Shown: piece by piece, positions 1 to 64,000 of the stretch
Layout: each line of letters starts with the position of its first letter
Position numbering within the stretch: position 1 is the stretch's first letter
Source: Dysidea avara
Taxonomy: Eukaryota; Porifera; Demospongiae; Dictyoceratida; Dysideidae
Length of the DNA stretch: 64,000 bases
NCBI RefSeq assembly: GCF_963678975.1
Contig: NC_089272.1
Coordinates: 24,803,471-24,867,470 of the forward strand
Direction of reading: 5' to 3'
The notes under the pieces: model-generated
What the model was told of the DNA's origin: nothing
Databases searched by the model: none
Seen by the model: only the letters and a program-made list of their open reading frames with translations
Translations under genes and position numbers: made by a program

Positions 1-640
1 TCAAGACACATGGTAGTGTGTTGTGTGGCCAAGAAAGTCGGCACACCACACTGTGCGTATATTTACAGGAAGAAACAAAATGTGATTTTCATGCATATGT
101 AGCTCCATGCTCCCTTCTCGAATTGGAATCATTTTTATACTGCAAATGCTCACCACCTTCAGTACTCCATATACCAAATGTATGCAAGATTGTCTAACGC
201 AACTGTGAAATATGAACCTTCAAAATTTGGCTTAATTTCTTCATTTTTTTGCTTCACTTAGGGGGTTCAGGGGCTTAGTTTATTTTTTTCACACACTTTA
301 CAAAAACCATTATAAAATACAAATGTGTAGCTCAATTTTCTTGAGCGTTGGCACACTTTAAGAGCATATTGCAGCACAATCACATGCCAAGTTTGGTGCA
401 AATAGTCATAGAGCTATGGATAATTATTTGCATTTAAAAAGGTTGGACTTATTGGCACGCCAACAGGGTAAACCACTTATGGGATTAACTTTAAAATCGG
501 TATGCACATAGGCTAACCAAACCTTTTGTGGTTTAAAAATCGCATTGATGGCTATAGTGTTACAAGGCAAAAACCAAACAACTGTAAATCATGGGGTCTA
601 AATACTCTAATAGAACAGTCATCACTGCGGGGTTAAAAAG
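1..640 (+). repeat. Dispersed repeat family A, copy 1
   Basis: This stretch holds no gene. It carries a modular interspersed repeat whose modules recur elsewhere in the window: a block with GTGTGGCCAAGAAAGTCGGC near 25-45, followed by 'tttacaggaagaaac' and a block ending near 540 with 'aaccttttgtggttt'. Related diverged copies lie at about 10425-10800, 11045-11245 and 16665-16916 on the same strand, and at 8505-8700 and 40330-40600 on the opposite strand. No terminal repeats or coding capacity are visible, so the element class is unknown. Confidence 0.6.
605..621 (+). repeat. Recurring 17-bp motif CTCTAATAGAACAGTCA
   Basis: The same or a nearly identical word appears around 12770, 17481, 26695 (reverse), 37800 (reverse), 39750 (reverse) and 51384, usually next to a GAGAT or GTATCTCGA-like flank. 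It looks like a conserved piece of an otherwise degenerate interspersed element. Its function is unknown. Confidence 0.5.
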
Positions 641-713
641 TGCATGAAAAATGTCAAAACAACTTAGCAGTATTCTAGCCAGAGACCTATATACAATTCC
701 TATGTAATCTTAC

Positions 714-1103
714 CAATTGTCTGTGTAACCATTGAACTAGTGGACATCCTTATTGTGCTCCTAGATATCCCTGTTGTACTGCTAGACATCCCTGTTATAC
801 TGCTAGACATCCCTGTTGTACTGATAGACATTCCTGCTGTACTGCTAGACATCCCTGCTGTACTGCTAGACATCCCTGCTGTACTGCTAGACATCCCTGC
901 TGTACTGCTAGACATCCCTGCTGTACTGCTAGACATCCCTGCTGTACTGCTAGACATCCCTGCTGTACTGCTAGACATCCCTGCTGTACTGCTAGACATC
1001 CCTGTTGTACTGCTAGGCATCACTATTGCTCTAGTAGACATCACCATTGTACTGCTAGATGTCATGATTGCACTAGTAGACATCACTGGTGCAGATTCTG
1101 AAG
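714..1103 (-). CDS. Ser/Thr-rich 7-residue repeat exon (mucin-like stalk) of a surface protein gene
   Basis: On the minus strand an open exon of 390 bp is bounded by a plausible acceptor (tatatgtag before 1103) and a good donor (ATTG|gtaagatt after 714). Both boundaries are phase 1, so the exon is symmetric. It encodes about 130 residues dominated by a heptad of the form MSSSTAG repeated perfectly or nearly so about eight times, flanked by degenerate versions rich in Ser, Thr and Met. This composition suits an O-glycosylated extracellular stalk. Downstream on the same strand direction lie the fibronectin-III exon (8922-9191) and Ig exon (11504-11884), also phase 1-1, so all three probably belong to one gene transcribed from right to left, which continues beyond position 1. 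Gene membership is inferred from strand and phase. Alternatively the repeat could be a non-coding minisatellite that happens to be open. Confidence 0.45.
742..1088. repeat. 21-bp tandem repeat (minisatellite)
   Basis: About 16 copies of a 21-bp unit (core gacatccctgctgtactgct) fill this stretch. The central eight are almost identical and the edges are degenerate. A period that is a multiple of three keeps all frames open on both strands, which explains the long overlapping open frames here. Confidence 0.95.
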
Positions 1104-1303
1104 CTACATATAGGAATGTAAAAATAACAACAGGATACATGAATTTGATGATTGAGTTTTGTACACTGCATGAAATTTTCCAGAGAAATTCCCAATCCCA
1201 GATATTGTGGCTTCTTTGGCACTAGATTGCATACAGGTATTTCCTGAGAATCAAACCACTGTTGTCTGGGATTGTTCTCTGTATCCAATGAAGTTTTATG
1301 TCA

Positions 1304-1843
1304 CAGGTTTTGGCAATTGAATTCATTGCTTTGGCAATTGAATTCGTCACTTTGGCAATTGAATTCGTCACGTTGGCACAAGAATTCGTCATAATTAAAT
1401 TGTCTTCAAGAAAGCAATCACTCATCACAAAGTGAATCATTTTCGCCATGGAGAGTTACGTTTGAGACACTAGAAGGTAATTGGAGCTGGTTGTACACCT
1501 AGCTGATAGCTGTCTGGCAAGTTAATTAGTTTGTTCACGAGTAACCACGCCCATCACTAATGGCGTAGTACAGCTGCGAATGTTGCTGAAGAAGTTGTAG
1601 TGGAAGAATTATCACTTTATAAAGAGTTGTTTATGACAGTTGTACCTGAACAAGATCTTGTAGCAGCTGCTACATCATGTTTTTGTGTTTTTTCCAGCTG
1701 CCAATCTTGTTACGGATGAATTTTCGTGCCAAAGCAATGAATTCAATAGCCAAAGCGACGAATTCAATAGCCAAAGCGATGAATTTTTTTGCCAACAGGA
1801 CGAATTCAATTGCAAAAGCGATGATATCAATTGCCAAAACCTG
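1304..1843. mobile_element. Foldback-type element with repeat-built inverted termini
   Basis: The ends are inverted copies starting CAGGTTTTGGCAATTGA at 1304 and ending with its complement at 1843. Each arm (about 1304-1400 and 1730-1843) is itself a run of a roughly 21-bp unit containing ttggcaattgaattcgtc, or its complement. The 540-bp element has a short unique middle with no convincing gene. The structure suits a non-autonomous DNA transposon of the foldback class. Confidence 0.75.
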
Positions 1844-2144
1844 TAATACTTTGACTCTCTGAATTAACATATGCTACTTTAGCTTCTCACAGGTGCTTAG
1901 TGGGATAGTACTTAGAAATACAAACACTAAATTTACATTCTTGAGATTGAATGTTAAAGAACTTACACAGAAAATTATTCACTACTAAGTGGTGCTGGGT
2001 ACTAGTACCAAACATGAAATACATGGATTCTTCTTCCAGTGTGGCACATGCCAATTATACTATGGGTACCTGTGCTTTTGCTTGATACATACACACTTGT
2101 ACCGAGATAAAAAAGGGCACAAAATATTTTGATAAAAGTTGTTA

Positions 2145-2225
2145 GAATTTGAACCAGGGACACACGCAAATCCTTAACCATGCACTGAGCTACTGCTACA
2201 GTATCACAACTGTTCACCTCACTTA
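2145..2225 (-). repeat. tRNA-derived SINE head
   Basis: On the minus strand there is a tRNA-like promoter: an A-box-like TAGCTCAGTGCATGG followed about 40 bases later by a B-box-like GGTTCAAATTC. A related copy is at 10848-10920. The acceptor stem does not pair and there is no clean cloverleaf, so this is a tRNA-derived SINE and not a tRNA gene. Confidence 0.6.
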
Positions 2226-2321
2226 TAATTTCTACCTTATAAATAGATATTCTAGTTTAAATAATAAAGTTTATAATTTAACTTAGAACATGGCATGCAT
2301 AGTATGCTTTGATCTTTGATA

Positions 2322-2390
2322 TTTAATGAGGTTTCTAATATCACTAAGAAACCTGGTAGGAGGTTTCTAACTAAGTTTATTAGAAACCTG
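2322..2390. repeat. Cluster of short inverted motifs left of the Crypton gene
   Basis: Alternating copies of aggtttcta and its complement tagaaacct occur at about 2329, 2347, 2361 and 2381. The same core appears in the hairpin at 4474-4575 on the other side of the recombinase gene. These may be the two ends of the mobile element. No target-site duplication could be assigned by eye. Confidence 0.4.
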
Positions 2391-2543
2391 CAGACAATTG
2401 ATAAAGCTCACTATGCAAGGGTATTCAATTTGTATTTAAAACCTAGGTCATGGTGTGTTAGATGTGATTGTGGGTTCTAATGAAAATGCTAAAAAAGGTA
2501 CGAGAATCACTGTAGACAAACGTGCCCATTCATACATGACACA

Positions 2544-4357
2544 TCAGTGATGATAGTTAATGTTAATGGTACAATTAGTTGCACCAACAAGGTTAATCCC
2601 TGAAGCCATGTTCTCTTGATTTTCACTCTTTTCTGGCTTGTCATGCTGCTTAACCTTCTCATCTGGTGATACTTTCAAATCTTGATCCTTAGTGGTAGTA
2701 ACAGTACCATTTAGCACATCTGATGTTACAGTCCGCAATTTCTCACCAACCCGCTTATAAGCCCTCACAGCATTAGATGAGTGTCCCGTCCTTTGCATAA
2801 TAAGTTGCTCATCTACTTTGGCTTCAAACAATCTGGTTGCATTTGTGGCGCGAAGTGAGTGGTTGGTAAACATTCCCTCAATTCCTGCTGCTACACACAA
2901 TCTGCGAACAGTTTGCTGTAATGAATTATGCCCAATAGGTATTTTGTGATACCAACATTGTTCAGTTGGTTTAGCAAGTGGCTTTAGATAAAGTGCTCCA
3001 TCTGGACGATCCTCTGGACACTTTGACATGTATAACTTGTAGAGCCTGACTAAACAACGTTCTGGATTATCATCATTAGCATACTGAACCACTTGCTTTT
3101 GCTCCCGCCTGCGGTGTACAAGACCTCCTTGATTTGCTTTAGACACGTCTTCTGTGTACATTACATAAGCCCGTCCATTAGTAGGTTCAAACAGCTGGAT
3201 CTGTGAGGGATAATACCTCAATCTTCTATGCTCCACACCACTTCGTAATGCAAAGTAAAAACCTATATAATATATCAATGTGTTTAGTAGCTGTTGTGGA
3301 TGTTTATCTCCAAGTAACCCCTGTTTCCACAAAGTATCTTCATGCTCCTCAGTAAGTATTTCAGCTTTTTTCACTTGATAATTGCCAGTAGATTTCAGTT
3401 CTTTCATGCGTGCATCTAAAGTAGCACGAAACTGACAAAACATAGGATCGGCTAGTATATTTACATCAGCTCTGTCTACTTCTCTTAACAAACGTAATAG
3501 TGCACAGCATATCTGATAAAGAGTATCAGGTGAGTATGGCCTACCATCTTTTCGCCTCACTTCAAGTACGAACTTCCCTAACCAAAAATTCATAGCTTGT
3601 TTCGACATTTTACAGAAATCCTCAAGTAGCTTGTGCTCCTTTTCCTCAGGCTCAACACATGAACACTGCAAACGATATTGAACCCACTCACGCCATATAT
3701 TCCCCACCCATTTGTTCTGGTCTTGTGTTTTGACTGGTATTCCACGTTTCCTTGCTTCCTCAACTTCCTTGGATGTTTTTGGTGACCCATATCGTACACA
3801 ACCTCTATTAACCACTCCGCTAGTCTCACTAACAGTTTCATTTTTACTACCTTCCTCAAACAATGTTGGTTGAGGTCCACCATCAGTCAGGTGACGCAGC
3901 GGAGATTGTTTACCTTCGAAATGCTGTGATGCAAGAAGAAGAATGTCATCAGTAACTTGATCGGGAAATTCTTCCTTAGTAAATTCTACGGACGAACAGT
4001 TGTTCAACTCTCGCTCAAACTGCTGTGATGCAAGTAGAAGGAGGTCGTCGGCTACGCGGCCAGAAAACAGTTCCTTAGCCACTTGTGAGTGAATTATCGA
4101 CGTCTTCTTGACTTCAACACCTGTGCAGTTAAACTTTTCACAGTTAATAACCATGCAACAGAATGCTTACTTGTATTCTGCTGGCTCACAAAAGTTCGCA
4201 CCTTGGTTCGCACCTCAACATCAGTTTCACCATCGCTGCTAGATTCAGATTCACTTTCCCAAGGTTCTCCCAACCCGAGTTTAAATCGTTTAGGGCATTT
4301 CCAACCTGGAGGAGGCTTCATAGGTTGAAACGGCTTGAACTTCAACTGTCCCGCCAT
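2544..4357 (-). CDS. Crypton-type tyrosine recombinase (DUF3504-like), two exons
   Basis: Two exons, 4357-4171 and 4120-2544, are joined across a 50-bp intron (donor gtaagc, acceptor gcacag, phase 1) to give 587 residues. The first exon encodes a basic-then-acidic N-terminus starting MAGQLKFKPF with a Ser/Glu-rich stretch. The C-terminal half has the tyrosine recombinase signature: R355 in ALRSGVEH, H483 and R486 in HSLRATN, H509 in RTGHSS and the nucleophile Y517 in VRAYKRV. The family cuts and rejoins DNA through a 3'-phosphotyrosine bond. Related domains occur in Crypton transposons and in domesticated ZMYM and QRICH1-like proteins. The catalytic set is complete and no frameshift is seen, so the gene may still be active or only recently silenced. 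It sits in an intron of the Ig/FN3 gene, on the same strand. A domesticated host gene is possible but less likely given the flanking inverted motifs. Confidence 0.88.
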
Positions 4358-4473
4358 TTTGAAAATAACTACGATTTCAAAACGTTTATCACACCCACAA
4401 TCATAAGCAGATCACCGTCACAAGGTTTTAAATACATTTTGCAATGTTAATAAACCGAGCCATGTTCTAAGTC

Positions 4474-4575
4474 GGTTAGGAACCACGCCCTCGGCTCTTC
4501 GTGTTTTAGAAACCGAGCGAGACGCTTCGCTCGGTTTCTAAAGCCACGAAGAGCCTCAGTCTAGGTTCCTAACCT
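4474..4575. repeat. Long imperfect hairpin beside the recombinase gene
   Basis: An inverted repeat runs outward from the centre near 4523: AACCGAGCGA pairs with TCGCTCGGTT, then GGCTCTTCGTG with CACGAAGAGCC, then GGTTAGGAACC with GGTTCCTAACC. It lies about 120 bases upstream of the recombinase start codon and shares the tagaaacc core with 2322-2390. It may be an element end, a recombinase recognition region or a promoter structure; the sequence does not decide. Confidence 0.6.
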
Positions 4576-4579
4576 ATAC

Positions 4580-5310
4580 AAAGAAAATTATATATACGTA
4601 GAACATTCTTTGAAAAAAATGTGCACTGTATCAAATGGTACAGTCGTACCGTTTAAGTAGGGATCGTGGTGAATGTTTCGTGTGCCGCCCAAAATTCCGC
4701 CTTTAAAAATCATCCTACAGACATTGTATGCGGCGAAAACCAACCTTTATGGAATAGTACTAGTCCATATAATGCATAAAACAGCATTAAATACAACAAA
4801 ACACTTACAGGTGGCCAGATATAAATTTTTTAAAAATCGCCGAAAACTCCAATTATAGTATCACTGCCTCACTGCCTCACTCACTGACCACAGATGCAAG
4901 CCTAGAGCCCAAACAAAGCAGTGCACGGTGACCATTGTACGCTACAACAACAAACTCACCAGTGGGATGTGCCTTTTGGGGTTCTGATGAGTGTACGCCC
5001 TGTGTGCCTTGTCTTTTCTTTTATCTTCAATCAGGCTGCTTGTCTTCTTCTTCATCCAATGAAACCATATCGAGGCATTAATTTTCCATATCAACACTTT
5101 CTTTAAGCAGCATAATAGATGCCACAAAATTATTTAAGATGCTTAGAGTACGCTACTGTACAGAGGTACTGGTACTCCACAATAGGTCACAAGATCATGC
5201 CCATTCTTTATTCTACGTATATCAATCTATCGACCAACACCACACCCCTTTTACGCTAGCTGTATTTGTGACCACACACCTTCAAGTTGGTAAGCTGATT
5301 CGAGATACTC
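4580..5310. other. Gene-free stretch
   Basis: No exon with credible splice sites, no conserved protein motif and no terminal repeat were seen here. The short open frames have no recognisable content. Confidence 0.5.
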
Positions 5311-5312
5311 TA

Positions 5313-5538
5313 CCGTAGGTGGGGAAAGTTACACGTGGGATAAGTTTCGCGAATAGCACTTTCCTCTGTATATCGGCGGAAAAGTTTCGCGATGCTGATT
5401 GTGTATACTAATTTCTTACTGTACAAATACAAGCATGTAGACAGTCTAGCAAGCTAACCGGCATAAAAGTTTTGCGTTGGTTATTGCAATCGCGAAATTC
5501 ATGAAACTTTTCCCATGCGTAACTTTCCCCGCCTACGG
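5313..5538. mobile_element. 226-bp MITE with ~40-bp TIRs and TA flanks
   Basis: The left end reads CCGTAGGTGGGGAAAGTTAC and the right end is its inverted complement with a few mismatches; pairing continues for about 40 bases. TA dinucleotides at 5311-5312 and 5539-5540 fit a TA target duplication, as made by Tc1/mariner-type transposases. The interior has no coding capacity. Confidence 0.8.
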
Positions 5539-5694
5539 TAGTCTAATAATTGATTGAAACCATGATGAATACACCCTTTTTGGGCAAGCACATATCTTTT
5601 GCAGGCTGACTCGAGATACTCTAATACAGCAGTTACCCTAATAGAATAGTCACACGTTTATAGCTAGCTGTATGCTTTAACAAAAAACTAAACA

Positions 5695-5973
5695 AACTAG
5701 TATATTAAAAATTATGAATTTAAAAATGAAGTAGGGATCCAAGCGATAAAAAGTAGCGAAACAAGAGATGAACAATGGTAGTTATTACAGCATAGCTCAG
5801 TGGGAAATCCCTACTTTGGCATGGTATAACAATTATTTTGTGTTCAATGCCAAAGTAGGGATTTCCCACTGAGCTATGCTGTAATAACTACCATTGTTCA
5901 TCTCTTGTTTCACTACTTTTTATTGCTTGGATCCCTACTTCATTTTTAAATTCATAATTTTTAATATACTAGT
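5695..5973. mobile_element. Near-perfect palindromic MITE
   Basis: Arms of about 127 bp, starting actagtatattaaaaattat, are almost perfectly complementary around a loop of about 25 bases near 5823-5847. The arms differ at only a few positions, so the element is young or conserved by its structure. There is no open frame of note. A diverged relative of part of an arm lies near 18000-18060. Confidence 0.85.
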
Positions 5974-5986
5974 TAGATAAGGTCCG

Positions 5987-7462
5987 CAACACAAAAATTG
6001 ATATCCTCCAATCAGCTACATAACTATTGTCATGTGTTAGGCATTTAGGCAAAGTGTAACTTGAATAACACCAAAGTGGCAGCCAAGTTTGTCACTTTTG
6101 TCTGGTAGAAAATGATGCAAAAGTCTTAAAATTAATACGTGATTTTTTTTTGCTGAACCAGTTTGTAGGTTTCTTCATATACCATGATATTCACTCAACA
6201 TTGTTCAAGTAGTCTATCATCAACTCAAAGTATCGGTGGTTTGGTTTTATTTGTCAGTTTCTGGTAGCAGCACAAACTGTTCAGCTTTTGATGACGAACA
6301 AAACGTTACTTCTTCTGGAACACACGAAAAGCAGAGCAGCAACTGTGACATGGGTCAGCAATGATTAGTACTAGGTAAAGTACCTGCATGTGGAGCGTGG
6401 TTAAAATTGAAACTAACCATCTGGCTGAGCTATCTATATGCTGAAATTTGGCTAAAATGACATGGTTTTTGTAAACAAATACCAGAATGGTTGATGAATC
6501 AGTGAAACAGTCTCCAACAGCAATTATACAAAGCCTAACAATATGGCTATCTTGTCAGTAAACGCATAGAGCAACCTAATGCATGAAATAGGCACTCACA
6601 TGATTGAAATTCAATTTGGAACAAATACCCTTGCAGTACACTTCTTTTGTAAATATTTGTGTGCTAATTGTTCATGGTCTGGGCCTGTGCAGGTGAGTCA
6701 TACATTGTGATGCATTATAAAGAGAGCCTTAGACTGCTGGGCTAATTGAGATGTGAAACCCAATGTATACAAATTTATTGCCATTTTATTTTGAGTGATT
6801 TTTAAGGTCATTGGAATAGAGTATGGCTGTATTTTCCATGATTTGAAGTTCGATCATGTGAGTGTTAATTTCATGCATTGAATTGCTCTATGTATTTACT
6901 GGGAGAGATAGCCGCATTGTTAGATGTTTATTGGCTTTGTATCTTTGCTGTTGGAAAATTCATCAACCATTCTGGTAGAGTGTAATTGTTTACAAAATTT
7001 ATGTCATTCTGGCTGAATTTCAGTATATACATGTAGATAGCTCAGCCAGATAGCTAGTAAGCTTCACTTTTAACCATACTCCACGTGCAGGTACTTTACC
7101 TAACACTGGCCATTGCTGACCCACAGTGCAGTTGCTGCTCTGTTTGTCCTGTGCTCCAAAGGAAGAAACATTTTGTTTGTCATCAAAAGCCACACAGATT
7201 GAGCTGCTACCAGAAATTAACCAATAAAATCAAACCACCGATACTTTGAGTTGATGATAGACTACATGAACAATGTTGTGGCACACAAAGAGCCCTACAA
7301 ATCACTGCAGCGAAAATCATATGATTTTCAGACATTTTTATCATTTTCTACCAGAAGAAAGTGGCAAACTTGGCTATCACTCTAGTGCTATTCAAGTTAC
7401 ACTTAGCCTAACACATGACAATAGATATGTAGTTGATTCAAGGATATTGATTTTTTTTGCAT
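5987..7462. mobile_element. Large foldback element with ~620-bp inverted arms
   Basis: The left arm (about 5987-6612) and right arm (about 6843-7462) are inverted copies. Examples are 'gtcatgtgttaggc' at 6030 against 'gcctaacacatgac' at 7407, and the block around 'agtatcggtggtttg' at 6230 against 7240. Identity is roughly 80-85 percent by eye. The 230-bp centre and the arms carry no transposase gene. The element abuts the palindrome ending at 5973, so one probably inserted next to the other. Confidence 0.8.
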
Positions 7463-7479
7463 ATATTAGAGTATCACAC

Positions 7480-7735
7480 AGTATGGTAGTACTGTATATT
7501 AGGGATCATGAAGGTTTGGGTTTTTCTGGCCAAAAAAATCAATCTAAAACCAGCCCCACAATACCTTAATGGCATCTTGGCAGTATTTGTTAGGTATAAC
7601 CAAGCCCAAAAGTGTGAAATACTTCCAAAAAGTTGCTATGAAATTTAAAACAAAATACTTAGTGGAATTTTCCATTGCCTGACTGATTGACTGACTGACT
7701 GACTGACTGACTGACTGACTAATTCCTCGAGGCAA
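7480..7735 (+). repeat. Dispersed repeat family C, copy 1, ending in (GACT)n
   Basis: The block from 'cacagtatggtagta' through 'aggtataaccaagccc' is also present at 18290-18480 in the same orientation at high similarity. This copy ends in a CTGA/GACT microsatellite at about 7678-7722, as the tails of some SINE and LINE copies do. The class is not assigned. Confidence 0.65.
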
Positions 7736-8292
7736 GCATAGCTAAGGATATGGACTTGATTTTTGCACTGTTCAAGACCACTTTAGCCCAATGCATGCTT
7801 CATGGACTTAACTGTGCCCTATTTTGTGTCCCACTTATTTTTTTCTGAAAATGCAAGGTGTTGATTCATGGTAGCACTGTGCGATGGTTTCTCTACATTT
7901 ATCCAAGTATTCTGTTGTGACTGGATTGATTGCAGAGGTCCTTCTCCTAGTGTTCCTCATTTGTAATGCTGTGTAACTGTAACATAGCCAAAATGAATAT
8001 AATGGCTACTGAACTTCACTAACTCAGTAATTGATAGTTGGGGCAGGCATTCAGATTAAAACAATAAGCCTGTTTCCATTGTAATGCAGTATACGTACAT
8101 AGGTTCGCCAGCCATAATAATGTTATAAAAAGGTAAACAAACAAGTATAAGGAAAAATTAATAGTCAAATAAAACATGCAATTACAAAACAACTATAACT
8201 TTTTCCCTTCAATAATCATCATTGTGTCTAGATAAGAAGAAATGTGGGAAAAAACAAACCCCAGGGCCTTACACAGTACAAAATGAAGTGTA

Positions 8293-8508
8293 ATCCAATC
8301 AAAACAGCCAAGCTGTGAAAAAAGGTGCGGCCTTAAAAGCCTGGGTTTAAAAAGTTGTGAAATCAAAGGTGGCAGCCAAGAAATGGCTGCAATGATGTTA
8401 ATTACACTATAAATGCTAATAATGCACACAGCCATTTTAACATTTATTAGCATTAACACCATTGCAGTCATTTCTTGGCATCCACTTTTGACTTCACAAC
8501 CTTAGAAT
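8293..8508. mobile_element. Foldback MITE, copy 1 (aacagccaagctgtg family)
   Basis: The left arm begins near 'aaaacagccaagctgtg' and includes 'ggtggcagccaagaaatggc'. The right arm repeats the inner part inverted ('tttcttggcatccac'). A half-copy lies at 10205-10345 and a long near-perfect one at 38296-38631. There is no coding capacity. Confidence 0.7.
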
Positions 8509-8700
8509 GGACCATGTATGGAGCTAAGCATGTGTGAAAATTGCATTTTCTTATATGATTGGTGTTGCGCACCAGCTTTCTTGGCCCCACATAACACACT
8601 ATCTTCTACAGGGTAAACTGCTTATGGGAATACTTGAAAAATGCTGTGTACATAGTCTAACCACTGTGACAGTACTTTTTGTGATTTAGAGTAACAATTA
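8509..8700 (-). repeat. Dispersed repeat family A, reverse copy
   Basis: This is the complement of the family A core: 'ccagctttcttggcccc' corresponds to 'ggccaagaaagtcgg' near 30, followed by the 'acagggtaaactgcttatgg' module, which is also found near 465. Confidence 0.55.
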
Positions 8701-8921
8701 AAGAAATGCAAGTCTTCCATAATCATTATTGTGCCTGTAGATTAGATAGAAACGTAGGTCAAAGCCAGCTTACAACCAGCTATGAGGTAAGAAAATTGAA
8801 AAGAAATGAAATCCATGAAAAACTGGACATGGTGTGGGTCTTTAAAATGTATTTTGAAGGTCGTGCTGTATTTTCACAGCTGTTTTTTTTTCATGAATAT
8901 ATTATGTGTATATAAGTGTAC

Positions 8922-9191
8922 CTTTCATATCTTTAGTCATCACAGTCACACTAGTAGGTCTGCCATTACTAACTAGGCTTACAACACGTACAGTGATATT
9001 ATATGAGGTGTTACTGGTCAATTCAGTGAATGTTATAAATGTATTGTTGATCATCCTTATTGTACCATGAGATGGTGATATTGTAGCATTGTATCTTGAT
9101 GAACCACATGATGGAGGAAGTGATGACAGAGAAACTGTAATGGTGCTAGTATTAGTATCAATCATTAATATTGTGGGTGGATCAAATGCAT
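8922..9191 (-). CDS. Fibronectin type III domain exon
   Basis: A 270-bp exon on the minus strand has a clear acceptor (ctcttttacag before 9191) and donor (ATGAAAG|gtacac after 8922), both in phase 1, the usual symmetric arrangement for one FN3 domain. The translation has a Pro-rich start (DAFDPPTILM), alternating hydrophobic strands, several N-glycosylation sequons (NTS, NAT, NNT, NTS, NIT) and the late-strand signature SYNITVRVVS. FN3 domains mediate extracellular binding in receptors and adhesion proteins. The Ig exon lies 2.3 kb upstream on the same strand and the Ser/Thr repeat exon lies downstream. The 5' and 3' exons of the gene are not visible. Confidence 0.75.
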
Positions 9192-9637
9192 CTGTAAAAG
9201 AGTACATACATATTATAGTAAAATAAAAACATATAGACAATGTATATTAATTATTCTATTTGGATAGCCAAATTGCAAAAATGATATCACAAAAATAACG
9301 GCTGCTATAGTGTTAGCACTAATCATGTCCTTTACAACTTGTTAATGTTGGTAGTAGATCTAATGCTTTCTTCCTTTCTACTGGTATAAAACTGTAAACC
9401 TAAGTACCACACTGCATGGTGTCATTTACCAACCAACCTAATGGCTAGGGGATGACCTATTCATATTTACTAGCACCATAGAAAGGTGAGTGCATGATTA
9501 GTGAATCTTTCCCCCAAGCCAATCCTCTTAGTGGGAACCTGTAACACAATGTTTACATGTATGGTGCAAAACTGCAATATTGGAGGTTCCGTCCTGACAA
9601 GAATGCACAAAAGATACACTCACCCAGATGAGGATGC
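9192..9637. other. Intronic stretch without recognised features
   Basis: This lies between the FN3 exon and the TIR element at 9638. No exon, TIR or tandem repeat is seen. Confidence 0.5.
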
Positions 9638-10078
9638 AGTCTGGTTGTTAAGCGCATATGCCTACTAAAAGTTCACAAGAAAATTAATGTGATTATAATA
9701 GTTATTAAGTGCATGCGCCTAAAATAAACCTTGTTTTTGATTATTATGGATTCACTCTCTTGGGGTGGTGTGAACTGCAGTTATTACATGTACAATATTT
9801 TGAATCAAGTTTTTGTGTACTGAATCCTTCATGTGGAGCATACTACAGAAGACCACATCGTTTGGTAAGCACGTATATTTTGGCTTTGTACTTTGTGAAA
9901 CTTTGCGCTGTACACTACTAGCAAACCTCTAGCGCTTCTTCTTTTGTATAGCTTCATCTCATGTTGAAGCTTTGTGTTCATCCACATGTACTTATGAGCC
10001 ATGATTAAGTATGAGAAACGGGTATGCGCTTAACAGGAAACATGCGCTTAATAGATATGTGTGCTTAACAACCAGACT
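9638..10078. mobile_element. 441-bp TIR element (AGTCTGGTTGTTAAG ends)
   Basis: The left end AGTCTGGTTGTTAAGCGCAT is matched by the inverted right end near 10045-10078 (AGTCTGGTTGTTAAGCACAC when reversed). Short 'ttaagcgcat'-type motifs recur just inside both ends. No transposase gene is present, so it is non-autonomous. Confidence 0.7.
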
Positions 10079-10204
10079 CTACGGTATTATATAGTAAGTA
10101 ATAATATCATGGACATATACAGTACTTAAAGTTATAGGTAGCAAGCCTGGGACAAAATTTATAATATAATATGTAATATAATAATTGCAATGCTGTTAAT
10201 ACTA

Positions 10205-10345
10205 ACAATGCATGCAGCCATTATTAAAATTTATTAGCATTAACATCAATGCAGCCATTTATTGGCCACCACCTTTGATTTCACAACTTCATTATTCCAG
10301 CTTTTTAGGTCACACTATTTTTCACAGCTTGGTGTGGATTTTCCA
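10205..10345. mobile_element. Foldback MITE, half copy (aacagccaagctgtg family)
   Basis: The sequence holds the inverted arm 'tggccaccacctttgatttc' followed by 'tttttcacagcttgg', as in the right halves of the copies at 8293 and 38296. The left arm is truncated. Confidence 0.55.
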
Positions 10346-10424
10346 TGTGACAAAACATATATACCTTTATGGAAAAGTATTAATGTATCTAATGTCAAAT
10401 CTAGCATTAAACTTAGATCAGGAC

Positions 10425-10800
10425 ACATGATAGAGTGTCGTGCAGCCAAGTACAGCGAGTGTGGATGTGTGACAGACATGTGTTGTTTTTACAGGAACCA
10501 ACAAAATGCTGTTTCACACATTCATAGCTCAATAGTGTCTGAACAGAATTTAACCAGTTTTTGCTACAGAAACTCCCTTGGGGTAGGGCACCTCCTATTT
10601 TAAATTTGAGTTGAATCCGGACAGCCATTACTGAGATATGTTCCTTCAAAATTTGTCTGATTTTCTTTGTATTTATTGAACTAAGACCAACAGAAGTATA
10701 TGTGATTTTGAAAATTGTTAAAGCAAATTGTTGGTCATTCCTACAAGGGTAATCCACTTGACAGAATAATTTGAAAATTGGTTTGCAGATGAAGTTACCA
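10425..10800 (+). repeat. Dispersed repeat family A, copy
   Basis: It shares the blocks 'gcagccaagtacagc', 'tttttacaggaaccaac' and the terminal 'aaccttttgtggttt' with copies at 1-640 and 11045-11245. The open frames on both strands here arise from the repeat and show no protein family. Confidence 0.6.
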
Positions 10801-10847
10801 TTGTAGTAAAAAAACCTTTTGTGGTTTGAAAGTACTGAGAGTATCCA

Positions 10848-10920
10848 AGTTTTGAACCAGGGACCTCCGCACCTATATACCTAAGCCACTCTTCCACTGC
10901 TGTCAGTTGCTCACCTCACT
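10848..10920 (-). repeat. tRNA-derived SINE head, second copy
   Basis: Read on the minus strand, an A-box-like AGTGGCTTAGGT is followed by a B-box-like GGTTCAAAACT, and the sequence is related to 2145-2225. Both copies share 'ccctggttcaaa' and the 'aagtgaggtgaac' head region. Confidence 0.6.
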
Positions 10921-11044
10921 TAATTTAATAAAATTTCTGGTTTAGTACCCTAGAATGAACTATTCTAAATGCATTCCACTGAAGTGCTCAGAAAAAAAAC
11001 GTGCGCAACAAAGTATGACAATCACTACAAAAATTATGAAAATA

Positions 11045-11245
11045 GCCTATATCAAGTGTGTCATGCGGCCAAGTACAGCCGGTGCATACTCGTTTTAAGG
11101 AACCAAGAAAATGCCATTTTCATGTATCTGTAGCTTAATAGTGCTTGAACAGTAATTGACCATGAAAATTTCCTCAGGGTAGGGCATTTCCCATTCCTAA
11201 TTTGAGTCAAATCTGCCCAGCTATTATTGGGATATACACACCTTC
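11045..11245 (+). repeat. Dispersed repeat family A, copy
   Basis: It resembles 10425-10640: 'gcggccaagtacagcc', 'aaggaaccaagaaaatgcc' and 'cctcagggtagggcat' occur in the same order. Confidence 0.6.
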
Positions 11246-11503
11246 AAATTAAAGTTCAGTCATCTTATTTTGATTCTTCATAAGCTATACATATATTATA
11301 GCTACACAGTCCCTTCAACAATTTCTGTAGTAAAGGGGAAAAAGTTGAAAACCTACTTTTAGTCTGCTGCCTGCAGTGAACTGAGTGCAGTAGATCCCAT
11401 ATAATGACTGCAATCTTCACTGAACATGCTAGAGCATAGCACATCAGTACAACTGCTGCCATTATTCACAATTTAAGAAGTTATGTACATTATATACACT
11501 CAC

Positions 11504-11884
11504 CAACTAGTGTAATAGTTCCCACTTTGCTCTTAATGATGGTATGATCATCTAATTGAAAACTACACTGATATGATGACTGGTTGTAAGTTTCATCCAC
11601 TGAACTAATTAACAGTGTACTATTGATACTACTGTTAACATCTTGATTGGTCAAATCAGGTACCCATTCTAATTTATCACCAGAATTATTATTGATATCA
11701 GTTGTATTTCTAGTTACATCACTGATAACAGAACCATTCTCAGCTCTTCTAATAATCCTCCAGTTTGGTACTGTAGTGTTAGTAGGAGCTCCAGTAAAAC
11801 CACAAGGTATTTCTATGGCTAAGATTTGTTTTTCCCCATTAAGACATTTTGTAACATTATTAGGACCTTTATTGATCATTAAAC
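11504..11884 (-). CDS. Immunoglobulin-like (V-type) domain exon
   Basis: A 381-bp minus-strand exon has acceptor ctttacag before 11884 and donor TTG|gtgagtg after 11504, both in phase 1. It encodes 127 residues with the Ig core: the first Cys in IEIPCGF, a Trp in VPNWRI and the SSYQCSF Tyr-x-Cys of strand F, followed by a strand-G-like KVGTITLVG. At least seven N-glycosylation sequons show that it is extracellular. Ig domains in this arrangement serve in adhesion or ligand recognition. With the FN3 exon downstream, the gene resembles sponge Ig/FN3 receptors and aggregation-type surface proteins. The cytoplasmic part, if any, is not visible. Confidence 0.75.
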
Positions 11885-11999
11885 CTGTAAAGTTAAGGAA
11901 GTAAGTCACAGGTACACTACATAATAATTACTTGCTATGTATTTATGACTACTGTTAATTTAATATACACTGCATTGCACTGTTACAGCTAAATCAGGA

Positions 12000-13755
12000 T
12001 AATTCAGTCAATTTTTTTTGTCACTGGCTGAATCGACAAAATTAAAATGATGAATAATTTTTAATTATGAACAAGCAAACGGTTAGCCAATGTTGTCGCA
12101 GATAACTTTGTTTAATTACTTCCAATGAAATTTTCTTGACCCAAATGGCCCACTATCTGCAATGATTCCCTCACTGCAGGTGATATCTCTAGCTAACAGA
12201 GGGGTCGAGGAAGAATTGAAGAAGGCCAAAACAGCATAATCTGTATGCCAAGTGAGTATGTAGCTGTTACAAGTAACTACTGCATGTTAATTATATCATA
12301 TATATATGACAATACATGTATGGCAGAACCCAGCTACACAGCACCACGAGGTGCTGATATTTACTATATAGTCCTGCACTTTTCAGTAAACAAGCCAGCT
12401 AAAAAGTTCTTGAAAAACCAGTTTACTCTGTGGTATTCAGATCAATTCAAGTAGTAGCTAGAAGTGCAAAATGGTATGTCCATGGAGAATGTTGTCTTGG
12501 AACCTGTAAACTTAAATATTCAATTTCAAGGGCGGATTTGGGGGGGGTGTGTGTGCTTGGGGTGCTGAAGCACCCCCTCCAAAATTTTACCATGTGCAAG
12601 CTAGGAAGCTTCTAGAAGTTTTAGCAATTGCATCTTATACGTATGCATGGGCAATGAAAAGATGGAAAGAGAAGGGAGAATGGCTAATCTTTACTTAGAA
12701 TTACTAAGAGGGGTTAAAATTATACTTTTGGTGTGATACTTAACCTAAACACTGCTAAAAATCGAAATGCTCTAATAGAACAGTCAACTACTGCAATAGA
12801 ACATCCATCATAATGTTTTTTTCAAGAAGTTGCCAGTGTGTTTTCTTGACCTGTGCACTGCTATCTTACCATTGTTCCAAACATCCTGCCATATGCTAAT
12901 CACTTTCTGAGAACAACTTTTGTCAAATAGTTTAATGTTATTCAGTTCTTGCTATATTGATGCTTGGGTTAACATACTTAAGTAAAACAGTTAATTTCTT
13001 AGCATGTATACAGTTAACAAGGCTGTAGTATTTGAGAACTGCTTGTTTTTGCTTTGTCAGTACCAAAGTTCCATGCTGAATCTAGCATCAATTGAAGCTA
13101 ATAAAATTTAATTTCATACAGGGTTTGCACTCCCAAACCCCTTGAAGCTGAACTTTATAAGCTCAAACAATACCACAGCATTTACACTGTCATGTTATAA
13201 GGGGAGAGTTGGAGCCAAAAACTAGTTGCATATATAAGTGACTTTCGACTCTGGTTGTAAAAAATTAATATGGTGATGGGGCCATATACACCTGTAGTTG
13301 AAAAAGTCGAATTGAAATAGTAACAGAACAGTCTGTGTATATACTACTAAGTTGAAGTTATTTTTGTGTGCATTTTAAATCTCTACAGTGACCTTAAGAT
13401 CCAATCCTGTGTATGTCTTTGACAATCCACTATTATGTATTGCCTTATAATCCAATGGCATTTAAAGGTGTAGTTCTGTTTTTCTAAAATTGCTTACAAC
13501 TGAACTCTTCCATCTTGTACCCCCACAATCTTTCAGTACAGTACAGTATTTGGTTAAAAATAGCTTCCAGATTCAACCTTGTGATAGCTATATTCTAAAA
13601 ATTTCCAGAGGAAGCATCACCCCAGACCCCCCTAGCTGGAAAATTCTATGTATGTGTACTCTACACACCGCATGGTGAGTGTATACTTGCCCTCTCTTCA
13701 TTGTTACTCTTTGGATGTTATAGTTTGAGCCATGAGACTGTAAAACACACTAGCT
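12000..13755. other. Gene-free, repeat-bearing stretch
   Basis: No supported exon is present. A G-rich repeat around 12530-12590 (followed by 'ctgaagcaccccctcc') and a related C-rich block at 13600-13650 ('cagacccccctagctgg') belong to a dispersed family also seen at 14195-14215, 35030-35050 and 61850-61880. Confidence 0.5.
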
Positions 13756-13756
13756 A

Positions 13757-13898
13757 TACCTTAAGCCAAGCAATACGCTAAATTTAGCGATCTTGAATAT
13801 TTATGAATTTACCATATAAATTTTATTAATTTGTGAATTGATGTAATCAATTACCAAACTCTAAATTGCTAAATTCAGTGTACCGCTAAGTTAAGGTA
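13757..13898. mobile_element. Small MITE, taccttaag ends (copy 1)
   Basis: Its ends TACCTTAAG and TTAAGGTA are inverted, with 'gctaaatttagcg'-type inner repeats. It is AT-rich and non-coding. A second copy with longer matching ends is at 33837-34006. Confidence 0.6.
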
Positions 13899-14435
13899 TT
13901 TCAAACACAAAATTAATGGCAAGTATTGATCATGTACAGCTCCATCCTTCTCCTTCCTGTTCTTTATGTAAAGAATATATTATTAGTTACTGGCTGTGCC
14001 CTTATATGACAACAACTAGTATTACAACTGTTCTGGAATAATAGCGTCATTTCATCATTATTACACTTAGGCGACTCACAATGCTTTACAAGCATTGTGA
14101 ATCATTTAAACAAAGTGGCATCATTTTTCAGTCAAACATATTGCCAAATTTTAATACCTAATAGGTTAAACTTGCAAAACTTTTCTGTGGGGGCATGCTC
14201 CCAGACCCCCCTAGATAGAGCATGCTCTGCATGCTGCTATGTATAGTAGTTGTATTAACCAGTTGTCACTTTTCTTAGCCAACCAACCATTGTTAGCACC
14301 TCTCCTTCTGAAATCCTAGATCCACCCCTGTATTCTACTAATGAACTTGAGAGAATGGCACAGTAAGTGCTTGATGGGCACACATCTGATAATGAACTTG
14401 ATGACTTATTATATTATATGACATGGACGAGGAAA

Positions 14436-14760
14436 TGTCTCATTGTCCAAATGTCCATATGAGGCAATGCCAAATGATGACCTCAGCCAATACCTCAAAT
14501 CACTGAAACTGGTAACTGGTACCATCTACAGAACAAGTGACTACTTCAGGGCTGCTCAGTCAGTGTACACAGATAGCATCTGATATGGAGCTTAAATTTC
14601 AATCGCAACCTAGCTACAAGGAACATCCTTGTTGGTGAATGGAACTAGGTAAAAATAGCTGACTTTGGCATGAACCAGAATTTATATGACTCAGATTGCT
14701 ATTGTGTAAGGGGACATGCCATAGTACCAATCAGATCGAAATGGACAATAATGAACAAAA
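14436..14760 (+). pseudogene. Decayed receptor tyrosine kinase fragment
   Basis: Three-frame reading recovers the kinase catalytic region in pieces. An N-lobe and hinge piece (MPNDDLSQYLK near 14470-14505) precedes a catalytic-loop remnant (LATRNILVGEWN near 14607-14645), then VKIADFGMNQNLYDSD with the DFG motif, then CVRGHAIVPIR from the activation segment. Intact receptor kinases have an HRDLAARN-type loop; here His-Arg-Asp is lost, a stop codon interrupts and the frame changes. The loop and activation segment resemble discoidin-domain or Trk-like receptor kinases, which are numerous in sponges. It is clearly non-functional. The Glu/Asp-rich stretch at 14830-14925 may be its decayed tail or unrelated sequence. 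Confidence 0.7.
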
Positions 14761-15049
14761 TGGACAACCAGAGTGAAATGAACAATGATCATACATCATA
14801 CCTCGTATGGACAGTGATCATACCCCAGTATGGATGAGTTTACCCTCAGAGAATGAAGAACCTAGCAATGATGAAGAACTTGCTAACAATGAGGAACTCG
14901 CTGAAGATGAAGAATCTCGGGACTAGGCTGATTATCAGAACAGCAGAATCTCAAAAGCTGGTACACAGAATGTTTGTCTTGAGTTTTTTTCTTGTTTTAC
15001 TCTATCGTATAATATTCTCTCAGTAATGATGATATCTGTTAATACTAGT

Positions 15050-15209
15050 AATAGCATGGGTAGCAGTGAAATTTGGGATAAATACCACGAGTGTTGCATA
15101 CTTGCATTGAAAATGGGTAAAATTTCATGAGGTAAAGCCGAGTGAAATTTCCATTTTCAATACAACAAGAGTGGTATTTATCCCAAATTCCACTGCTACC
15201 CATGCTATT
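15050..15209. mobile_element. 160-bp palindromic MITE
   Basis: Inverted arms of about 47 bp begin aatagcatgggtagcagtg and end with the complement. Inner parts also pair ('tgaaatttccattttcaat' against 'attgaaaatgggtaaaattt'). A partial related sequence is at 15478-15515 ('cgaaatttgggataaattt'). Confidence 0.75.
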
Positions 15210-15229
15210 CTGAGTTAATACCATACTCG

Positions 15230-15440
15230 TATTTTGGTTGCCAAGCAACAGTTGTTATGGTCTGGTTGCTATGGCTCAAATGGAGAATCAAATCAAAATA
15301 GTTCATAGCAACCATTGCTAGACAACCACCAATGTGGTGACCTTAGCAACCATTGCCATGAAGACCATTTCTAAGGTAATAAACATTTTGGGCAATAGCA
15401 AACCATACCATAGCAACCATTGCTAAGCAACCGTACTACA
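15230..15440. repeat. Degenerate repeats of a tagcaaccattgc motif
   Basis: The words tagcaaccattgc and ggttgctatgg, its inverse, recur about six times over 200 bases. There is no coding signal. Confidence 0.55.
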
Positions 15441-15839
15441 CACTCTAGCCAATGAAATTGCAATTACAACTTTTCACTGCTACCAGCGAAATTTGGGATA
15501 AATTTCACTGCTGTTATTGGGACTTTTGTATGGCAGTGAAACAGGTATGGTATTAGGCATTAAACAGTATACATAACCATTTAAATAAATGCAGAGGCAA
15601 TTAACACTGATCATCAGTGTCAATAAACACCACCAAAAGCTATTGACAGTGACCAAGCAACTCAAGCATCAAACACATTGGTGTATGAAGGTAGGGTTTT
15701 TTGGTGAGTTCGAACAAGGCGACCATCTCAGTGAAGCCAGTAGCTTACCAATAACCATAGATATAATCTATGCAAAAACTTACCTTCATACATACATGCA
15801 GTTAAAGACATCATTATGCTTAACAGGCAAACTTCTGTG

Positions 15840-16660
15840 TTAACATTAGGGCTGTGTTCAGTCTTTGTTTCTTCTTCACAGGTCTTCTTAAATATAGCAT
15901 CTTTTTCAACTACTTAAGCAGTACTACTGTACTATACTGTTTGATAGCATAAAAATAATCTTGATTCTTGCACAGTGTATAATTATGTCAAAGCTATGAT
16001 TGTCTGACTCAACAGATGATTTTGTTGCTACAGTATTGCTAGCTAGCTAGTTATACCATTTAGAAGAGCCATCAACAAGGAGGATATGCTGTCTATGGCT
16101 ACAGATAAATTATGTGAAAGACTCATCTTCATGGGGTATGGTCATGCCATGAACGGCTTACCACATTCAGGGCTAAAATTGGCACTGCAGTCCGGCAGTG
16201 ACCGTATACTATAGTAATAGCTAGCTAGCTACCTAGTAGAAATCACCACCCTTTGGTCACTTGGTTTGGGAAAAACACTTGAAATTACACTTGTACACAG
16301 TGTACATTAGCATTGCTGTTAGACTCCTTGCAGTCTGGAGTACTACTGCCGTAAAATATTTCCATTAATTTTGAAAGTGATGAAAATTTGTTGCATTGAA
16401 GGTTTATTAGATGAATGTTATTTGAAGTTGAAATTTTCTCTATGAATTTTTATTTTATATGACAAGTAGCCTCAAGATTTTGAAAAATTACCAAAAAATG
16501 AGCAGTTAATTGTAAAAAAAAAAGAATTAAAAAGGAATTTAAAATACTTTCGGCTTTACATACAATTTTATTTTGGCTTAAAAATTCTATATGTATATGT
16601 AGGTATAGTAGTATTATTTGACATGGCTTAAATATTACATTTTCAGCAAACAACACCATA
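15840..16660. other. Gene-free stretch
   Basis: AT-rich sequence without supported exons, terminal repeats or long tandem arrays. Confidence 0.5.
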
Positions 16661-16664
16661 GTTG

Positions 16665-16933
16665 CTCTTTACACATGGTATGTACAGCCAAGAAAGCTGG
16701 CACACCACCACACCATGTGAATATCGATCAAAAGAAAGAACTTTGACTACATGTGTTACAGTAGCTCCACAGTTCCTTCTTCAAAACACAACATTTTTTG
16801 CTTTAAATGGAACTTCCTGCCAGGTAGTGCAGACAATGCACCAAATTTGATCAAATTCACTCCAGTCATTCCAGAGATATGGGTGGCCAATATTTCAATG
16901 TTAGGGGTTGTATTAAAATGCTATCCCACTAGG
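16665..16933 (+). repeat. Dispersed repeat family A, copy interrupted by a retroposon
   Basis: This holds the family A core ('cagccaagaaagctggcac') and its middle ('ccagagatatggg'). The copy is split by the insertion at 16934-17157 and appears to continue after it, up to about 17400 ('gtaccttttgag'). Confidence 0.55.
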
Positions 16934-17157
16934 GACCTGTGAGAAGGCTAAAGCCTGTAAATACAGGGAGTCAGAAACATGTAATTGAAACATTGAAGAA
17001 TGCAAAAAAAAAGTCCCAGACCCAGTGGTGACTTGATCCCCCACAACATGCAGTCTAGGCATGCGCCAGAGGAATAACAACAGCTGGGATCTGGGATCTT
17101 CTCTGCATTCAGCCTGTACTTAATCATTGACTTCTCGCCAGCAAGGGGGTTTTATTA
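16934..17157 (-). mobile_element. SINE-like retroposon with 17-bp target duplications
   Basis: The 224-bp insert is flanked by perfect direct repeats AATGCTATCCCACTAGG at 16917-16933 and 17158-17174, a hallmark of LINE-driven retroposition. On the minus strand it contains a tRNA-like region with a B-box-like GGATCAAGTCACC around 17025-17037 and an internal run of T. A relative lies at 21120-21230. The presumed 3' tail is not a plain poly-A, so the SINE subclass is uncertain. Confidence 0.75.
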
Positions 17158-17409
17158 AATGCTATCCCACTAGGATTTACAGGGACCAATAGTCTCCTAC
17201 TTCCTTTCACACACTTTGCAATATAAAAAGCAAATAAGCAACTTGATTGTCTTGAAATTTCGTACTGATATAAGTAGAGTGAATAAATTTTGCTATGAAC
17301 CTGATAAACATTCACAGTGTTATGAACATTTCTTTGCATGGAAAAACTTGAAAATTGGTGTGTACATAATAATAAATTAACCATCGTAGCAGTACCTTTT
17401 GAGAAATTG

Positions 17410-18190
17410 CAGTAACTTACAGCTATACAGAGTTACAAAGCAAAAGCCAAGCAAGCACGAATTTTCAAGGTTGAGATTGTCTAATAGAACAGTCACCATG
17501 GTGTAGAGTGCTATCAATTTCTACCTTATTAAAGTTAAAATTTTAATAAATCATCAGTGGTGATTCTAGAGTGTTTTAGAAAAAATTCTAGGTGCATTGT
17601 ATTAAAAGTCCTAAAAATGTACACTCTATTTGAACATTACAATAATATTAACAATAGTTTATAAAAAGCATGCAGTACAATGTAGTAATAAATTCTGTTT
17701 TTAGTAATAACCATCGTTATATTTTTAGAAATGTGAGTAAAAACTCCAAAGCCAGTTAATGGCTGGTTTTTGGGGCCACATAAAACACAAAAAGCAGTGA
17801 AATGAGTTTAAAGCAACCCTTGGCAACCACAACTTATTTTATACTGAACTGTTATAGTTAGGAGTATACTGCCTAGTTGATTTTGTGTGGTGCTCACTTT
17901 CAGATCAGCAAACTATAATACTAGATAATGCTCTACATATTTCTACCTTAAAATGTTTGAACTGCCAGTGCATGGAATAAATGTTTAATAATGGACAAGT
18001 ATAAGGAAAATTAGGAATTTAAAGTTTGATTAGGGATCACAGAAAATAAAAGTAATGGATATGGTAGAAACTAAGGGAAATACAGTAGTTTCTCCATAAA
18101 TCAGGGGCAGATAAGTACTGAGAATGCTTCGTTATAAATGTTTATTTGAGTCCAAATGGAGATATCTCTATGTTTAACATGCTGGCTTGT
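17410..18190. other. Gene-free stretch
   Basis: No credible exons. It contains one copy of the 17-bp CTCTAATAG-type motif near 17481 and a diverged fragment related to the palindromic MITE near 18000-18070. Confidence 0.45.
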
Positions 18191-18289
18191 TTGACTCTTG
18201 TTTCTTTACTTTTCAGCGATCTCTATTCCCAAATTGCATTTTTTTTACACTAGTTTGTTTACTTTGTATAAATCCATTTATACAACACC

Positions 18290-18540
18290 ATACAGTATGG
18301 TAGTATTGTGTATTAGGGATCATGGAGATTTGGATTTTCCTAGCCAAAAAATTCCCCCAAAACCAGCTTCACAACTCCATCCTGGCACCGTGGCAGTATT
18401 GGTTAGGTATAACCAAGCCCAAAAGTGCCTTTAGTACAATCTTAAAGGCTTCCAATAAATTGTTACGAAATTTAAAAAAAATATATTGGGTGAGCCTGAG
18501 CAAGCCCCACAAATGGCAGTAGTCACTTCGTACATCTGAC
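18290..18540 (+). repeat. Dispersed repeat family C, copy 2
   Basis: It aligns with 7480-7670: 'acagtatggtagtattg', 'attagggatcatg' and 'aggtataaccaagcccaa' occur in the same order and spacing. It lacks the GACT tail. Confidence 0.65.
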
Positions 18541-18664
18541 TCGTATGTTTGACCATTCCCGAGAGTTTACGCAACAAACACAAAAGCCCCACACTGGTTG
18601 TAATTGCTCACACATGTACAACCGTTCCTGAGATTTTACGTAACAAACATGGAAAAAAGTGCCT

Positions 18665-18955
18665 CATGGCTTAGAATTTGTCATTTGGCTCTCAACTTCT
18701 TATCTACATTGACATGGACAAAGAAGACCGTCTTGGAAGAATGCCAGGAGAGAACGAGACAGGGCGAGGAGGGAACACTGGTTGGTGAATGGTACATGCG
18801 TCATGTTCATGAAAATTTCCTGTACGAAAAAGGCCGTATTTGTACCACATGGCTTAGAATTTGTCACGTGGGTTACAACTTCTTATCTACATAGACATGG
18901 ACAAAAAAGATCATCTTAGAAGAAGGCCAGGAGAGAACGAGACAGGGCAAGGATG
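18665..18955 (+). repeat. Direct duplication, unit ~184 bp
   Basis: Two copies of a block starting atggcttagaatttgtca (18665 and 18849) and ending in 'ggagagaacgagacagggc' are offset by about 184 bp. The open frame across them is not recognisable as a protein family. Confidence 0.7.
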
Positions 18956-19327
18956 GCAGCAGAAATTCCAGATGAAGCAGAAGCAAGTAGACACTTCGTA
19001 GATGCTATGTACACTTGCAGAAGAGAGCAGCATGCAGTTGGCCAATGAAACTGCAGAAGACAGAGAGATAAGATTAGACGATCAACACCAATTCATGCAT
19101 ATAGATCATGGCACCAGTAGCACCAATGCTGCAGAATTTCTGTTTTAATCAACCAAGTGGCATTGAATTTCATGCATTAATTATTTTATTCTGTTCCTTT
19201 TAGTATTTCCCTTGCCATGCCGCTTTAGCTTACTACAGGCCTTATGCAGCTTATGCAGTCGCATGTGGGCGAAGTGTTGTAATTGTTTTGTTTTATAACT
19301 CCATCAATATTGATGGTTTCAAAAGAA

Positions 19328-19935
19328 ATCATATGTCTCTGGAAAAACCGGCCTTATCGCCCATTTAAAAGTACCAAGAAACGCTGGTTTTAAACATTCA
19401 GAGTGTTGTAGCTGCCCAATGGTGGTAGCTACGCATACCAAATTTTCACACGTTTTACAACAATTTCTTATCTTCCAGATCATCCATTGAAGAAGTAGTC
19501 AACAACTAAGTTTCCCGCCATTTTTAAACTGAGGTTGACTGTATCAGGCGAGCTCCAAAAAGAGTGGGAGCTGGAAGGTGACCAAGATGGTGTTCAAAAA
19601 TTGAAAAGGAACATGTTGGGATGAATTAGGCCAAGTTAAGGGCCATTCAGGGCTCAGAAATGGCTAAACTGAAAGGAAATTTACAGCACAGATCATTGTC
19701 CAATACCACGGAGCTGTACAGCCACACACGGCCATCTCCTGGTTCGCCAGGGCTCCATCAAGACCCCAGACCACTTGTATGGCTTGCCACTGTGCTTGAA
19801 AAAAGCAGACCACTTTACTCTGGTCAACTGTGAAAGTGAAATTTGATGGTGCATTCATTAAGCTTTGTGTTTGTGCGAAAAAGTCAAACTTCCTGTCTTG
19901 GGCGATAAGACCGGTTTTTGCAGATCCATTCACAT
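19328..19935. repeat. Inverted repeat pair enclosing ~540 bp
   Basis: 'gaaaaaccggccttatcgcc' near 19338-19357 is the inverse of 'gggcgataagaccggttttt' near 19899-19918. It may be a degenerate TIR element. The interior holds an open minus-strand frame (19664-19933) without known motifs. Confidence 0.45.
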
Positions 19936-20028
19936 ATGTGTAGATTGTAGTGAATTAAATGTGAAGTGTACTAAAAACAGCTAGCAGTGAGTACATTTTA
20001 ATGCTAGCTAGCAAATTTTCAATCTTGC

Positions 20029-20938
20029 TCAAATTTGCTTTCTCAGTTTAGCTAGCACACGGGCATCATGCACACTCCCAGGCCATCCACAATACACATT
20101 GCGAAACAAATAGTTATGATCAACAACCCCTTGAGCAATGATGGAGTACCACCCCTTCCTATTGTAGTAATCAGTATGATTCATTGCTGGTGCTCTTACA
20201 GGAATATGAGTACCATCAAGTGCTCCAGCACATTGTAAAAATCCCCATTTACGAACAAAGCCATCAATTACTTCCTTGAGCTCATCACCATGTGGGAACA
20301 CTATATAATGAGACATCATACTTTCCTATTGCTGTACAAGTGTCATGGACAATTACGCATACAGTGCATCTTGCAATACCAAACAAATGACCAATAGTGC
20401 GATATTCACCACATGTGGCTAAACACCACAATGTTATGGCTACTCTGTGTTCTACACTGATAGCCTTACGCAGTTTAGTATCTTGCCTTTGAATGAGAGG
20501 CTTAAGCTTCTGACATATATAAGTAAATGTTTCTCTACTCATGCGAAAATTCTCCAGCCAATCAGTAGCAGTAAAAGCCCTTAACACAACATGTTCCCAC
20601 CAGTGAGAAGACCTAAAAACATGAATTTGTGTGGCAGCTTGTAATTTAATAGCTTTGCAAGGATTCAACATACAAAGGTAACTATTATACATACTGTACC
20701 TCGGCAGAGTCCACAGTTGCCTTGGTGTACGCAGTGTAAATACTCTTAATTAAAGAAAGATGCTACAACTTATTAATATAACTGCTTTCCGTCTAGATTT
20801 CAAGCCTTTCAATCTATTTCTTCTTAGTCTTGTCTCCCTTTGGGTTTTAAAGTTGGCCACAGTTTGAATTGGTGTAAAATTGTGTGAATCCAAGTCGCTA
20901 AAGAGTAGTAGTGATAACAGTTGCGTTTGGTCAGCCAT
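20029..20938 (-). pseudogene. PIF/Harbinger-type transposase, frameshifted and truncated
   Basis: Two overlapping minus-strand frames form one protein. The N-terminal part (20692 to about 20320) reads FRMSRETFTYICQKLKPLI and VAITLWCLATCGEYRTIGH, the helix-turn-helix-like region of this family. The C-terminal part (20319-20029) has the DDE core GALDGTHIPVRAP, then DYYNRKGWYSIIAQGVVDHN and GWPGSVHDARV. The frames meet near 20320 only if one base is gained or lost. The third acidic residue and the C-terminus are missing. An upstream open piece (20938-20750, MADQTQLLS) may be the first coding exon. A possible terminal sequence, 'agtgtaaacgccggta', is near 21090, but its mate was not found. The accessory Myb-like gene of autonomous elements is not seen. 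Confidence 0.75.
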
Positions 20939-21119
20939 TTAACAACCAGTAAATTACTAAAAACGGATATAACATGTGAAGGGTTTCTGTGGTCAGCACT
21001 GTTTGCGCTTCATAGTGTAAACAAGGGCCAGCTTGGTTTTGGGCATGGTTTACTTTTAATCACATTAGAACCAGGCTGAACCAGGCTAAGTGTAAACGCC
21101 GGTATATAACAGCTATTGA

Positions 21120-21230
21120 ATGAAGAAAAAAAAAACAACAGAGCAGGTGGTGATTTGATCCACAGACAGCTTGCAGTCTAGGAAAGTGCCTGAGCAGCCA
21201 CACAGTCTTCATTCAACCTGTATATATACA
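21120..21230 (-). repeat. SINE-like copy related to 16934-17157
   Basis: After a run of A near 21127-21135 it holds 'ggtggtgatttgatccaca', 'gcagtctaggaaagtgcc' and 'attcaacctgtata', matching the order of blocks in the inserted copy at 17010-17120. It has a B-box-like sequence in reverse. Confidence 0.55.
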
Positions 21231-21542
21231 TCAAGACTTCAGTCTGGTGTAAACTTGACTGTGACTAGATAGCTAATTAGACCACCGACATGCTTAGCTA
21301 TAGTAGCTAGCTAAGTGTACGCAGCCAGGCTGAATGCCAGACTTAATCACATGCAACAGCTCAGCACTCTGCTGAGAGTTTGTAAAAATTAGAGTAACTA
21401 ACTTTAACACACATCATAATTTTATACTAAAGTACAGTGTAAAATGACATAAAGCGAACATTAGCTAAGTGCTGGAGCAAGACCCGTTACCAGAGTGCAC
21501 ATCACCTCGTAGCTAACTATATATTATTTTTATTTTATTATT

Positions 21543-22641
21543 AGCGTAAGTCGCCAATTATCGGCACCATTTCATCACGCAATTGTAATTCCTTGATTCA
21601 ATGGCATACGAACTTCCGGTTTGAACCATTTAACAGAGCAGTCCTTCATCTCTTAGCGCACCAACTTTTAATTATCTCACTTGAACAAACGTCTTGTTAT
21701 GAGGAAAATAGCAATGCCTATCGTGTGCCAATTATCGGCATGGGGTACCTATTATCGGCAACTGTACTTCCCTGATTGATCAATTATCGGCACAATGTGA
21801 GATTTTGTGTGTAACTCCATGATGGCTGGTTGGTTCTTTGTGAAATTTTTGTAGGAGGTGCAGTCCTTGGATAACTCCATTTCACAGAAGTTTAAAGTCA
21901 GCCGTTCAAGACATATTCAGGTTAGACGTAAAAGCATCCTGGTTTCCAACACAAAATTATCTTTACGCAATTTCATGCTTAACCAGAATGGTTTGTATAG
22001 CGCCGCTTTAGCAACAATATTATTATTATTATTATTATTGATTAGCAAAACCCATTGGGTAAATCGCTAATGTACAAAAACAAAAACAAAATTTTAGTGT
22101 CTATGCATTTTGCAAACGGTTCTTGAAAGTAAGTAAGTCTATATTGTCAAGATCTTCCATATCTAAATTGTATAATCACCGAATGAAAACGATTCTAAGA
22201 AATGTTTTAGAGGATATAACAGCCCATTGTGGAACTTGGTAGCCTCCATATACCCTGTAGCCTCTATAGTTTACAAGTCCCGATAATTGGTACCTACCGA
22301 TAATTTTTTTTTTTAACCCGGCTTGATGGACTGCCCTTGCCTACCACCCCCAGCACAATGAAAGGCACGTGCTGGACAACTGTAAAAGACAAAAGAAAAA
22401 CAGAGTAACGCAGCCAGCATGTTACTCTGACAAGCGGGACTCCACTTGCACTAAATCCATTGGTGGTGGAGCCCTAGTGTAAGCACCAATGGATGAACGC
22501 GCACCTCGAATGCACTGAATAGCCGAGCGGAGCAGAGAAAAACCAAGACAACACCGAAGCCAACCCAGGACTACAGAGTATTCATCACCCCACTTAGCCG
22601 ATAATTGGCACCTGCCGATAATTCAGTGGCGACTTACGCTA
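21543..22641. mobile_element. TIR element with repeated subterminal ATTATCGGCA motifs
   Basis: The ends are inverted: AGCGTAAGTCGCC at 21543 and its complement ending at 22641. At least eight ATTATCGGCA-type motifs cluster near the ends. Those near 21556, 21729, 21752 and 21781 are on the plus strand; those near 22266, 22282, 22597 and 22611 are on the minus strand. Such arrays usually bind the transposase. No transposase gene is present. A poly-T-headed insert at about 22297-22595 splits the right arm. Confidence 0.8.
22297..22595 (-). mobile_element. Poly-A-tailed retroposon nested in the TIR element
   Basis: A T run at 22297-22312 marks a poly-A tail on the minus strand, next to about 285 bp of GC-richer sequence unlike its surroundings ('ccaccaccaatggatttag' on the minus strand). 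It lies between two ATTATCGGCA-type motifs and so interrupts the host element. A target duplication could not be fixed by eye. Confidence 0.55.
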
Positions 22642-22866
22642 GCACTTTACAGCATAGATAAAGTATCAGTATATTATCTATAGTTTACAGTGACCAGCAC
22701 TGAAGGTCTGACAGCAACATACGTAGCAATGACTCCATACCTGCTGAGGTAGAGTAAAGTAGAACGACGACAAAGAGCACAAACATCATGATGAATGGCG
22801 CTTTCTTCAATCCTGCTAGTCGATGTATCCACAGACTTCAACTTGAACTCGGCTAGTAGCTAAGGT

Positions 22867-22985
22867 CCGGGCGAATTTTTTTTTGGGGCACACTTTGGAC
22901 TTAGAAAATTTTCACGAAATATTTTTTTCCGGATGATGTTGTGTACGTATCCCGGATGACATGTTGAAGTCTAGTTAGACTACTA
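22867..22985 (+). repeat. Left member of a widely spaced inverted repeat pair
   Basis: About 115 bp containing gggcacactttggacttaga and 'cccggatgacatgttgaag' is repeated in inverse orientation at 28925-29040 with high similarity, 6.1 kb away. These may be the TIRs of a large element or two independent insertions. No transposase was found between them. Confidence 0.6.
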
Positions 22986-23044
22986 GTACTTGCTAAAGAC
23001 AGGAACGATTCCGTAACACGGAATTAGTGTACAATAGTATACGG

Positions 23045-23490
23045 AGATGCATGTGAAACCACTACACAGTGATTGCAGTGAATGTAATGATTGTGGTGAT
23101 TGCATTGATTGTGGTGAATAGTGTGATTGTGGTGAATGCAGTGATTGTGGTGATTGCAGTGAATTCTGTGAATGCAGTGATTGTAGCTACTGAATGCGGC
23201 GATTGTAGCTAGTGAATGCGGCGATTTATTTATTTATTTATTTATACTGAGCAGTCAGCCCTGCTGGTATGCTCAGGAAAAAACAAAAACAAAAAACAGT
23301 TCTAAGTTAACATACAGTAAACCAATTGTTCAACTAATTACAAGCTAGTACTAGTGTGGTAATATGATTGTAAAAGTGATGTGAACGAATCTGGATCAGA
23401 CGTTTCAATGATGTTAACGATTGTAGTGAATGCGGTGAATGTAGTGATCATGGTGATTGCGGTGATTGTAGTGAATGTGGTGATTGTTCA
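23045..23490. repeat. 9-bp minisatellite (gtgattgta/gtgaatgca) split by an insert
   Basis: Degenerate 9-bp units alternate between gtgattgtg and gtgaatgca over 23060-23223 and resume at about 23417-23490. The gap (23224 to about 23400) starts with (ttta)n and reads like the reversed 3' end of a LINE ('cagtcagccctgctggtatg'). Confidence 0.8.
23224..23400 (-). mobile_element. LINE-like 3' end fragment with (TTTA)n head
   Basis: Starts with tttatttatttatttattta and interrupts the 9-bp minisatellite. By layout it resembles the fragments at 28560, 35960 and 48280: a simple AT repeat, a short GC-richer block, then an A-rich stretch. Only an end fragment is present. Confidence 0.5.
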
Positions 23491-23559
23491 GCTTCATAAG
23501 CAAAGCAGCGTTGGAAATACATTATCTATGGCCAGACGAACAAATAAATTGATATGTAC

Positions 23560-23970
23560 AGAAGCTATTGAGAAAAGAATCTACAAGCGTTTACATAAAC
23601 CATCATAACTTACTGATACAATGGCGTACAGAATTGAGTCTTGGCTCATTCTGTTCGCCATGAATTTGTGCATCCACCAAGATATAGGTTTTTCCCCAGG
23701 CATGCTTCTATGTTCGAGAAGGAAGGCAAATTCACTGAAAAATGATTGTCGGTAAATTCTTTCGTCACCGCAACGTAAACAAACATTTGTAACTTTGAAA
23801 TCCCATATCCTTTCGTGTATAGAGATGAAACAAAGATTTTTGTACTCCCTATGCACAGGCGAACACGATGATGCCCAGGATGTATCCATTGGAGGCTTAA
23901 TTCGCCCACCAGTGAGGCGACAAAAACTTGCGTAAATTTTTTTTGGAGCTTGCGTTTTTTACCCATAGTT
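23560..23970. repeat. Diverged copy of the TGTGACC-TIR element
   Basis: The order of blocks matches 32300-32700: 'catcataactta' against 'caatcataactcac', 'tttcgtcaccgcaacgtaaa' against 'tttaccgtatcgtaaata', and 'gtaaattttttttt...tttttacccat' against 'gtaaaattttcacg...tttttacccag'. The minus-strand open frame here (23646-24056) is therefore probably transposon-derived and not a host gene. Confidence 0.45.
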
Positions 23971-24595
23971 TTTAAATACAAAAGTACTGCATGTTGTGCG
24001 TAGCTATATCGATGGTTTTCCAAAATTAGCCTGAGGTCACTTATGTTGCTGAACATCAGTTGTGGTTTTTGTCATCTTACCAAATTCTACTTTCTCAGAA
24101 AGAAATATGAAAAATTATTTGCTATTCTATTGTAGTAACAATTAAGTGACTGATATTAGCTACATTAAGTCCCAATAGAAAATAACATTTCACTACTTAG
24201 AGATGTTCCTTGCTCTATAGAGATGCTACTGTTTTTATATACGTTAATTCACCTATCAATGTATTACTCCACTATCCCGCCCTTGGGCATATATGGGGAT
24301 TTCAAACAGCTGAATGTCAAATGACCCATAGAAGGGCAAACCTATTGTGTCAAATCCTCACTTATCCATGCACACAGGGATATGACAAGAAAAAGTACTT
24401 GTGTGCTTAATGAATGATTATCAAAATTAATGCCATATAGTGTGGCAACAGTTTTGTGTCAATTCTCCCTGTAAATACATTGATAGGTGCATTATAGATA
24501 TTATAATTTTCATCACCACTGTATTATGTGGTAACATGGTCATGATTTTGTGTGATGTTATGTGTATTGGGTATGTAATGATGTTCTTATTTGTA

Positions 24596-24649
24596 GGTGG
24601 AAACTCAGATATTGCAAGCAACTGGCTAGGGAATTTAACGTCTAATGAG
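24596..24649 (+). CDS. Possible small exon (weak)
   Basis: The acceptor ttcttatttgtag and donor GAG|gtaacc bound 54 bp reading GNSDIASNWLGNLTSNE when entered in phase 1. There is no known domain. It could be chance; the only support is good splice sites and an open frame. Confidence 0.18.
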
Positions 24650-25836
24650 GTAACCTAACGCAAAACAGAATGCCAAGAAATGCTTATTGGATCGAAGTCA
24701 TCTCATCTTTATGCAATCACTGTGAGAATAAGGACTCATTGTTCCAACTAGTCTCCATGCCAGACCGTTTGTGTGGGGGTGGCAAATAAGCCTAGTTACT
24801 ATTGCATGCATTCTGTAACCACTGTGGAATGTTGGCAGAGCCAATCAGATTGCCTTGCGGGCTCTATGATAAAACAAACACCAATTATTCAAATTCTTAC
24901 TGTAATAAAGGACTGAAGTTTAACAATGCCATAGGCTTAGGATATTTGTTCCCCTTGTACAGAGCTCTTATAATCATTGGTTTGCTATGGATTTGTGAAG
25001 TAGTGGAATTGTCAAGGAAGACCTTCAGCAATGTTTCAAATACATCATGACATTACCAGTACAATTTGCGCCTCAGCTTGCTCAGATGTGACTGGCACGA
25101 TTCATCCTTGCCACAAAACAATAGCATGATGTAATCTAATTGCATGTCAGTTTATTCATGGAAAGTGTACAACAGTAACCAGACTGTACAAACTGTCTGG
25201 CACGTGAGACTAGTTAGGTACCTATATACAAATGTTGCATTTTTTTAAAAAATGGCTGCATATTCAAGTTTTTGTTATTCAGACAAAATAATTGTTAAAT
25301 CTGCAATAATGTGTAAATATGTGGGAGCTGATGAAAACAGAGAAGAAACTCACTGTAGTTTCTAATAACTATGTTACATACTGTGCAAGAATTGTGATCC
25401 ACAGATGTGATTACTGTTAACCATTTAATTGAGTGACTGACAGTCTACTTGCTGGCTAATGTAGTACATAGTTCTACGTATATGACTCAACCATACAGTT
25501 AAGGTACATCTTTTTATAAAGGACAAAAATTACCAATCTTTAAGAGGTTTCATTATAGACAAATTTGTAAATTCTCAGTGTTATCTCTTATACAGGTTCT
25601 TGTACAGGAACATTTCTAATATTAATGGTAATTAGAACTGCTCCTGTACAGTATGAGTCAAGCATACTTGAACTGTTGAATGACCTAGTGCATGTATGGT
25701 ATAATTATGTACGTACATATAAACTTATCTATTGGAACCACTATGTAACGAAACACTACGTACGTATGTAACAAACAGTTTGAGACCAACTGATGAAATC
25801 TTACTGAGGGGTTGTCCTTTAAATTGTATTCTATAG

Positions 25837-26004
25837 GAACCACAGAAATGTTTCTTTATAGTGGAGGTACTTTAAGAGAGGTTCTACAGTTAGATAGTCC
25901 ATCAATGCTTTTTAAATTCAGGAGTAAGAGTTACATGGTGCAAGTCAAGGTTGTCGACCAACAGGAAGAATTGTATGCAAAAGGAAATGAACAAGTGGCT
26001 ACAG
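25837..26004 (+). CDS. Possible exon of an unrecognised gene (phase 1-1)
   Basis: 168 bp bounded by acceptor attgtattctatag and donor CTACAG|gtatc, symmetric phase 1, encodes 56 residues including GGTLREVLQLDSPSMLFKF and MVQVKVVDQQEELYAKGNEQ. The composition is protein-like, with balanced charged and hydrophobic residues, and differs from nearby AT-rich frames. No domain is recognised and the neighbouring exons are not found. A weaker exon candidate lies at 24596-24649. Confidence 0.35.
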
Positions 26005-26009
26005 GTATC

Positions 26010-28460
26010 AAAACACACATATTCAATGATCGATAAGTGGGTGTGGCTCCATGATAGTCTACAGGCTCCCTTAAGCAGGCATAGCACTTTTCTTGATGCC
26101 ATGCAGACTTGTTGCCTACAACAACACAAACCCAATAAGTGGGCATAATACCATAGAGGATGTGGGTGTGGCTCCATATATCACTTAAGACACCAAAAAC
26201 ATTCTCAAATGGTGCATGAGTACGGCTCCACATTAAGTCCCTTGAAATGCAACCCAAATGACCTGACACTAATGCACTAATAGACCAATAGACCTTCAAT
26301 GCTGGTCACTGTAAAGTGTTAATAACAATAGCACTTTAAGTTCAAACATGCATAAAGAAGTACAGTAGATGTACTCTATAAAATTGACGAGGATGCATTG
26401 ATTTTTATTGCGGAAATTTTGAATGACATGTGCTCTTATATTATAGTACCTGAGAACTGATACCAGTAGCACATGGCTATGGGAGAGTAAACTTCACAAC
26501 TTCGTTTTTATCCCCTTAATTCTTTAGGCTATCATTAGTTGTACAAGAGATGAAATGGTGACACAATCAGTACACACATAAAGCATCCACTATAGCTGTC
26601 ACAACAATGGATTAAATATATCACACCTAATAGAAGTGAATACTTGATTATCTGACCTTTGACTATCAACACACTTACTTACAGTAGATGTGTCTGTTCT
26701 ATTAGAGTGTTTCGTCTAAGGCGTGCATTCCATTAGAGTAACTCTGTATATAAAATGGGTTTTGATTATTTGAACATGTCTTGGTACCTAGGGGTTAGGA
26801 AGCACTGTACGAGTAATTTCTTTACAGCCGTCAGCCACGCAGGCATTATTTAGACAGTAAAGGACAATAAGTTTTCAAGTACAACTACCTTATAAATCAT
26901 GGAGTAATAAAAGTACTTCTGCAAATTTACCATTGGATAAAATAGCAAATAACTTTCACTAAATCTACTACACTAACACTAATACAGCCTTCAGGTGTGA
27001 GGATACAGCTAGCATATTGAGGTGAGCATACACTCTATGTACAGCAAAATACGATTGGCTACACTCCAGCAAAAAGAATATACCATTTTCTTAAAGAGGG
27101 TGATATCAATAACATGTAGCCATCAACAAAAATTAGTTGTGTAAAGGTGCTTTACAATACACACACTGGTGCTATTGTAATATACACCTAAATGCAAAAC
27201 TTCAATCATGTCTTTTGTTGTTGCCGTTACCCTTGAATGCTCACAGTCAAATTGTTCATCATTAAACATAGATCAGTCATCTCACAAGATCACCATAATA
27301 CGGATTCATTGTTCCACACCTCATTTAGACGAGAAGTAGCTTGGTTAAAATCATTCACAATAACAATGTGAATCCACCTACAAATTAAGAACATCATACT
27401 CAATCATAGATCATCACACAAAATCATCACCACATAATAAAGTAGTGAATCATTACCTAATATAATATACCTATAATGTACATAAAAACAGCAACATTTC
27501 TGTAATACAAGGAACATCTGAGTGGCAAATTAGGGAAAAATATTACTTTATATTGTGAATTGTGATGTAATTCAGTCTTTAAACTTGTAGTCACTTGATA
27601 TTACAACAATAAAATAACAAACACATAATTATCATGCTTTTGCATGTCTTCCTTTAAGGTTGAGACAGATGGCTGATTAATTCAAATCACATTTTATTTT
27701 TATAGTAATCTCGCTTAAAATTGTCAACCATTACAGCATGTTTCAGTAGTGTATTCCAATGTTCAATTATTATTCTTTAGAAAATATTTCTTCACAAATT
27801 TTCATGCACTGCATGCTTGTACAATTGAATGTCAATGGGAAATGGTGGATCTGGTAAGCTGCAAGGATTGGTGCATGTTACCATGAAACATCTGCTATGT
27901 GGTGATCATGTCTTCTCTAAATTTTCTGTATACTAAGGTGGGTGGTTGTAAACGATGGAGTCTTTCATAACGATGAAAGTCACTAACTAGTTTTGAAGCT
28001 CTGTGTTTAAGTGATTCAACTCTGTTAATATCACCCTAATAACGAGGCCCATAGATTACAGCAGCATAGTCGTAGAACTGGTTGAATCAAAGTTATCTCC
28101 AATACAACAAATATCATAGCATCTAAGGACTAAAACATCTCTTTATTAAACCCATCAAAAGCACAACTGCTTGTTCACACATATATAATACTCCTGTAAA
28201 GCTATCCACAACAGCGATCAATCAAGAGATAAACACTGTGATGTTAGTTTCTACTGACTTAAAAGAGGCAATCAAGTGGCTTGTATTAGCAAAGCAGTAA
28301 ATTAAGCTTTGTCCCCTTTTCCTGAGATGAAATCAAGGTTGATCAAATATCTTGATCACAGTCACAGATGGTTTTACAGGACCATACATAGGTAGTGACC
28401 ATCCCTTGTTCAGTTATAACTGGTAAAGCAGATAAAAACAAATAAGTTATCTAATGTCAG
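26010..28460. other. Gene-free stretch with scattered repeats
   Basis: Two gtgggtgtggctcca blocks (26037 and 26165) recur near 32030 and 32082. The sentence-like block 'ggtcactgtaaagtgttaata' at 26304 recurs at 37239. Part of 27860-28090 resembles LINE-derived sequence read in reverse. No credible exon is seen. Confidence 0.45.
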
Positions 28461-28559
28461 AATTATTTAAAATTTAAACTCAACACATTCGACAGAGCCA
28501 TTCTTCCATGAGAGAATTCATAACACCTATAGTGACACACACACACACATGCACGTACA

Positions 28560-28760
28560 GATTTGATTTATTGTTTAAACTCAATGCAATCGGCTTAAGC
28601 TGTTCTTCCTTGCAGGAGGTACAAACAGTTATATAGCACAAACACGACACACATGACACACAGTGTCACAAGAATAAAACACAAGCTGCTTCACACCCAC
28701 ATAATCAGTTTCACCAATACCTGTGAATTTGCCAGGTAATGCGAGACGCCACTGACAATT
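28560..28760 (-). mobile_element. LINE-like 3' end fragment
   Basis: 'gatttgatttattgtttaaa' followed by a GC-richer block ('cttccttgcaggaggtac') and an A-rich tail is laid out like other LINE 3' ends in this window. A degenerate relative lies just upstream (28470-28555) and includes a CA microsatellite. Confidence 0.4.
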
Positions 28761-28924
28761 CAGTTCATAATGATGAGGCAGCCAGTGAGAGAAACTGACA
28801 AGGTAAGAACAGTCCTTCTGAAAAAACGGCAGGAGAAAAGAGTTCTTCTAAACTGGCTCAATTTTTTCGCCCTTCTTTTCTAGCGGCTGCCAGCCTGGCG
28901 GAGAACACGACGTTGTTGGCCCTG

Positions 28925-29040
28925 CTAACTAGTCTTCAACATGTCAGTATCCGGGATATGTACACAACATTATCCGGAAAAAATATTTCGTGAAAATTTT
29001 CTAAGTCCAAAGTGTGCCCTAAAAAAAATCGGGGTGCCTA
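28925..29040 (-). repeat. Right member of the widely spaced inverted repeat pair
   Basis: The inverse of 22867-22985: 'tctaagtccaaagtgtgccc' and 'cttcaacatgtcagtatccg' correspond to the left copy, with a small number of substitutions and a 3-4 base length difference. Confidence 0.6.
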
Positions 29041-29059
29041 TGTCCACCGGTATACCGGT

Positions 29060-30690
29060 TGTGTTCTGAGAGTCAACAAAGTTCTATTACCACCGGTGCC
29101 TCATACCTCATAGGCTACTGGGCGTGCGTCTGCTTTATGGTCACGTGATGTTACAATGTGCGATTTTTGTCGGTGATGAAAGTTGGTCGAAGTTCTCAAT
29201 GATTTAGCGGATGTCGAGAAGATAAAGGATCTAGTGCAGGTATTATAGCGTCAGATGTGTGCAAGGATTCATGCACTTTCGATACACCAGGCAACGTGGG
29301 AAAGATGCTAGGTCACATGCATTTTTTATGACAGGAAATAGTGCTACACAGGCACTTAGCAAGGGAATTGTAGGTTAATCTGTCAGACTTAAATGGCCAA
29401 TAGTCCCAAACACGAGTCCAAACAATGTAAAATTGAAACCCATAATCAATAAAAACGGATGTTTGTCATGAAGTCACAGCTAGAATTTTTCCAGACTTGA
29501 GGATGTACCTACTGTACACTACATGCTTAAATCATATTCTCATGTAACCTGGCCTCTTACTAAATAATACTTTTCTGTAGGTTTTGTATAATCGTGTGAT
29601 GATCTTTGCTTGTTACCTGATGAATAGAAGAAAAAGATGAGGAACAAGACAGAAATAGATTACACCTAAATGGTAAGGAATTGATCCAGCAAGTGTGTCA
29701 CATGAAATAAAGCAAGGGTAAAGGAACACATATGGGAATGGCACAGTATGTCACAACACAAGAACATAATGTTGCACCTTCATGAGAGCAATATTGCCCA
29801 GTTAGCAATAGTTGTGACAAGCACAGGCCTGGATCTGCAGGGGTATCTAATATTGAGCTTGCACATGTGTAGAAAAATAGCAATGTCGGGAATAGCCAGG
29901 AAAGGGGTTCAGATTTGAAGTGGAATGTCCTTGTGGAGAAGGCCTGGGTGCTTCCCCTGGACCACGTTTGAACGAAAATGATGTGTACACAAAATGTGCT
30001 CTTGGGCAGTAACAATAAAAGGTGCTGTTTGTGCATCTAACTAGCTACACTTTACTTTCGGCATAGATTCTTTACACCCCACTGTGCTTCCAGACAACAT
30101 ACTGATGGCTTCCTAACATATGGGAGCCCTCCACACTTGGGTTTCTTAGTTGGCAAAACTTCCTTCCGAGTATAAACATTATTCTTGGTCCTGTGAAGGT
30201 CAGTAACTTCAGACTTGGCTTGTACTCCAATATATTCAAGACATCACATGCCATCAATCATCATGTAAATATACATCAACTAGTCATGCTAACCTGACAC
30301 ATGTATAACACAACCACTCATTTTGTGTACGCATCACAGCTGCTGCCTTGTAACAAACAGTCCTTCACCATTTCCACCATTCACCACATGCACAATTAAT
30401 CATCTGATGCAAATACAGTATTAATGCAATGTGACCTTCAAGAGTAGTATAGAGCTGTGCCAGTGTGCAAGTAACTACTGGAGAGCTCCAGGGCTGTAAG
30501 GTGGGTGTGATTTTAATTTCTGTCTCTGAAAGGGGAGTTCATCAGAACCCCTCCTGGCTACGCCCTTGAATGTCTCATAACAGAATTTTGAAAGAGTTAC
30601 TACTTACAACCTACATGTATGTTTTAAGTGCATATATGTGTCTACATTTATGGGGTCAGTACTGTCATGCAGATCTTACATATGTAGCTA
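29060..30690. other. Gene-free stretch
   Basis: The open frames at 29698-30036 and 30072-30257 (minus) have no splice support or recognisable motif. Around 30525-30575 there is a fragment of the G/C-run repeat ('gaacccctcctggctacgcc'). Confidence 0.45.
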
Positions 30691-30698
30691 TAATAATA

Positions 30699-31490
30699 CA
30701 GTGGAACCTCTTAAAGGTCACCTGAGTTGGGCGGTCACCTCAGCAAAACCACTATGTGACTATGGTCCCGCAATCAGTTTGTACAAAAATAGTTTGCATT
30801 AAGCAGTCACCTCTATAACGTGTAACCCCAAACAGCACTTTGTTATACTAAAAGCCTCTCACAAAGCGGCCAGCAATAGCCATAACAGTGAGTAAACTAA
30901 TTATAAGATAAGCTTATAGCCACTCCATGACATTCTCTTCACATGATTCTAATTAAAGCCCACCTCGTGATATGTTATTTCCTGAATTTACCTTGGAATT
31001 TACAATTGTGTAGTTACCAGGTATGTAACTGTCTTTCCAGTCTAAAACCACAACCTTTCCTTCACTGGCAAGTGTAACGACGGCTACTCCACAAAACGCT
31101 GCCACTCATGTTACGTATATCTCACTAAGTACATGTAACCTTACAACAACAATCATCACCTAAAGGTGTCAATTACAAGAGATCATGTGTGGTGCATGCA
31201 TGAGTCTATGTGTACTATATCAGTGTTACACAATGCAGTCTAGTGATCATGTCTCCATGCAGTGGGTTCTGGCTCTTGTTGGTCATCCTTTCTGCTAATT
31301 TGTTTATACCTGTTATTTAAGTAATGATTGAAGTGTAGGCATCTGAGGATAGCTATAATCCCAGGAAACTTTGTATAAAGACCAAACCTTGGTTTGTGGC
31401 TTATGGCTGCTTTATAGAGGATATTGAGTTAGGCAGCCACCTCTCTAATATTTCTGGCCCAAAGGTGACCGCTTTAGACAGGTTCCACTG
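30699..31490. mobile_element. 792-bp pogo/Tigger-like non-autonomous element
   Basis: The ends CAGTGGAACCTCTTAAAGG and the inverse of 'ctttagacaggttccactg' are flanked by TA at 30697-30698 and 31491-31492. CAGTGGAACCTC-type termini with TA duplications are typical of pogo/Tigger-like elements in invertebrates. There is no transposase frame. A solitary right end lies at 33084-33103. Confidence 0.75.
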
Positions 31491-32135
31491 TAATCAAATT
31501 TTTGCATAATAAATTACTTATATGTATGTAGGTTTGACATAGTGCTGCAATCACATAACACGTCATGAAGTCTTACCTGGAGCATGGAAAAGGTATTTAT
31601 TGTATTAACTTCATGCTTATTATGCCTAATATATGTACAGTCAATAGTACTAAAAGCTTATCACACATGGGTAATACAACAGAATCCTTGCTCCACTGTT
31701 AGCGAGTTACTAACGTAGCTGATGCAGCCACTTGTATATCACAAATTTCTGATACTAAACCAAATGTCTAGTTCTTAAAGCAGCTCTAGGTGACAACCAG
31801 ACATGAGCTAATTGGTAATTTTATTACACAATCAAGTGTATGGTTTTTATGCTCCCAAGATACCACATAACAACAAATTTTGGCAATGAACTAAATTCTG
31901 TGAATTGTCAGCAAACCGCCATATTTAAAGTTTTCCAAAATTATTTTCATACCTTCATTACCTTGTGTCCAAGTTGGTCTTGACAAGCCGAGTGTAAACA
32001 CATCTTACTGATAAGTTAGTGTGGTTCAAGTGGGTGTGGCTCACAACAGGTGCAGGACTAGCTAGACTCATACTTGATTAGTGGGTGTGGCTCCATTGTA
32101 GACAACAACAAACAGGTACACATTGATTTTGTACA

Positions 32136-32749
32136 TGTGACCCACTGAGCAAAAACCGGCTGATTTTTTGCACATTCCAGCATCTCTGTAATCTATAGTA
32201 ACAAAAGAGTGGACAGCCAAAGTTTCAGCCTTTTATGATGAATGGTCTTGGAGTTATAGCGCTTGACAGTTGAACAGTGATAAACTCGATTTATACAACA
32301 ATACGGGAAATAAATTACTGGTGCTTAGATAATCAATCATAACTCACGATTGAAACAAGTTACAAAGATGGGACTTAGCTCAATCTGTGCACCATGAACT
32401 AGCACATCAATCAGGGTATAGTGCTTTCCCTGTGCTCCTCCGTGTTGACAAAGAAGGCCATTCCAACTAAGAAATGACAATGGTGAACATTGTTTTTACC
32501 GTATCGTAAATAAATTCCCATACCTCATGTATCCTTTGCTGTGCAAACACAAAACTAAGATTTTCTTACTCTCCACAAACAGGCAAATCCAGTGGTGTGT
32601 GAGTTTTATTAATTTGATCAGTGCGTACAACACAAAGTGTGCGTAAAATTTTCACGTAGTACGTGTATTTTTACCCAGTGTATTTCAGTGCAGTTTTATG
32701 GCAAAATATTATTTTGTGAAAACGGCTGGGTTTTGCTCAGCTGGTCACA
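32136..32749. mobile_element. 614-bp TIR element (TGTGACC ends)
   Basis: The left end TGTGACCCACTGAGCAAAAA pairs with the inverted right end (TGTGACCAGCTGAGCAAAAC when reversed), about 27 bp in all. There is no transposase. The interior resembles 23560-23970. Confidence 0.7.
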
Positions 32750-33083
32750 TATTATGTTTAGAGACAGAAACACATGATCCCAAAAAGTAGGCATGGCTCA
32801 CAAAAGTAGGCATGATTCCAGGATCAAGTGCTACCGCTAAACTTTGAAAATGAACACTCTTTATTTATTACCAATTGTCTGATGGCTGAAAACTGAAGGG
32901 GTTAGAGTTTACAAAATGAATGCTCCGAACAGAAAGCACTTTAAACTACTGCCACGCTCATGCAATCAGAAAAAAAAAAGTCCAAGCCTAGTACAGCACT
33001 CGGCTTTACCTCATGCTGTATTAGTCTCCCTCGTGCTATTTTGGCACTATACAGTAAGTGTGATTTTCATGGATGGTCCATTC

Positions 33084-33103
33084 AGAGAGGTTCCACTGTA
33101 GTT
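33084..33103 (-). repeat. Solitary pogo/Tigger-like end
   Basis: 'cagagaggttccactgta' is the inverted end of the family at 30699-31490. The matching left end was not found nearby, so the copy is truncated. Confidence 0.5.
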
Positions 33104-33836
33104 GCTTTTAGCCTCATATAAGTATTCTATTCACTAGCGTCATACAGCATTTGAGGGGGTCCCTACTTTTACCTAGGGCCTCAATGATAGAAGTTACAGG
33201 GGTACCATAAAGAATGCAAGAAGAAAAGGAGTGATTATATATGCTATTTGATTTGTTAGGCTGGCTAAATTCTACCGATTGTTGCAAAACTTCATTGGGA
33301 AGCAAAGTAAGTACATGTGCTGCATTATGTGTAATTAGGTATTTAATCATTTTTCTGCAGGAGTAAGCACAAAGAAGGTGCAGGCGACAGTGACACCTAG
33401 CAAAGTGTAAAGTGGGAGAAGAAAACAGCTTGGATAATGCATAGTTTACAGTCAAACAATGTTTTGTATTTATACTTTTGCTAACTGTGTAAATCTAAAT
33501 TATGGATTATCACTGGGTTGTATATGCAGAAACAATCGAAGAATTTTGTAGTGGATTTATGATAGTACAAAGGGTGCAGACATCCTACAACGGTAGTCAT
33601 TTCAAGACTTGTTGGTAAACACGACAATGTTCCCATTGGGACAATGTTTTGAGCAGAAACATACAAGTACAGTAACCTTGATGTAATTTTGGGATATTTT
33701 ATTGCTGTATTTATAACCTGTACGGATAACTGCCAGAGCACGAGTACATATATACATTGGGCCTCAAAGTGGCACACAACATGCGTAGCCATATGTGTAT
33801 GATGATAGCTATTTAGATCTCTGATCTTTTCTTATT

Positions 33837-34006
33837 TACCTTAAGGTGACTAAATTTAGCGATTTTGGTTTTTCCGCTAAAGTTTGTACACGCTAAACCT
33901 ACAAAATGTATGGTTAATTAATTACATCAATTCATAAAATTGCTAAATTTTGTATGCACTAATTTTGCTGATATATAAATTTGCTAAATTTAGTTACCTT
34001 AAGGTA
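33837..34006. mobile_element. Small MITE, taccttaag ends (copy 2)
   Basis: TACCTTAAGGTGACTAAATT at the left and its inverse at the right give a 25-bp TIR with two mismatches over a 170-bp AT-rich element. It is the better-preserved copy of the family at 13757-13898. Confidence 0.8.
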
Positions 34007-34009
34007 GCT

Positions 34010-35000
34010 AGGTGGCCTCCTTGGTTGGCAGTTGGCACTGTGATCACAAGTTGGCCAAAAATCCAGGTGGCTTCAAGGTGTTTGCCCAGTACTTGGTTCA
34101 AAGAGTTTCACTTGGACTCCTAGGCTGGGAGTTAATTAAAACACCCTTACTGGCTCTACCTCAAGTGTATTCCCTCCAGTGTTTTACTGGTAAACAACAT
34201 CCGACACCACAATTGTCAGGCTACAGGTGTTTTAGTGAAACTATATATTATATATAGGAATCTCATACAATATTCACAGCAATGCCAAGGTATGCTATAT
34301 GGTCTCCCTGTGAATATAGTTAGCTACGTAGTTGATTACATAACACATTATGCTGGCATGGCAGCCAATTGATTACATATAGCAGAACACTGAAATATAT
34401 TTAACACTGTTCATTATTAAAATGGAAAAAAAATATGCATTATGTACACTACTGACAGTGAATCTCACACATCAGTGACCAGACTTCTGGGTGGTGAAAA
34501 GGAACAGCTCACAAAGAACATTACAGTATACATCAGCTCAGGCTCCAAAACAGACGAGACGTCATTCCTGGAAAGCACAAAAATTGTATTGTGGGTTTGA
34601 ATTTTCAGTACTTGCCTGGCTATACATACATGCAGATCGTCACCAAAACGTACCTATTTCAATCGCACAATCGAAGTTAATACCTACCACTATAAAAGGT
34701 GAGAAACGAACCAAAACCGGTTACTATGCAAGCGTCGCGATTTTGCACAATGCGCCAGTGTTTGCAGGCTTTAATTGCTGCAAACAGCGCTTGCATGGCT
34801 GCAAACCACCACCGGATGGATACATAGGTGGCAGCCTGGCTACCATATCTTACCGGTGGCAGTAGTCATTCGGTGGTTATTAGTGCCACCTGCGTACATA
34901 GAACTGGTCAAAAAAAATTCGCAAGATCCGGATTTTGTACGGGAAGGTATCCGGAATAGGAATGGAAACGGAGCCCGAGTGGGTGAATGATGTGCCCTAG
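34010..35000. other. Gene-free stretch
   Basis: The open frames at 34012-34257 and 34491-34865 have no known domains and no conserved splice context. Confidence 0.4.
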
Positions 35001-35009
35001 CCAAGGACG

Positions 35010-35895
35010 CAGCTAGCCAGAAGGTGATGGAGGGGCAGGCATGCCCCCACGAAACACTCAAAATCATTCATAATTGCAAAAAAGACTAATGACCCAATGG
35101 TGGGCTAGCCAACATACGGTGTTGTATTATTACAGCTTAAATAACTAGCTACGTAACCATTTCAGTACTGACTGCTTCCAATCGAGGTAGCTATATTCGT
35201 CGAGCATCATCGCACGTGCCACAACTGTACTCCAACAAATTCATCCACAGTCAGGTAGAGCTAATACTTTAGTGCAAATACAGGTTACTTTACGTTAGCC
35301 ACAGCCTGTGCTGCAGTCCTAGCACGCTGCTGACAGGATGACGTATTCACTCACTTCACTCAGCGAAATTCAAATGCCATGTATTGCACGAAATCCCACC
35401 TAGAACTTTTAAGCTTGACTGATCCACCTGACCGGCTGACTGACAAAGTAAAAACAGACTGCACTGCCGTACGTACAAAGGTCCAGTGTGATCGACTCGA
35501 TAAATAAACTTGGTACATTTATTTAGCTAACACTTTATCACCTCGTAGACAGTAGGTTCGTAGCATCATCTGGTCTCCTTTGTCGCTTGTGAGTTGTGAC
35601 TCCTGCCGTGGAGAAGCGGGTCACTCTTTTTAGATTCAAAAATGTTCTATCACGCGAGTAATCTAGGCTAAATATAGAAGTATGTGTCTAATATTTTCGT
35701 TCGATGGATTCACGAGCGAGTTGAATGTTGTGTGTGCGCATTCACTAGCAACCCCTGGTGATACCGCGTAGTAGTGTACATAATTTACAGTCATTTTCGT
35801 GTCAGTTTAATACTGGTAAACTTGTAACGAAGGTTTTAAAAAAAATCATTTAGTGATGGGGGGTAAATGCCCCCCCTTAGCTACGCCTCTGACGC
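35010..35895. mobile_element. Probable TIR element of the C/G-run family (uncertain)
   Basis: 'aggacgcagctagcc' near 35025 and the inverse of 'ttagctacgcctctgac' at 35877-35893 look like imperfect inverted ends. Both are followed inward by a G/C run ('gaggggcaggcatgcccccac' type words). No coding region is evident. Confidence 0.35.
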
Positions 35896-35959
35896 GACTT
35901 AGTGAAGAGCGAGGTGGCAAGGAATATTTTGTACTTTTCGACTGTGGGTTGGAAATTTT

Positions 35960-36230
35960 TGTCCTTTATTATTATTATTATTATCAAATTGTTTAAAGGG
36001 ATACACAAAAGGCATGTGCCTGTACAAGGTGATACCCTTAGCTACATACAATCTTTACAGTTACAAAAATACAATTACAAAAACAGAACAACATACACAA
36101 TACAAGTACAGAATTAAACAATCACATTAAAAACTGTTTCAATCTAGATCTGAAATGTTTAACCTGGCTTCGTGCCAAAATGTCCTCAGGAATAGTGTTC
36201 CACAAGAATGCCACGGATACAAAAAAAACA
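35960..36230 (-). mobile_element. LINE-like 3' end fragment with (TTA)n head
   Basis: (tta)n at 35966-35984 is followed by a short complex block ('cctgtacaaggtgataccc') and a long A-rich stretch. This is the same layout as other reversed LINE 3' ends. The following 'gttccacaagaatgcca' at 36200 recurs in altered form near 36538. Confidence 0.45.
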
Positions 36231-36239
36231 ATAACGGAA

Positions 36240-38290
36240 AGCATTGATAGTAGAAGAAAACACTTTTAAAGTTAGGGAGTGCGACCTTGTACACAGCATC
36301 CTTGATTGTTGACGTGGCATAAATTTTGTAGTGGCCTTGTTTTTCAATTGTTATTCAACAAGGAGGCAGATATGCCCTGCACACTGAAAAACGTACATCA
36401 TAAGCACACACATATACAGTAATTCCTTATGTACAAACTACGAGACAAACTAACATCAGTAAAGTGCATGGTCTTAAGTAGCTAACTATTTCGAAATTGA
36501 GTAAATGTTGTTAGGTCATATAAGGCTGTTGGCAGAGCATTCCACAAGGTAGTTCCACAATAGTAGAACTGCATTTCCCATAATTAGTGTTTATTTAAAC
36601 CTATTTTATAGAACATCTTAGCGTGGAGTGGAGTGTGGTGGATGGGAGTGCCAACTAGGGCCAGTTCTTTCTTTAAAAAAAAAAGAAGTTTATTTGGCCT
36701 TGTGTTTTGTGAGTTTGAGTAGATTTACCTACGGTGAATACCTGTGTATGTGTGTCACCATAGGAAATGGAGAGACAATGATAAGAATTTATATTCTTGA
36801 ACTTAATTCTGCCGTACATACACTGCACATGTGGAGTCTGTATACCGGGTATCTGATGAAGAGTACATAATAAAGCTACAGTATTATGTCCTGACATTAT
36901 CTATGGTCAAAACAACCAATACTACTTTCCTGGGTCATTCGGCTGCACTAGTAGGTGACTATCCAACTACTGATCATGATCAGTGTTTAGCCCAAGCAAA
37001 CTTGATTAGCTATTTTGTTTCTCATCCCTGCCTGCAATACTTTTCACCTTACTGCCTCAAATTTTATCATTGCTACTTGTCTCATGTGTAGCTGGGGGAA
37101 TAGTTTACAAAAGGTATCTCCAATGGCAGCACTATAGCTACCAGCACAGTTACATGTACTAGATGTGAGCGTCTGGGGACACAGTTGCAATGTGGCCGCT
37201 CAATGGTTTACAACTTGTTGCTGTAGACCTTCAGTGCTGGTCACTGTAAAGTGTTAATAATAATAACTCAACGGTTTGTCATAATTATTTCATCATGTAG
37301 AATATGATTATGGAATAGTAAATCAGTTACTGTATAGAGGGGAACTTTGGCAATTTGCTACAAATTCACCACAGTTTAATCCACCAAGTATGTATACTTT
37401 TAGCACCTGAGATTAGCATTTTTATAGCTAAAAGATTGAGCTTGAATTTGCCAAAGGTTTTAAATTTATTTTGTGAAATGCAATATCTGGTTAGTTACCA
37501 AAGTTTATCCCCGCCAATGTTTCCCTTTATACAGTATATTTGCAAATCCCCTGACAGCTAGCTAGTAGGGCTACACATTATTTTTCATGATATTCAGGCC
37601 AGAAAGTCTACCTATTCCCATGAGTAAATAACTGCAAACTAGCAGTACAAGCTAGCACCTCAGGTTCCACAATATCAATTGTTCTCTAGATCTCCCAAAA
37701 CTCCATTGAATGCTCTATATTATTTCCCAACAATAAGAAATCCACATGGATATGTTTAATGATTGGACCACTAGGTCATACTTGATCACTCTATTATATC
37801 CTGACCACTCTATTAGAGTATTCAATCTCTTAAAAACGACTTACAAGAAGGCCCATGTTCCCTTTGTAGACACTTCCCTGAGAGATGAATATTTACATTA
37901 ATAAACTGTTGTGCTGTAGTGCATGCTGTGTCACTAACTTCTTTCCTGTGCCAAACTAATTTGTGTGTTAGGTTCCTCATGCAAACTGGTTTCCTGAATC
38001 CATGCACTGGAAAACCCCTCCCTATTATGCTCCTATAGCTACTCTATTCTGGCACTGAGAAGACTGACCATAATTAATTCAGTACAGAAACTCTCTCTTG
38101 TTTCTTGTTCAAAAAAGCATGATATTAAAAATGCTCCAAATCACAATATTAGTCTATAGTTATCTGTTACTTAAAAGGTTAGCTAAGGTCTTGTAAAAGC
38201 TATAATAGTTTTGAGCATTTTTAATATCTACAGTAGGTACCTACAACTTCCTAGTACAGTTATGCTGGCATGTAAAATGTGTGGAAAAGG
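36240..38290. other. Gene-free stretch
   Basis: No supported exon. The 'ggtcactgtaaagtgttaata' block at 37230-37260 repeats the sequence at 26295-26325, so both are parts of an unnamed interspersed repeat. Confidence 0.45.
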
Positions 38291-38295
38291 TATAT

Positions 38296-38631
38296 CTAAT
38301 CCAAAACAGCCAAGCTGTAAAAAAAGAGTGCGGCCCTCAAAAAGGCTATGGTGAAAAAAGATGTGAAATCCAAGGTGGCGGCCAAGAAATGGCTGTGATG
38401 GTAGGTTAATGGTAAAAATTTTAATAACAACAATTCAGGTGAATTTGGTGCCGCTTGGTCTTGGCACAAAATTCACCTGAATTGTCGTTATTAAAATTTT
38501 TACCATTAACCTACCATCACAGCCATTTCTTGGCCGCCACCTTGGATTTCACATCTTTTTTCACCATAGCCTTTCTCAGGGCCGCAGTCTTTTTTTACAG
38601 CTTGGCTGTTTTTGATTAGATTTCACTTCTT
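38296..38631. mobile_element. Near-perfect foldback MITE (aacagccaagctgtg family, full copy)
   Basis: Arms of about 150 bp are almost perfectly inverted. The left arm begins with 'ccaaaacagccaagctgt' and runs through 'ggtggcggccaagaaatgg' to 'caattcaggtgaatttggtg'; the right arm mirrors this. The centre is near 38460. Copies at 8293-8508 and 10205-10345 share only the outer half of the arms, so the inner arms here differ. Confidence 0.85.
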
Positions 38632-38645
38632 TTTGTATTTGTATA

Positions 38646-38676
38646 CCCCAAAGCCGGCCTATGGCCGGCTTTGGGG
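38646..38676. repeat. Perfect 14-bp GC-rich hairpin followed by T run
   Basis: CCCCAAAGCCGGCC, a TAT loop and GGCCGGCTTTGGGG, then cttttttaa. It looks like a bacterial intrinsic terminator, but the setting is eukaryotic. It sits directly after the foldback MITE and may be an independent structural element. Confidence 0.8.
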
Positions 38677-38821
38677 CTTTTTTAACCTATCTTTTTTCTT
38701 TACCACAGGAAGAAGAGAAAGATGAAGAAGTTTTTAAATACTTTAACTAATTTTGATTTTATCAGTAAATGTACAAATTATATATGTAATAATACATTTA
38801 TTACATGTTAATTATTCCCTA

Positions 38822-39672
38822 CAGATAACTTGTTTGCAACTCTCTACAGGGTGATTTGTTTCTAGCTGAACTCTCTACAAGGTAACTTCTTCTAGCTGAT
38901 CTTTCTACAGGGTGATTTGTTTGTAGCTGAACTCTCTACAGGTGATTTGTTTGTAGCTGAACTCTCTACAAGGTGATACTTCTAGCTGATCTCTCTACAG
39001 GATGACTTGTTTCTAACTGAACTCTCTACAGGGTGATCTGTTCATAGCTGAACTTTCTACTGGGTGATTTGTTTGCAGCTGAACTCTCTACATGGTAGTT
39101 TCTTTGTAGCTGAACTCTCTACAATGTGACTTCTTCTAGCTGAACTCTCTACAGGGTGACTTGTTTCTAGCTGATCGCTCTCCAGGGTGACTTGTTTCTA
39201 GCTGAACTCTCTACAGGTGATTTGTTTGCAGCTGAACTCTCTACATGGTGGTTTCTTTGTAGCTGAACTCTCTACAAGGTAACTTCTTCTAGCTGATCTT
39301 TCTACAGGGTGATTTGTTTGTAGCTGAATTCTCTACAGGGTGATTTATTTGCAGCTGAACTCTCTACAAGGTGACTTCTTCTAGCTGAACTCTCTACAGA
39401 GTGATTGATTTTTATTTTGCAGTTGAACTCTCTACATGATGGTTTCTTTGTAGTACAAGGTGATTTCTTCTAGCTGATCTCTCTACAGGGTGATTTGTTT
39501 GCAGCTGAACTCTCTACATGGTGGTTTCTTTGTAGCTGAACTCTCTACAAGGTGACTTCTTCTAGCTGATCTCTCTACAGGGTGACTTGTTTCTAGATGA
39601 ACTCTCTACAGGGTGATTTGCATGTAGCTGAATTGTCTATCAGATTAACTGTTTGTAGCTGAATTCCGTACA
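38822..39672. repeat. ~31-bp satellite (agctgaactctctacagggtg)
   Basis: About 26 degenerate units carry alternating variants (gatttgtttgt, gacttcttct, gtttctttgt) after the common ctctctaca core. Variants recur in a higher-order pattern of two to four units. The array ends near 39672 and is followed by a CTCTATTAG-type motif. Confidence 0.9.
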
Positions 39673-39689
39673 GAATATCTTGCAATGTA

Positions 39690-40600
39690 ATATAATTCTA
39701 TAATGGAGTAAGTTATAATGAACGTAGCTGAATGCTCTATTAGGGTGACTGTTCTATTAGAGTATCTCGATCTCGCATTTGCTACACGTAGTTACCTTTC
39801 GAATCATAACTCAGTGGTTTGTAATCCGATTCATCTGTACTACCGCAAGGTCTTTCTATGATGATTATTCCAGCTACGTACTGATTTTTAGCTCATTGCT
39901 CTAAGCGGTTTGCCTGGTAGACGTGAAAACTAATAGTTTTTTTATTCATAAAATCAATCGCGTAATTTTGACACAGGTTGGATTTTGTGTCATATCTCCA
40001 TGGTCTTTATCTCGATTCCTTTCAAACCACAAAAAGGCACTCCTACGATAGTTACTCCATCTACATATCAATTTTCAACTCATTCCTCCAAGGGGTTTAC
40101 CCTGTAGGCGTGACAGACCTTCGACCTTATTTTACACACATAATCGGTCATAACTCCATGAATGTTCATCGGATTCCTACCAAAGGTGGTACTGAGATCC
40201 GCCTTAATGAGCCCTTCAAGTGTGTCAAATGTCAGCCCGATTGGAGTACGCATTCGTGTTTTATGGCGGATTTTGCGAAGTGTGCGAAATGAAGAAGATG
40301 CATGTAGAAGAAAAAAAACGAAGAAATTAAAACGAAATTTTGTTCGCTCGTATCTCGGAAATGGCTGGACCGATTTTCTTCAAATTTGGTATGTAGACTA
40401 CTAGACTCCCATTACTGGCCGGCACGTCTGTAGCAAATTCGGTTCAAATCGGATAAGGGATCACAGAGCTACATAGGTGTGAAAATTGCGTTTTCTTTCT
40501 TCCTGTTAATATACTCACGGTGTGGCGCGCCGGCTTCTTGGGCCGCACGACACACTATCGTGTGTCTTGATACCTTGTTGCAAATCCGGTCACTAGAACA
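39690..40600. repeat. Degenerate ~130-bp repeats merging into reverse family A
   Basis: Three loosely similar blocks begin 'catAactc-tg-' near 39805, 39992 and 40149 and share 'tagttactccatctac'-like and 'ggtttgcctggtagacgtg'-like words at matching places. From about 40330 the family A core appears in reverse ('gccggcttcttgggccgc'). The open frames here (39978-40404) come from the repeat. Confidence 0.55.
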
Positions 40601-42520
40601 TGAATAACTATATACACATATAGCTATTATTGTATCATTATTGTATTTGTAGCTACTAGCAGAGTTAGAACAAATAAAGGGCTTGGGCTATAATACTGAA
40701 AACTTATGAAGCCTGACACAATCATACAACCTGTGCTACCCTCCTCATGCATTTTAAATTCTGGGAATAAGAAAACAGGTTGTCAAGCCTCAGAAAACAA
40801 ATCATGAAACATTTACTGATTAAGCTTAATAGTAACAGACTTAAGTGCCACATCCATGCCTATATTTGACATGCTGTGTCAAATTATGGTATCATTCCAA
40901 TAGTCCTAATGCTGTTTCCATAATACCCACCACTGTATAAACACAGTTATTATTTTAGATATTTAACATAGTCCATGTATGTACATGTTTTGTATGTCAG
41001 CAATATTGAAAACCAATATGTACATGTGGATAGTTTATTCATAGGCACTGTGGTATTCAATACATGTGCATAGCTTATTCACAGCCTCATTGAATATTAT
41101 ATTTCATGCTCAAATCTGTAAAGGGAAATGTGTAATCATATCTACCAGTACTATTTCCTGTTTGGTGTGTTTTCTTAGAAACACATGTAATGCTCTATGT
41201 ATCTGACGTAGCATCTATCTCAGAAAAATTAACCTCCTACATATGTAGGTTAAAATGTACAGTACATACGTACTTGCACTAATAAACATCAAAAATGCCC
41301 CAATCTGGCTCAGGCATTTTCTCAGTAGATATCCAACTAGAAAAAGAATCTAAAATGTACACATCGACAAAATATCTTGTGTATCATTGAGTCCTATCCA
41401 TTCAAGAAAGAAGTCCTAGAAAAAGTTATTCTTAATTGTCCAGATCTACTGTACTTCCCATTGATAGTAGTAACAGTACTAGATCTACCCATTTCATGAT
41501 CAAACCTCATTATTTTTATGCACTATATAGTTTGTAAGGTAGGATATACACACTGATACAACAACCGACATTTTTTTGCTTGGTGGCTACATTTGATAAC
41601 ACCTGTGTCATTTATCAGGCCATCCGTTTGGTAATATAGCATGTAATATTTTTTTATTAAGAAAATAATGTCTTTGGTATACAATTTTATATTTAGTAAT
41701 TATTACACTGATGGCCCCATGTACGCATGTAGAAACACAACTGTGATATCACACTAAATATAATTCGTCACTTACGGATTTCCTTGCTTCCATGAATGAT
41801 CCGTGATTACCAAAATTTGTGTTTATTTGTTGAGATTATTATCACCAGTAGCATGTGAATGGAGGAATTTAAAACATGTGATAGGAAATATAGTTGGTTT
41901 AGTAACACACCTGAGCAGAGATGGTTAATTCATATTTATCTAAAAGGTAAACATCCTATTTCGGTAATTGATGTACTGATGCCATATGAGTACATCAACT
42001 AATGACACATGCCATCATTGACATCATATGACATCACATCACACATGGCAACACTGATGGTGGGTATTAAGTATTCATTACACATGTCCTTTTAAAGCAC
42101 ACATACAAATATACGTGTGATAACTGTGTGGATACTACAGCAAGTACAACATACTATTTGTGTGATTGACATTTGCATATAGCATAATATTATGCACTAG
42201 AAAAATCTTTAAGTGACAATTTTTAAGAAAACATTCAGGGACCTAGATTAGAACTGTCACGGAAATTTTGTAGATTTAGTAAAATTGTTCCCACAGCAAA
42301 TATTTTTAAACCCCATACAGTCATATGGCAACTTACACTGCTGTTTTGCTTAATATAACACTTGTAATTAATTCCATGCACAGCACTAGATGATTTCATA
42401 TTCAAATGAATTCAAGATTGTATGAAATGTTAAATTACTTTGAGGACATTCTGCATTCAGTATACATTACCAGTATACATTATTTGTTACCCACAACTTG
42501 ATATTTTTAAAATCTCTGAT
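40600..42520. other. Gene-free AT-rich stretch
   Basis: No supported exon, TIR or tandem array. It lies upstream of the region shared between the duplicated units. Confidence 0.5.
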
Positions 42521-43807
42521 CTTGGATAATTCCCTTGTATAGTCATGCTACACACTGATTATATGTATCAATGATGGTACGGCAATCATGCTACACAATA
42601 TCACACAGGGTCCACTCAGCAGATATCTGTGCTATGCAGTTAATTAGAACAGAAGACTCCTCTCTAGTAACCTACAAGTAACTGTACCGTCTACAAGGAA
42701 ATGTACTCGAAACATCCCACTAGATTACACCTGTATATATGTGAGACAAGAATAGTTGGACATTTTCTTCCCCTATATGTACAGTACACCTACACACATG
42801 GTTATTGTGATGTAATAGGCTTACGTATGTTGACTAAATAGTTAGCAGTATCACACATATTTAGTATATTCATTGACTTTTTTCAACCAACAAAGCACAA
42901 CAAATTATTGTGCAATTGCTCATGCTCATTGTACTATATAAGTATGCAGTAATTAGTCACATGACTGTAAGGTTAATTGTTTAGGAAATGGTTTCACTTA
43001 TATGGAGAACACTTTGTTGCAATCTTCCTTTATATTGTATAAAAGGTTAAAACATATTCACATATTGTTACTAATTAATTACTGCAATGTTTAGCAGTTA
43101 TACAGTAAACATGTTTCCACTATCACTATAGACACATGGACATCTGGTTCCAGAACTGTTTAATTTTGTGGATAATGTATACGTAGGTACAAAAACACAT
43201 GCATACAAGAAACATATTAAATATCATTCACAGTAATTCTGATGCATTTGTGCTTGTGTATTGTACTGTCCTTTTGATACCATTTCATGTCTGTATATAT
43301 TGTACTTAACTGATAATTATCACACTTGTAGTTACATACACAAAACTCCTATATAGTAGTTATGGTATCAGTAGCCATAATTATTGGATGGAAACTGGCT
43401 GGAACATGACACAAGTACTGTATGTATTATAGAGAATGTTTCAGTATCTTCTACTATAAGTCCATCAAACATAACAATTAGTAGCATTATGGAATGAATT
43501 TGCTACACCATTTAGCTGAAATTATATTAGTATGGTAAAATAATATTCTGGTAGGTATTGAAGGACCTTACTGTATTTATTTATTATCAACATGTACAAG
43601 TTTTATTGTTTCTAATGCTACATCACCTACAATAATGAAATAGCAGTGATTATTCTATATGGTTTCCAGCACTTCTGTTATTTTAAGTTTCATTTATGGT
43701 CATAGATGCCTTAATTTGTTGCTAGTGTACATTCCAAGTGATTACTTTGTGTACATCCAATATTGTATATTTCATGAAGTGACATCACAAATCATGTGGT
43801 CTTGGAG

Positions 43808-43814
43808 TATAAAG
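43808..43814 (+). promoter_or_regulatory. TATA box of copy A
   Basis: TATAAAG lies 79 bases before the start codon in a block (gaagctctgcttgca) conserved in copy B, where the box reads TATAAAAG. The spacing fits a transcription start near 43840. The position is inferred from conservation and consensus. Confidence 0.55.
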
Positions 43815-43892
43815 GAAGCTCTGCTTGCACTGTGGCATTACACAAGAACCCTGCAAAGTATACTTCAGTAGCAACAGATGGCTAATTTCAGC

Positions 43893-45377
43893 ATGAAGGC
43901 TTTAGGATATAAGCTTTCAGTTACTACAATTTTCCTGATAACTATGATCATTGTTGCACACAGTGCTCCAATGAAGAACAAGCGGGACAGTGGAGTATAT
44001 ATTGGCTACAAGACACAACAGTTCTATTGTACATCTGAACTTATTAAACTACAAGTACAGTACATGGTGAAGGTATATATGCAGTGAACTAATAGTGTAC
44101 TATTTTACTCTTCATTGTATTATTTACTCTGTAGCATAGAAAGGTAGTTGTACTACCAACAGAACAGTCCGACAATTCTTCTGAACTCAACATTGTCAAT
44201 CTATCACTGCAGCAGTTTGATTTCACGTGTAGTATATTCACAACTGCAATGGCTATAAAATATCAGTTACAGAATTCTTTATTCAGAGGAGAATATTTTG
44301 TTGAGCAAAATGACAGTTTGAAAAGAGTGAATAATATAGAAGATATCAGCAAAATAAACAGTGTGCTTGAGTATCTTCAAACACTGACTGATATTCTTCA
44401 AGACATTGAGGTAACCATATAAAGTAGCAGATATATACTGCACCCAGGGAATTACGTATAGCTTTGTCACATATTGTATCATGCCATTGAGGTCCTTGCA
44501 ATTGGTTACATGGCCTCTTCGTATGGATCAAGCTTTATATTGCTAATACAGAAATACTGTACTACTGTATACTCTTCTTGTATTAGTATTACATACAATG
44601 TATATGCAAAGTACAGTGTTTCTTGTGGATACATACCTGTGCATGCTAATGTAAATATAAGGTTGAAACTAATACTGCAAATGCTTGGATGCTATATAGG
44701 TCAAGTAGTTATTTATACCACATTTACCCCTCACATAACACATTTGTAATCAAGTGAAATTATGAGAGCCATGAAATTTAATTTTGATTTGTGGAATTAA
44801 AAGAATGCACTTTAATTTGTGTGTCAGGAATATTTACATGGGAACTTTATTACAATGTGTGTACTGATGCTTTAAAAGTTGTAAACTCGACATTGTAGTC
44901 TGGTATAAAGCATGTCACATAAACATGGCTACAAAAGTATATAGCTAGTATTCACCTGTTCTCCATTGTCAATGCTAGAGAGTAGTCAAAAATCTATAAT
45001 AATATTTATCCAGCACTAATATAATTACCATACTTGAGAATCCATAGTTTTACTAGATATCTGATGATATATTGTAATGTGTATGTGTGTCTCAAGTTAC
45101 ATAGTACTGTAGTTAACTTTGATGATTATTACAGGTAATAATTTTTGTTTTCTTACTATAGGAAATTTTGTCAGCTAAACATTGCATAGTGTTTAGTCCC
45201 AGTGAGTACAGGAGAGCATATTGTGAATTATTTGATGAGGATAATTGTGCTAATGGTACTTCTGTGTTGGAGACCTTGAAGCATGTGCACTGGACTAGAG
45301 TACGGAGTTACCCCAAGGAATGGCAGGATCCATTACCACAGCACTGTATGTGTAGTGGTTCTTGTTTCACAAAATGA
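43893..45377 (+). CDS. Secreted helical protein, copy A (intact; cytokine-like layout)
   Basis: Exons 43893-44072, 44135-44410 and 45162-45377 give 223 residues; both introns are phase 0 with GT-AG ends. The second ATG (MKALGYK) is chosen because the first, at 43878, is ATA in copy B. A signal peptide is clear: a hydrophobic TTIFLITMIIVA core with cleavage predicted after AHSA. The mature part has four helix-prone blocks (about residues 36-62, 82-108, 133-162 and 183-205) separated by polar loops, several N-glycosylation sequons and nine cysteines, four of them in the last 40 residues (QHCMCSGSC near the end). Short secreted proteins with four helices and only phase 0 introns resemble the genes of helical cytokines, but no cytokine sequence motif is recognised, so this is an inference. 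It could equally be a lineage-specific secreted effector or matrix protein. A TATA box and an AATAAA (about 45437) frame the gene. Confidence 0.75.
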
Positions 45378-45436
45378 CTGCTCATACAATTGTACTTTCT
45401 ATTTCATGTTATACCAACTGCATTTTTATCAAAGGA

Positions 45437-45442
45437 ACTAAA
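45437..45442 (+). terminator. Polyadenylation signal of copy A
   Basis: AATAAA lies about 60 bases after the stop codon of copy A, the expected place. It is assigned by consensus only. Confidence 0.45.
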
Positions 45443-45496
45443 TAAACTACTAAAATTGCATTCTATGCCACAATTAATTTTGTATATATATTCAAC

Positions 45497-45886
45497 AGTG
45501 TTGCACTGATAATCGGATCGGTTATCGGAAAAACCATATATCAGCTGTATTTTAGTATATCGGTATCGGATCGGTTGCATGATGGAATAAGTAGCAAATA
45601 CAGATATATGTTTTCATAGAGAAATGCAAGCTTGTGTGCTTCAAACAATATTAATAAACACCTTGAGTTGCATTGCAATGTTGTTATTACTGCTTAAATA
45701 TAATGTCAGCTATTGTTGCAGCACTACTGCCACTATAAATGAACTAAATTGGTCTTTTAAATAAGTAACATTTGGCGGAAGATAGCCTTGCAATACCATA
45801 TCAGATCGGCTATGTTTATCAGCTTGAAAACATTATTGAATATCGGTTATCAGAATATCGGCCAAATCTCATATTGGTGCAACGCT
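45497..45886. mobile_element. 390-bp TIR element with internal TATCGG repeats
   Basis: The ends AGTGTTGCACTGATAATCGG and the inverse of 'attggtgcaacgct' enclose several tatcggttatcgg words. The homologous flank of copy C (about 53395) runs straight through, so it serves as an empty site: the insertion happened after the duplication, or was lost cleanly from C. Confidence 0.75.
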
Positions 45887-46270
45887 AATATTCAGTACAT
45901 TTTGAAGTCTTATACTTATGCTTATTATCAACACACATGCCTAAGGGTATTCTTTGTTTAACACTATGCTGATTGCTCAACTGAAGTAGGTGGGTGTACA
46001 AGTGCTCTGTCTGCATGGAGGACCGGAGGTGCTTGTTATTTACAGTAGATGCAATCTGTTTAACTTCATCATCACATACCATCTTTATTTGAAAATCAAA
46101 TAGTGTATACTGGTTGTGTGTACATAATCTAAGCTGAGCTATTTTAGAATACTGTGTATACAAATGATTGACCTATTCTGTAATTAGTGTGGGACATAGT
46201 GTAACGCAATAGTGTAAGCAGGTGCTATACTCATTTCTAGCCGAGACACAGTGTATACATTTGATATGCA

Positions 46271-46524
46271 CACTGTAAAAAATGCCAAAAAAAAATGACA
46301 AAAAGCATACGTTGTTTCAGCAGAACTGTTAATTGCTGTTTTAACATTCTAGATGTTTTAACGAAAAGTGACTGCTAGTGTAACGACAATTTTTTACTTT
46401 AACAAGAAAATGATGTTACAGCAACAAAAATTCCTGTTGTTATTTTAATAAATGAAGTGTTTGCTGTTTTTTGCAGCAGGGATAACAAGTTCTTTGTTAA
46501 AATGAAAAATCCCTTTTTACAGTG
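46271..46524. mobile_element. 254-bp TIR element (CACTGTAAAAA ends)
   Basis: CACTGTAAAAA at the left and TTTTTACAGTG at the right, absent from the homologous position after copy C (about 53815). It is non-coding. The superfamily is not assigned. Confidence 0.7.
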
Positions 46525-47940
46525 CAGTTGATGACCCCAGTTCCATTGTGACCGGTCACATGTTTGTCTGTGTGACCAACAAAGAGGTGGATACTTAGTC
46601 TGTGGTAACATGAAAATGTACAAGCATAAAGTTTCTTGCTGAAAGAGCAACTAGATCAACAATAACACTGGCCAAGAATATTGAAATTTCCTGGACAAGA
46701 AAGTTGCAGTCAGTATACAGGAAAGAATCAATATTAAAATTTCCTGAACAAGAAAGCTCCAGTATAGGGCAGAATTTCCTATAGACTTTCTTGAAAACTC
46801 TTGAAAATTTTCTGTACATTGCAGAAGCTGTTATGGAAAGTCTGTAGGAAATACTACTATCCTGCAAGTTCCTGCTAGAGTCTTACGAGATCCTCCCTGA
46901 TAGAGTTTGTTGCAAGATCTTGCTTAGTATTCTTGCAGGATCATTTTGCCTGGGAAGTTAGCACAGCAAAGCATTGAACCTCAAACAATTTGAATATCAA
47001 AGTCATAGTTTTGACACACTGTACACAACACAATGCACATTTACTATACAAGGTTAACATTATACATATTGGGTGCACACACAAATAAAGCCATCCAATA
47101 GAAAGGATTTCATGTGAGACAGAAAAAACTATGGCTTAAATATAATATGCACATTTTACATTGAAGAATCAAATGGTCTTAAATTACCTCTTGCATTTGT
47201 GAGGTCAGTTAAAGATATATTACCTTTTATCTGCCAAGAGCATCCATGTAAAGCACAGCACAAATGAAACTTGTATGGATTCAAGTCAGCATTGAAACAC
47301 TTTGATGGACTGTAAGATACATGTACTGCACATACAGCTGTGCATATACACAGAATTCAATAGTTTTTATGTTAGAAATTTTTTTAACAGGCACTGACAA
47401 CTACCGAAAATTATATTCACAACTAGATCATGAAAATTATTAATGTTTTCTTATATACATCAAATGTACAGGTTCCCTTGTATGGTCATGCTACACTAAT
47501 TATAGGTATCAGTGATGGTACAGCAATCATGCTATACAATATCACACAGGGTCCACTTGGCGGATATCTGTGCTATGTAGTTAATTAGTACAGACGACTC
47601 CTCTCTAGTAACCTACAAGTAACTGTACCGTCTACAAGGAAATGTACTTGAAACATCCCACTAGACTACACCTGTATATATGTGAGACAAGAGTAGTTGG
47701 ACATTTTCTTCCCCCATATGTACAGTACACCTACACACACGGTTATGGTGATGTAAAAGGCTTACATATGTTGACTACATAATTACAGTATCACACATAT
47801 TTAGTATATTCATTGAATTTTTCAACCAACAAAGCACAACAAATTGTGCAATTGCTCATGCTCATTGTACTATATAGCATGTGGTTATTAGTCACATGAC
47901 TGTAAGGTTAATTGTTTAGGAAATGGTTTCGCTTATATGG

Positions 47941-48055
47941 AGCACACTTACTGTGTGAAAAAATTAATAGTCTAGTTTATGCATACTTTAACAGCTTTAT
48001 TATAACTACCATAACAACCTATACACCTACATACACTGTTTATTTAAGGATGTTG
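47941..48055. other. ~110-bp segment present only upstream of copy B
   Basis: Relative to the flank of copy A (43002-43020), about 110 bases ('ctgtgtgaaaaaattaatag' onward) are extra here, between 'gagcacactt' and 'gttgcaatcttcc'. No terminal repeats are visible. Confidence 0.5.
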
Positions 48056-48274
48056 CAATCTTCCTTTTTATTGTATAAAAGGTTAAAACATATTCACATA
48101 TTGTTACTAATTAATTACTGCAATGTTTAGCAGGTATACAGTAAACATGTTTCCACTGTCACTATAGACACATGGACATCTGGTTCCAGAACTATTTAAT
48201 TTTGTGGATAATGTATAGGTACAAAAAAATACATGCACACACAAGAAACATAATTATTAAAATAATAGATTCAC

Positions 48275-48480
48275 AGTGATTGATTGATTGATTGATTGAT
48301 TTATTTGTGACTGGGATAGGCAGCTTGTTGCTGATAGCATCCCAGGGAGCTGAAACGTCACAGCTCCAGTACAACAATGTACAATAACTAAATAGGTACA
48401 CAAATACAACATAATTATAATTAATATACATAAAATAATAAGTAGGTCCTGCCTTGGTGTCAGTGAGAATAATTAGAAAA
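48275..48480 (-). mobile_element. LINE-like 3' end with (TGAT)n head, only upstream of copy B
   Basis: (tgat)n then 'ttatttgtgactgggatagg', 'catcccagggagctgaaacg' and an A-rich stretch, the usual reversed 3' end of a non-LTR retrotransposon. It is missing from the homologous flank of copy A (about 43230), so it inserted after the duplication. The minus-strand open frame 48192-48605 overlaps it and is not a host gene. Confidence 0.6.
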
Positions 48481-49080
48481 TTTACTGAGTGAATCAGATT
48501 CCGCAACAATAATTGATTCCCATGCAGTCCTCTTGATACCATTTCAAGTCTGTATATATGCACAGCATTGTACTTAATTGATATCACACTTGTAGTTACA
48601 TACACAAAACTCTATAGTAGCCATGGTATCAGTATACATGCATAGCCATATTTACAATTGCTGGACAGAAACTGGCTGGAACATGACAAAAGTACTGTAT
48701 GTATATAGAGAATGTTTCAGTATCTCTTGCCATAAATCCATCAAACATGGCAGTTGGAATCATTATGGAATGAATCTGCTACACCATCTATCTGGAATTA
48801 GTAAATGATCAAATAATAATTCTGGTAGGTATTGTAGGATATTTACGTATTACTAGCATGTACTGTACATGTTTTATTGTTTCTAGTGCTACATCACTTA
48901 CAATAATGAAATAGCAGTGATTCTATATGGTTTCCAGCACTTTTGTTATTTTAAGTTTCATTTATGGTCATAGATTCCTTAATTTGTTGCTAGTGTACAT
49001 TCCAAGTGATTACGCTGTGTCGATCCATCCAATATTGTATATGTTATGAAGTGACATCATAAAACATGTGGTCCTGAGAG

Positions 49081-49088
49081 TATAAAAG
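49081..49088 (+). promoter_or_regulatory. TATA box of copy B
   Basis: TATAAAAG, 80 bases before the ATG of copy B and aligned with the box of copy A. Confidence 0.5.
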
Positions 49089-49167
49089 GAAGCTCTGCTT
49101 GCAGTGTGGCATTTCTACAAGAGCTCTGCAAAGTATATTTCAGCAGCAACAGATAGCTAGTTTCAGC

Positions 49168-50606
49168 ATGGAGGCTTTAGGATATAAACCTTCAGTTACT
49201 ATGATTTTTCTGTTAGCAATGATTATTATTGCACACAATGCTCCAGTGAAGAACAAGCGGAACAGTGGAGTATCTATTGGCTACAAGACACAACAGTTCT
49301 ATTGTACATCTGAACTTATTAAACTACAAGTCCAGTACATGGTGAAGGTATAAGCAGTGAACTAATAGTGTACTATACTCTTCATTGTATTATTTACTCT
49401 GTAGCATAGAAAGGTAGTTGTACTACCAACAGAACAGTCCAACAATTCTTCTGAACTCAACATTGTTGATCTATCACTACAGCAGTTTGATTTCTCATGT
49501 AGTGTATTCACAATTGCAATGGCTATAATATATCAGTTACAAAATTCTTTATTTGGTGGAGAATATTTTGTTGAGCAAAATGATAGTTTGAAGAGAGTAA
49601 ATAATACAGAAGATATTAACAAATTAAACAGTGTTTTTGAGTATCTTCAAACACTGACTTATATTTTTCCAAGACATCGAGGTATGTACATATAAGCTAG
49701 AGCAGATATATACTGCACCTGGGAATTACCTATAGCTTTGATACATATTGGATCATGCCATTGAGGTCCTTGCAATTGGTTATTAATTATGTGGCCTTAA
49801 AGTTGAAACTAGTATTGCAAATGCTTGGATACTATAGCTCAAGTAGTCATTTAGATCACATTATCCGTTTTTTACTGCTCACATGATGTATTTGTTATCA
49901 AGAAGTGTACTATGAAATCCGTGGAATTTATTTGATTTGTTCATTTAAATGAATGCACTTTGTATATCAGAAATATTTACATGGACACTTTAGTAGCAGT
50001 GTGTGTACTGATACTTTCCAAGTCGTAAACCTGACATTGTAGTCTGGTATAAAACATGTCACATAAGCATAATAGTATTCATGAGTTCTCAATTGTCAAT
50101 GCTAGAATAAAAAAATAAATAAAAAGGCATAACTGCACTATAATTACCATCTTTGAGAATCCATAGTTATAGATATCTGAGTTATGTAGCTAAGTGGATC
50201 TCATAATACATTGTAATGTGTATGTGTGGCTCAAGGTAGTAGTTTGATGATTATTACAGGTAATATTTATTTTATTTTATTACTATAGGAAATTTTGTCA
50301 GCTAAACATTGCATAGTGTTTAGTCCCAGTGAGTACAGGAGAGCATATTGTGAATTATTTGATGAAGATAATTGCGCTAATGGTACTTCTGTGTTGGAGA
50401 CCTTGAAGCATGTGCACTGGACTAGAGTATGGAGTTACCCCAAGGAATGGCAGGATCCATTACTACAGCACTGTACGCAAGAAAGTTATTGTTGTCAATT
50501 ACTGTGTAGAACTCACAAAAAGAGTATAAACACACAGATAATCATACATAAAATCAGTCTGTTGGGAAGAGGTATAAGGATAAATCATCACACAATGCTC
50601 CAATGA
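49168..50606 (+). pseudogene. Secreted helical protein, copy B (frameshifted)
   Basis: Exon 1 (49168-49347, MEALGYKPSV with an intact signal peptide ending AHNA) is the same length as in copy A. Exon 2 (49405-49681) is 277 bp against 276 in copy A: one extra base near 49668 ('ttttccaag' against 'cttcaag') shifts the frame just before the splice donor, and reading into exon 3 then meets a stop within six codons. Exon 3 (50290-50606) is still open in its old frame. It diverges after QHC, where the last cysteines are replaced by unrelated sequence at the junction with copy C. A sequencing error in a T run would restore the frame, so pseudogene status is likely but not certain. If expressed it would give a protein of about 155 residues lacking the last helix. 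Confidence 0.7.
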
Positions 50607-50684
50607 AGAACAAACAGAACAGTGGAATATCTATTGGTGGCAAGACACAACAGTTCTATTGTACATCTGAAGTATTATATACTG

Positions 50685-51540
50685 CTAGCAACAACTTGGA
50701 ATGGATAGCTTCATTTTGTTTCCTCTACTGTTTTCTTCACTAACGACAGAAGGTGGGTATGCAACATTTTCAGGGCTACAGCTATGGTGGATTGGATCTA
50801 CAGTACATGTACTTTGAATAAACCAAAGTAAAATAAAAAGGTGTCGGGGGATAGGTTGACCAATTGTTCCTGTAAACTTTGGAGTAGTAGCACTCACATA
50901 TACAGAAACATATGGTAATTACAAATTCTGAATAATCTGGGAGGGTGTCTCATAGTCTGATGATGGAGAGTAAGGGTGTAGCTATAATAAGAGTTCAATT
51001 CTTCATGCCATGCAGCTAAATATACTTCATGTTGCGACCATATGACCTGGTGACTGGATCTATGTAGAATACACCACAGATATCCATCCAACACTCAATA
51101 CACCTTTGCCATCTGGTCGCCTAGCATACCTATGTACATAGGTAGTGATGTTATCAGATTTAGAAGCTACAATGTTGCTAAGCCAGGCTAGGTTTGTGTA
51201 CAGCCTCAGTCTGTTGTGTTGGTGTTACAAAATGTGTCCAGACAGCCGAAAAGCTCTTGGGCTATAGGATTACACATTATGCAGATGCTGAAAACTAAGC
51301 CCAACATCAGGAAAAGGGACTTTAACTATTTTACTTCTCAAGAAGTCAAGATAATGATTACTAAAAGATTGAGATACTGCACTCTAATACAGCATTCAGC
51401 TAACTCTAATAAAACAGTCAAGTGCATGTAAGATAATGAGCTGCCTGTCCACAATGGTTTAGGCTAACTTTCTGGTCTGAAACATAAAACAAAACAATAA
51501 GTGGCCTAATCATGTGTATGTGCATATTCAAATTGCTCTA
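50685..51540. mobile_element. ~860-bp insertion inside exon 1 of copy C
   Basis: The foreign block is bounded by 'acatctgaa' at the left and 'acattctgaac' at the right, a possible target duplication. It contains a CTCTAATA-type motif near 51381. No protein family is recognised in the short open frames. Confidence 0.5.
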
Positions 51541-51589
51541 CATTCTGAACTTACTGTATTAAACTACAAGTCCAGTACATGGTGAAGGT

Positions 51590-52122
51590 ACAACCTGTGT
51601 GCGACAATGGTGCAACATGAAGACGGTTCGAGAAACCTTTACTGTGGATGATTTTCAGAAGTCTAGTGTACTAACTGATTGTCCTGTCATCGTTTGTCGT
51701 ATCTTTTCGGTTTGTGATTGCGTCGGGCGAGGACAACATGTTTTAATTAGAACTCTTAAAATGGAGACTCGTTGTAGCTCACGCCACCCTATCACTAGAC
51801 TCTCAAATACCATGTGGTTTGGATTCTGTTGGTTGTCCTTCAACTCGGCCAGTGAAGGACATCCTTATTGACAACATCCCCCTGCAAGGGTGGCAGCCCC
51901 TGAATCTTGTTGCCATCAGATGATGCTAGTGGACCATCCTATGATTTTGTTTTATTTGACCGGCTAACTGGAGAATTGATTAAGTTGGTAGCGTTTCACA
52001 CACAAGACGCTACTGGTCCATCCGGTGTGGATGCTTATTCCTGGTGTAGGTTATGCTCATCATTTGGACGTGCTTCAGTGAGTTTGTGCAATTCTTTGGC
52101 TGCTGTGGCACGACGTTAAATA
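51590..52122 (+). mobile_element. Non-LTR retrotransposon ORF fragment
   Basis: Several frames together read like the segment preceding the reverse transcriptase in invertebrate LINEs. The most telling part is DATGPSGVDAYSWCRLCSSF followed by GRASVSLCNSLAAVARR (about 52010-52119), where intact relatives have GPSG-D-x-x-W/R-R-hydrophobic-C-x-S-F. The fragment lies in intron 1 of copy C, between 'gtgaaggta' and 'cagtgaactaat', which are adjacent in copies A and B. The reverse transcriptase and endonuclease domains are absent. Confidence 0.65.
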
Positions 52123-54674
52123 CAGTGAACTAATAGTGTACTGTATACTCTTCATTGTATTATTTGCTCTATAGCATAGAAAGGCAGTTGTACTACCAAC
52201 AGAACAGTCCAACAATTCTTCTGAACTCAACATTGTCAATCTATCACTACAGCAGTTTGATTTCACATGTAGTGTATTCACAACTGCAATGACTATAAAA
52301 TATCAGTTACAAAATTCTTTATTCAGTGGAGAATATTTTGTTAAGAAAAATGACAGTTTGAAGAGAGTGAATAATACAGAAAACATCAGCAATTTAAACA
52401 GTGTCCTTGAGTATCTTGACTGATATTCTTCAAAACATTAAGGTATGTGCATATAAGCTAGCAGATATATACTACACCTATAGCTTTGATCCATATTGGA
52501 TCATGCCATTGAGGTCTTTGCAATTGGTTATTACATAATTATGTGGCCTCTTTGTATGGATCAAGTTTGTAATGCTAATACAGAACAGCTGTACTACAGT
52601 ATCCTGTTCATTACAGAATACCTGCTTTTGTAATAAAAATATAATCTTCCTGCGGATACATAGCTATGAATGATAATGTGTATTAAAGTTGAAATTAATA
52701 CTGCAAATGTTTAGATACTATAGCTCAAGTAGTCATTTAGATCACATGATCCATTTTACTGCTCACATGATGTTGTAATCAAGAAGCATACTATGAAATC
52801 CATGGAATTTATTTGATTTGTGCAATTAAATGAATACATTTTGTATGTCAGGAATACTTACATGGGCACTTTATTAGCAGTGTGTGCACTGATACTTTAC
52901 AATTCATAAACTTGACATTGTAGTCTGGTATAAAACATGTCACATAAGCATAATAGTATTCATGAGTTCTCAATTGCCATTGCTAGAGTAAACTAAAATA
53001 TGTTTAAAAGGCATAATTGCACTAATATAATTATCATCCTCGAGAATCCATAGTTCTACTATATATCTGAGTTATGTAGCTAAGTAGATCCATGATGCAT
53101 ATAATGTGTTCATGTGGCTCAAGGTAGTACATGTAGTTTGATGATTATTACATGTAATAATTTTTTATTACTATAGGAAATTACAGGAGAGCATAATATT
53201 ATTGTAAATTCTTTGATGAAGATAATTGTGCTAATGGTACTTCTGTGTTGGAGACCTTGAAGCATGTGCACTGTACTAGAGTACGGAGTTACCCCAAGGA
53301 ATGGCAGGATCCACTACCACAGCACTGTATGTGCAGTGGTTCTTGTTTCACAAAATAACTACTAAAATTGTATGCTATGCCACAGTTTGTTTTGTATATA
53401 GTACACTTTGAAGAAATGTTATGTTTTTACTTATGCCTTATATTATCAAAAGGTCTCCTTTCTTTAACACTATACTCGTTTAACTGGAGTATAATATTAT
53501 GTAAGTGGGTGTATGAGTGCTCTGTCTGCATGGAGGAGGTGCTAGATGTAATCTGTTCAACTTCATCATCATCACATACCATCTTTATTTGAAAATTCCT
53601 TTCTACCCAAAACCGAACAGTGTATACTGGTCGTATATTCAAGCCATACAAGCTAAGCTGGGAACTACTGCAAATAATTGTGACATGTACTCCTATTCTG
53701 AAATTAGTGTGGGATATAGTGTAACGTAATAGTGTTAGCAGGTGCTACTCACTTCTGTCTACACAAGCTGAGATGCAGAGTATATTAATTTTGATAGTAT
53801 GCAGTATATATATTTATAGGCAGTTGATAATCCCAGTGGCATGGTGACCAGTCACATGCTCTGTCTACCAAGAGGTGGATACTTACAGGTACTTTGTCTG
53901 TGGTAACATGAAATGTGTAAGTAAAGTTTATTGCTGAAAGAGCAACTAGAACAACAATAATACTGGCCAAGAATATTGAAATTGCCTGGACAAGACAGTT
54001 GTACTTCATAACAGAATTTTCTACAGACTTTCTTTAACAGTTCTGCAATTTATAGAAAATTTTCAAGAATTGTTCAGGAAAGTCTATAGGAAATTCCCTA
54101 CACCTGTACAGTATGCTGTAGCTTTCTTGTTCAGGAAATTTTAATAATTATTCTTCCATTGCAAGTTAGCACAGCAAAGCATTGAACCCTGAACAATTTG
54201 ATTATCAAGCTAATGGTTTGACACACACCGTGCACAACACAATGCACATTTACTATACATGGGTAACATTATACATATCAGATGCACACACAATTATAGC
54301 CATCCAATCACTGTTAAAGAAAGGATTTCACATGAGACAAAGAAAAATCTACAGCTCATATACTGATATGCACAACCTTACATTAAAGAATCAAATGGTC
54401 TTCACTGAATGCTTAAAATGAATTCCTCAAAATTACCTCTTGAATTTGTGAGGTCAGTTAAAAGATATATTATCTTTTATCTGCCAAGAGCATCCATGTA
54501 AAGTACAGTACAAATGAACCCGTATGGATTCAAGTCGGTATTGAAGCACTTTTATGGTTCATGTATTAAAGAAAGTATATACAGTAGGTGCTTTGTACAT
54601 TTGTGCTATAAATTCAGTTGAGTTTAAGCCTATTTCTTTTACTACTGTATTGACTTGATGGTAGCTGCTGTAGA

Positions 54675-56783
54675 ATGGATAGATCAAGAAAGCAAAGGAA
54701 AAATCGCTTTTTCTCCTTGCCAAATATTCCACTGAATTCCACTCAACCTGGAAGAAAACCACTGCCTGCTAGAGAGCAAGACAAGCCTTTCTACAAGTAA
54801 GCCACATACTAATAATACTGCACAGCTTCAAATGACACTACACCTATGCAGGGTTGTGTATCCACTGAGGAACAGAAAGTAAACGCTATCTGTGAAAGTG
54901 AGTGTGTTGATAATATGGGTATACTTTATAGGAAGTATGGAATTGGAAGTGATTGTAATTCAGCTCCTAATGCTGAGGTACTCACACATTCTGTACTGCT
55001 AGTAATGACCATATCATTATAGTACACAGTGACTGGACGAGGGTACACTTTCACAAGACACAACAACAAGTTAACAATGAACATCAACTCTGATGTTTTC
55101 TTTGATGACAATCCAGTGCCATCTAAGCAAGCATTTCCTTGTCGTACTATACTAAGGAGACAAGCACCTTTACCCCCAATAAAGAATCCTAAAGAGCAAA
55201 AGTAAGAATTCATGTCAGTAATTCTGTGATCTCTTGCAATAGTAAAGTGAACAGAATTATGTACTTTGATCTTTAGCACAAAAGTTTCATATGCCATGCT
55301 GCAACAAAGACTTGAAGAAAGGTACAAGACAATACTACAGTAGCTATGATGTTTTCTATAAATCATAAATCCTCCGCAGCATACAATCACAAGAGAAGTT
55401 ACATCAAGATTTGATCAGGGTAACAGTGAAGTTAGAGGAGAGAAAGTATAAACAACAAATCCAGGAGATGAAAGTTTGTTGACTTGTATTACAGTATGTG
55501 ACTGCATCATGATACTTGTTAGATGATTGATCAACATGACACTGAAATCAAAGAAATAATAGAAAAGCAGAAAAAAGAGAGAAAGTGAGTAACATACCTT
55601 ATGACATTTACGTAAGATAGTGCTGTAGTTACAAGCAAAATATATTCTCTAGAGAGTTAAGTGAAGCTCACATGAAAGAAATTACGAAACTCAATAGCCA
55701 ACATGATACTAAGGTCAGGAAACGACACTTTGTAATTTGTGACTGAATTTTGGAAAATCACCCTTATGGATACATTTGACACATTAAATATTTTTGAAAC
55801 ACAGCATTGCAAATTAAATTCCTACCCATTTAGGGGTAGAAAAATCACAGATACCTTGAATTACAAGAAAATTTTTAGAAATATTTGAAAAGTGTCTTCT
55901 GCTATTAACACCACCATGTTAGTTTCAAAAATTCTAGATGTAACCATAATAGTGTTTTCCTAAATTTGGTCCCATTTAGCTATGTGTGGTATTATTAACT
56001 GACTATATACAAAATCCTGCATAATTAATTCCTAGAGTCAAAAGTGAAGGGAATATGCACAAAGGAAGGCCTTTGATAGGTGTTTTAAGAAACTGTTTTT
56101 GGAACATTGAGAATTCTAGACTTCAAGCTGTCACCTCAGAAATCTATACTTTGGAATGTGGGTAGCTATATTTTTCTCAAGACAGTTATATTAGGTTGAT
56201 GGCTTGACAGCAGCCATGTATTTTCCCTACAATACAGCTGCATCAATTACTCTAAAGGAAAATTTTGCAATTGTGAGGATGAAAGCTATTGAAATACTGC
56301 AACAAAACCCTAAATTATCAAGCCTTTATTTTAAACAACTTTTAACTTTGATAATAATGATAGTAGGATCCTATCTTTTCTTTCAATTGCCCACCCAAAC
56401 TGATATGGTATAGTAGTACTCCTACAGTATATGCATCACAAAGTGTGCACCATTAGTTGTAATACTACGTAATATCCTTAGGTAGATGATGTCAAAACTG
56501 AAGCAGCTCACAGACAATTGCTGCTGAGAAATGAAATACAGAAAAAAGAAATGACAGTGAAACAGGACAAGGAAAAGTCAAAATTTGACATAGTGAAGAA
56601 TGTGAGAAGGAAAGAGGTAAGCTTAGTGTACATGTCAGTATCACCTACAATGAACATTATTACAGGAAGAACTAAAGTTACTTCTTGAGAAAGCTATTGA
56701 AGATCGAAAAATCGAACTATGTAAGTCTAGTAATGTGTTGTGTGTGCTTGTGCATCATGTGTGCGTGTGTGTGTGTGTGTGTG

Positions 56784-56870
<87 letters not shown>

Positions 56871-57971
56871 TTATTGGCCATGTAGCTATATACAGTAAAA
56901 GTGGTGTAATGTGCACATACAGAAAAAGTATACTTATTTATTTAGTTGACTAATCTTAAAGCTATATAGTTGGAAAACACTTGAATGGTATTCTTAGAAT
57001 TGCATTAAACATGCCACTGGTTGTTGTATGTTTAGCTAACAAAATGAATCAGATGGGGTTAGCACAGATCAAGGAAATTGAGAAAAAATATGAATGTATA
57101 ATTGCTGACAAGGCAACTAAACATCAACAGGACATTGAGGTACAGTCATATATATAACTATATTCTGTGACTATGTAACTTGTCAAATGCACAATAGAAA
57201 TTATTCAAAAAATTTGAAAGTAGCTCAAGAAAGGAAGAGGAATTTACAAAAGTCGCAATGTTAGTGAAGGTATCAAAAGGCTATTACTCTGTGTGTATAT
57301 TGCATTTAAGACATAATTATTATTAGGATGCAGAAATGGAGATTGAACAATTAAAACTTGAAAAAGCTGATATAATCAACCAGAAAGGAAAAACTCAAGT
57401 AAATACACAGGAAGTGGTATGTATTAATAAGTTAATTTTTCTATCTCCCCTAATGGCATATTAAATTTCAGGTAGATGAGCTGAATGAATACAAACAGAA
57501 GTTTGAAGCTGAGGTGGATATTTATGTGTATCTGTTTCCTTGTTGCACAGTTTCCTGTAATAGGTTGATAAGGTCAAGAGAAGGTACTGCAATACAATTA
57601 GTGAACTGATCAATGAAGCTACCCAACTGAAGTATGTCATAAAGAATATGACCTGTGTACACTGTGCAACTTTATGTAATATTGTCCTTATTTAATGACT
57701 ACTGAACTCTTGTACCTTTTAGGCAGATGTTAAGTAGAAAAACAGAAGAAATAACTGAACTGAAAATTGAAGAAGAAAGAAGGGCTAGAGAAAGCTTATT
57801 CAGAATTCAGAAGGTGGGTATTTATAAAGTAGAACGTTTAACTCCAGTATAATGTACACTCAGTCCATGCTTCAAGCTCGATTTAGTACTGCCTTGCCAA
57901 CAACAGCTATAGCTGAAGATAAAGTAAATGAAAGTCAAGAAAGTATTTCATCAACTGAAGATGAAAAATAA
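54675..57971 (+). CDS. Coiled-coil protein, paralog 1 (17 exons, 466 residues)
   Basis: Exons: 54675-54796, 54852-54878, 54932-54977, 55023-55201, 55277-55321, 55380-55473, 55523-55584, 55653-55713, 56482-56616, 56666-56720, 57036-57139, 57198-57269, 57327-57416, 57472-57513, 57564-57631, 57723-57813, 57864-57971. All junctions are GT-AG and the frame stays open to a TAA that overlaps AATAAA. The first ~125 residues are basic and low in structure (MDRSRKQRKN, later GRGYTFTRHNNKL). From about residue 125 almost everything is Lys/Glu/Gln-rich coiled coil (QEKLHQDLIRVTVKLEER, KEMTVKQDKEKSK), ending in an acidic tail. There is no signal peptide or membrane segment, so a cytosolic or cytoskeletal role is likely. 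The family is not recognised. The tandem gene at 58670-61564 has matching exon lengths and phases. Exons 2-3 are the least certain: the 27-bp exon and 53-bp intron were chosen because they keep the frame. Confidence 0.75.
56757..56868. repeat. (GT)n microsatellite in intron 10 of coiled-coil paralog 1
   Basis: About 55 GT units with three interruptions follow within 40 bases of the exon 10 donor. The cysteine/valine open frames here are simple-repeat artefacts. Confidence 0.95.
57966..57971 (+). terminator. Polyadenylation signal overlapping the stop codon
   Basis: AATAAA covers the TAA stop of coiled-coil paralog 1. The genes are only 0.7 kb apart, so the 3' UTR must be short. A consensus match only. 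Confidence 0.35.
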
Positions 57972-58079
57972 ACACATCACCAGAAAATTCATCTAAATAT
58001 CACTTTGAGTGCTTATACAACAGATTTACCATAGCTGTAACTTATCAAATATTTGTGGTTTACATTTATTATGTACATT

Positions 58080-58400
58080 ATCAACTCCAACTACTGCTGC
58101 TGCTACTGCTGCTGTTGCTGCTGGTGCCACTGCCGGCTGTACAAGGGAGAAGCATAACAGGTAATAATAAGAGAAGGAGACTGCTGCTGCTGCTGCTGGT
58201 GCTGCTGCTGGTGCTGCTGCTGGTGCTGCTGCTGGTGCTGCTGGTGGTGCCACTGCCGGCTGTACAAGGGAGAAGCATAACAGATAATAATAAGAGAAGG
58301 AGACTGCTGCTGGTGCTGCTGGTGCTGCTGGTGCTGCTGGTGCTGCTGGTGCTGCTGCTGGTGCTGCTGCTGGTGCTGCTGCTGCTGCTGGTTTACAACT
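58080..58400. repeat. CTG/GGTGCTGCT trinucleotide-rich compound repeat between the two genes
   Basis: (ctg)n and ggtgctgct runs occur in two parallel blocks. Each follows a conserved spacer ('gccactgccggctgtacaag', then 'gagaagcataacag') at 58128 and 58249, so the unit itself has been duplicated (~120 bp). The long Leu, Gln, Ser or Ala frames on both strands are artefacts of the repeat. Confidence 0.9.
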
Positions 58401-58669
58401 GGCTCATCTGTCATGCTGCTTCTGTTACACTTGAAATACTGGTATAGTCTACAGCAAATTCCTAGTAAGGTTGTTACTTTACACTTAATTAGTTTATTAT
58501 ACAAAACATATAATAAGTGAATATAATTCAAAAGCTTCCTCACATTACACCTTTCCTTTTTACTACAAGCTCAAAGCATATTCTGACTTTGTACACTACA
58601 GTGATTCCTCTATGTAGAACCTTTATAATACCTTATAAAATGTGTGCATTACAATTTTTATACACTACT

Positions 58670-61564
58670 ATGGATAAGACATGGAACAGAAAGATAGTCT
58701 CTGGTCGCCCATCCTCTGCACCAAACATGGTGCTGCATTACAACTCATCATCATACTCAATTTGTTTGTCAGCCAGTAAACAGCAGAAAAGATCACATAA
58801 TAGGTAAGCAGGCAAAATGATAGTTATATAGTACAGATATAGTACAGGCCTTGGGATAGTTATTGGTTTTAGTAACTATAGGTATATATATAGGTACTGT
58901 ACATATGCATGTTGGCCAGTGAAGTGTATTAATTTTTACAGGCGGTCATGTACAACAAGGAGTACAAAATGTACAAATGACATGCACATTATTCAGCCAA
59001 CCAACTGCAGAAGTGCAGATGTTAATTCTAAGGTATGTACTACTGAAAAATAAGTACTGCTCAATTAACTAATGATGATAATAACAGCATACAGGGATTG
59101 GACATACAAGCAGTTTCACCAATAACAAATTAAAAGTGAACAGCAAGGCTGCTGTAAAGTTTGGTGATAAAGTGGCACCTGCAATTGACTCCAATTCTGC
59201 AGGACAAAACGAATCTTTATTAACACTTAAATCGAATTCTTTAAATCTAAGGTGAGACACTTCTTTGAAGCTATCTACACCTACACTTTGATCATTATAG
59301 TGCTGTGGTCTCTGATATTTCATTTCTTGAAGACAATAGGTATGAAATTGTTGTGCAAATGTATTGAAATTATTGGGTCAATGAAAAATCCTTTACTTGA
59401 TTGTGATGATCTTTCTGTAAAAACCATTTAGTTTGACTAAACATGACCATATGCACAGCAGTCACGCAACTACAATATACATAAGGTGTTTAACATATGA
59501 ATCACCTTAAGCCTAATGTCCCAATTAGGGTATTATAAAACTTTGAGGCTCCAACAAAGCTTGTTACTCACACCTATAAATGCAAGCAGTTAGCTAGTTC
59601 CGGCTTTCATGCACTTTTTATCATGACCACAATGATAGCACACAAGTAAAAGAGCTACATGAAGTTGTTGCTAAGATGGTGGTCAGAATGGAAGAGCAAA
59701 CCTGTGACCAGCAAATAAGAGAAATGAAGGTAAGAGGTATAATGCATAAGTAATCTCAAAAATGATGTCATTGAAATGAAACATTTAAACTAAAACTTGG
59801 ATTTATATATGTATGTACATGATATGTAGATAAACAAATATTATGAAGAGATGACGAAAAAGGAAGCAAAATTACTGGAGAAACAGATAAAGTAATCCAG
59901 GGAATCATAAGATATTGTTTTAGTTATTACTACCTTTAGAGAACTAAAATTAGCACATCAACAAAAGATGACCAAGTATAAAGCTCAACACACCACTGAG
60001 GTAATGAATAATTACAGTACGTGTGTCACTATCCCTCTGCAGTATGGCCTAGTTGTTATGTCATCCAGTATATTAAACATTTTCTATTTAATATCAGTTA
60101 GCTAAGCAGCAGAGTACTGCTGCTAATATGCAAGTGTCACTGAAAGCAATAATTGCTCGCCATGAAAACTTGATAAAACAAAATCAAGAAAAGTACAGAC
60201 ACAATATTGTGAAGATGAAAGATACTAAAATGGTAAACACATTAACCTATGTAAAAAAAAAAACTGATGGTTTGATGCATCTCTTTATGGATGGAATTGA
60301 ATGAAATTCATACTGCAAATATTCAAGAAATAAAAAAGACCTTAAGTAAGCAGAATACAACTAACTTTGCAGGATATACTTATGTAATTGTACACTTTAT
60401 TAACAGTTAATGAATCTGATAAGGAAGAAAAACAACATAAAACTGAATTGATGAATCAATACAAGTGTATTATGGCTGATAAAGAAACAAGGCAAGAAAT
60501 TGATATTAAAGTGAGGACCAATTTAATTCTCGGATAAGTGAAGTGTTTGCACACGTATACAGGAAATGCAGTTGAAGTTTAATAAAGGATTACAGATAGA
60601 AAGGCAGCTAACAGAAAGCACAACTTTATTAGAGGTACTAATTATACATAGTTACGCGACATGTTCATAATGGGCTATTGACGGGAGTTTGTAAAAGGCG
60701 GAATAAGGAATAGCGGAATAACGCCCGCTATTGACATACATTGCAGAGTGGAAAAGAAGACATATCACAACTGATTACTGAGAACAGAGCAAAATTTCTA
60801 AATCTCCATGATATAAACACACACCTAAAGAAACTTGTGAGCTTTATGTAAACTAGTAGTACATACACGTAACCAATTTTTGGATATAATTTGAATAATT
60901 TACATAGAAAAGGAGATAGATGAATATGAACAGCAACTTCAAGTTGAGGTATGTAGTTGCATAATGCATATAGCTGTACTATGGAGACAATGCAGCTTGA
61001 CAAGGTGAAAAGGAAACATGATATCACAGTGACTCAACTAACAAAAGATAGAACTGATCTCAGGTGACCTTAATGCATTAGATAATGAAATGTGTACATT
61101 TTACCATAACTTTGTAGGAATCAGTTACTGTCTACAACTGATGGGATCTCAAAGATTACAGTTGAGCAAGATAAAAGAGTCAGGAGGGCTTACTTAAAGG
61201 TTATGCAAAACATGTCTAGTATATCACATATCTTAAAATGCATATACAATAGCTATTCCCTGTATGTTTGCAACTGGAGCCTTGCTTCAGCATTTTAATG
61301 TTTTTCATAACAATAAAGATACAACAAATACAGTATTATTTCAAAAAATATTAATATCTTAAAAATCACTCCCTGCATGTAACTTAAACTGTAGCTATAG
61401 CTTTGTTCAGTATGTTCAATGTCATGCATACTTTATAGGCAACTATCGAAGGCAATATTAAGAAAAGACTACAGAGTATGCTAAAATCAAGTGATGCATT
61501 GGTAGAGAAAGAACTGAAACTTGACAAAAAGTCTGCCACTTACCCTGCCAAGAAAATTAAATAA
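58670..61564 (+). CDS. Coiled-coil protein, paralog 2 (16 exons, 468 residues)
   Basis: Exons: 58670-58803, 58942-59032, 59088-59251, 59301-59339, 59639-59729, 59830-59891, 59940-60000, 60098-60232, 60294-60345, 60407-60510, 60563-60634, 60747-60836, 60913-60948, 60996-61063, 61118-61199, 61439-61564. Lengths such as 62, 61, 135, 104, 72, 90 and 68 bp and their phases equal those of paralog 1. Protein matches include GHTSSFTNNKLKVN against GRGYTFTRHNNKLTMN, YKCIMADKETRQEIDI against YECIIADKATKHQQDI, and LDKVKRKH against VDKVKRRY. The N-terminus is basic and Ser-rich; the rest is coiled coil with a basic C-terminal tail (KKSATYPAKKIK). Identity to the paralog is low (about 25-30 percent by eye), so the duplication is old. 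Exon 9 has no AG acceptor: from the exon 8 donor to 60323 there is none, so a non-canonical site, exon skipping or a sequence error must be assumed. Confidence 0.72.
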
Positions 61565-61681
61565 ATTAACATCAGCACCATGCATGCTGTACACAGCTGT
61601 ATATACTACTGCACTTGACTATGTATACCTATATATTGGCCACTGTATTTATATATGCTACTGCTGTATATACTAATGTAC

Positions 61682-61687
61682 AATAAA
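61682..61687 (+). terminator. Polyadenylation signal of coiled-coil paralog 2
   Basis: AATAAA about 117 bases after the stop codon, followed by AT-rich sequence. It is assigned by consensus and position. Confidence 0.5.
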
Positions 61688-61699
61688 ACAGTAATCTTT

Positions 61700-63110
61700 A
61701 TAGTATAGTGTGGTATTCACCAAATCAACACATGTTTATATTTATTATTATTCATGTTTTTACACCTTGAGTTAACATGTTTAAGTAACTATTCCATACA
61801 CTTCAGGGATGGCAGAGAAGGATGGGGGGGGGGGGGGGGGGGGGGGGGTGGGGGAGCATGCCCCTAGAACCCTTTATAGGTCCACTACCCACTGGATTAC
61901 TAATATGAGTGCCTCAAGATCAATTGAGAGACATACCCTATAGAACACAGTTGACCTGTCCATTGGATTCAGAATTGTTGCGAATGGTTCCACTCCCCAG
62001 ACTTGCTTTCTTTGTAGTTTAATGTACATGTGTCCTTAAGAAGCATATGCATTCTCCTTTAGTTACTGATTTATATGTAGAAGGGGGATTGCAGGAGTTA
62101 CCATGTACATGTATGTATTTATTTCTTGTACTCTCTTCAACATTCCTTGCCATGGCCACATAGGTGTTAATTCATTAATCCTGTTTAGTGGTTGCATACT
62201 TGCATGTGACCAAGGACTCATTTATGCATGCTATAGTGTGCTAAGACATGTCAAGCTCCTGGATAAGCCTAGTTACCCCCCCCCCCCCCCCAAAAAAAAA
62301 GTTGTCTCCTCCCCTGATACACCCTAATGAGTTTATTACATATATGTCTTGGGGGCAATTTATGTAAGTATATATCAATGCATTATATAAGAAATGTAAC
62401 TATGTACGAAAGGGAGAAGCAAGTTTAAGAACACTGTTTACACGTGGTTAATTGCCATATACCTTTTGGCAACCTTACAGTGCTTATCACTAAACTCACT
62501 GTGTGGTATGTATATCACTGTAATGGAGAAATTTACAGTTCTTTTAATAATTACTACTGTATATCAGGAAATTTCCACAGGGTATTTTTTGTGGATTGGT
62601 TTCAATCTGCAGAAATTTCTCCTTTGAAATGTGTAGTTCAGTCAAACTGGCATCGTTTAATGCATTAAACATGCAGAAGAAGTGAAAATTTTCCCCATCG
62701 AAATTTTCAATAGTCATTTGAGAAATATTTCCCCCTTGAAAATATCCCACTATATGATGTTTGATATAACCTACACTGAAAGCAGCCATGCATCATTCCT
62801 TTCATTCTACATGTCACTAACTGATACATTTTGAAGGTGTCACATCCCTCAAATCAAGGGAAATAGCATCAACCAAAAAAGCTGTTTTTCATCTATGCCT
62901 TGAGAGCACAATAAAACACACATGGTGCAATGGTACGCATGCCTTGTATTTCAATACATCAATAGTAGTGTGAGATGATCACCAATTGCATGTGCACATG
63001 GTTAAGGAAATTGTGCTAAAAGTCAGCATTTTACATTAAAAACCAATCACCTTGCCATATATATTTTTTGTCACTAGGTACAGTTGTGCTTTAAAGTGTT
63101 GTATATAGTA
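61700..63110. other. Intergenic stretch with homopolymer runs
   Basis: A G run of about 23 bases (61826-61848) precedes a fragment of the G/C-run repeat ('gagcatgcccctagaaccc'). A C run followed by an A run is at 62276-62299. Around 62570-62750, 'gaaatttc'-type words in both orientations suggest a diverged element. No exon is supported. Confidence 0.55.
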
Positions 63111-63167
63111 TTGTTGATGATGGAGGAAGTAGATCACATTCCCAGTTCTGGTTCAGGTACTATTTAG

Positions 63168-64000
63168 GATACCAATGATGAACCCACTACCATACCAGAT
63201 TATGCTTTGCCAAGCTTTTTGATCTACCTCTCATTGGGGTTCAAGCTGATTACCACAATGATCATCTTGCTAATGGCCGGATTGGTATTAGCCACTATCA
63301 AGACTACAAGGAGATTAAACAAGCCGCACAATATCTTTGTGGCTAATTTGATGGTAACTGACATAATCCTTGCAGTAATCAGTCTCTTTCAGCAAAGTGT
63401 TATGATGGTTGGATTTATCACTGGAAAAGGAGACTTCATCCCATGCAATGTCTTCCATTATCTTTTATCCCCAGCTGTTGAGATGTATTTCACGTTATTT
63501 TTGATATCTGCTGATAAGATAATAGCAATAGTGTATCCCTTAAGATATAAGCAGATTATGACACCTCATGTTGTAGTGTATGCCATAACTGCATCATGGG
63601 TGCTAGCATTTGCCATTTTCATTCCCAGGCTATTTAATAATGATGGTTACAATAAGGTAGCTGAATATGGTGTTTGCTTAACTATCAAAAACTCGTCTTT
63701 GCTGGGAAGAATAGTTTACCAGGTGATACCAGTCCTTATGAGCTCAGTACCAGCATTGGTTATTGATATTTACTTGGCAATAAAAACTTACAAGGTAAGA
63801 AAGCAAATTGAGAAGGAAACTAGATTATCAGGCTTTAGTGATCACCTTAAAAATTTAAGGCAAAGGCAAATCACTGTTAAGAGGCACCTTAAGCCAATGA
63901 TAACATTGCTTGTGGTTGTTCTGAGCAATATATGTACTGGTTTACTCATACCATTGCTTTATATTCCGGTAAGATTTCTGGACACTCCTGTAGCCTATGA
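63168..64000 (+). CDS. Class A (rhodopsin-like) GPCR, 3' truncated by the window
   Basis: An open frame from 63168 to the end encodes TM1 to TM6. TM1 is ITTMIILLMAGLVLATI. TM2 has NIFVANLMVTDIILAVIS with the conserved L-x-x-x-D. TM3 ends in SADKIIAIVYPLRYKQ, where D-K-I replaces the D-R-Y motif but IAIVYPLRY is typical. TM4 has its Trp in ASWVLAFAIF, TM5 has a Pro in VIPVLMSS, and a basic third loop of ~45 residues leads to TM6 LLVVVLSNICTGLLIP. The TM3-loop disulfide partners could be C in FIPCNVF and C in YGVCLTI. The Asp-Lys change may alter G-protein coupling or basal activity. In-frame upstream codons from ATG at 63117 (MMEEVDHIPSSGSG) are cut off by TAG at 63165-63167, which could instead be part of an acceptor (actatttag) for an upstream exon. 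The ligand class is not recognisable. Confidence 0.85.

Follow-up and report, generated by a model that had tools for sequence, protein, structure and literature searches.

Type I interferons appear to offer the closest known evolutionary route for the gene family described here, with tandem arrays, intronless genes that arose by retrotransposition and promoter sites that were kept (PMC5332411). At least two separate retrotranspositions are described for the vertebrate interferons (PMC5332411). Helical cytokine families commonly lie under the limit of mutual sequence detection, the interferon and IL-10 families being below BLAST detection of one another, and IFN-lambda was recognised via the same mix of features as is used here, namely secretion, fold and exons separated by phase zero introns (PMC2654155). 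According to a 2026 survey, IL-6-family ligands are confined to vertebrates, IL6R is present from molluscs on and sponges already have both JAK and STAT (PMC13203501), and in a further paper the class I receptor CRLF3 is reported absent from sponges (PMC6797617). Among invertebrates the Drosophila Unpaired (Upd) ligands of Domeless are secreted ligands of a JAK-STAT receptor (PMC13203501), which the sponge family would resemble if its members act as proposed. No helical-cytokine family from a sponge or other non-bilaterian appeared in the titles and abstract starts of the papers listed by the literature searches, most subscription papers and preprints being outside their reach.

The stretch of DNA analysed here, referred to as the window, spans 64,000 nucleotides (C1:24803471-24867470) of a 550.8-Mb sponge genome (G000). 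We propose, with a probability of roughly 0.6, that one of its genes codes for a small, secreted four-helix protein with the up-up-down-down topology of long-chain helical cytokines, that this protein is one of dozens of paralogs and that it acts as a cytokine-like ligand.

The window gene and its product

The window gene is complete, with three exons on the plus strand and two GT-AG introns, and is laid out as follows.

43808..43813, plus strand: TATA box (TATAAA), 70 bases 5' of the first in-frame ATG
43878..44072, plus strand: exon 1, with signal-like sequence, short basic linker KNKR and predicted helix A (placed by alignment to a paralog model) with conserved C51
44073..44134, plus strand: intron 1 (62 bases, phase 0), which the alignment places within the A-B loop
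44135..44410, plus strand: exon 2, with the A-B loop, predicted helix B bearing the motif F..C..FT.AM..K.QLQ..LF, and most of helix C
44411..45161, plus strand: intron 2 (751 bases, phase 0), which the alignment places close to where helix C ends
45162..45377 (stop included), plus strand: exon 3, with the end of helix C, conserved C165, a mini-helix, predicted helix D and a cysteine-rich tail
45441..45446, plus strand: AATAAA poly(A) signal, 63 bases past the stop

Because exons 1 and 2 are 195 and 276 bases long both introns are in phase 0, and the three exons and two phase 0 introns of the preliminary description were confirmed when the junctions were checked base by base. The gene thus has phase 0 introns between helix-coding exons, as do genes of the helical cytokine superfamily. 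A product of 223 residues, as originally given, is obtained from the second in-frame ATG (43893), whereas the first (43878) gives 228 amino acids.

By inspection the N-terminus of the window protein is hydrophobic and signal-like and is followed by the basic site KNKR; a hydrophobic N-terminus is also seen in 44 aligned family members. The sequons that had been mentioned earlier are indeed present, five of them, at residues 3, 79, 87, 124 and 188. Cysteines are found at positions 51, 97, 165, 178, 186, 219, 221 and 225, and the concentration that had been described at the C-terminus holds to the extent that the tail is cysteine-rich, although it is C51, C97 and C165 that are conserved in the family (in 43, 44 and 43 of 44 aligned members, respectively) and the tail cysteines are variable. 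The helix B motif given above is that of the family in the same 44-member alignment. Basic sites following the signal-like sequence (KNKR, PVKR, RR, PVTR) are common to several subfamilies and may be propeptide cleavage sites; they are absent from the group at 12.35-12.55 Mb of C3 and from the main intronless group of C10.

Other coding stretches were noted in the window. A 540-amino-acid open frame at 2547-4166 on the minus strand has DUF3504, QRICH1 and phage-integrase-like domains, as in a tyrosine-recombinase-type gene that is perhaps part of a mobile element, and a rhodopsin-type GPCR frame (7tm_1, E 9.4e-22) at 63168-63998 on the plus strand reaches the window end. Also on the minus strand, an exon with an fn3 domain (E 5.4e-6) and a sequon-rich exon that is Ig-like by eye, though it has no Pfam match (8905-9246 and 11493-11927), look like fragments of a receptor-like cell-surface gene, the Ig-like exon upstream, some 32 kb from the cytokine-like gene. 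A tandem repeat at 668-1222 has several open frames on each strand, with an SSSTAGM-type repeat on the minus strand.

A family of three-exon and intronless paralogs

The window gene belongs to a large, fast-duplicating family with dozens of paralogs in this genome. In a DNA search three further copies cover all 1485 bases, at identities of 85, 91 and 98%, and there are many partial copies as well; exon 2 of the 91% copy contains stops. A tblastn search with exon 2 and a limit of E 10 gave 92 matches, 44 of them at E <= 0.001. When merged, the 92 correspond to 88 places that form 23 groups, 11 of which consist of one place only; this count of the family derives from the matches of a single exon and includes weak ones that are not each proven. 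With exon 3 there were 36 matches. The main clusters lie on C1 at 24.64-24.95 Mb (12 places), on C3 at 12.35-12.55 Mb (18) and 13.42-13.57 Mb (13), and on C10 at 5.28-5.56 Mb (14). Downstream of the gene, the window itself holds remains of further copies.

49153..50492, plus strand: second family copy, degraded, with the first ATG lost, the reading frame disrupted where exon 2 ends and an altered tail
50588..50677, plus strand: isolated exon 1 fragment of the family
52175..53355, plus strand: third family copy, degraded, with exon 2 and exon 3 remnants containing stops

Three-exon models were obtained for 33 of the 42 fetched loci that were tried, corresponding to 29 distinct places, and several of the 9 failures are degraded copies. 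The same architecture was found in paralogs with no more than 22-40% identity to the window protein; since in-frame junctions were the only ones sought, phase 0 in the paralogs is consistent with that of the window gene and not independent evidence, and the ends of exon 1 are uncertain in one subfamily (L031, L034, L036, L038). Nei-Gojobori dN/dS ratios for the mature parts, calculated for 25 hand-chosen pairs among 44 sequences, range from 0.24 to 0.43 in all 6 pairs within the window subfamily and from 0.27 to 1.30 in the 19 pairs from elsewhere in the family. The full-length copies, the low ratios of the window subfamily and the recurrence of the architecture in such distant paralogs establish that the window gene is not a chance assembly.

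Copies with a single open frame and no intron were read at 25 of 27 loci, on C10, C7, C9, C4, C2 and C1. In a tree built quickly from 44 members (19 of the 29 three-exon places, near-duplicates having been dropped, and 25 of the 27 single-frame loci, with L084, a short frame, and L087, a broken three-exon copy, left out) all intronless members fall on one side of a branch with an SH-aLRT of 96, so that a single change suffices to account for them. The tree is midpoint-rooted, long branches were flagged as meeting, one of them between the 12.35-12.55 Mb group of C3 and the intronless side, and a few of the 25 intronless sequences are incomplete (L074, L080, L085). A TATA box is located between -120 and -60 in 51 of 54 family copies, intronless ones included, compared with an expectation of 4.6 copies under a Markov model (sd 2.1, maximum 12 in 500) and with 1-5 of 48-54 copies in six other 60-base bins. 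The open frames and the shared promoter element argue against dead retrocopies. STAT-type sites occur upstream of some copies at differing positions, and no kappaB-type site was found in the 49 copies scanned.

The family shares with type I interferons its tandem clustering and the coexistence of an intronless group with intron-bearing genes, as well as a promoter kept in both forms, which in interferons is seen in IRF3/IRF7 sites rather than a TATA box (PMC5332411). The Pfam matches listed reveal no sequence similarity between the two families. The many tandem copies with degraded ones alongside, dN/dS values near or above 1 in several subfamilies and the variable tail cysteines would also suit convergent four-helix secreted effectors that act directly on microbes or competitors, in defence or recognition, without a cytokine-type receptor. 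We regard such effectors as an unlikely explanation, though one to be kept in view; tandem and intronless expansion is seen in interferons likewise, and the structural comparisons below also count against it.

Sequence searches and predicted fold

The earlier remark that no known family is visible stands: profile searches of Pfam and PDB sequences gave no convincing match, and no convincing relative emerged from viral contigs or prokaryotic genomes. There is no cytokine among the Pfam or PDB sequence matches listed and no detectable similarity to a named class I family (IL-6/CNTF, leptin, G-CSF and others), and therefore the gene is not filed as a member of any. Interferon models are likewise missing from the Pfam matches, which comprise one family for the window protein and, for A1, the first 25 of 42 families. 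The one family is DoxD (PF04173), which at E 0.041 falls short of the cut-off. The 42 families with E <= 1 from 50 rows of A1 were rejected as chance, being scattered over members and functions; among the first 25, DUF6217 recurs most often (5 of 50 rows, with E 0.0045 at best) and CTD5 has the lowest E-value (5.7e-4, 2 of 50 rows), in a table that gives E-values without cut-offs. Four matches of a PDB profile search (E 0.65-1.7), to calaxin and to designed proteins, were also rejected, as was a viral contig match (L095, 31% over 74 residues). The latter we ascribe to chance, its frame looking by eye like a phage adenylosuccinate synthetase that includes a short EYLQTLTD stretch. A pattern from a 10-member alignment matched 64 stretches in genome_contigs and 107 in viral_contigs, none of which was confirmed.

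Structure models of two paralogs support the cytokine-like four-helix layout that had been suggested: both are predicted to form the up-up-down-down bundle of the helical cytokine superfamily, with no other fold indicated. In both models the four helices all align, in the order of the sequence, with those of helical cytokines; the rmsd of these paralog models to CNTF is 2.6-2.8, and sequence identities to cytokines in the structural alignments listed are 3-16%. Helical cytokines fill 50 of the 50 and 48 of the 50 best VIA rows for the two models, counting chains whose titles do not name them (e.g. 4j4l_C, 1i1r_B, 6oel_A), which from their residue range we take to be cytokines. This specificity over other bundles in the rows listed argues against a convergent effector. 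Interferons rank under CNTF, leptin and IL-11 for both models among the structural matches listed. The first BFVD row, with E 0.25 and a probability of 0.92, is a homolog of IL-10 from a virus, and KSHV ORF K2 appears at rank 34 (E 2.3), which lends the cytokine-like fold weak support. The family resembles long-chain class I cytokines (CNTF, leptin, IL-11, IL-6, G-CSF, prolactin) in predicted topology, size of the putatively secreted product and phase 0 introns and differs from them in its lack of a profile match, its three exons, its own cysteine set and its very high copy number.

That we are dealing instead with an unrelated secreted helical family, of binding or structural proteins for example, that has no PDB relative, cytokines topping the lists as well-sampled secreted bundles, is decidedly improbable: helical bundles do reach high Z by chance, as the structure-comparison tool itself notes, and Foldseek E-values are 0.2 at best with talin as the top row of model 2, but other helical bundles, which are plentiful in the PDB, fill just 0 of 50 and 2 of 50 VIA rows, the two models have the same chain (CNTF 1cnt_4) as their top structural match, and the phase 0 introns and layout fit cytokines.

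Signalling components and significance

Searches with the STAT model (PF02864) gave 8 matches that exceed the cut-off, distributed over four places on C10 with spacings of 30-58 kb (17.77-17.89 Mb; L096, L097). One place that was read has STAT_linker and STAT_bind exons, with STAT5A as best PDB match (E 1.5e-8), which suggests that the four places are a tandem array of STAT5/6-like genes. Judged by these matches, the STAT that a JAK-STAT-linked system calls for is present in this genome. The class I receptor domain (PF09067) gave one match in the genome (E 0.5, with stops, below cut-off) and JAK FERM_F1 (PF18379) none, a silence that would fit effectors acting without such a receptor, yet the 14 control genomes likewise gave no match to either model that passed the cut-off. 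A single tandem group of STAT exons and no PF09067 match above the cut-off are indirect signs of a non-vertebrate genome, a vertebrate being expected to have several of each.

Our best inference is that the protein works like a helical cytokine. The product would be secreted via its signal peptide, perhaps trimmed at the basic KNKR site that follows, and stabilised by disulphides between the conserved cysteines, and the mature ligand would bind a cell-surface receptor on other or neighbouring cells. Promoters of the TATA type would suit inducible expression, the STAT5/6-like proteins may carry the response, and fast turnover could maintain many variants, as it does among immune genes. Doubtful, and offered tentatively, is the larger proposition of an extensive early-animal helical-cytokine system whose ancestry is common to the class I cytokines and interferons of vertebrates and whose expansion and loss of introns, though like those of interferons, took place independently.

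If true, such a system would contain the ligands that are still missing for the JAK-STAT components described in sponges. The tandem arrays, intronless group, kept promoter element and decaying copies would represent a further case of the interferon-like route. A helical-cytokine-like family outside the vertebrates would provide candidate ligands for the JAK-STAT pathway and would allow the age of cytokine signalling to be tested directly.
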